Below, in pieces: positions 1-38,044 of a DNA stretch of 38,044 nt. The DNA is from Pseudonocardiaceae bacterium (GTDB taxonomy: Bacteria > Actinomycetota > Actinomycetes > Mycobacteriales > Pseudonocardiaceae). Within the stretch, counting starts at the first letter, position 1. Each line of letters begins with the position of its first letter. The stretch covers positions 1 to 38,044 of the forward strand of contig JAICHZ010000003.1 of the NCBI GenBank assembly GCA_025924655.1. Direction: 5' to 3'. The notes under the pieces were generated by a model. That model searched no databases, had not been told where the DNA came from, and saw only the letters and a list, made by a program, of their open reading frames with translations. Position numbers and translations under genes: made by a program.

Positions 1-117
1 AGCTTAGCACGCGCGCTCACCGAACTCTGACGCAGCGGACTCGACCGGTTAGTCGTCCCCGATACCATCGGGACAGCCCGCCGGTAGGCCGGCGCGAACC
101 TGGGAACGGAGGTCGCC

Positions 118-993
118 GTGGGCAAGGCGCAGCGGTTCGAGCGTCGGTTGCAGGGTATGGTCGGGGACGCCTTCGCCCGGGTTTTCGGCGGTAGCGTGGT
201 GCCGCAGGAGGTGGCGCAGGCGCTCCAGCGCGAAGCTGACGACAATGCACGCCCGCTCGCGGGCGGGCGGGTGCTCGCGCCTAACCGTTACACCGTGACG
301 CTCGGAGCGGCCGACCACGACCGCCTCGCGGGCGACGAGCAGCGGGTGATCCGGATGCTCACGAGCTGCATCCAGAGCCATCTCGCTGAGCAGGCGTGGG
401 ATGTCTACGGAGGCCTTGTGGTAACCCTGGAGCGGTCTGAGACCCTGCACACGGGACAGTTCCGCACCAGCTCGTCCGTCGATCCAGACACACCGCAATC
501 TCGTAACGCAGGAGAGCGAGCGATGACTCAGCAACCAGCCCCGGACTACGGACAACCGGCCGGCTATGACTTCTCGGACTCCCGGTATGTCCAGGACGGC
601 TATCAGCCGGGACACCAGCGCTACGACGAGAGCTACGGTGAATATGATGGCAGCCAGCCTGGTTATGGCGGCCATGCACCGGTAAACCAGGTGAGTTACC
701 CCCGGCTTTCGGCGTCGCTCACCCTCGATGACGGATCGAATCGCTCTTACCAGCTGACCGAAGGCGTCACGGTGGTGGGTCGTGGCCAGGACGCCCAGTT
801 TCGCGTGCCCGACACCGGCGTGTCCCGGCGCCACGTGGAGATCACTTGGGACGGTCAAAACGCGATGCTCGCCGACCTCGGATCGACCAACGGCACGACG
901 GTCAACGGCACCCCGGTCCAGTCCTGGCAACTCGTTGACGGCGACGTGGTACGGGTCGGGCAGTCCCGGCTCGTCTTCCGTACCCAGGGATGA
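118..993 (+). CDS. fhaA: FHA domain protein FhaA (DUF3662 + C-terminal FHA), Tyr/Gly-rich linker
   Basis: N-terminal MGKAQRFERRLQGMVGDAFARVFGGSVVPQEVAQALQREAD and C-terminal FHA signature GRG..SRRH..LGSTNGTTVNG; first gene of the fhaAB-pstP-rodA-pbpA-pknAB operon. Confidence 0.93.
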   Translation: MGKAQRFERRLQGMVGDAFARVFGGSVVPQEVAQALQREADDNARPLAGGRVLAPNRYTVTLGAADHDRLAGDEQRVIRMLTSCIQSHLAEQAWDVYGGLVVTLERSETLHTGQFRTSSSVDPDTPQSRNAGERAMTQQPAPDYGQPAGYDFSDSRYVQDGYQPGHQRYDESYGEYDGSQPGYGGHAPVNQVSYPRLSASLTLDDGSNRSYQLTEGVTVVGRGQDAQFRVPDTGVSRRHVEITWDGQNAMLADLGSTNGTTVNGTPVQSWQLVDGDVVRVGQSRLVFRTQG

Positions 994-1000
994 CCTCAGC

Positions 1001-1459
1001 GTGCCGGAGCTGGTACTACAGCTGACCAGAGCGGGTTTCCTGCTGCTGCTCTGGCTGTTCGTGGTGGCCGCGTTACGCGTCGTGCGCTCCGATCTGTTCG
1101 TCGCCTCCGGGCTGCGCGCCAGCCTGCCGATATCCCGCCGCGGTGCGCGGATCGCGGAGCGAAACCGGACGCCACGCCAGCTGGTGGTGACTGCGGGCGG
1201 CCTCGCGGGCACCCGTATCTCGCTGGATGGCAGGCCCATTCTGATCGGTCGGGCCGATGACTCCACACTGGTGCTCGATGACGACTACGCGTCCACCCGG
1301 CATGCCCGCCTGGGTTTGCAGGGCGGGGACTGGTTTCTCGAGGATCTGGGCTCCACCAACGGCACCTACCTGGACCGAGCTAAAGTCACCGGACCTACCC
1401 GGGTTCCTCTTGGAGTCCCGATCCGCATCGGCAAGACGGTGATCGAGCTGCGCTCATGA
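1001..1459 (+). CDS. fhaB: FHA domain protein FhaB/FipA-like (GTG start inside ORF 782..1459)
   Basis: VPELVLQLTRAGFLLLLWLFV N-terminal TM, then FHA motif IGRADDSTLVLDDDYASTRHARL...DLGSTNGTYLD; ATGA overlap with pstP. Confidence 0.92.
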   Translation: MPELVLQLTRAGFLLLLWLFVVAALRVVRSDLFVASGLRASLPISRRGARIAERNRTPRQLVVTAGGLAGTRISLDGRPILIGRADDSTLVLDDDYASTRHARLGLQGGDWFLEDLGSTNGTYLDRAKVTGPTRVPLGVPIRIGKTVIELRS

Positions 1460-2871
1460 CTCTGGTTCTGCGCTACGCAGCCCGAAGCGACCGCGGCCTG
1501 GTTCGGCAGAACAACCAGGACGCGGTGTACGCGGGCCCGCGTTTATTGGCGCTCGCCGACGGGATGGGCGGTCACGCGGCGGGCGACATGGCAGCCAAGG
1601 TGATGATCGCGGCCTTCGTCCCGCTGGACGACGACGAACCCGGCAACGACCTGCTGGACCAGTTGCACGAGGCCACCCTCGCTGGTAACGCCGCGATCAG
1701 CGAGCTGGTCCGGGAGGAACCCGAACGCGAGGGTATGGGCACCACGCTGACCGCGGTGCTCTTCGGCGGCAACAAGATCGGCTTGGTGCATGTCGGCGAC
1801 TCGCGCGCCTACCTGTTACGCGACGGGGTGTTCAGCCAGATCACCCACGACGACACCTTCGTCCAGTCGTTGATCGACGAAGGACGCATCTCCGAGCACG
1901 AGGCCAGCCACCATCCACAGCGCTCGCTGCTACTCAAGGCGCTCACCGGGCACGACGTGGAGCCCACGTTCACGGTCCGGGAGGCCTTCGCCGGGGACCG
2001 TTACCTGCTGTGCTCCGATGGTCTTTCCGGTGTGGTCAGCGCCGAGACGCTGGCCGAGGGACTGACCATCCCGGAACCTCAGGCCTGCGCTGACCGGCTT
2101 ATCGAGCTCGCGTTGCGGGGCGGCGGCCCAGACAACATCACCTGCATCGTGGCCGATGTGGTGGACGTCGAATACGGCGATGATGAGCCGATCATCGGCG
2201 GGGCGGCCGGCGACGGAATCGAGGAACCGCAGCCTGACTCGGCGGCCTCCCGGGCCGCAACAGCCACGCTGCCACGCCCAGCGGAGCCCACCCGGATCGA
2301 GCCCGCGCCCCCTGACCCGGAACTGCGCCGTCGCAAGCAACGGCGCGCGATGATCGGCCTGGCTGTCGTTGCCGTGCTAGTCGGCACCGTCGCCGCCATC
2401 AGCTCGATCCTGGTACTGAGCCAGTACTACGTGGGAGCCGCCAGCACCGGCGAGGTAGCCGTCTTCCACGGTGTCCGCGGCGAGTTCCTCGGTCTGCCGC
2501 TGCACACCTGGGCCGAAGGGAGCTGCCGCGACGGCGCGCACGGCTGCGAGGCGGTGTTCTTGCGCGACCTGCAACCATACGCCCGGAGCAACGTGCGCCG
2601 CGGGATGATCAGCAACAGCGGGATGGAAGGCGCGCGCGAGATCATCGGTCGGCTGCGCACCAATGATCTGTTGCCGCTGTGCCCCCGGGCCGGCACCGGG
2701 AACGTTCCGGTCGAGGCGTCGCGGTTGCCTTCCCCCGCCACCGAAACTCCCGCCAGCGGAAACGCTACGGACAACGCTGCCAGAGATACTCCCGGCAGCC
2801 CGACGACGACCGGTACGCCACTGCCGGATAAGCCCTCGGAACCCGGAGTGGACTGCCGGACGGTGAGCTGA
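1456..2871 (+). CDS. pstP: PP2C-family Ser/Thr protein phosphatase PstP with TM segment
   Basis: ARSDRGLVRQNNQDAVYAG, LALADGMGGHAAGD, HVGDSRAYLLRDG, LCSDGLSGVV, GGGPDNITCIVADV motifs; operon position. Confidence 0.95.
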   Translation: MTLVLRYAARSDRGLVRQNNQDAVYAGPRLLALADGMGGHAAGDMAAKVMIAAFVPLDDDEPGNDLLDQLHEATLAGNAAISELVREEPEREGMGTTLTAVLFGGNKIGLVHVGDSRAYLLRDGVFSQITHDDTFVQSLIDEGRISEHEASHHPQRSLLLKALTGHDVEPTFTVREAFAGDRYLLCSDGLSGVVSAETLAEGLTIPEPQACADRLIELALRGGGPDNITCIVADVVDVEYGDDEPIIGGAAGDGIEEPQPDSAASRAATATLPRPAEPTRIEPAPPDPELRRRKQRRAMIGLAVVAVLVGTVAAISSILVLSQYYVGAASTGEVAVFHGVRGEFLGLPLHTWAEGSCRDGAHGCEAVFLRDLQPYARSNVRRGMISNSGMEGAREIIGRLRTNDLLPLCPRAGTGNVPVEASRLPSPATETPASGNATDNAARDTPGSPTTTGTPLPDKPSEPGVDCRTVS

Positions 2872-4310
2872 TGGTCACGGCGGTTCCCACTGCGGACGCG
2901 GGCGCCCAGCCCGGGTCCGCTCCGCCCACCAAACGCGGCATAGAGCTGATCATGCTGGCCTTCGCCGCGATCGTGGTGACCACGGCGCTGGTACTGGTGG
3001 AGCTCAACCAACCGCACGGGGTCACCCGGTCGGTGCTCTACGACGGAGCCGCTTACCTGGCCTTGTTCGGCGCCGCCCATATTGCGGTGCGGTGGTTCGC
3101 GCCATACGCCGACCCGCTGATCCTGCCCTGCGTGGCGTTGCTCAACGGGCTGGGGCTGGTGATGATCCACCGGCTCGACCTGGCTGGCGAGGCAGCGGCC
3201 GCCTCGGTCGGTGACCCGGTCCCGACCGGCAACCTCCCGCATCAGATCGCCTGGACCACACTCGGGCTTGGCATGTTCGTGGCGGTGCTGGTGCTGGTCC
3301 GCGACCATCGCATGCTGGCCCGTTACGGCTATACCTGCGGGCTGGTCGGGCTGGCGGCGCTGGCCCTGCCAGGCCTGCTGCCCGGCGCTATCTCCGAGGT
3401 CAACGGCTCGAAGATCTGGCTGCGGGTCGGCGGGTTGACGATCCAACCGGGTGAGTTCGCCAAGATCCTGATCATGATCTTCGTCGCCGCATTCCTGGTG
3501 ACCAAACGTGACCTTTTCACCACGGCGGGCCGCAAAGTGCTGGGCATGGAACTGCCCAGAGCCAGAGACCTCGCCCCGCTGCTGGCGGCCTGGGGGATTT
3601 CGCTGGGCGTACTGGTGATCGAGAAGGATCTGGGCACCTCACTGCTGTTCTTCGGCATCGTGCTGGTGCTCATCTACGTCGCCACCGAACGGGTCGCCTG
3701 GCTGGTGATCGGGCTGATCTTCTTCCTCGGTGGCGCGACGGTCTCGGACATGCTCTTTCGGCATGTGCAACGCCGGGTGACCGCCTGGATCAACCCCTTC
3801 TCCGACTACGACGGAGCCGGCTACCAGATGGCGCAGTCGTTGTTCGGGTTGGGCACCGGCGGGGTGTTCGGCACCGGGCTGGGTGCCGGCCGTCCCGACC
3901 TGGTGCCCGAAGCGCACACCGACTACATCACCGCCGCGATCGGCGAGGAGCTGGGTTTTGTCGGGTTGGCCGCCGTGTTGTTCACCTACCTGCTGGTGGT
4001 CATGCGCGGCATGCGTACCGCATTGACCGTCCGGGACACCTTCGGCAAGCTGCTCGCCGCGGGGCTGGCCTTCGCGATCGGTCTGGAAGTGTTCATCGTG
4101 GTCGGCGGGGTGACCAAGCTGATCCCGCTGACCGGGCTCACCGCGCCGTTCCTGGCCTACGGCGGCTCGTCGCTGCTCGCCAACTACATCCTGGTGGCGC
4201 TGCTGCTGCGGATCTCCCATGCGGCGCGCTCCCCGGCCGCGTCGGCGGCCCCGCGCAAGCCGGTAGCGCCGTTGGCCGAGGCACGCACCGAAATGGTGCA
4301 GCGCCCGTGA
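2871..4310 (+). CDS. rodA: SEDS family peptidoglycan glycosyltransferase RodA/FtsW
   Basis: Polytopic; EKDLGTSLLFFGIVLVLIYVAT, GAGYQMAQSLFGLGTGGVFGTGLG, TDYITAAIGEELGFVG motifs. Confidence 0.95.
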   Translation: MVTAVPTADAGAQPGSAPPTKRGIELIMLAFAAIVVTTALVLVELNQPHGVTRSVLYDGAAYLALFGAAHIAVRWFAPYADPLILPCVALLNGLGLVMIHRLDLAGEAAAASVGDPVPTGNLPHQIAWTTLGLGMFVAVLVLVRDHRMLARYGYTCGLVGLAALALPGLLPGAISEVNGSKIWLRVGGLTIQPGEFAKILIMIFVAAFLVTKRDLFTTAGRKVLGMELPRARDLAPLLAAWGISLGVLVIEKDLGTSLLFFGIVLVLIYVATERVAWLVIGLIFFLGGATVSDMLFRHVQRRVTAWINPFSDYDGAGYQMAQSLFGLGTGGVFGTGLGAGRPDLVPEAHTDYITAAIGEELGFVGLAAVLFTYLLVVMRGMRTALTVRDTFGKLLAAGLAFAIGLEVFIVVGGVTKLIPLTGLTAPFLAYGGSSLLANYILVALLLRISHAARSPAASAAPRKPVAPLAEARTEMVQRP

Positions 4311-5782
4311 ACACTCCGCTTCGTCGGGTCGCGCTGGCCGTCATGGGCATGATCGTGCTGCTGCTGGCCAACGCCACCTACATCCAGGTGGTCAACGCCG
4401 ATACCTACCGCACCGACCCGCGCAACCGGCGGGTGCTGCTCGATGAGTACAGCCGGCAGCGCGGCGAGATCATCGCCGGCGGGTTGCCGGTGGCCAGCTC
4501 GGTCGAGACCAGCGGGCAGCTGCGTTTCCTTCGCAAGTACCTCGACGGCCCGATGTACGCCCCGGTCACCGGCTACTACTCGCTGCGTTACGGCGCGGGC
4601 GGCATGGAGAACGCGATGGACTCCGTGCTCAACGGTTCCGATGGCCGGCTGTTCGTGCGGCGGCTGTCGGACCTGGTCACCGGGCGCGAACCCAGCGGCG
4701 GCAGCGTCGAGCTCACCATCAACCCGGCCGTCCAACGGGTGGCCTACGACCAGCTGACCCGCCGGGGTTATACCGGCGCGGTGGTGGCGATCAAGCCGAG
4801 TACCGGGGAGATCCTGGCAATGGCGTCCACCCCGTCCTACGACCCGAACCAGCTGTCCTCGCACGATGGCGCGCAGCAGGAGTCCGCCTGGAACGCGGAC
4901 ACCTCGCCTAAGCGTGAGATTCCACTGACCAACCGGGCAGTCGCAGCCATCTACCCGCCGGGGTCGACCTTCAAGCTGGTGGTCACCGCCGCCGCGCTGG
5001 AGGCGGATAAGGCCACCCCGGAGACCCCGCTGACGGCGGCCGCGGCGTTGCAGCTGGAGAACACTACGACGTTGCTGCACAACTTCGCCGACCAGCCGTG
5101 CGGACCGGGCGCCACGGTCACGCTCAAGACGGCATTGGTGCGGTCCTGCAACGCCGCCTTCGCGCAGCTCGCCGCCACGGTCGGTGAAGCCGACCTGCGC
5201 AAGCAGGCCCAATTGCTCGGTATCGGGCAGCAGGATCTCGCCATCCCGATCCCGGTGACACCATCGACGCTGGGCGCCATTCCCGACGTCGCCGCGTTGG
5301 AACAGTCCGGCATCGGGCAGCGCGATGTGGCGCTGAGCCCCTTGCAGAACGCGATGATCGCCGCGACGATCGCCAACGGCGGGGTGCGAATGAAACCCCA
5401 GTTGGTGCGCAACATCCTGGCCCCGGACCTGTCGGTGCTGGACCAGACCGCACCGGAGCAGGTCGGCGTGGCGATGTCTCGCTTCACCGCCGATCAGATC
5501 CGAGACCTGATGGTCGCCGCGGAGAACAGCTACCGCAACGACGGTAAGATCAGGGGTGTCACCATCGCCGCGAAGACCGGCACCGCCGAGCATGGCGCTG
5601 ATCCCAAGAACACCCCTCCGCACGGTTGGTATGTGGCTTTCGCGCCCGCCGACAACCCGCAGGTCGCGATCGCAGTGCTGGTCGAGAACGGTGGAGACCG
5701 CAACCTGGAGGCCACCGGCGGCTCCCTAGCCGCCCCCATCGGCCGAGCCGTCATCGGCGCCGCCCTGCAAGGAGCCCGCTGA
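4307..5782 (+). CDS. pbpA: Penicillin-binding protein PbpA (transpeptidase)
   Basis: [10 protein letters not shown] (SxxK), SCNAAF (SxN), [10 protein letters not shown] (KTG); TGATG coupling to pknA. Confidence 0.95.
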
Positions 5783-7224
5783 TGCTGAGCAGCGGGCAGG
5801 TGTTGGCGGGGCGCTACCAGTTGGGGCGGCGCATCGCCATCGGCGGGATGGGCGAGGTGTGGCGGGCCGCCGACAGTCGGCTGGACCGGGAGGTCGCCGT
5901 CAAGGTGCTCAGGCCGGAGCTGTCCGGCGACGCCGAGTTCCGGCAGCGGTTCCACACCGAGGCGCGGATGACCGCGTCGCTGAACCATCCGGGGATCGCC
6001 GCGGTGCACGACTACGGTGAAGCAGCGAGCGATCCAGTGGTCGCGTACCTGGTCATGGAGCTGGTCCCGGGGGATCCGCTCGACACCATCCTGATCCGGC
6101 ATCCGCGGCTGAGCGCCAACCGGACGCTGGACATCCTGGGCCAAGCCGGCGCCGCGCTGCAGGCCGCCCACGAGCGCGGTCTGGTGCATCGAGATATCAA
6201 ACCCGCAAACATCATGATCACCCCCGACGGCACAGTGAAGCTCACCGACTTCGGCATCGCCAGAGCCGTCGACGCAGCGCCGGTGACCCGCACCGGGATG
6301 GTGATGGGCACCGCGCACTACATCGCCCCGGAGCAGGCATCTGGCGACGACACCGGTCCGGCTGGAGATGTCTACTCGTTGGGCGTGGTGGGTTACGAGT
6401 GCCTAGCCGGCGGGCGCCCGTTCTCGGCGGACAACGCCGTGACCATCGCGATGATGCACATCCGCGACCAGCCACCTCCGTTGCCGCCGGATGTGCCGCC
6501 AGCAGTCTGTGAGCTGATCGAGACGGCGCTGGCCAAGGACCCCGGCCAGCGCTACCGCACCGGCGGTGAGTTCGCCGCCGCCGTTGCCGCCGTCCAGGCC
6601 GGGCGCCGGATGCCGCTGCCTACCGGAGTGGACTCCCGCAGCCCCGCTACGGCAGCACTGCGTGACAGCCAGCCGCCACCAACCGCGTTGCTGCCATCCG
6701 TGCCGCCCCCGGGGTCGCGCTACCCCGAGCGGCGCGGCGCAGGGCGAATCACGGTTGCCCTGCTCGGTGTGCTCGCGGTAGTGCTGGGCGGATACCTGGT
6801 CCGTGAGGTGTTTCTCACAGCCGCACCCACTGGGGTGGCCGCCGGGACAGGTATGACCACCGCCGCCCCGGTTGCTCCGGTGACACCGTCGCCCATCCCA
6901 GACCCGGTCGTGACAGCGCCGCCTGCCGCGCACCAGCCAGTCCAGCCGCAACCCACCAAGATGCGACCCGACCCGGAGCCGACCAACCCGGGCGACGCAG
7001 CCCCGGAGGTACTCATCATTCCGACCGATTACTTGGGCTACCGGGGCAGCGATGCCGTCGTGACCGCGAAGGTGCATGGGTTGATACCGCGAGTGGTCGA
7101 CGACAATGGCGACCAGATCGACCCGGACCTGCGGTCGCAGTGCAGGGTCATCGGAGTGGACCCGCTGTCCGGTTACGTCCCGCTGCGATCAACTCTGGAA
7201 CTGACCTGCCGGGAGGGACAGTGA
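5782..7224 (+). CDS. pknA: Ser/Thr protein kinase PknA (ATG at 5782 within ORF 5626..7224)
   Basis: [47 protein letters not shown]-terminal TM. Confidence 0.94.
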
Positions 7225-7328
7225 GCGGTCGGTCCCCATCGGGTGACAGCCGGAGGGGGGGCATGATGGAGCCCGGACCAGGCCGCACCACGGCACGGAT
7301 CACGAACAAGGACCTGAACGGCGCCGGA

Positions 7329-9290
7329 ATGACCATTCCCCGACTACTGTCGGACCGCTACGAGCTGGGCGAGACGCTCGGCTATGGCGGCATGTCCGAA
7401 GTGCATCTCGGACGCGACGTGCGGCTCGACCGCGACGTCGCGGTCAAGGTGCTGCGCGCCGATCTCGCCCGGGATCCGCAGTTCCAGCACCGCTTCCGGC
7501 GGGAGGCGCAGAACGCCGCCGCGCTGAACCATCCCGCCATCGTCGCGGTGTATGACACCGGCGAGACGGTTTCTGGCTACGGTCCGTTGCCGTACATCGT
7601 GATGGAGTACGTCGAGGGCCGCACGCTGCGCGACATCGTCAAGACCGAGGGTCCGATGGACGAGCAGCGCGCGATGGAGACGATGGCGGACATCTGCGCC
7701 GCGCTGGACTTCAGCCACCGCAACGGCATCATCCACCGCGATGTCAAACCGGCCAACGTGATGATCAACAATGCCGGCGCGGTCAAGGTGATGGACTTCG
7801 GTATCGCCAGGGCGCTGGCCGACGGGCAGGGCGTGACCCAGACCGCCGCAGTGGTCGGCACCGCGCAGTATCTGTCCCCCGAACAAGCACGTGGGGAACT
7901 GGTGGACGCCCGGTCGGATGTCTACGCCGCCGGTTGCGTGCTGTACGAGCTGATCACCGGAGAGCCGCCGTTCACGGGGGACTCCCCGGTCGCGGTGGCC
8001 TACCAGCACGTCCGCGAAGATCCCATCCCACCGTCGCGGCAGAATCCTGACGTGTCCGCGGCGCTGGACGCGGTGGTGCTCAAGGCGATGAGCAAGAATC
8101 CGGCCAACCGTTACCAGTCCGCTGCTGAGATGCGCACGGACCTGGTTCGGGTCTTGTCCGGCCAGCGCCAGCTGGCGCCGGTGATCATGACCGATGCGGA
8201 CCGTGACCGAATGCTCGACTCGGGCCCCACGGTCGCCATCCGGCCGATCCGACCCACTCGGGCCAGCCGCCGCCACGGCGATCCCACCGCAGCGTCGGTC
8301 GAGGAGCGGCGGTCCGGGCGGGGTCTGGGAATCCTCACCACGGTTGTCATCATCGCGATCGTCGGACTGCTACTGCTGCTGTTCACCGACGTCTTCGGTG
8401 GCGGACCGAAAGCCGTCGCGCTACCCAACGTGGTCGGTCAGCCGGTGCCGTCTGCCGAGCAGTCGCTCAACGCCGCCGGGTTCCAGACCGAGCGTCACCC
8501 GGTCGAGTCAACCCCGCAGGACCTCGATCGGGTGGTGGCGATGAGCCCGGTCGGCCAGGCGGCACGGGGAACAACGGTGCGGCTGGACGTCGGCGCGGGG
8601 CCGGCTGAGGTAGAGGTGCCCAACCTGCTCGGTCTGGACCGCGTCCAGGCCCAGGCGTCCCTGCAACAGGTGGGTCTGGTGCTCTCCCCCGACCAAGGCA
8701 CCCAAGTCGCCCAGGACGACAAGGATATCGGCCGGGTACTCGTCCAGGATCCGGCCGCCGGTGGCCGGCTGGCCAAGGGCAAAGCTGTGGCCATCACAGT
8801 CGGGGTGGCGCCGGAGACGGTGGGTGTGCCCGACGTCGTCGGCACCAACATCGACCAGGCTCAGCGCAACCTCGTGGTCGCGCACCTCACCGCCGCGGTC
8901 CAGGACGTCGACTCCACGGCGCCCAAGGGCCAGGTCCTGAGGCAGAACCCAGGCGGGGGTAACACCGTCAAGGCGGGCGCTACGGTCACCCTCACGGTGT
9001 CCCGAGGCAACCAGATCCAGATGCCGGACCTGCGCGGTCAGACCCCGACACAGGCGCAGAACGCGCTGCGGAAGTTGGGTTGGACCGGGACTCTGAAGCA
9101 GGTCTTCACGCCGGTCGAGGATGCGACTCAGGTCGGGTTCATCGTCGCCCAGGACGTTCCTGTGGGTACCGGCTTCGCTCGCGATCAGACCATCACGATT
9201 ACCGTCGGCCAGAACAACGCGGCCACCAGCACGACCACCACGGGTGGGATCTTCGGCGGTACCACAGGATTCCCCACCCCAGGTGGCTGA
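7329..9290 (+). CDS. pknB: Ser/Thr protein kinase PknB with four PASTA repeats (likely start at 7329; ORF open from 7140)
   Basis: MTIPRLLSDRYELGETLGYGGMSEVHLG; HRDVKPANVM; TM VVIIAIVGLLLLLF; PASTA starts VALPNVVGQ, VEVPNLLGL, VGVPDVVGT, IQMPDLRGQ. Confidence 0.95.
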   Translation: MTIPRLLSDRYELGETLGYGGMSEVHLGRDVRLDRDVAVKVLRADLARDPQFQHRFRREAQNAAALNHPAIVAVYDTGETVSGYGPLPYIVMEYVEGRTLRDIVKTEGPMDEQRAMETMADICAALDFSHRNGIIHRDVKPANVMINNAGAVKVMDFGIARALADGQGVTQTAAVVGTAQYLSPEQARGELVDARSDVYAAGCVLYELITGEPPFTGDSPVAVAYQHVREDPIPPSRQNPDVSAALDAVVLKAMSKNPANRYQSAAEMRTDLVRVLSGQRQLAPVIMTDADRDRMLDSGPTVAIRPIRPTRASRRHGDPTAASVEERRSGRGLGILTTVVIIAIVGLLLLLFTDVFGGGPKAVALPNVVGQPVPSAEQSLNAAGFQTERHPVESTPQDLDRVVAMSPVGQAARGTTVRLDVGAGPAEVEVPNLLGLDRVQAQASLQQVGLVLSPDQGTQVAQDDKDIGRVLVQDPAAGGRLAKGKAVAITVGVAPETVGVPDVVGTNIDQAQRNLVVAHLTAAVQDVDSTAPKGQVLRQNPGGGNTVKAGATVTLTVSRGNQIQMPDLRGQTPTQAQNALRKLGWTGTLKQVFTPVEDATQVGFIVAQDVPVGTGFARDQTITITVGQNNAATSTTTTGGIFGGTTGFPTPGG

Positions 9291-9314
9291 CCGGTCAGCG
9301 CACGGCCGCGGGGG

Positions 9315-9959
9315 TCAGCGCACCGCCGCGGCCGAGGCGAGCTTGCGCATCTGGTTCTCGAGTTCGACCACCCGTGCCTCGTCCACCTCGCCGCCCGCGA
9401 GACGCAGCCAGTTCGCCAGCAAGCGGTGCCCGGAGTCGGTGAGCACCGACTCCGGGTGAAACTGCACGCCGTGCACCGGAAGCTCCCGGTGACGCAGCGC
9501 CATCACGATGCCCGACTCGGTGCGGCCGGTGACCTCGAGCTCGTCCGGGATGGTCTCGGGCAGCACGGTCAGAGAGTGATACCGGGTGGCGGTGAACGGC
9601 TGCGGCAACCCGGCGAGCACCGCAGCGCCGTTGTGATACACCAGCGACGTCTTCCCGTGCAGCAGTTCCGGGGCTCGCGCCACGGTGGCGCCCCAGACGG
9701 CCCCGATCGCCTGGTGCCCGAGGCAGACGCCGAGTAACGGGCGGCGCTGCGCGGCACAGTCTCGGATGATGTCCATGCTCGCGCCAGCCCGGTCCGGCGT
9801 ACCTGGGCCGGGGCTGATCAACACGGCGTCCGCGGCGGCGACGTCTCCTGGCTCGACCACGTCGTTGCGCCGCACCACGCACTGGCATCCCAGCTGCGCC
9901 AGGTACTGCACAAGGTTGTATACGAAGCTGTCATAGTTGTCGATCACAAGGACCCGCAT
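9315..9959 (-). CDS. trpG: Aminodeoxychorismate/anthranilate synthase component II (glutamine amidotransferase)
   Basis: MRVLVIDNYDSFVYNLVQYL, ISPGPGTPD, GVCLGHQAI, HGVQFHPESVLT class I GATase motifs. Confidence 0.93.
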   Translation of the reverse strand: MRVLVIDNYDSFVYNLVQYLAQLGCQCVVRRNDVVEPGDVAAADAVLISPGPGTPDRAGASMDIIRDCAAQRRPLLGVCLGHQAIGAVWGATVARAPELLHGKTSLVYHNGAAVLAGLPQPFTATRYHSLTVLPETIPDELEVTGRTESGIVMALRHRELPVHGVQFHPESVLTDSGHRLLANWLRLAGGEVDEARVVELENQMRKLASAAAVR

Positions 9960-9985
9960 GCCAGGCAGCGTAGCTGCCTGGCATG
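9957..9985. repeat. Perfect inverted repeat (13-bp arms, 3-nt loop) overlapping the trpG start codon
   Basis: catgccaggcagc-gta-gctgcctggcatg; trpG ATG is 9959-9957 on the minus strand. Confidence 0.9.
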
Positions 9986-9990
9986 TTCGT

Positions 9991-10019
9991 GAGCGGGCGC
10001 CGCGCGGCGGCGCCCGCTC
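9991..10019 (-). terminator. Terminator-like hairpin (11-bp arms, 7-nt loop) overlapping the stop of the 51-aa ORF
   Basis: gagcgggcgcc-gcgcggc-ggcgcccgctc, perfect arms; no U-tract. Confidence 0.6.
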
Positions 10020-10173
10020 ATCCCGCAGTGACGTCGTTAAACGGCAGCCGAGGCTCCAGCCAAGGGAATGCCACCAGCATCAACAACGCCGCCACCGCTG
10101 CGACGAGCAACAGGGCTTCCAAGAGCTTCACCGCGCGCGAGCCGGGCAAGTGCCGCCAAATCCAGCTGTACAT
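10018..10173 (-). CDS. Small 51-aa membrane protein, absent from supplied ORF track
   Basis: MYSWIWRHLPGSRAVKLLEALLLVAAVAALLMLVAFPWLEPRLPFNDVTAG*; GGAGG upstream of ATG; one TM helix; lies between sortase and trpG on the same strand. Confidence 0.8.
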   Translation of the reverse strand: MYSWIWRHLPGSRAVKLLEALLLVAAVAALLMLVAFPWLEPRLPFNDVTAG

Positions 10174-10181
10174 GAGCCTCC

Positions 10182-10934
10182 TCAGGCGCCGGCGGTCAGC
10201 TCGACCGGGCGTTGTCCGTCGGCCTTGGGAGACGAAGTGACCAACACTCCGTGCACGATGAGCCGCTCCCGAGCGGAGAACTGCGGGTTGCAGGTGGTCA
10301 GCGTGATCAGCCGGCTAACCGGAGTACGTCTTGGCTGGCCAGGAACCGGCGCGATCACATCGACCTGGTTGGGCAGCACGATCGTCTTGCCCACTACGTC
10401 CGCGTAGTGACCAGGCAGCGGTCCCACTCCTCGGCACTGTGGCTGCGCTCCCTTTCCGGCAGCCCAGCCGTCGGACTCGCCCCGCAGTGGCAGCACCCGG
10501 TAGACGTACCAGTGGTCCGCCGTCTCGATCACGATGGCGTCGCAGGAGGCCAGCAGGTCCAGGGAGTTGAACGGGGAGCCCTTGCCGACCCGGTGCCCGG
10601 CGACCCCGAAGTTGCCTACCTGGCCGGGCGACGCAGTGCCCTGATAGTGCCCCGGTCCAACCGCGAGGACATCCGGGTCGGTGCCCTCCAGGACGGTGAA
10701 CACGAAGTCGGGCCCGAAAGCGGGGACGTACATCTTGGCGATACCCGCGCCCTTGACCGGCCGGTCGACCACCCCGCGACCGTTGCTCCAGGTGTCATCC
10801 AGCTTGGCAGTGGCCTGGCGCTGCTTCTCAGCTGAGCTCCAGTCGGTGACGTAGGCCTCGTAGAAGACGAACAGCAGCACCACCAGGCCTGCTGTCAAGA
10901 GCAGCTCACCCAGGCCGCGGACGGTCGTCCGCAT
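10182..10934 (-). CDS. Class E sortase (start at 10934 within ORF 10182..11507)
   Basis: MRTTVRGLGELLLTAGLVVLLFVFYEAY; NFGVAGHRV; catalytic LITLTTCNPQFSARERLIVHG. Confidence 0.9.
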   Translation of the reverse strand: MRTTVRGLGELLLTAGLVVLLFVFYEAYVTDWSSAEKQRQATAKLDDTWSNGRGVVDRPVKGAGIAKMYVPAFGPDFVFTVLEGTDPDVLAVGPGHYQGTASPGQVGNFGVAGHRVGKGSPFNSLDLLASCDAIVIETADHWYVYRVLPLRGESDGWAAGKGAQPQCRGVGPLPGHYADVVGKTIVLPNQVDVIAPVPGQPRRTPVSRLITLTTCNPQFSARERLIVHGVLVTSSPKADGQRPVELTAGA

Positions 10935-11192
10935 GGGATCCCCGCGTCGGCGTGGTGGCGGCGAACCCCGGACCGGGGACAGCACATGGCTCACGAAACC
11001 TCCTCGCAGGACAGCGGCATCGTCCTCGCTCGCCGGAGAAGCCGGTACCGACGTCAACCCTGAACCCAGCACCGACGCCAGCACGGAGACGGTAGTGGGT
11101 GCCGTAACGTGTGCGCCGAGCGCCCCGCAATGGATGGTGCGGCCGCCACACATCCGCAGGTCGAACGAGCCGACGTCGAACGAGGAATGGCC

Positions 11193-11459
11193 ATGCCGAA
11201 GTCGAAGGTCCGCAAGAAGTCGGTCTACACCCCGCCGGCCGACGCGCTCGGCGCGACGAAGGTCCCCGTCGCGGGTCCCTCGCATCCGTTCTACGTCGCC
11301 GTGATGCTGGGATTGATGGTGCTTGGGCTGCTGTGGCTGGTGGTCAACTATCTCGCCATCGACAAGATCCCGCTGCTCAACAGCCTCGGCAACTGGAACT
11401 TCCTGATCGGTTTCACGTTGATGATCACCGGTCTGCTGATGACCATGCGCTGGCGCTGA
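11193..11459 (+). CDS. crgA: Cell division protein CrgA (start at 11193)
   Basis: MPKSKVRKKSVYTPPAD...HPFYVAVMLGLMVLGLLWLVVNYLA...NWNFLIGFTLMITGLLMTMRWR, two TM. Confidence 0.94.
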   Translation: MPKSKVRKKSVYTPPADALGATKVPVAGPSHPFYVAVMLGLMVLGLLWLVVNYLAIDKIPLLNSLGNWNFLIGFTLMITGLLMTMRWR

Positions 11460-11523
11460 ACTACACCAGTGGAATTCATCCCCACTGTGGGCAACTCCTG
11501 TGCACAACTCCGCGGGGGGATCT

Positions 11524-11587
11524 GTCGTGAACTCGACAGGACCGACGTTTTCATCGCGAAAAATGTCGGTACTGTCGAGTTCACGAC
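11524..11587. repeat. Palindromic repeat, copy 1 (64 bp)
   Basis: gtcgtgaactcgacaggaccgacgttttcatcgcgaaaaatgtcggtactgtcgagttcacgac; about 29-bp imperfect arms; between crgA and rhomboid 3' ends. Confidence 0.9.
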
Positions 11588-11595
11588 AGGCGACG

Positions 11596-12354
11596 CTAGT
11601 GGCGGCGCTGGGGGCCGTAGAGCATGGCAGCTGTGAGGGCGGTGCCGAAGGCCAGGCCGCCGAGGTGGCCGAGGATGGAGATGTTCGGCACGACGAAGCT
11701 GATGATCACGTTGAGCACGATGATGGTCAGTGCCGGGCGCGGGGACAGGCGTAACCGCATGAGTACCACAGCCAGGCCGCCCATCAGGCCGAATACCGCA
11801 CCCGACGCGCCCGCGGTGTCGGTCATCGGATTGGCGAACAGGTAGACCGTCAGCGAACCGCCGAGCAGCGATACCAGGTACACCACCAAGAAACGGACCC
11901 GGCCCAGCACCCGCTCAAGATCCCGCCCGATCACCCACAGCGCGATCATGTTGAAGGCCAGGTGCAGCGGCCCGATATGCAGGAAGCCGGAAGTGAGCAG
12001 CTGCCACCAGGCACCCTGCTCGACCGCCGCAGGCTGCAGCGCCCACTGCCCGAACAGCGGCGCTTGGGAGTTGTTGGACAGGCTGCCGGCTTGCACCACG
12101 GTGATGACGAAGACCGCGACGTTAATCGCGATAAGGACCGGAATCACCAGCGAGGAACCAGCCTGTGCCGCCCAGGCTACGGTGCTGGAACCCGGTCGCG
12201 ACCGGGCGTCCGCGGCGACGCAGTCCACGCACTGGGAGCCGATCGAGGCTTCGCGCAGGCAGGCGGGGCAAGCGGGCCGGTCGCAGCGGGTGCACCGCAC
12301 CGCAGTCTCGCGGCCCGGGTGCCGGGCACACACTGGACCGGCCATCGCTGTCAT
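11596..12354 (-). CDS. Rhomboid family intramembrane protease with N-terminal Cys-rich (B-box-like) zinc finger
   Basis: CARHPGRETAVRCTRCDRPACPACLREASIGSQCVDC; GASGAVFGLMGG (catalytic Ser); ISILGHLGGLAFG (catalytic His). Confidence 0.92.
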   Translation of the reverse strand: MTAMAGPVCARHPGRETAVRCTRCDRPACPACLREASIGSQCVDCVAADARSRPGSSTVAWAAQAGSSLVIPVLIAINVAVFVITVVQAGSLSNNSQAPLFGQWALQPAAVEQGAWWQLLTSGFLHIGPLHLAFNMIALWVIGRDLERVLGRVRFLVVYLVSLLGGSLTVYLFANPMTDTAGASGAVFGLMGGLAVVLMRLRLSPRPALTIIVLNVIISFVVPNISILGHLGGLAFGTALTAAMLYGPQRRH

Positions 12355-12890
12355 GCTCCGGCCGGCTCGACTGTCACCCGTTCGATCACGATGTTCTTGT
12401 CGGGACGGTCCCCGCGGGTCGGCGTGGTCGCGATCTTGTCCACCACGCTGCGGGATTCCTGGTCGGCTACCTCGCCGAAGATGGTGTGCTTGCGATTGAG
12501 GTGTGTCGGGGTGCTGACGGTGATGAAGAACTGCGAGCCATTGGTGTTCGGACCTGCGTTGGCCATCGCCAGCAGGTAGGGCCGGTTGAACTGCAGATCC
12601 GGATGCGGCTCGTCGCCGAAGCGATAGCCGGGTCCGCCCCGTCCGGTACCGGTCGGGTCCCCACCTTGGATCATGAAGCCCTTGATCACCCGGTGGAACA
12701 CCGAGCCGTCATAGAACGGTCCAGACCGCTGCCCCTTGGCGTTGTTCTGGGAGTAGTCCTTGCTGCCCTCGGCGAGGCCCACGAAGTTGGCCACGGTCTT
12801 CGGGGCATGGGTCGGGAAGAGGGTGATGCGGATGTCACCCTCGCTGGTGTGCAGGACGACCTGCGTCTCGTCTGTCGTGCGTTCAGTCAC
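12351..12890 (-). CDS. ppiA: Cyclophilin-type peptidyl-prolyl cis-trans isomerase (GTG at 12890; ORF open to 12923)
   Basis: FYDGSVFHRVIKGFMIQGGDPTGTGRGGPGYRF, NTNGSQFFITV; overlaps rhomboid start. Confidence 0.93.
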   Translation of the reverse strand: MTERTTDETQVVLHTSEGDIRITLFPTHAPKTVANFVGLAEGSKDYSQNNAKGQRSGPFYDGSVFHRVIKGFMIQGGDPTGTGRGGPGYRFGDEPHPDLQFNRPYLLAMANAGPNTNGSQFFITVSTPTHLNRKHTIFGEVADQESRSVVDKIATTPTRGDRPDKNIVIERVTVEPAGA

Positions 12891-13025
12891 TGGACCATCC
12901 TGCCAGACCGCCCTGTTGGGCAACGGTCGTTCGGTTGCGGACGCGGCAGGATGGGCATATCTAGTTCAGATCGACGATACCGAGCAGCCACGCAGCGACG
13001 GCGACAATCATGAAGGGCTAAGGAT

Positions 13026-13274
13026 GTGAACGAGGCGAAGATGCAGGGCTCCATCCGTCGCTGGCGGTGGGTGGTTCCGCTGTTGCTCGGGATCGCAGGT
13101 GTCGCCGGCGTAGTGCTGCGCAACCGCCGGCAGCCACGGCTCGATCCCGAGTGGTTGACGGCCCGGCAGGTCGAGCGGGGGTCTGGGCAGTACCGCGACC
13201 AAGTGGCCACCGGGCAGTCTCCGACCGGCAACGGCGTCGTCCGCGCGCAACGTCCTTCGGCCGGCAACGACTGA
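13026..13274 (+). CDS. Small conserved-type membrane protein
   Basis: GTG start; MNEAKMQGSIRRWRWVVPLLLGIAGVAGVVLRNRRQPRLDPEWLTARQVERG; one TM. Confidence 0.65.
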   Translation: MNEAKMQGSIRRWRWVVPLLLGIAGVAGVVLRNRRQPRLDPEWLTARQVERGSGQYRDQVATGQSPTGNGVVRAQRPSAGND

Positions 13275-13313
13275 GCGCACCGCGCAACTCACCGGCTTAG
13301 CGACCCCAGCGGC

Positions 13314-13883
13314 CTACCGACCCAGGGCGGCGATCACCTGCTCGGCGATCCGGCGGGCGCCGATCGTCTGCCGCTGGTTGGTCGTGACTACCACGGCGCT
13401 GCCCTGCCGGCTGACCGCGAACACCGCTCCATCGGCGGTCGGTTGTGAGCCGCCGGACCAGCCACCGGGAAGCTCGGCGAGATCGGAGCTGGCGACCGGG
13501 GCGGCAGCGTCGACGGTTGCTCGCGCCACCTGCGGCGTGGTCGCGATGATCCAGGTCCGTAGCTGCACCGTGCCGTTGGCTGCGTAGAAGAAACAGGCCG
13601 GCTCCGGCCGGTCTGGGCCGGTGTCGGAGATCCGTACCGCGACGACCCGCTCGCCGTTGGCCGCCTGTACCGCCGCCGCAGGCAGATAGCGGCACGGCCC
13701 TTCGGCCATCGGCTGCGGTGCCTGCACCGGCTGGACCGCCGTGGGGGACGTCGGGACCGTGGGCCCGGCATGATCGATCGACGGTGGGGCGACGGGTCGA
13801 TCGCTACAGGCGACGGCCGCGAAGGAGAGCAGTCCAGCCACAAAGGCGACGATGACCGGCCTGCGACGGCGCGCTGCTGACAT
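13314..13883 (-). CDS. Putative lipoprotein (DUF2020-like, tentative)
   Basis: Signal peptide with lipobox-like FAAVAC|SD; secreted domain with GPCRYLPAAAVQAANGE. Confidence 0.7.
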   Translation of the reverse strand: MSAARRRRPVIVAFVAGLLSFAAVACSDRPVAPPSIDHAGPTVPTSPTAVQPVQAPQPMAEGPCRYLPAAAVQAANGERVVAVRISDTGPDRPEPACFFYAANGTVQLRTWIIATTPQVARATVDAAAPVASSDLAELPGGWSGGSQPTADGAVFAVSRQGSAVVVTTNQRQTIGARRIAEQVIAALGR

Positions 13884-14159
13884 GGCGCGGCGCAGTCAAT
13901 CATGTCTGCGGCGGTGCGCTCTGCGCGGGCCACGATCAGTGCTCCGCGAACCGCTGATTCCTGCTCCGCAAGCTCAATAGTTACCAACTGTAACCGGCCT
14001 GACGCCTATTTGTCCTATCTGAGGCATCTGTTCCCACCGTCGTCTTGTCGATATCTACGCTGCGTGTGACTTCCAGCAGTTTCGGCGGTGAGGCGGCCAC
14101 CGTTCGGGGAGTAGTCGGGGTGGCGGTCGTATCTGCGTCGACTCCCACGTCGTTGAGCC

Positions 14160-14299
14160 GGTACCTGGATGCCCGGAGATCGGCCACCACACGGTGGAGT
14201 CGGAGCGTCTACTGCCAGGTACGAGGGATCCACGGCCGCGAGGGGAAGGCCGTACCGCCCTCTCGCGGAGAGATCTCGAACGAGGAGGAACACCGGAAC
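14160..14299 (+). promoter_or_regulatory. Putative structured 5' leader of the LAQTG protein gene
   Basis: gtacctgg (14161-14168)/ccaggtac (14215-14222) enclosing ccacc-acac-ggtgg; second stem ccgcgagggg (14236-14245)/ccctctcgcgg (14258-14268); no known riboswitch family recognised. Confidence 0.4.
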
Positions 14300-15781
14300 A
14301 TGACGTCACGCACACCCAGGAGGCACCGCCGCCTGGCTCTCATGGCCGCCGGCACGGCAGCCGCGATGGTTTTGCTGCCGGGTGCTGCCTCTGCGCAGGT
14401 GGTCCACTCCGTGCAGAAAATCGTCGGCACGACCGCAGATCCCACGGTGCCCAGTCCCAACGTCCCTAGTACGCCACAAATCACTGAGCCTGGCGGTGGC
14501 GCTCCTAACGCCCCCGGTGTCGGGGGCCTTCCGCTCGATCCCACCACCCTGATCCCCAGCCTCGGTGGCAACAGCTCGGGTCCGACTGATCTACTCGGCC
14601 ACCACGATGGCCGTGACGGTGACCACCACGACGGTGACCACCACGATGGTGACCACCACGGCGGTGACATCGAGCACCGTGATGACACCTCGGGCAGCCA
14701 CGAGATCGACGACCCGGAGCCACCGGACCACGCCTCTGGCGCTGTCGCGCGGCTCGATCTGCTCAGGGCGCACCTGCTCGACCTCACCAGGTACAACGGC
14801 ACCATCGAGGACAACGGGGATGCACACTCCGACTCGACGGTTCTGGGTCTGGGTGGCAGCCGGATCATCGGCTCTAGCGCATCTTCGAGGGACCACAACC
14901 GAGAAGGCGACAACGGCGACGCCCTCAAGCTTTGTGGCACCACCAGTGGCCTGCTCTGCCTGAGCCTGCTCTACCACAACGCTGTGGCCACCGAGGATCA
15001 CGACTCGTCGCTCGCCGCTGCCCGCGGTGGCGTGGCGGCGTTGTGTCTGGGCGGTCACAACAAGGACACCACAGCCTCTTACGAGTGCAACGGCATCCTG
15101 TCCCTGGGCGTTGCCGAGGGCCTCGGCATTGCCGAGCGTGACAAGGAGCACGGCCACACCAAGGCCGACTCCGCCAACGAGCTGCTCAACCTCTGCCTGG
15201 GCAAGCGCGACAAGCTGACCACGCCGTGTGAGGGTCTTGGTGTGCAGGCCGTGCATGCAGATTCCAAGTCGAGGTCGGAGAAGCCGGAGACCGAGCGTCA
15301 CTCGTTCCTGCTCGGGATCGACAGCAACGGCCATTCCACCTTCCTGGGTGACCAGGACTCGGCGCTGGGTCTGCCGAACGATTGTGGTGACTCCGCGCTG
15401 CTCTGCCTGCTGCTCAACCAGGGCAAGTCGGTCATCTTCCACAACCCCAAGGGCGCTGGCAGTGCGGTGGAGGCTCTGCGTCTCAGCGTGCTGAACCGGG
15501 TCCTGCTGGTTGTTCTTGGCCAGGCCGAGACGCTTGCGCACGAGACCAACGAGAACGGCAACGGCAACGATCACCACAACAAGGGCGAGGACCACGGCAA
15601 CAAGGGCGAGGACCACGGCAATAAGGGCGAGGACCACGGCAACGGTGAGAACCACGGCCCGGAACTTGCCCAGACTGGAGCCGATGTCGCTGGGTTGCTC
15701 GCTGGTGGCTTCCTGCTCACTGGGTTGGGTGCGCTGACTGTGGCTGGTACCCGTCGTCGGGTGGGCAAGCACACCGGCTGA
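14300..15781 (+). CDS. His/Asp-rich LAQTG-anchored cell-surface protein
   Basis: Signal peptide MTSRTPRRHRRLALMAAGTAAAMVLLPGAASAQ; HHDGRDGDHHDGDHHDGDHHGGD; repeated NKGEDHG; C-terminal LAQTG + TM + RRRVGKHTG sorting signal. Confidence 0.85.
   Translation: MTSRTPRRHRRLALMAAGTAAAMVLLPGAASAQVVHSVQKIVGTTADPTVPSPNVPSTPQITEPGGGAPNAPGVGGLPLDPTTLIPSLGGNSSGPTDLLGHHDGRDGDHHDGDHHDGDHHGGDIEHRDDTSGSHEIDDPEPPDHASGAVARLDLLRAHLLDLTRYNGTIEDNGDAHSDSTVLGLGGSRIIGSSASSRDHNREGDNGDALKLCGTTSGLLCLSLLYHNAVATEDHDSSLAAARGGVAALCLGGHNKDTTASYECNGILSLGVAEGLGIAERDKEHGHTKADSANELLNLCLGKRDKLTTPCEGLGVQAVHADSKSRSEKPETERHSFLLGIDSNGHSTFLGDQDSALGLPNDCGDSALLCLLLNQGKSVIFHNPKGAGSAVEALRLSVLNRVLLVVLGQAETLAHETNENGNGNDHHNKGEDHGNKGEDHGNKGEDHGNGENHGPELAQTGADVAGLLAGGFLLTGLGALTVAGTRRRVGKHTG
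14618..14668 (+). repeat. 15-nt tandem repeat encoding GDHHD/G units
   Basis: ggtgaccaccacgac / ggtgaccaccacgat / ggtgaccaccacggc / ggtgac. Confidence 0.9.
15578..15640 (+). repeat. 21-nt tandem repeat, three units, encoding NKGEDHG
   Basis: aacaagggcgaggaccacggc twice, then aataagggcgaggaccacggc. Confidence 0.93.
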
Positions 15782-15810
15782 GTGCACAGCAGTCTGACGA
15801 TTACACCTTC

Positions 15811-15845
15811 AGCGGGGGCCGGCGAGCAATTCGCCGGCCCCCGCT
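15811..15845 (+). terminator. Strong hairpin downstream of the LAQTG gene
   Basis: agcgggggccggcga-gcaat-tcgccggcccccgct, 15-bp perfect arms, 5-nt loop, 30 nt after stop. Confidence 0.75.
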
Positions 15846-15886
15846 GGCATGTTGACCCCCCTGTCCCCAGTACGATCGGCGCCCTC

Positions 15887-16468
15887 ATGAATACCTTGAT
15901 CTCTAAGCTGCCCTGGGTCTCCCGGTTGCAAAGCCGACCGATCCCCGCGCTGATCGGTGTCGTGGCTCTCGTGCTGGCCGTGGTGTGCGGGGTGATCGCT
16001 TTGGTGAGTCGCGGCAGCGTCAGTGGCGCGGTCGATACCCATGAGGTGGTCAATGCTGCTGGCCAGTACCGCTTCGATGCCCCCACCGGGTGGTCGACCA
16101 CCCAACAAGGCCGCACCACCACGGTGACCAGTCCGGATCAGGCAACCGTGATCACGCTCGGCGTCGGTCGTCCCGGACCGATTCCGGTGGCCGGCACCTT
16201 GTTCTTCCAGCAGGTGGCCGGCAACTACCACGACGTGCAGGTGATCCCGCCGGAAGCCAAGCAGGTGGGACCGCAGCCAGCGCTGATATACGGTGGGATC
16301 GGGAACAATGCCAACAACACCCAGATCCGTTTCCTGGCGATCACCGTCCAGAACGATCCCACGAACTATGGCATCGCGGTCTTCACCGCGGCGGCCTCCG
16401 ACCCGGCGGTAGTCCTCCCACCGGTGAACCAGGTCGTCGAATCGTTCCGAGCGCTGCCCACGAAGTAA
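15887..16468 (+). CDS. Single-TM hypothetical secreted-domain protein
   Basis: MNTLISKLPWVSRLQ...IPALIGVVALVLAVVCGVIALVS then globular domain AAGQYRFDAPTGWSTTQQG. Confidence 0.75.
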   Translation: MNTLISKLPWVSRLQSRPIPALIGVVALVLAVVCGVIALVSRGSVSGAVDTHEVVNAAGQYRFDAPTGWSTTQQGRTTTVTSPDQATVITLGVGRPGPIPVAGTLFFQQVAGNYHDVQVIPPEAKQVGPQPALIYGGIGNNANNTQIRFLAITVQNDPTNYGIAVFTAAASDPAVVLPPVNQVVESFRALPTK

Positions 16469-16472
16469 CCCG

Positions 16473-18179
16473 TCACCTGATGTCGATCGGGGTGGCCACG
16501 GTCGTCTCATCGATGTCGGACGTGCGCACGGTCACCCTGATCTGCCACGTCCCGCTGTAGGGCAGTTGTACCGCCTGGGCGACATACTCGCCCGGTCCGG
16601 TGTGCTGCAGCGCGACCGGGAAGGGGCCGAGCTGCCGCACGGTCAGAGTGCTGCGCAGCTCGGCCACGTCGTGTGGTTCCCCGTCGGGGTCTTCGACTGT
16701 GATGCGCACTGTGTTCGGCCCGGCAGCGGCCGGATCGACATCCACCATGAGCTGGCCACGCCCGTTGGGCCCGCCGGTGTCGTAGCGGATGACGCGGTGG
16801 ACCGGCCCCGGCGGGGCGGCAGTCGCGGTTCGACCGGGTTCGGCGTTGACCAGCAGCGCGGTGACGCTGAGTATGACGGCACCCAGCGCGGCTTCGACGA
16901 GCACGCTGCGCCGCAGCGTTGTGGTGAGTGGCAATCGGTGCCAGAACACCGTTACGCCGTTCCGAGCCGCCTGATGCGACCGCAGGGCAACCAGGAGCAT
17001 GACGGCGACAATGCCGAGCTTCACCAGCAGCAGCCGACCGTAGTCGGTGGAGCCGAACGCTGCCCAGCTCCCGAGCTGGCGCCACGACTGGTAGCTCCCG
17101 GTGGCGATGAGGATCACAATCGAGCCGGTCGCGATCGAGGAGAACCGGTGCACGGCAAGCTCGGGTGCCGCTGGGGTGGTGGCTTTCGTGGTGCCCGCCG
17201 GGCGCAGGGTCACCACGAGGGTGGCCAGGCCGCCGAGCCACAGGCCCATGGTCAGCAGATGCACGACGTCTACCGGCAACGCCACCGCAGGTTGCAGGCC
17301 CACCGCTGCGTGATCCGCGGCGGCCCAGGTGCAGGCTAAGCCGGCTGCCAGTGCCACGCCGAGCGCACCGAAGTACGCTCGCCCCCGCCGCTGGAGGTGC
17401 CCCAGCCAGGCGCACAACAGCACCAGGTAGCCGCCCGCCAGGGCCAGCAACAGCAGCCGTGCGGTCAATGCGGCACCCAACCGGCTGTCCAAGGTCTCCG
17501 AGACGATCGCGGAGTCGAAGACTCGATCAAGACCGAGGCCGTTGCCGTAGGGTCCCTGCAGCAGCAGCGTCGCGATGCTCGTGGCCAGCAAGCCGGCCCA
17601 GCCGACCAGCATGACGCGGCGGACGTCGCGTCTGGCGATCGCGCCGGGCCAGCAGAGCAGGACGAACGCGATCGACCCCACCAGCAATGCATAGGAGGCG
17701 AACGCCGCCGCCCGGACGATGCCGTAGACCACCCCCACCGCGCGGCTGCCCCGCGGCTGCGCGGCGGCTGGTGCCCGGCTCGCCGAGGGATGACCCACCG
17801 AGAAGGTGAAGGCACCTGCCACCGGATGCGAGTCGGCCGAGATCACCCGCCAGGACACGGTGAATGTGCCCTGCGGTTGCCTATCGCCGCGAACCAGGCC
17901 CACTCCCACCGTGGTGGAGCGACCCAGCGCAGCGGCATGGCCGTTGTCCACCTCGGCACCATCCGGCCCGAAGACCCGGACCCCATCGGCCGCCACCACC
18001 ACCGGCTCACCGAACGTCAGCGACACCGTGGCAGGCGCAGTGGCCACCACCGCGCCTGCCACGGGATCGGTGGAGATCAGCACCGCGTGCGCGGAGGCCG
18101 GACCGGTGCCGGCAAGTAGCCCGAACACCGCGCACAGCACCGCCACGGCGGATACTCGCAGCGCTCGCCGACAAGGCAC
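16473..18179 (-). CDS. Copper resistance CopC-CopD fusion protein
   Basis: CopC-like SAHAVLISTDPVAGAVVATAPATVSLTFGEPV after signal peptide; polytopic CopD region with DVVHLLTMGLWLGGLATLV. Confidence 0.9.
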   Translation of the reverse strand: MPCRRALRVSAVAVLCAVFGLLAGTGPASAHAVLISTDPVAGAVVATAPATVSLTFGEPVVVAADGVRVFGPDGAEVDNGHAAALGRSTTVGVGLVRGDRQPQGTFTVSWRVISADSHPVAGAFTFSVGHPSASRAPAAAQPRGSRAVGVVYGIVRAAAFASYALLVGSIAFVLLCWPGAIARRDVRRVMLVGWAGLLATSIATLLLQGPYGNGLGLDRVFDSAIVSETLDSRLGAALTARLLLLALAGGYLVLLCAWLGHLQRRGRAYFGALGVALAAGLACTWAAADHAAVGLQPAVALPVDVVHLLTMGLWLGGLATLVVTLRPAGTTKATTPAAPELAVHRFSSIATGSIVILIATGSYQSWRQLGSWAAFGSTDYGRLLLVKLGIVAVMLLVALRSHQAARNGVTVFWHRLPLTTTLRRSVLVEAALGAVILSVTALLVNAEPGRTATAAPPGPVHRVIRYDTGGPNGRGQLMVDVDPAAAGPNTVRITVEDPDGEPHDVAELRSTLTVRQLGPFPVALQHTGPGEYVAQAVQLPYSGTWQIRVTVRTSDIDETTVATPIDIR

Positions 18180-18188
18180 TGGCAGGGC

Positions 18189-18890
18189 TCAGCCAGCGGC
18201 CGCGTTACGCCGGTTTCGCAGTCCGACGACGATGCCGATGGTTCCCAGCACGATCCCGGCAATGCCGAGCGCCACGCCCCAGATGCCCGTCGAGGAACCG
18301 GCGTCGCTGCTTGTGGTGGCCGCCGAATTGGTGTCGGCCGGAGTCAGCGCGAGCACCGGGGCGGGGTGGTCCGGCTCAGGCGCCCCCTTGGGGGCGGTAT
18401 CGATCCATCGCACTACTTCACCGTTGTCGTAAGTCTGCAAAGCCTTGAACACCAACTCATCGGTGTCGGTCGGCAACGGTCCCATCGACACGTCGAACTC
18501 TTCGAACGATCCAGGCGGAATCTTGCCGCTCGTCCAGGTGATCTTCGAGACAGCTTCGGTGACCTGCCCATCGTCGGTGGTGATCGGTTTCGTCAGCGTG
18601 GTCTTCTGCACGGTCGAGGTCCAGCCGGGCACAGCCCGGGTCTGCACCGACGCGATCGGGTGGTCGATGGGAAGATCTACTTCGAGTTGGGTGGTGGCCG
18701 CGTCGTCGCGCTCGTTGGGGACCCGGAAGGAGACCTTGGTGTAGCTGCCCTGTTTCGCGGTATGGGGGTTCACCGTGACGTGCGCCCACGCGACACCGGC
18801 GAGGGTGAGCAGCGCCACGGCACAGACGGCGCCGATCGCGGCAATCCGTCGTACCAGTCGATGCCCCAACCGCCAACGGACCATCACCAT
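18189..18890 (-). CDS. YcnI family (DUF1775) protein
   Basis: AWAHVTVNPHTAKQGSYTKVSFRVPNERDDAATTQLEVDLP; C-terminal TM; adjacent to copCD. Confidence 0.9.
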   Translation of the reverse strand: MVMVRWRLGHRLVRRIAAIGAVCAVALLTLAGVAWAHVTVNPHTAKQGSYTKVSFRVPNERDDAATTQLEVDLPIDHPIASVQTRAVPGWTSTVQKTTLTKPITTDDGQVTEAVSKITWTSGKIPPGSFEEFDVSMGPLPTDTDELVFKALQTYDNGEVVRWIDTAPKGAPEPDHPAPVLALTPADTNSAATTSSDAGSSTGIWGVALGIAGIVLGTIGIVVGLRNRRNAAAG

Positions 18891-18912
18891 GTCGCAATCT
18901 CCCCGTAGCGGC

Positions 18913-19584
18913 TCACAGCATCGTCATGAGCATGTAACTCATCCCGATTGCCATAACCAGCTCTGAGGAACCGAGCAGGTGGGGCGAGACGACCACGCCT
19001 CGGGTTCCACCACCCAGGACAGCCGACACGAGGGTTTCGGTCTCCGCAGCGTTCGCGGGCATCGCCAGCCGGGTGCCCAACCGCACCACGAACACCAGGA
19101 AGTAGGCGATAAACGCCCAGGTCAGCACCGGCACTGCAACGCCAGCGGCGCCGGTTGCAGCCATCTCCATGCCCGCCATGCCGTCGGCCATGGCATGCTC
19201 GGCCGGCATCATCGCCAGCATGTACACCATCGCCAGGCCGCCGATGACGAGATGCAGTTCGTGGTGACCGCCCAGGTGGTGTGGCGGTACCGGGACTGAC
19301 CGCAGTTGCCGCCGGATAAGCCGGACCGCGATGTGCCCGGCGGCCACGCCGAAGGCCACCTGCCAGTACAACCGGGGCAGCGGATCGATCCAGGGCACCA
19401 GCATGGCGACCATGCCGAGGCTCATCACGCCGCGCGACGCATCCACATCCCGGTGGGCGTCACCACCCCAGGCCGACGTCTCCTGGCGAGCAGTGCACAG
19501 CCGGGCTACGTAGTACAGGGTCAGCGCGGCGAACATCGCCGCAAAGAGCCAGCGCACCCACTCCGCGCCCGCCACCGCATTCAC
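18913..19584 (-). CDS. DUF5134-like polytopic membrane protein
   Basis: VRWLFAAMFAALTLYYVARLC...HHLGGHHELHLVIGGLAMVYMLAMM, His/Met-rich TM helices; first gene of the YcnI-CopCD run. Confidence 0.75.
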   Translation of the reverse strand: MNAVAGAEWVRWLFAAMFAALTLYYVARLCTARQETSAWGGDAHRDVDASRGVMSLGMVAMLVPWIDPLPRLYWQVAFGVAAGHIAVRLIRRQLRSVPVPPHHLGGHHELHLVIGGLAMVYMLAMMPAEHAMADGMAGMEMAATGAAGVAVPVLTWAFIAYFLVFVVRLGTRLAMPANAAETETLVSAVLGGGTRGVVVSPHLLGSSELVMAIGMSYMLMTML

Positions 19585-19677
19585 CTCCCGTGCCCGACCT
19601 CAGCTACCTAGTCGCGTGCCGTCCGCCGTTAGTTCCCGACCACGAGCGGGCGTCGACGTCGGGCGAGTCAGCGATGA

Positions 19678-19854
19678 TCACCGGTCGTCGTCGGACAGGG
19701 GGATGGCGTGGTGTTGGTCGGCGAAGTCCGCGGGGTCGGCTTCCAGGGGCGGCTGGCTGGAGTCCGCGTCGTCGTCCTCATCGGGATCGATCGCAAGACG
19801 CTGCTCTGCCACATCCGGGTCAGTGTTCTCAATACCCCAGTCCTCGATACCCAT
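19678..19854 (-). CDS. Small acidic conserved-type protein (58 aa, start at 19854)
   Basis: MGIEDWGIENTDPDVAEQRLAIDPDEDDDADSSQPPLEADPADFADQHHAIPLSDDDR*; in-frame tail of ORF 19678..20607. Confidence 0.75.
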   Translation of the reverse strand: MGIEDWGIENTDPDVAEQRLAIDPDEDDDADSSQPPLEADPADFADQHHAIPLSDDDR

Positions 19855-19938
19855 ATGGTGTGTCCTTTCGCTAGCGCTGGTCGCGATCATGCTATCCGCG
19901 TCGTCTGACATCCGCCTCGACGCCAGTGCCATGCTGCG

Positions 19939-20463
19939 GTGGTGAACCAGATCGACGCCGGCCGGCTCGTGTTGGCGCCGATCTTCCGGCCGGTGGCGCG
20001 GATGCTGCTCGATGGCGGCACCCCAAAGGCGCTGAGCTTCGCCCCCGGATACCCCTCGCGATTTTCCCTCGAGGTGATGGAGTCGGTAGTCGATGCCCAG
20101 GAGCCGGGTCGGTTCGGGCCGTACTTCATGGTCCGCAAGGCCGATGACATGATCATCGGCGAGATCGGATGCAGCGTCGAGGAGGCCTCGGATACCGGCT
20201 ACATCGGCTACACCGTGGTGGAGTCGTATTGGGGACACGGGTATGCCACCGAGGCGCTGCGGGCGTTGCTCGCGTACGTTCTCGCCGATCCGGGAATCCG
20301 CCGGGTGGTGGCCGAGACCATGGTGGATCATGCGGCGAGCCGCCGCGTGATGGAGAAAGCGGGCATGCGCCAGTGCGGGGCGCGGGTCGATGTCGAGGAC
20401 GGTGAGCCAGTGGAGCTGGTCAGCTATGAAGCGCTCGCTACCACGCAACCGGAAGCTCACTGA
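19939..20463 (+). CDS. GNAT family N-acetyltransferase
   Basis: GYIGYTVVESYWGHGYATEALRALLAYVL...VVAETMVDHAASRRVMEKAGM. Confidence 0.88.
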   Translation: MVNQIDAGRLVLAPIFRPVARMLLDGGTPKALSFAPGYPSRFSLEVMESVVDAQEPGRFGPYFMVRKADDMIIGEIGCSVEEASDTGYIGYTVVESYWGHGYATEALRALLAYVLADPGIRRVVAETMVDHAASRRVMEKAGMRQCGARVDVEDGEPVELVSYEALATTQPEAH

Positions 20464-21577
20464 CAGCACCGGCCACCGCCTCGCGCAAGGGTGGGATCTC
20501 CTCAAGGGGAACAGCGAGGCGCAGCGCGGGGAAGCGTTGCAGGAGACTGACGAACAGGTACCGCAGCTCCAACCGGGCCAAGTGGGCTCCGAGACAGAAG
20601 TGCGCACCGTGGCTCAGTGACAGGTGCGGGATGCGCTCCCGGGTGATGTCGAAGCGCTTAGGGTCGGGAAAGACGTTTTCGTCCTCGTTGGCCTCCTGTA
20701 CGGCGAACATCACCGTGTCCCCGGCGCGCAGGGTGACACCGTCGACCTCGATGTCGGCGGAGGCGTACCGGGTAAGGCCGCCGCGTCGAGCGGCTCGCAT
20801 CCGCTCGATCGGGCTGGCGAAGCGGAAGATCTCTTCGATGGCCTGGGCGGCCAGCGTCGGGTCACTCTGCAGCGCCGCTCGCTGCTCGGGATGGGTCAAC
20901 AGCAGCAACATGCCCCGGTCGATGATGGCGACGACGGGTGCGTGCCCGGCGAACAGCAGACCGGCGGCGAGATGAGCGATCCCGTCGTCGGTCAGCTGCG
21001 GGTCGAGATTGGCGGCGTCGAGCAGGTCGGAGATGACGTCATCGCCCGGGACCCAGCGTTTACGTTCGATCAGGGTGCCCAGGTAGCGCCACAGTGACTG
21101 CAGGCCGCCGCGGGCGACGGCGGGCTTGCTGACCTGCTTGGCTTCGATCTGCCACCGGCAGAAGTCCGCGTGGTCCTGCGCGGGCAGCCCGAGCAGCTCG
21201 CAGATCACCAGAGCCGGCAGCGGGAAAGCGACGGCGGTGTGGAAGTCGGCCGGGGGGCCACTGCGGTGTAGCTCATCCAGCAAGGTGTCGACGATCGTCT
21301 CGACGCGGGGGCGCAGGCTCTCTAAACGGCGGGCCGACAGCAGCGGCGTCAGCAGCTTGCGCATCCGGTGCAGATCCGCCAGCTCCGCTTCCGGATCCGG
21401 AATCGGTCCGCCGAACAGACCCGGTTGGGTGAGCCGGACCGGATGCCCCGGGTTGGGGTGCGACCGGCTCAGCCGCGGGTCGGCCAGCAGCTCCCGCACC
21501 CGCTCGTGCCCGGACACCAGCCAGGCGGGCCGGCCCTGGGTGTCGCTCACCCGCTGGATCATCTCGGTGGATGCCAT
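20438..21577 (-). CDS. Cytochrome P450 (likely start MASTEM; ORF to 21595)
   Basis: Heme-binding LSLSHGAHFCLGAHLARLELR; AGHAPVVAIID I-helix region; P450 N-terminal WLVSGHERVRELLADPRLS. Confidence 0.92.
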   Translation of the reverse strand: MASTEMIQRVSDTQGRPAWLVSGHERVRELLADPRLSRSHPNPGHPVRLTQPGLFGGPIPDPEAELADLHRMRKLLTPLLSARRLESLRPRVETIVDTLLDELHRSGPPADFHTAVAFPLPALVICELLGLPAQDHADFCRWQIEAKQVSKPAVARGGLQSLWRYLGTLIERKRWVPGDDVISDLLDAANLDPQLTDDGIAHLAAGLLFAGHAPVVAIIDRGMLLLLTHPEQRAALQSDPTLAAQAIEEIFRFASPIERMRAARRGGLTRYASADIEVDGVTLRAGDTVMFAVQEANEDENVFPDPKRFDITRERIPHLSLSHGAHFCLGAHLARLELRYLFVSLLQRFPALRLAVPLEEIPPLREAVAGAVSELPVAW

Positions 21578-21691
21578 ACGTGCGCCCTTCGCCATAAGTC
21601 ACCAACCAGCCGCGCAGAGTCTAAGCCGCGCACCGCCAACACCCACGTATTCGAACGCCGCCCCCCACCAGATCGCCTTGCGGCGGCGCAC

Positions 21692-21755
21692 GTCGTGAAC
21701 TCGACACCGCGGACGTTTTCAGGCGCCAAAACGTCGGTATTGTCGAGTTCACGAC
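21692..21755. repeat. Palindromic repeat, copy 2 (64 bp)
   Basis: gtcgtgaactcgacaccgcggacgttttcaggcgccaaaacgtcggtattgtcgagttcacgac; between P450 and DedA. Confidence 0.9.
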
Positions 21756-21763
21756 GCGGGCCG

Positions 21764-22390
21764 TCAGCGGGGGCGCTGGTGTCGTCTGCGCCATAGCCAG
21801 CGGGCTAGGGCGGCGAGGATTAGGGCGCCGGCTGCGGCTAGCACGACGATTTGATAGCGGTGGAACCCTTGGTAGATGGCGGTCAGATGGCCGCCGGCGA
21901 AGTAGCCGACGGAGGTCCACACCGTGACCCACACCACGGCACCCAGCGCGTTGAAGGCCAGGAACCGCCGCCATGGCATCCCGACGATACCGGCCACGAC
22001 ACCGTTGAGCTGGCGCAGACCGTCAACGAACCGGGCGACGCCGACGATCTTGCCGCCATGGCGTTTGAAGAACTCTTCGGCTTTGTTGAGGCGCTTTTCG
22101 GTCACGAAGACGTAACGGCCGAACCGGAGAACCAGCCGCCGGCCGCCGAAGTGCCCGATCAGGTAGCCAACGTTGTCGCCGGCGACGGCGGCGAAAAACC
22201 CCAGGATGGCCACGCCAGCAACGTTGAGTCGCCCAGCTCCGGCGAAGACCCCCGCGGCCATCAGCATGGTCTGGCCAGGGACCGGTGCGCCGAAGCTTTC
22301 AATGAACAGGAACCCGAAGACCGCCAGGTAACCGTACGAGGCGAGGATTGGAGCCAGCCAAGCCAACACTCCCGGCAGCTCAGGAGCCAC
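21764..22390 (-). CDS. DedA family (SNARE-associated) membrane protein
   Basis: FLFIESFGAPVPGQTMLMAAG, GDNVGYLIGHFGGRRLVLRFG, FFKRHGGKIVGVARFVDGLRQLNGVVAGIVGM. Confidence 0.93.
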   Translation of the reverse strand: MAPELPGVLAWLAPILASYGYLAVFGFLFIESFGAPVPGQTMLMAAGVFAGAGRLNVAGVAILGFFAAVAGDNVGYLIGHFGGRRLVLRFGRYVFVTEKRLNKAEEFFKRHGGKIVGVARFVDGLRQLNGVVAGIVGMPWRRFLAFNALGAVVWVTVWTSVGYFAGGHLTAIYQGFHRYQIVVLAAAGALILAALARWLWRRRHQRPR

Positions 22391-22624
22391 CCCACCACCT
22401 CCCCAGGTCCCGGGGCGTCTCGTTGCGTCAGCGCTGCCACCGACGTGCCGCCGACGAGATTACCCGCTGGTCGGCTGATCTAGCGCGTGGCCGGGCGCTT
22501 GCCAAAGCAACCCGGTAGCAAAAAGGGGTTTGCGCGGCGAGGATTCGGGAAGTCGAACCCAACTACAGCGCGTCACGGGCTTGAAAACGGTGACAGCCGG
22601 CGGCACGCACTGGGAACGGCGGGT

Positions 22625-23617
22625 GTGGCGATAGTGTGCAACTCGGCTGGCGGCCGGGGACTGGTCCATCACGGGTTGCTCCACCCCGCTACCGCGAATG
22701 TGGCCGCCACCCTCGCTCCACTGGTCGCTGATCGGCTCGCCCGCGGCGAGCCGGTGCTCGCTGTGCTGCCGCCCGCCACCGCTGACCTGCTGCGGCTCAG
22801 CCTGTCTGCGGTAACTGGTTTACACACCACCGACCCGGCCGAGCTCTACCGCCATCCCGGTCGGGTGCTGGGCCACTACCGGGCCTGGATAGGAGACACC
22901 AGCCCGCACGGCGAGCCGGTCACCATCGTGGCCGCCCCTGACCTGAACGGCGACAACTACCGGACGGCGCTGTGGATGCACATCGACGCCGCTACCACGG
23001 TTGCCCTGGCCGAGTGCGATCTCACGCTGGTCTGCGTCTACTCCGACGACGCCAGCAGCGCCGACCCCGTACGCCGTGCGCACCCCAGCCTGCTCAATGG
23101 GGCGAGCGTGCCCAATCCGGACCACCTGCCAGCGGAGCAGTTCGTGGCCCGATACCCGTTGCCTCCGCCGGCCGACCTGGGCGAACCCGACATTACCCGT
23201 ACCATTGACTACCCGGTGCAGCTGGCCGGGCTGCGCCAGATGGTGGCGCAGCACGCCACTAGGGCCGGGCTGCCCCGCGCCCGGTGCGACGATTTCGTGC
23301 TGGCCGTCGCCGAGGTTGCCAGCAACGCGATTGAACACGGCGTGCCGCCTGCCGGCGTGCAGTTGTGGACCACCTCCACCGTGGTGATCTGCCAGATCAC
23401 CGACAGCGGCTGGCACACCCAGCCGTTAGCCGGGCTGCTGCCCCCACCGACGACCCAGCCGCGGGGACGCGGCCTGTGGATGGCCCACCAGCTCTGCGAT
23501 GAGTTCTACCTGTGGCCGCGGCCCACCACCGTCCGGCTCCAGATGGACCGGACTAACCGTTCCGGTGGCGTTCGGCCAGCACCTTATGGGGCACCTGGAG
23601 CAGGCGCAGGATGGTGA
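22625..23617 (+). CDS. MEDS-domain + HATPase_c (RsbW-like) regulatory protein; start uncertain (ORF from 22487)
   Basis: MEDS-like LVHHGLLHPATANVAATLAPLVADRLARGEPVLAVLPP; HATPase N-box VAEVASNAIEHGVPP and ITDSGWHTQP, GRGLWMAHQLCDEF. Confidence 0.8.
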   Translation: MAIVCNSAGGRGLVHHGLLHPATANVAATLAPLVADRLARGEPVLAVLPPATADLLRLSLSAVTGLHTTDPAELYRHPGRVLGHYRAWIGDTSPHGEPVTIVAAPDLNGDNYRTALWMHIDAATTVALAECDLTLVCVYSDDASSADPVRRAHPSLLNGASVPNPDHLPAEQFVARYPLPPPADLGEPDITRTIDYPVQLAGLRQMVAQHATRAGLPRARCDDFVLAVAEVASNAIEHGVPPAGVQLWTTSTVVICQITDSGWHTQPLAGLLPPPTTQPRGRGLWMAHQLCDEFYLWPRPTTVRLQMDRTNRSGGVRPAPYGAPGAGAGW

Positions 23618-24359
23618 CCAGACTGAGGCCACCGAGCATGTTCCCGAACGCCGCGAATGCGGCCAGCGCCAGCCAGTCCAGGTAGCCGAACGGTGCGCCG
23701 GCCTGCAGCGCCGCGAAACACACCAGCGATGCGACGATCGCGTGGTTGACCTTGCCGGCGCCGAGCAGGAAACCCGCGATTACCGCCGGCACCAGGCGTA
23801 CCCCGTCGGATTCGGTGGTGTGTTGCAGGTGGGTCATCAGCGTGATGAGCATCCCGCCGATTAGCGCGAGCGCGAACGCAGGCCATCCGAAGCCCAGCTC
23901 GACATAAGATTGGGCCGCTTCGACGGCACTGGAGCGCAACGCCGGGAACCCTACCATCACCAACCCGGTGACGACCCACCCGCCGAGGAGGTTGGTCAGT
24001 ATGGTCATCGCCCACAACCGCGCCAGGGCCGCCACGGTGCTGCGCTTGGCGACGACGGCGACCACCGGGATAAGGAAGTTTTCGGTGAACAGCTCGCTAC
24101 GCGCCAAGGTCAGCGCGATGAACCCTGCCGAGAAAGCCAGGCCGCCCAGCAGCACGCTGTGCGTGACGTGCTCCACAAGCAGCAGCGCGAGCACGCCCAC
24201 ACCGACGTCAAGGCCGCCGAGGAAACCGGTCGCAGCCAGTCCGAGCCAGGATCGACCCAACCGCTGTTCGCCCTCGTCGACCAGCCGATCGAACGTTTGC
24301 TCGCTGTCCTCTTGGGGGACCTCCGGCTCGGCGGCGGTGCGCTGCGTCGTCATCATCAT
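23553..24359 (-). CDS. Formate/nitrite transporter (FNT) family protein
   Basis: SELFTENFLIPVVAV, polytopic, NHAIVASLVCFAAL, FGNMLGG; FNT-like architecture. Confidence 0.85.
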   Translation of the reverse strand: MMMTTQRTAAEPEVPQEDSEQTFDRLVDEGEQRLGRSWLGLAATGFLGGLDVGVGVLALLLVEHVTHSVLLGGLAFSAGFIALTLARSELFTENFLIPVVAVVAKRSTVAALARLWAMTILTNLLGGWVVTGLVMVGFPALRSSAVEAAQSYVELGFGWPAFALALIGGMLITLMTHLQHTTESDGVRLVPAVIAGFLLGAGKVNHAIVASLVCFAALQAGAPFGYLDWLALAAFAAFGNMLGGLSLVTILRLLQVPHKVLAERHRNG

Positions 24360-24414
24360 CGAAGATTAGAGCCACCGCTGACCGGCGGCCCAGATCAATG
24401 ACGGGTGGAAAACA

Positions 24415-25098
24415 GTGACCGATTCCGCGCGGCCGCGAGGTGCAGTGCTGTTCGACATCGACGGCACCTTGGTCGATTCCAACTACCTGCACGTCAATGC
24501 TTGGTTGCGGGCGCTGCAGGCAGTGGGACACCCAGTGGACGCCTGGCGCATTCACCGCGGGCAGGGCATGGGTTCTTCGGAACTCCTGGACACGCTGTTG
24601 GGTGCGGCCGCCGAACAGGTCGCCTCGCGGGCCAAACAGCAGCACACTGAGCTTTATAAGGAGAGCTCGCAGCTGCTGCGGGCCTTTGACGGTGCGCGGG
24701 AACTGGTAGCGGCGGTGGCGCAGCGCGGAGCCAAGGTCGTCCTCGCCACCTCCGCCGCGCCCGACGAGCTCGAGATCCTGCGGTCCATCCTCGACGTCGA
24801 GGACGCCGTCGCGGAGATCACCGCCGCCGAAGACGTCGAGAGCGCCAAACCCGCGCCCGACCTGGTACAGATCGCCCTGCAACGGGCCGAAGTGCCCGCG
24901 GACCGGGCGGTGTTCGTCGGTGACACGGTCTGGGACGTGCAGGCCTGCGGGAAGGCCGGGGTGGCGTGTGTCGGCGTGCTCACCGGTGGGATCAGCGCCG
25001 CCGAACTGACCGACGCGGGTGCCGTCGCGGTGTACGAGGACTGCCGTGCACTGCTTCGCGACCTCGATGCCAGTCCGCTGGCTGCCGTCTGGTCCTAG
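24415..25098 (+). CDS. HAD family hydrolase (phosphoglycolate phosphatase-like)
   Basis: VLFDIDGTLVDSNYLHVNAW, VVLATSAAPDEL, SAKPAPDLVQIAL, VFVGDTVWDVQACGKAG. Confidence 0.92.
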   Translation: MTDSARPRGAVLFDIDGTLVDSNYLHVNAWLRALQAVGHPVDAWRIHRGQGMGSSELLDTLLGAAAEQVASRAKQQHTELYKESSQLLRAFDGARELVAAVAQRGAKVVLATSAAPDELEILRSILDVEDAVAEITAAEDVESAKPAPDLVQIALQRAEVPADRAVFVGDTVWDVQACGKAGVACVGVLTGGISAAELTDAGAVAVYEDCRALLRDLDASPLAAVWS

Positions 25099-25130
25099 CT
25101 CGGCGAGTACCTCATGATGAACGTTGGTTG

Positions 25131-25155
25131 GGTTGAAAGGGTTACTTTGGGGTAT
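25131..25155 (+). promoter_or_regulatory. Candidate SigB/SigF-type promoter for csbD-like gene
   Basis: ggttg-N14-gggtat, 35 nt upstream of the csbD-like ATG. Confidence 0.55.
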
Positions 25156-25189
25156 TTCTTCTTCACGTTCCGACAATAGGAGGGCTCGC

Positions 25190-25375
25190 ATGGGAACCGG
25201 CGACAAGATCGAGAACCAGGCTGACGTACTCAAGGGCAAGGCGAAGGAAGCGGCCGGCCGGGCCACTGATGATCCCGGACTTGAGGTCGAGGGTCAGGGT
25301 GACCAGGCCGAGGGCCACGTGAAGCAGGCCGGCGAGAAGATCAAGGACGCGGTGAAGGACATCTTCGGCAAATAG
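25190..25375 (+). CDS. CsbD family stress protein (start at 25190)
   Basis: MGTGDKIENQADVLKGKAKEAAGRATDDPGLEVEGQGDQAEGHVKQAGEKIKDAVKDIFGK; RBS aataggaggg. Confidence 0.92.
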   Translation: MGTGDKIENQADVLKGKAKEAAGRATDDPGLEVEGQGDQAEGHVKQAGEKIKDAVKDIFGK

Positions 25376-25391
25376 CCGCGGTGCAGGTGAG

Positions 25392-25454
25392 GTCGTGAAC
25401 TCGACGCGGCCGACGTTTGAGTCGAGCGGACGTCGGCCGCGTCGAGGTCACGGC
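25392..25454. repeat. Palindromic repeat, copy 3 (63 bp)
   Basis: gtcgtgaactcgacgcggccgacgtttgagtcgagcggacgtcggccgcgtcgaggtcacggc; overlaps TrmH stop. Confidence 0.88.
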
Positions 25455-26263
25455 GCCGACCAGCCGTCTTGGTGGGCGCGGGCTTCATAGAGTAGAAGTG
25501 ATGCTGAGACCGACACATTGAGGCTGTCCGCATAGCCCAACATGGGAACACCCACCCGTCTGAAGCTGTGCTGGTACCAGGGTTTCGTGATGCCGTACCG
25601 TTCACTGCCCACGACCAGGGCTATCCGGCCTGCGTAGTCGAGGCGGCGATAGTTCGCGCTCTGGTCGGTGTCGGCCAGATACACCGTGAAGTGGCGTTTC
25701 TGTAGCCACGAGATCGCCTCGTCGGTGTCGGCGAACTCGACGTGCGGCACCCGTACGGACATGCCCTGGCTGGCTCGCAGCACCTTGGGATGCGACATCC
25801 GGGTACGCCGGTTCGTCAATATCAACAGGTCTGCCCTGCAGGCGTCCAGGGTCCGGATCAACGTGCCCAGGTTGCCGGGGATCTCGATGCCGTCTGTGAC
25901 GAGCACCAGCGCGGAGTTGCCTAACTCGATCGCTTCCGGCTGCCAGTGCGGCATCTCGGCGGTGGCCACGATGCCGTCCGGGTTGCCACGCTCGGCCATG
26001 CGAGCCATGGTTTTCTCCGAGACCTGAAACGTTCTGCGCGCGCGGCTGGCCAACTCATCAGCGCGCTTGCCGGCTTCATCGGAATGCGCAAGGTCCGGGC
26101 ACCAGTAGAACGTGTCGATCCGCAGACCGGTGTCGAGTGCGACCTTGGCCGCCCACAGCCCCTCGGCAACGAACAACCCGAACCGGTTGGGCGCCGTGTT
26201 GTTCTGGATTGCCAGAACATCTTTGACTGCCGGGTGGCTCATGCTGATCTGCGGAAATTCCAT
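25448..26263 (-). CDS. TrmH/SpoU family RNA 2'-O-methyltransferase
   Basis: VTDGIEIPGNLGTLIRTLDACRADLLIL, IALVVGSERYGITKPW, MLGYADSLNVSVSASLLLYEA. Confidence 0.92.
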   Translation of the reverse strand: MEFPQISMSHPAVKDVLAIQNNTAPNRFGLFVAEGLWAAKVALDTGLRIDTFYWCPDLAHSDEAGKRADELASRARRTFQVSEKTMARMAERGNPDGIVATAEMPHWQPEAIELGNSALVLVTDGIEIPGNLGTLIRTLDACRADLLILTNRRTRMSHPKVLRASQGMSVRVPHVEFADTDEAISWLQKRHFTVYLADTDQSANYRRLDYAGRIALVVGSERYGITKPWYQHSFRRVGVPMLGYADSLNVSVSASLLLYEARAHQDGWSAP

Positions 26264-26275
26264 GGCAGCCGCAGC

Positions 26276-27238
26276 TTAGGACGCCTTGCGTCCTCCCTTG
26301 GGAGCGGTCCCGGACGCCTCGGCGACGGCGTCGCGCAGCTCATCGCGGGTCATCTTCGAGCGCCCCTCGACGCCGAGGTCGCGGGCCATCTCGGTGAGGT
26401 CTGCCTTGCTGGCCTCACCGAGATCCGGCTCGTCCTGGGTCTCGGATTTACGTCCGTCGCTGCGGGCTGCGGAGACGCTGCGCTGCAACGCCGCCAGCAG
26501 GTCCGACATCTCGGTAGGCGCTGGCGGCTGCGCCTCGGTGACGATCTCGTGGCCCCGGCGCTTGTCATCGATGAGTCGCTCTACCCGTTCGGTGTAGGTG
26601 TCGTGGTAGTCCTGCGGGTTCCAGGGCCCGCTCATCGACTCGATCAGTGCGGTCGCCATCTCCAGCTCCTTACCCCGGGCCGGGGTGCGTTGCGGGAGGG
26701 CGTCCAGCGTCTCGGCCGGGTCGCGGATCTCGTCGGCGAAGAACAGCGTCTGCAGCGCCAGCACGCCGTCGTCAGCGCGGATCGCCGTCAGATACTCCTT
26801 GCCGCGCATGACGAAGGTGGCGATACCGGCGCGGTTGGTCCGCGTCATGGCCTCGAGCAGCAGCGCGTAGGGATGGGCGTACTGCTCGCCGTCGGGGGCG
26901 AGCCAGTAGGTCTTCTGGAAGTACACCGGGTCGATCTCGTCGGCGTCGATGAAGCTGGTGATGTCGATGCTCCGGGACCGCCCGGGGGCGATGTCGTCGA
27001 GCTCCTTCGGTTCGACGATCACGTAGTCGCCGCCACCGACGTCTCGCCCCTTGACGATGTCGGCGTAGTCGACCTCTTTGCCGGTCCGCTCGTTGACCCG
27101 CTGGTAGCGGATGCGGTCGGCGGTGCCGCGCTGGAACTGATGGAATCCGACGGTGTGGTCCTCGGTCGCGCTGTAGAGCCCGACCGGGATGGACACCAGT
27201 CCGAAGTTGATCGAACCTGTCCAGATAGCCCGTGCCAT
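26276..27238 (-). CDS. ku: Non-homologous end joining protein Ku (start at 27238)
   Basis: MARAIWTGSINFGLVSIPVGLYSATEDHTVGFHQFQRGTADRIRYQRVNERTGKEV; KGYEY-like GGGDYVIVEPKELDDIAP. Confidence 0.95.
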   Translation of the reverse strand: MARAIWTGSINFGLVSIPVGLYSATEDHTVGFHQFQRGTADRIRYQRVNERTGKEVDYADIVKGRDVGGGDYVIVEPKELDDIAPGRSRSIDITSFIDADEIDPVYFQKTYWLAPDGEQYAHPYALLLEAMTRTNRAGIATFVMRGKEYLTAIRADDGVLALQTLFFADEIRDPAETLDALPQRTPARGKELEMATALIESMSGPWNPQDYHDTYTERVERLIDDKRRGHEIVTEAQPPAPTEMSDLLAALQRSVSAARSDGRKSETQDEPDLGEASKADLTEMARDLGVEGRSKMTRDELRDAVAEASGTAPKGGRKAS

Positions 27239-27381
27239 CGCCGGTGACCTCCTCTTAACGCAGCTTTCGCCGATGTCCGTCTGGGGAGTACCCGATTGAG
27301 CCGCTTTCCGCACCAGCCCGTCCTGGTGGAGCTTGATCACCGAAAGTGAGCGTCGGGAGTGCGATCCTGCACCGTGCGGCC

Positions 27382-28233
27382 TCAGTTTCGGCGATCTTCA
27401 CCAGCCGATCTCGGTGGTGGCGCGGCGAGCCGGCGTTGCAGGTCGTGCACCCGCTGCTGCGCCTCACGGGCCGCCCGGTCGGCCGCCTCGAACTCCCGCC
27501 GCGTCGACTGGGCGCGGCGGCGCGCGTCGTGCTCGGCCTGGTCAGCGGCCTCCAGACGGGCACGTAGCTCCCGCAGCGCGGTGGCCGCGGCCTCCACCGC
27601 CTGATCGGCGTCGGTCAGCGCGCGCTGGGCATCGTCGCGGGCAGTAGCGGCACCGGCTGCCTCGTCGCGCAGGCGTTCGAGGTCTTGGCGCAGCTGCTCG
27701 TCGTGCTGGCCCACGTCGTGGGGTCGACTAGTGCTGACCGCATCGGCGGTGGCGAACAGTTCAGTCGCGGCGTCGGCTGGATCCAGCGCCGTGGTGAGGC
27801 GCCCGCCGGCCACCGCCTGCGCCGCGTTGGCGCTGTTCACCGCGGCGGTGAAGGTGCTCACCAGCTCGCGGGTGACGGTTTCACTCGCCGGGTGTCCGGC
27901 GGTCCGTGCCAGCGACTGCGCCTGCTGCACGAGAGCGTGCACCAGCTCGTGGCGTTGCTGGGACAGCTGGCGCAGCTGTGCACCGTGAAGCTGGCGTTGC
28001 GCTTCGCGCAACCCGTCGCCGAGCTGCACCAAGGCACGCAGTTCGTCGGGCTGTTCCCGGGCGAGCTGGTTGGCCAACCACGCCGCTGTGGAGGGTCGCC
28101 GCAGCGCGCCGATCTGCTCGGCCAGCTCGCGGTGGCCCTGCTCACCGGCCTGCTTCGCGGCGGCGTTACGGGCCGCGGTGAACTTCTCCCGCGGTAGCGA
28201 ATACAGCTCGTCAGCTACCGACTCGAGATCCAC
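27382..28233 (-). CDS. Coiled-coil hypothetical protein (GTG at 28233; possibly leaderless)
   Basis: VDLESVADELYSLPREKFTAARNAAAKQAGEQGHRELAEQIGALRRPSTAAWLANQLAR then long Ala/Arg/Glu coiled coil. Confidence 0.8.
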   Translation of the reverse strand: MDLESVADELYSLPREKFTAARNAAAKQAGEQGHRELAEQIGALRRPSTAAWLANQLAREQPDELRALVQLGDGLREAQRQLHGAQLRQLSQQRHELVHALVQQAQSLARTAGHPASETVTRELVSTFTAAVNSANAAQAVAGGRLTTALDPADAATELFATADAVSTSRPHDVGQHDEQLRQDLERLRDEAAGAATARDDAQRALTDADQAVEAAATALRELRARLEAADQAEHDARRRAQSTRREFEAADRAAREAQQRVHDLQRRLAAPPPRSAGEDRRN

Positions 28234-28323
28234 ACCGCAGGATGCCCCAACTGCACATGGCGAAACCACTCCGTTACCCGCACGAACGCTTCCAGCGATG
28301 CAGGGGCACGAAGGCGCTGATTG

Positions 28324-28385
28324 CGCCGAGTTCGACAACAAGGCTGCGCGGACTCAGTGTGCGGACGCTGCTGTCGAACTCGGCG
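28324..28385. repeat. Diverged palindromic repeat (possible copy 4)
   Basis: cgccgagttcgaca...tgtcgaactcggcg, 14-bp perfect terminal arms; between AKR remnant and coiled-coil gene. Confidence 0.6.
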
Positions 28386-28409
28386 TATGCAAGGTTGGCA
28401 GCAGGCTTA

Positions 28410-28829
28410 CTATTTCGCGACTGCCGCCAACTGCTGCTGGGCTTCGGCGTCCAGTTCGATGTCGGCGACCGCAAAGGTTCTCTTCCAAATGCCGCACAGA
28501 AGACGTGCCGGGAATCAACAGAATGTTGGGCGCGGTTCGTCGTAGGGCAACCACGCGCCGGACTCGTCGCGGCGAACTCCGACCTTGCTCACCAACGCGA
28601 GGCTATCGGGGTAGGGGTACAGCGCGTCGCGGATGAGCTCGTTGGCTACAGCGGGCCCGTAGTACTGCGAGGTGTCGATATGGTCGACGTCCAGCTCCAC
28701 GGCACGGCGCAGCACCGCGAGCGCCTGCCCACGGTCGCGCGGCGGCCCGAACACACCAGGGCCGGGCAGCTGCATCGCGCCGAACCCGATGCGTGCGACG
28801 CAGAAGCGGCCGAGCTGGTATCGCTGCAT
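28410..28829 (-). pseudogene. Aldo/keto reductase remnant with internal deletion and 1-nt frameshift
   Basis: N-terminus MQRYQLGRFCVARIGFGAMQLPG...HIDTSQYYGPAVANELIRDAL...WLPYDEP joined out of frame to AKR C-terminus PNILLIPGTSSVRHLEENL, which shifts again to AVADIELDAEAQQQLAAVAK*. Confidence 0.88.
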
Positions 28830-28862
28830 GGGCGCAGGCTAGCGGCGCGCGGCCGCCGAGGA

Positions 28863-29711
28863 TCACTCGGAGTTGGACATCCGATGCCGGAGGAATGCCA
28901 GCGTTTGGCGCAGTACCCGCGAGACGTGCATCTGCGAGATGCCGACCTGCTCGGCGATTTGAGTCTGGGTCAGTTGGTGAAAGAACCGCAGCACCAGGAT
29001 CGTCTGCTCCCGGGGGGCGAGCTCAGCCAGCAGCGGCCGCAGCGCTTCGCGATCATCGATCAGGGCCAGCGCGTTGTCCAGGTCGCCGATGAAGTCGCCC
29101 ACAGCCGCCCGCTGCCCGGCGCCGAGCATCTCATCCAGCGAAGCGCTTCGGTAGGCCTCGCCGGCTTGCAGCCCTTCGATCACCTCTGACACTGGTATGC
29201 CCAACCGCTCTGCGATCTCGCTAGGTCTCGGCGCCCGGCCGAGCTGCTGCGACAACTCCGCCAGCGCGCGTCTGATCGCGATGTGCAGATCTTTCAGCCG
29301 GCGCGGGACCCGCGTCGACCAGCCGTGGTCACGGAAGTGCCGGCGCACCTCACCGGTGATCGTTGGTACCGCGAAGGACAGGAAATGCGAGCCGCGGGCC
29401 GGCTCGAAGCGGTCCACAGCATTGATCAGCCCCAAAGTGGCTACCTGGATCAGGTCATCCAGCGGCTCGCCGCGGCCGGCGAAGCGGCGCGCGATGTGTT
29501 CGGCCACCGGGAGATAGCCACTGATCAGTCGTTCGCGCTGGCGCCGCCGGTCCGGATCGTCGGCAGCAAGCTCGGCATAGTGGCGCTGCAGCGGGATCAG
29601 ATGCGCATACCCGCCCGCTTGGGTGCCGAGCGACGCGGTGACGGCCGTGGCAGCAGAAGTGTCGGTCATCAGCAGTGCGGCCCCCAGCCGTTGATCCCCC
29701 TGCGAGCGCAA
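28863..29711 (-). CDS. RNA polymerase sigma factor, SigB/SigF/SigG family
   Basis: DDLIQVATLGLINAVDRFEPARGSHFLSFAVPTITGEVRRHFRDHGWSTRVPRRLKDL; region 4 REQTILVLRFFHQLTQTQIAEQVGISQMHVSRVLRQTL. Confidence 0.95.
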   Translation of the reverse strand: MRSQGDQRLGAALLMTDTSAATAVTASLGTQAGGYAHLIPLQRHYAELAADDPDRRRQRERLISGYLPVAEHIARRFAGRGEPLDDLIQVATLGLINAVDRFEPARGSHFLSFAVPTITGEVRRHFRDHGWSTRVPRRLKDLHIAIRRALAELSQQLGRAPRPSEIAERLGIPVSEVIEGLQAGEAYRSASLDEMLGAGQRAAVGDFIGDLDNALALIDDREALRPLLAELAPREQTILVLRFFHQLTQTQIAEQVGISQMHVSRVLRQTLAFLRHRMSNSE

Positions 29712-29720
29712 CGCCCGATC

Positions 29721-30353
29721 TCAACGTACTGCGGGCTGGGCCTGCTGGCCTGCGGGACGGCCTGGACGCTCGGCGAGCAGCTCGCGGCAATCTGCGACCG
29801 CCCGCTCGAGTAGCGCGCAGAGCTGCTCATCGTGGCGCGGTCCGCGGAACCGGTGAGTGTGCCGCAACACGACGCGCAGCGTGGAGATGACCGCAAGCAC
29901 CCCGGGTTCGGATCCGACGGTGCGCAACCGCGCCCACCGGCGGCCTTGCTGAGCCGCCAACCGGTTGAGCTGGGCATCGATGCGCTCCAAGACCAGTGGT
30001 AGTTCACGGCCTTGCGGGCGGGCCACTATAGCGGCCCGCAGGCAGCACGCCATCACAGTCAGCGTGATGCGCGGATCCCGGCACCGGGTGCCGATCAGGT
30101 CAGGAGCCAACACCGCCAGCCGGGACCGGGCGGCGGGATCGACGACCTCGTCGTTCACCACGCGAGCCAGCTGGGCTAGGGCCGGATGGGTGCACCTGGG
30201 ATGGTCGCTGAACCGGGTTCCGGCGAGTACGGAGACGTACTCCATCAGGCACGCGCCGTGCTCCGGGCTGCGGTGGGCGCCCCGATCCAGCATCGGCAGC
30301 CCGTCCGGCCTGCGCCCGATCGTCGTGGACAGCCGCCCCTGCGTCCAGCTCAT
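29721..30353 (-). CDS. Hypothetical protein upstream of sigma factor (start at 30353)
   Basis: MSWTQGRLSTTIGRRPDGLPMLDRGAHRSPEHGACLMEYVSVLAGTRFSDHPRCTHPALAQLARVVND; RBS GGAGGG. Confidence 0.8.
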   Translation of the reverse strand: MSWTQGRLSTTIGRRPDGLPMLDRGAHRSPEHGACLMEYVSVLAGTRFSDHPRCTHPALAQLARVVNDEVVDPAARSRLAVLAPDLIGTRCRDPRITLTVMACCLRAAIVARPQGRELPLVLERIDAQLNRLAAQQGRRWARLRTVGSEPGVLAVISTLRVVLRHTHRFRGPRHDEQLCALLERAVADCRELLAERPGRPAGQQAQPAVR

Positions 30354-30470
30354 GGTTCTCGATCCCTCCGCTGAGTAGGGGCAGAATCGATGCGCCTCGC
30401 CCGGCAGCAGCCGTTCGCGACCAGCATCTTGGAGTCGGCTATTTACCTCGATGTCAAACAACCGACATGG

Positions 30471-30486
30471 CGTGATTCAGATCACA
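30471..30486. promoter_or_regulatory. CRP/FNR-family-like palindromic operator
   Basis: cGTGATtcagATCACa: TGAT-N4-ATCA core, GTGA-N6-TCAC; about 120 bp upstream of the 30353 start. Confidence 0.4.
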
Positions 30487-30563
30487 TTCTGCAATCGAAC
30501 AGCCTCGGTGCGCCGGGCAGCGGCCGCATGTCAAGGCCGCTCCCTGCTCCGTTCGTGCTGCGG

Positions 30564-30653
30564 TCAGAGCTCCTCGACGATCCAATCCACCATCACAGCC
30601 AGTAGGCAAGAGGTAGCGGCCAGCAACAGTGCAATTCGAGCTTGCTTTCCCAC
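30564..30653 (-). CDS. Putative 29-aa single-TM small protein, absent from supplied ORF track
   Basis: GTG start; MGKQARIALLLAATSCLLAVMVDWIVEEL*; upstream CTCGGGAGGAATCGTG gives a strong Shine-Dalgarno. Confidence 0.5.
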   Translation of the reverse strand: MGKQARIALLLAATSCLLAVMVDWIVEEL

Positions 30654-30889
30654 GATTCCTCCCGAGTTGAGCCGTTCGTTACACGCGGCGCGTAGCTGCG
30701 GCCGTACTTGCTGCTCGCCGGCTGGTGCCACGTAACCTCAAACCCTACCGAACTCCTCGATTGATCGGCGCGGTTCTGAGTATCGAGGCTGCCGAGTCAG
30801 TGCTACCGCGACCTGCGCCGGCCGCTGGCAGTAGCTACCAGGCCCTGCAGCACCGTGCTGGCAGGCTTGCGTCGACGAGCGGAGAGAAA

Positions 30890-31528
30890 GTGCCGAGAGC
30901 GTGTGTGTTCGACGTAAACGCGACCTTCCTGGATATGTCCGCGTTGGATATCAATTTCAAGGATTTATTCGGCAACCAAGACGTCCGAACGATGTGGTTC
31001 GGTCAGGTCATACAGTCGGCGCTCGTTGCTACTGTGACAGACTCATATACACCGTTTAGCGAGGTCAGCGCCGCGGCGCTAGAAATGACCGCGGCCAGGC
31101 TTGGAATCAGCCTCTCTGCGGATGGGCGGGATTCGATATTGGGCGCGATGAGAACTTTGCCGGTGCACACTGAAGTAGCCGAAAGCTTAACACTCCTGGG
31201 ACGGTCCGGGATAAGACTGGCAGCGCTGACGAACTCGACTGAAGAGGTAGCGGTCGCTCAACTCAAGAACGCTGGAATTGCTCAGTATTTCAGCCGGATC
31301 TTGTCTGCGGATTCAGCTCGACGGCTTAAGCGGTCAGCTGCTCTTTACCGGCTAGCGGCTAACGAGCTAGGCGTAGGAATCGCTCAGGTGCGGATGGTGG
31401 CCGCGCACGCTTGGGACATTCTTCCGAAACAGCGATCACTACGGTTGCGGGCGACCCCACCGGGGTTTCGCGAGCTGGTTGGCCGGCCGGGCGCGCCTGC
31501 GATCAGCCGGGCGCTGGGCCGGCGGTAG
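30890..31528 (+). pseudogene. Truncated haloacid dehalogenase type II-like protein
   Basis: VFDVNATFLDMSALDINFKDLFG...WFGQVIQSALVATVT...RLAALTNSTEEVAVAQLKNAGI...SADSARRLKRSAALYR...MVAAHAWDI; homology-like sequence ends after AWDI and the ORF runs into the nrfD-like 3' end. Confidence 0.65.
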
Positions 31529-32573
31529 CAGCTGCTGCCCGCAGCCGTTCGCGCTGCGGAACGACCGTGTACTTCGGGTCGGTCGCCGACTGCATGCCGG
31601 CGTGGAAGATTCCCCACCGGGTCGCGGCCGACGCGGCCATCAGGGCCGCACCGGACACCGCGCTGAGCACCCGGCTGCGCCTGCCGAGCAGTGCCCCGGC
31701 GAGGCCGAACTTCGAAAGGATCTTGCCGGCCCGCACGTAGCCGCCGCCACGGCCTTGGGAGTAGGGCTCGGCGGTCATCCCGATGCGGCGCTCCATCCGT
31801 TCGAAGGCAGCCAGCTCGGTGCCGACGCCGAACACCGCCATCGCCCGAGAGGGTCCGTTCTGGGTGACCGGCGCGGCGAGCAGGCCAAGCCCGGCCGCGG
31901 CCGTGGCACCGGAGCCGACGAACACGAACGGCATCTCCGGGTAACCGTCGTGCCAGGCCGGCACGGCGGTATCGCTGATCAACGCCGCGGTGTAGGACAC
32001 GACCGCCGGGCCGAGCAGCGCCGTTCCGGCCGTCGCCGCCATCCCGATTCGCGGCGCCTTTCCGAACAGTGAGCTCGCCGCAGCGATCCCGGCCAGCGGG
32101 ACGTAGCCGCTGAGAATCCAGGACCCGACGCTCATAGGGGAGGTCACCTTGAATACCCGCAGCATGTTCAGAAACCGCGCCGGCCGGCCCAGGTCGTGGA
32201 CCAGTCCTACCAGCGAGAGCACTCCGGCGCCGAATGCGCCGGCCTTGCTGACCCGGCCCAGCGCCGGGCGCCCGGTGGCCTGCGCGCCCGCGCCCAGCAA
32301 CGACGCCGCGCCGGCGAGCCCGCCGAGGAACAGGTACCCCGGGATATCCGGCGACGACCACACTGGCTTGTTGATCACCGGGAGGTTGTAGTAGGAGGTG
32401 AACTCCGCGTCCGGGACGGTCGGGGCGCCGTCGCGCTGACCGCCGCGCCGCTTGCCCAACTTGGCGGGTTTGCCGGTAGCGACGCCGGTAACGGCGTCAC
32501 GGTCGGATCGCACGCCCCGCAACCCGTTTTCGGTCACATCCGACGAACTCTTGCTCACTTGCTGCTCGCTCAT
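31503..32573 (-). CDS. NrfD/PsrC-like membrane subunit of formate dehydrogenase (start at 32573)
   Basis: Polytopic; YYNLPVINKPVWSSPDIPGYLFLGGLAGAASLLGAGAQATGRPALGRVSKAGAFGAG..LGRPARFLNMLRVFKVTSPMSVGSW. Confidence 0.92.
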   Translation of the reverse strand: MSEQQVSKSSSDVTENGLRGVRSDRDAVTGVATGKPAKLGKRRGGQRDGAPTVPDAEFTSYYNLPVINKPVWSSPDIPGYLFLGGLAGAASLLGAGAQATGRPALGRVSKAGAFGAGVLSLVGLVHDLGRPARFLNMLRVFKVTSPMSVGSWILSGYVPLAGIAAASSLFGKAPRIGMAATAGTALLGPAVVSYTAALISDTAVPAWHDGYPEMPFVFVGSGATAAAGLGLLAAPVTQNGPSRAMAVFGVGTELAAFERMERRIGMTAEPYSQGRGGGYVRAGKILSKFGLAGALLGRRSRVLSAVSGAALMAASAATRWGIFHAGMQSATDPKYTVVPQRERLRAAAATAGPAPG

Positions 32574-33541
32574 TACAGCCGCCTTCCCGCCACGAACGCC
32601 GCCAGCGCCCCACCGACCAGCGTCGCCGCGGCGGCCGCGACGTGTTTCCACATCGAGGGCAGATCTCGGGTGGTCACCACCGGGTCCGGCGGCAACCCGT
32701 AGACCTCCGGCTCGTCAAGCAGCAGGAAGAACGCGCCGTCGCCGCCCACGCCGTCATGCGGATCACGGCCGTAGAGCCGCGCGTCGGCGACCCCGGCCTC
32801 GTGCAACCGGGCCAGCCGGGCGTCGGCCCGTTCCCGCAGCTCGTCCAGCGGTCCGAACTGGATGGAGTTCGTCGGGCAGTTCTTGGCGCAGGCCGGCTCC
32901 TGACCCACGCTGAGCCGGTCGTAGCACAGCGTGCACTTCCACGCCCGACCGTCCTCTTTGCGCTGGTCGATAACCCCGTATGGGCAGGCCGGGATGCAGT
33001 AGCCGCAGCCGTTGCAGATGTCCTCCTGCACCACCACGGTGCCGAACTCGGTGCGGAACAGCGACCCGGTGGGGCAGACGTCCAGGCAGGCCGCGTGTGT
33101 GCAGTGCTTGCACACATCGCTGGCCATCAACCAGCGGAACTCCGAGCTCTGCTCGGAGTCGGAAGGCAGCGCGCCGGAGGCGCCCGGTGCATCTGGGGGG
33201 ATCGCGGGGGGCGAGCCCCCCGCGTGCTGCACCCCAGGGTCCTGCGCGTCGATCGGTTTGCGCTGCTCGATAAAAGCGACGTGGCGCCACGTGCTCGCGC
33301 CGAGTCCCTGGCTGTTGTCCATCGACATGCCGGTAAATACCAAACCGTCCTCGGGGATGGCGTTCCAGGTCTTGCACGCCACCTCACAAGCCTTACAGCC
33401 GATGCACACGCTGGTATCGGTGAAAAATCCCATCCGTGGTGGGTGGTCGGGGTAACCACCCTGGGTGGCTGGATCGGTGTCGCCGAGCAGCGCACCATCT
33501 AAGTTCGGCGCACGCCCGATCTGGATGTCTACCGGGGCCAT
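32573..33541 (-). CDS. 4Fe-4S ferredoxin-type beta subunit of formate dehydrogenase (start at 33541)
   Basis: CIGCKACEVACKTWN, CKHCTHAACLDVCPTGSLFRTEFGTVVVQEDICNGCGYCIPACPYGVID; C-terminal TM. Confidence 0.94.
   Translation of the reverse strand: MAPVDIQIGRAPNLDGALLGDTDPATQGGYPDHPPRMGFFTDTSVCIGCKACEVACKTWNAIPEDGLVFTGMSMDNSQGLGASTWRHVAFIEQRKPIDAQDPGVQHAGGSPPAIPPDAPGASGALPSDSEQSSEFRWLMASDVCKHCTHAACLDVCPTGSLFRTEFGTVVVQEDICNGCGYCIPACPYGVIDQRKEDGRAWKCTLCYDRLSVGQEPACAKNCPTNSIQFGPLDELRERADARLARLHEAGVADARLYGRDPHDGVGGDGAFFLLLDEPEVYGLPPDPVVTTRDLPSMWKHVAAAAATLVGGALAAFVAGRRL
33203..33224. repeat. Intragenic GC hairpin in the beta-subunit gene
   Basis: cgcgggggg-cgag-ccccccgcg, 9-bp perfect arms, 4-nt loop, in a Pro/Ala linker region. 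Confidence 0.8.
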
Positions 33542-33542
33542 C

Positions 33543-34196
33543 TCACACCTCCGTCCCGGTCTGCTCGGTGATCCCGGCCCTTGCCTGGTACTGCGCGACG
33601 AGCTCGTTGCGGGCCTGGCCGCGCGGTCGCCGGCCCGGCTGGATGTCGCACGCCAGCGCCTTGACCTCCTGGATGTGCACATTGGGATCGAGTGACAGGT
33701 GGGTCAGCTCGTTGGCCGGATCGCCGGTGGCCAGGCCGTTGTTACCCCAGTGGTAGGGCAACCCGACATGGTGCACCCGCCTGCCGTGCACAGTCATCGG
33801 CGTCAACCGCTCGGTGACCAGCACCCGCGCCTCGATCGCGCCACGGGCGGTGACGATGGTCGCCCAGCCGGTGTGCTCCAGGCCGCGCTCGGCGGCCAGC
33901 TCCGGGGAGACCTCGCAGAAGAACTCTGGTGCGAGCTCGGCGAGATAGGGCAGGAACCGGCTCATCCCGCCTGCGGTGTGATGCTCGGCGATCCGGTAGG
34001 TGCTGCACACGTACGGGAACACCGCCGCACCCGGCTCGTCGCCGCTGGGCTGGAACCGGTCGTCGCGGTGCACCATCGTGGTGATCTGCCGGACCGGGTT
34101 GCGCTGCTGGCGGTACAGCAGGTTGGGGACCGGGGACTCCTGCGGCTCGTAGTGTGTTGGCAGCGGCCCGTCGGTCAACCCCGCCGGGACGAACAG
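33543..34196 (-). CDS. C-terminal (molybdopterin dinucleotide-binding) part of formate dehydrogenase alpha, separated from fdhA by an in-frame UGA
   Basis: LFVPAGLTDGPLPTHYEPQESPVPNLLYRQQRNP... is in the same frame as ORF 34197..36248; only TGA at 34199-34197 separates them. Confidence 0.88.
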   Translation of the reverse strand: MFVPAGLTDGPLPTHYEPQESPVPNLLYRQQRNPVRQITTMVHRDDRFQPSGDEPGAAVFPYVCSTYRIAEHHTAGGMSRFLPYLAELAPEFFCEVSPELAAERGLEHTGWATIVTARGAIEARVLVTERLTPMTVHGRRVHHVGLPYHWGNNGLATGDPANELTHLSLDPNVHIQEVKALACDIQPGRRPRGQARNELVAQYQARAGITEQTGTEV

Positions 34197-36854
34197 TCAG
34201 GACTTTCCGTCGGCCTGCATGACGAACGGGTCGATGCCGGCCAGCGCCTCGGCCCCGGTTGCGCCGGTCGGCGGCCGGTAGTGCGGGGACTTCGCGGCGC
34301 TGAAGTCCGGGATGTCATGCCCGGTCCACAGCGCCTTGTCCTCATCCCACCAGACCAGCGCCTTGCGCTCGCTCCAGGGCTTGCCGTCGGGATCGGCCGA
34401 GGCCCGGTTGTAGAGGATTCGGCGGTTGGCCGGCCAGGCCCAACCCCACTGCTTGGCCACCCAATCCTGCTGTATCCCGGGCTTGCGTCGGGACGCCTGG
34501 TTGATCCCGTTGGTGTAGACCCCGCAGTAGATCCAGCAACCGCAGGCCGTCGAGCCGTCCTCATTGAGCTGTTCGTAAGAGGTCAGCGGGCCACCCTCGG
34601 CATCCCAGCCGTTGATCTCGGCCAGCACCGCCTCCGCCTCAGGTTCGGCGATCTCGGGGCGGGCGGGAGAACTCTTGGTGGGGTAGTCCCAGGTGAGATC
34701 CAGGATCGGGCGATCCATCTCATCCGTGCTCGATGCCAGCTTCTCCCGGATGATCCGGCCGAGGTGGAAGGTGAACCATAGGTCGCTTCGCGCGTCACCG
34801 GACGGCTCGACGGCCTGGTGGTGCCACTGCAGCATCCGCTGGGTGTTGGTGAAGCTGCCGTCCTTTTCGGTGTGCGCCGCGGCAGGCAGGAAGAAGACCT
34901 CGGTGCCGATGTCTTCCGTTGTCAACTCGCCGGACTCGATCTCCGGGCTGTCCTTCCACCAGGTGGCGCTTTCGATCAGCGAGAAGTCCCGGACCACTAA
35001 CCATTCCAGATTGGCCATGCCCAGCCGCTGCATCTTGGCGTTGGCCGAACCGACCGCGGGGTTCTCGCCCATCAGAAAATAGCCCTTGCAGTCCCCTGCA
35101 AGCTGGGCCATCACCGTCTCGTAAGTGGAGTGGCTGCCGGTGAGCCTGGGCAGATAGTCGAAGCAGAAGTCGTTCTCTGGAATGGCCGCCGGGCCCCACC
35201 ACGCCTTGAGTAGGCTGACGGTGTAGGCCCGCATCTCCGCCCAGTAGCTCTTTTTCGGCGACTCACCCTGGATGAATGAGTCGAGGTCCTGGTGGGAATG
35301 CGCGTGGGGCATCGGGATGTAGCCGGGCAGCAGGTTAAACAGCGTCGGGATGTCCGTACTGCCTTGGATCGACGAGTGCCCGCGCAACGCCATGATCCCG
35401 CCGCCGGGGCGGCCGATGTTGCCCAGCAGCTGCTGGAGTATCGCCGCGGTGCGGATGTACTGCACACCCACGGTGTGCTGAGTCCAGCCGACCGAGTAGA
35501 CGAACGCACTGGTGCGCTCTCGCCCGGAGTTCTCGCTGAGCAGTTCGCACACCTGGAGGAAGGTGTCGACCGGCACGCCGGTGATGTCGGAAACCATCTC
35601 GGGGGTGTACCGGGCGTAGTGTTTTTTGAGTACCTGGAAGACGCACCGAGGGTGCTCCAACGTCGGGTCGACCTGCGGGACTCCGCTGATCGCGGCGCCA
35701 CCTGAGCCGTGCGACTCGCCGCGCCCGGACTGGTGCACGCCCTTTGTGCTCTTGCCGCCGTTCTTGCCGCCGACCTTGTCCTGATACTCCTGGTCGCGGT
35801 GCCCGGACGCGGCCTGGACCTCCATTCCTTCGTACTGCCAGGTGTGGAAGTCATAGGTGCGCTCGTCGGGATCGAGCCCGGAGAACACGCCCGCCAGGTC
35901 CTCGGTGTCCTGGAAATCCTCGGTGAGGATGGTTCCGGCGTTGGTGTAGGCGACCACGTAATCGCGGAAAAATTTGTCGTTGGCCAAGACGTAGTTGATG
36001 ATTCCACCGAGGAAGGCGATATCGGTGCCGGCGCGCAGCGGAACGTGAAGATCGGCTAACGCACTGGTCCGGGTGAACCGCGGGTCTACGTGAATGACCT
36101 TCGCCCCGCGGGCTTTGGCCTCCATCACCCACTGGAATCCCACCGGGTGGCACTCGGCCATGTTCGAGCCCTCGATGAGGATGCAATCAGAGTTCTGCAA
36201 GTCCTGCTGGAAGGTCGTCGCGCCGCCGCGACCGAAGCTGGTCCCCAAACTGGGGACGGTGGAAGAGTGTCAAATACGGGCCTGATTCTCGATCTGCACC
36301 GCGCCCAGCGCGGTGAACAGCTTCTTGATCAGGTAGTTCTCCTCATTGTCCAGGGTGGCCCCGCCCAGGCTGGCGAAGCCGAGCGTGCGCCGGGTGCGCT
36401 TGCCCTCGACCTCCCACTGCCAGCCCTCCCGACGGGTCTTGATCACCCGGTCGGCAATCATGTCCATCGCCTGGTCCAGCGGGAGTATTTCCCATTCCGT
36501 GCTGTGCGGACGCCGGTAGAGCACCTCGTACTTGCGCGCCGAACCGGTGACGAGCTGCATCGTCGACGACCCCCGCGGGCACAGCCTGCCGCGGCTGACC
36601 GGCGAATCCGGGTCACCCTCGACCTGGACGACCTTCTCGTTTTTCACATAGACGTTCTGGCCGCACCCCACCGCGCAGAACGGACACACCGACTTGACGA
36701 CCTTGTCCGCGGTCGCGGTGCGGGCTTTGAGATGCTTGCTGTGGGCGCTCTTGGCCGCGGCGCCCCGCCCGAGCGGATCCGCACCGGTCAGCTGCCGGTA
36801 GACCGGCCACCCCTCGATCCAGCTCCTCATGCCGCTCCCTTCGGTTCCACTCAC
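34197..36854 (-). CDS. fdhA: Selenocysteine-containing formate dehydrogenase alpha subunit (Sec = UGA at 36272-36270; ORFs 36270..36854 and 34197..36248 are one gene; alternative start 36830)
   Basis: CPFCAVGCGQNVYV...GRLCPRG [4Fe-4S]/Moco N-terminus; QIENQARI-U-HSSTVPSLGTSFGRGGATT spans the UGA; frames identical. Confidence 0.93.
36241..36272 (-). promoter_or_regulatory. Sec UGA plus bacterial SECIS-like hairpin
   Basis: UGA CACUCUUCCACC GUCCCC-AGUUU-GGGGAC; 6-bp perfect stem 12 nt after UGA, apical loop contains GU. Confidence 0.75.
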
Positions 36855-37780
36855 GAGCTCTTCTTGGGCCGCCCGCGGCGCTTGGCTGGACGGTCCGCCA
36901 CCGTGTCTCGAACCTTGTCCACCGCCGCCGCGGCAGCGCCGACGGTCTTGAGTACAGCGGGCTTGGCGGGGGTGTGTGGGTGCGGCCGGGTCGGCGCGAG
37001 CTTCTTCGCTGTGAGCAGTTTTTCGCCCAGCTCGCGGCGCTCGTCGTCAGACATGACCGATTTCAGCTGCAGGAACAGCTTCTCTTCGTAGGCGACGTGC
37101 TTGCGCAGTAGCAGCACCAGCTGCTCCACCAGGTCGTCGAACTCATCGGTGTCGGACTCGAGCTTGCCCAGCGCGGTCAGCGTGTCCTTGCCCTGCTGCT
37201 CCTGCTCGATGGCCTCGTCCGCCCAGCGGTCTCCGTCGGGCATCGCCTGGCGCACCGCGGGCCAGAAGTACTCCTCCTCGACCGCCTCATGCTGGGACAG
37301 CTTCACCGTGATCATGTCGACGATCGACTTGCGGCGTGACATCTGCGCGGCACTGCCGCCGGTGGCGTGGCTGGGCAGCGTCTCGAGCTGTTCCTGTAGC
37401 GCCTTGACCTGGTTGTGGTCCCGAGTGAGCACCACCAGCGCGTCATGGTCGTCGTCGGGGTCCTGGATCTCGCCGGGCTCGGCATCGCGCTGCTGCGCCG
37501 CTGCCTGCATCTGGGCGTCCGCGGCGACCCGGCTCTTGATCCAGTTGAGCACGCCCTCCTTGGTCGTGGGGTTCTCGGCCTCAGCGCCCAGCAGGTACTG
37601 CGCGCTGGGCAGCGCACCCGGGCGTTGCCGTTCGGCCTCGGTGTAGGTGTCGCTGCCGTCAGCTGGCATACCGGTGGCTATCAGGTAGGCCTGCCCCGCC
37701 GGCACCCCCAACCGCCGCCCGATCGCGGGATAGTCGTGCCCCTGCTCCAACAATGCCCGAATCTGGTCTCTCGTGGGCAC
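36851..37780 (-). CDS. Hemerythrin-like (HHE) protein with N-terminal HTH-like segment and C-terminal AT-hook-like tail
   Basis: HHE-type ligand pattern LTRDHNQ, LSQHEAVEEEYFWP, LRKHVAYEEKLF; tail ADRPAKRRGRPKKSS; overlaps fdhA start. Confidence 0.85.
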   Translation of the reverse strand: MPTRDQIRALLEQGHDYPAIGRRLGVPAGQAYLIATGMPADGSDTYTEAERQRPGALPSAQYLLGAEAENPTTKEGVLNWIKSRVAADAQMQAAAQQRDAEPGEIQDPDDDHDALVVLTRDHNQVKALQEQLETLPSHATGGSAAQMSRRKSIVDMITVKLSQHEAVEEEYFWPAVRQAMPDGDRWADEAIEQEQQGKDTLTALGKLESDTDEFDDLVEQLVLLLRKHVAYEEKLFLQLKSVMSDDERRELGEKLLTAKKLAPTRPHPHTPAKPAVLKTVGAAAAAVDKVRDTVADRPAKRRGRPKKSS

Positions 37781-37938
37781 GCGCTACCTCCTGCTGCTGC
37801 GAGCAACACTGCGGCTGACATACCCGCCGTGTCGCCACGGAAACCGACGCACGCCGCTCTGTTTGGTTGCGACTGGTCCGGGAAGTTCCGTTGTGGCTGG
37901 TCGACCGTCGGATCCAGTCGGGCACAGGAGGCTGAGAC

Positions 37939-38044
37939 ATGTCGAACGCTGCACGGTCCGCTGTGCCCTATCAGCAGGTGATGACCGACTCAGCGGATGG
38001 ATCGCTAGCCCGGGATGCGACGCGTATCGTGTTGCGTCCGATCG
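37939..38044 (+). CDS. Start of a protein running off the window (unknown; possibly GPR1/FUN34/YaaH-like, weak)
   Basis: aggagg RBS then MSNAARSAVPYQQVMTDSADGSLARDATRIVLRPI... open to the window end. Confidence 0.45.
   Translation, partial: MSNAARSAVPYQQVMTDSADGSLARDATRIVLRPI

Follow-up and report, generated by a model that had tools for sequence, protein, structure and literature searches.

A dispersed 64/65-bp inverted repeat at gene ends in a soil actinobacterial genus

Most genomes of a soil actinobacterial genus of the Pseudonocardiaceae, labelled g1 here and probably uncultivated, carry dozens of copies each of an inverted repeat of 64 or 65 bp that is conserved between species. On balance, we lean towards reading these genus-level repeats as bidirectional gene-end elements, which would mark the 3' ends of transcripts. 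This reading draws on four features taken from sequence comparison: the placement of the copies behind stop codons, the selection that appears to act on them, the symmetry of the two arms, and the equal conservation of both arms in copies that lie between tandem genes.

Anatomy and distribution of the repeat

The window, i.e., the whole 38,044-nucleotide stretch analysed, is contig C3 of a g1 draft genome (G000; 3.74 Mb in 451 contigs). As described in the initial annotation, a near-perfect inverted repeat of 64 bp occupies exactly positions 11524–11587 (copy 1; profile match of 68.8 bits), with arms at 11522–11551 and 11560–11589 that are 93% complementary. Copy 1 fills a convergent junction between crgA (11193–11459, plus strand; Pfam PF06781), which has the element downstream of it, and a rhomboid protease gene on the opposite side (11596–12354, minus strand; Pfam PF01694), whose stop codon lies 8 nt from the end of the repeat. 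Each arm contains a conserved 12-bp core, CGTGAACTCGAC, located at 11526–11537 on the plus strand and at 11574–11585 on the minus strand, both delimited by 14-mer matches, orthologue comparison and a family survey. The inner box of each arm (ACSGACRTTT in g1, with GGGGGTT instead in a sister genus) was placed, by comparison of copies of both genera, at 11541–11550 (plus strand) and 11561–11570 (minus strand).

The exact 14-mer of copy 1 is also found where it had been reported, at 21692 and 25392. Copy 2 (21692–21755; supported by the 14-mer, the profile and Pfam matches of its neighbours) follows the stop codon of a minus-strand VTT-domain gene by 8 nt and lies upstream of a cytochrome P450 gene, also on the minus strand, whose predicted start is 114 nt away. 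Copy 3 (25392–25454; supported by the profile and Pfam) sits at a convergent junction of csbD-like and SpoU methylase genes and overlaps the stop codon of the gene on the minus strand. No strand is assigned to any of the three, and the shared orientation once ascribed to them is meaningless for a near-perfect palindrome. When up to three mismatches are allowed, the 14-mer has 12 matches in the window vs 5.2 expected, a number reached in none of 100 shuffles. The copies have folding z-scores between –4.5 and –9.5 on either strand, corresponding to a stable hairpin both ways, and a search of the window against Rfam 15 gave no match above the gathering score. A further weak profile match (E 0.006) at 27027–27072, inside a predicted gene, is probably due to chance. 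The gap between crgA and the rhomboid gene also holds, at 11480–11515, a DnaA-box-like pair (CCCACTGTGGATAACCCCTGTGGACAA and variants), which is degraded in this genome, whereas the g1 species examined conserve it at the corresponding position (L135, L137, L138, L139, L142, L143 and L145), and which is a possible DnaA-binding site outside oriC.

Beyond the window, G000 contains 37 exact 14-mer matches (none for the reversed control), and a sequence-only profile recovers about 43 copies in G000 and about 59 in a second g1 genome, G008; the unit is thus dispersed, as had been supposed. Nine of the 11 g1 genomes give 35 to 126 profile hits (both strands counted), and the remaining two, G007 and G010, have nearly no copies. 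Across the genomes of 84,980 named species, the paired 14-mer occurs in 49 stretches, 48 of them titled as Pseudonocardiales MAG and one as Actinobacteria MAG. The element was not found in the viral contigs, plasmids and phages searched, and a literature search on the core sequence returned unrelated papers only.

The copies share one anatomy, namely two inverted half-sites, each composed of GTCGTGAACTCGAC, three variable bases and ACSGACRTTT, with a short variable centre in between. Of 84 copies, 75 measure 64 or 65 bp overall, and nearly every core occurs in an inverted pair. Both sides end in GTCG/CGAC, and the base just outside, read outward, is mostly a purine (56 copies).

Among 392 genomes of the family, a palindrome with the 12-mer core exists in two of 47 genera, g1 and g54. 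Copies in g54 have the form GTCCGTGAACTCGAC, then three variable bases, (R)YGGGGGTT ... AACCCCC ... GTCGAGTTCACGGAC, and 11 of 13 abut a gene 3' end. Their core-to-core length is exactly 60 bp in all 13 copies examined, a uniformity that the length-tolerant profile used to find them may slightly favour. The sister genus shares the core, the frame and the place but swaps the inner box, which argues for recognition by sequence together with spacing.

Placement behind stop codons and conservation of the core

Placement was evaluated with a home-made gene caller on the 85 copies of G000 and G008 for which both neighbours were called, and compared with random intergenic placement (2000 draws). A stop codon lies within 30 nt of 51 copies (random mean 8.0, maximum 18), an enrichment that bears out the abutment of gene 3' ends noted initially, and a start codon lies within 30 nt of two (random mean 10.3). 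Convergent genes flank 32 copies vs 11.5 expected (random maximum 24), and divergent genes flank 12 vs 26.5 expected (random minimum 13). The two genomes are not independent; taken alone, they place 19 of 30 and 32 of 55 copies, respectively, within 30 nt of a stop. The other g1 species provide an independent replication of the 3'-end placement, in that a stop lies within 30 nt of 16 of 31 copies and a start within that distance of no copy. The median distance behind the stop codon is 19 nt, and 14 of the 3' sides end exactly on a TGA internal to the arm (GTCGTGA), including those of both genes at two loci (L208 and L164). The element often fills the entire space between two converging genes. 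Copies between convergent genes appear better preserved (1.2 vs 2.2 arm mismatches), but with a P value of 0.053. With 40–60 copies per genome, the element is missing from most gene ends, and the hairpin signal at gene ends without it is weak.

Conservation was measured on 26 pairs of orthologous copies from G000 and G008. In the core (positions 3–14), 2–13% of arms differ per position (mean about 4.6%), and in the inner box mostly 6–17%. The first four bases outside differ in 27–31%, and those farther out (about 20 nt) in about 50%, up to 52%, the distant figures being somewhat inflated because the flanks were aligned without gaps. Between species, the immediate outside flank changes several times as fast as the core does, from which we infer that the core is either under selection or homogenised; selection is favoured, since arms of 14 bp are too short for ordinary recombination.

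Pairing of the stem is a different matter. Among 47 distinct copies with perfect arms, covariation shows no excess (9.43 vs 9.40 of 15 inner positions), and the small excess of pairing among 129 copies (69% vs 66% paired) drops to a z of 1.5 once the set from one genome, G003, and near-duplicates are removed. Between orthologues, 108 of 124 one-sided changes alter the pairing state. Compensatory changes of the inner positions number four vs 1.3 expected (P = 0.03), and a few copies have the identical rare change in both arms (e.g., L224, with CGTGTACTCGAC on each side); together, these make a weak stem constraint, or an occasional arm-to-arm correction, possible. It appears that the sequence is what is conserved first, and that the hairpin is a consequence of the sequence. 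In copies between tandem genes, the two arms have 19 and 20 core mismatches, i.e., they are equally conserved. At position 24, one side tends to have G and the opposite side A; this asymmetry was considered as a direction signal and rejected, as it has no relation to the direction of transcription.

History of the copies and comparison with known repeats

Orthologous copies are present in G008 for 29 of 39 G000 copies. Copy 3 is present also in G005 and G006, in both of which copy 1 is missing or down to possible remnants, and copy 2 seems to have decayed in G005 and is no longer present in G001. The orthologous copies in G008, together with the decay and absence in relatives, suggest that the copies of this species are old and that some are in the process of being lost. 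No precise empty site was obtained; at the positions of copies 1 and 2, the relatives have either lost the element or retain possible decayed remnants of it. The initial annotation had set a dispersed family against a few undispersed copies at conserved orthologous positions: the copies are neither few nor undispersed, and most of them do hold fixed orthologous positions. At the position of copy 3 in G001, the element is absent and an unrelated perfect stem, TAGTCCCACC-GTC-GGTGGGACTA, overlaps the stop codon, pointing to a need for a 3' hairpin there; no replacement hairpin is seen where relatives miss copy 1 or copy 2.

In G003, near-identical copies lie within a repeat of about 290 bp with CTAG at both ends, a MITE-like unit (L035, L044, L057, L079, L082, L087, L088, L094 and L095), an apparent capture of the palindrome by another mobile repeat. 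In G008, a segment of about 29.4 kb with a large serine recombinase (PF00239 and PF07508) is integrated in the loop of a copy (C31:137957–167476, from L196 3958–3998 to L199 4038–4077), the intact G000 orthologue of which is at C90:4673–4736 (L203); the palindrome may serve this element as a multi-copy attB. In G000, an IS30-like element (HTH_38 and rve) is inserted in the loops of two copies, and its end, GGATTCAAGGAGCGCTCGCAACATCC, is found at the same offset in these two different copies (L230 3967 and L233 1702), which suggests that it prefers the palindrome loop as a target.

Like REP and BIME sequences (the GTAG and CGTC superfamilies, associated with RAYT; PMC3733652, PMC2817692), the copies are short multicopy intergenic palindromes, located mostly 3' of genes and between ORFs in convergent or tandem arrangement, and, like REPs (PMC1525189), they are targets of insertion sequences, here the IS30-like and serine-recombinase elements. 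Unlike REPs, which are tagged hairpins of 20–40 bp, they form one unit of 60–65 bp with two inverted arms, and they number 40–60 copies, often fewer than typical REP families have. The REP/RAYT-type origin first suggested did not hold: none of the 11 g1 genomes encodes the RAYT domain Y1_Tnp (PF01797; control genomes being positive), the 56 copies with flanks have no unpaired GTAG or GTGG tag, and recent movement in this species is not evidenced. The rule for CGTC-tagged REPs, i.e., a CGTC tag at one end, a loop of 4–5 nt and a short CCA tail (PMC3733652), does not describe them either: GTCG is preceded by C or T, such that some copies do have CGTC, but have it at both ends, the central unpaired segment is about 8 nt, and there is no CCA tail. 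The text of that 2013 survey of REPs does not mention Actinobacteria (PMC3733652). MITEs such as ERIC and NEMIS are likewise gene-adjacent inverted repeats that can fold as RNA, of 70–300 bp and with terminal inverted repeats recognised by a transposase (PMC3733652). Here, the same 56 copies show no target duplication of 3–9 bp above shuffles, and the half-copies examined led to no parent element. The repeat is probably not an integron attC, judged by the R-box consensus. DNA-uptake sequences, for their part, occur also singly and in large numbers. The terminators that they form as inverted pairs (PMC2267715) resemble the present repeat, as a conserved oligomer in close inverted pairs after stops. 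Unlike uptake sequences, nearly every core here is paired and the copy number is low, and we rejected this class on these grounds. The repeat appears REP/BIME-like in behaviour yet outside every described REP superfamily, and no described family seems to match it; because it works alike but lacks what defines the described superfamilies, we file it as a variant of the REP/BIME kind.

Of the alternatives to a gene-end element, the one that survives best, although we consider it unlikely, is a selfish or relic miniature mobile element of REP/MITE-like type, in which two back-to-back terminal inverted repeats, once spread by a transposase that has since been lost, would be tolerated at gene ends as insertion elsewhere harms the host. 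Multicopy dispersal, sharply bounded identical arms and a fixed length would fit such a relic, as would the weak coupling between arms, the copies with the same rare change on both sides, the CTAG-bounded repeats of G003 and the near-emptiness of G007 and G010. The missing Y1 transposase and target duplications, as well as the many positions shared with G008, speak against it. In addition, the arms of fixed copies appear to be kept by selection, whereas a dead insertion would lose them, and the half-copies examined trace back to insertions of the unrelated IS30-like and serine-recombinase elements rather than to the termini of a parent transposon.

Proposed function and its alternatives

For the gene-end element, we infer an effect on transcription or on the RNA. 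A single copy directly behind a stop codon would mark the 3' end of one or both transcripts and, with no U-tract involved, would limit read-through into the facing gene and/or protect the 3' end of the mRNA. In each arm, the sequence of the 12-bp core would be read, probably by a protein, while either strand could in addition fold into a strong RNA hairpin; the action may be via a protein on the DNA core, via the RNA hairpin, or both. Counted against this reading are the absent U-tract, the 12 divergent copies, the majority of gene ends that have no element and show a weak hairpin signal, the lack of replacement hairpins at the lost copies 1 and 2, and the marginal protection of the pairing. 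A more specific version is tentative and rather improbable: a dedicated host protein would bind the inverted CGTGAACTCGAC cores, with their fixed 60-bp frame and genus-specific inner boxes, as a bidirectional roadblock, giving protein-dependent termination with neither U-tract nor Rho site.

About as doubtful is a binding site for a protein of chromosome organisation or DNA topology (gyrase, a nucleoid protein or a segregation factor). As for BIME-2 and gyrase, it would lie at convergent junctions, at which positive supercoils accumulate. Such a site would agree with the conservation of sequence rather than pairing and with the fixed length in both genera. The oriC contig of G008 (parAB, parS and dnaA) carries nine copies vs 2.6 expected (P = 0.001), and five other large contigs of that genome carry 13 vs 23 expected, an origin enrichment that comes from one draft genome and was noticed before being tested. 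The tight spacing behind stops exceeds what a topology site needs, and no candidate protein was identified. As a separate observation, the whole G008 genome has one exact parS (C26:14066) and one with a mismatch, and its oriC contig (L273, C26:1–20000) is palindrome-dense.

A canonical intrinsic (Rho-independent) terminator with coincidental sequence sharing is very improbable: the position and the stable hairpin fit, but a T tail is absent from all 172 outward flanks, which rules out the textbook type, the T-run of the copies sits within the stem close to the loop, a terminator scan of the window calls none of copies 1–3, and the core is conserved far beyond the needs of a hairpin. The portable bidirectional terminator of the initial annotation remains the best functional guess, in a form other than this canonical one.

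How transcription is ended in actinobacteria in the absence of clear U-tract terminators is a matter of debate. As a gene-end element, the repeat would be a portable stop-codon element that can be tested with reporters and that occurs in two genera with a swapped inner box, and would offer a concrete handle on actinobacterial termination. It would also extend the known spread of REP-like repeats to include a lineage without a REP transposase.
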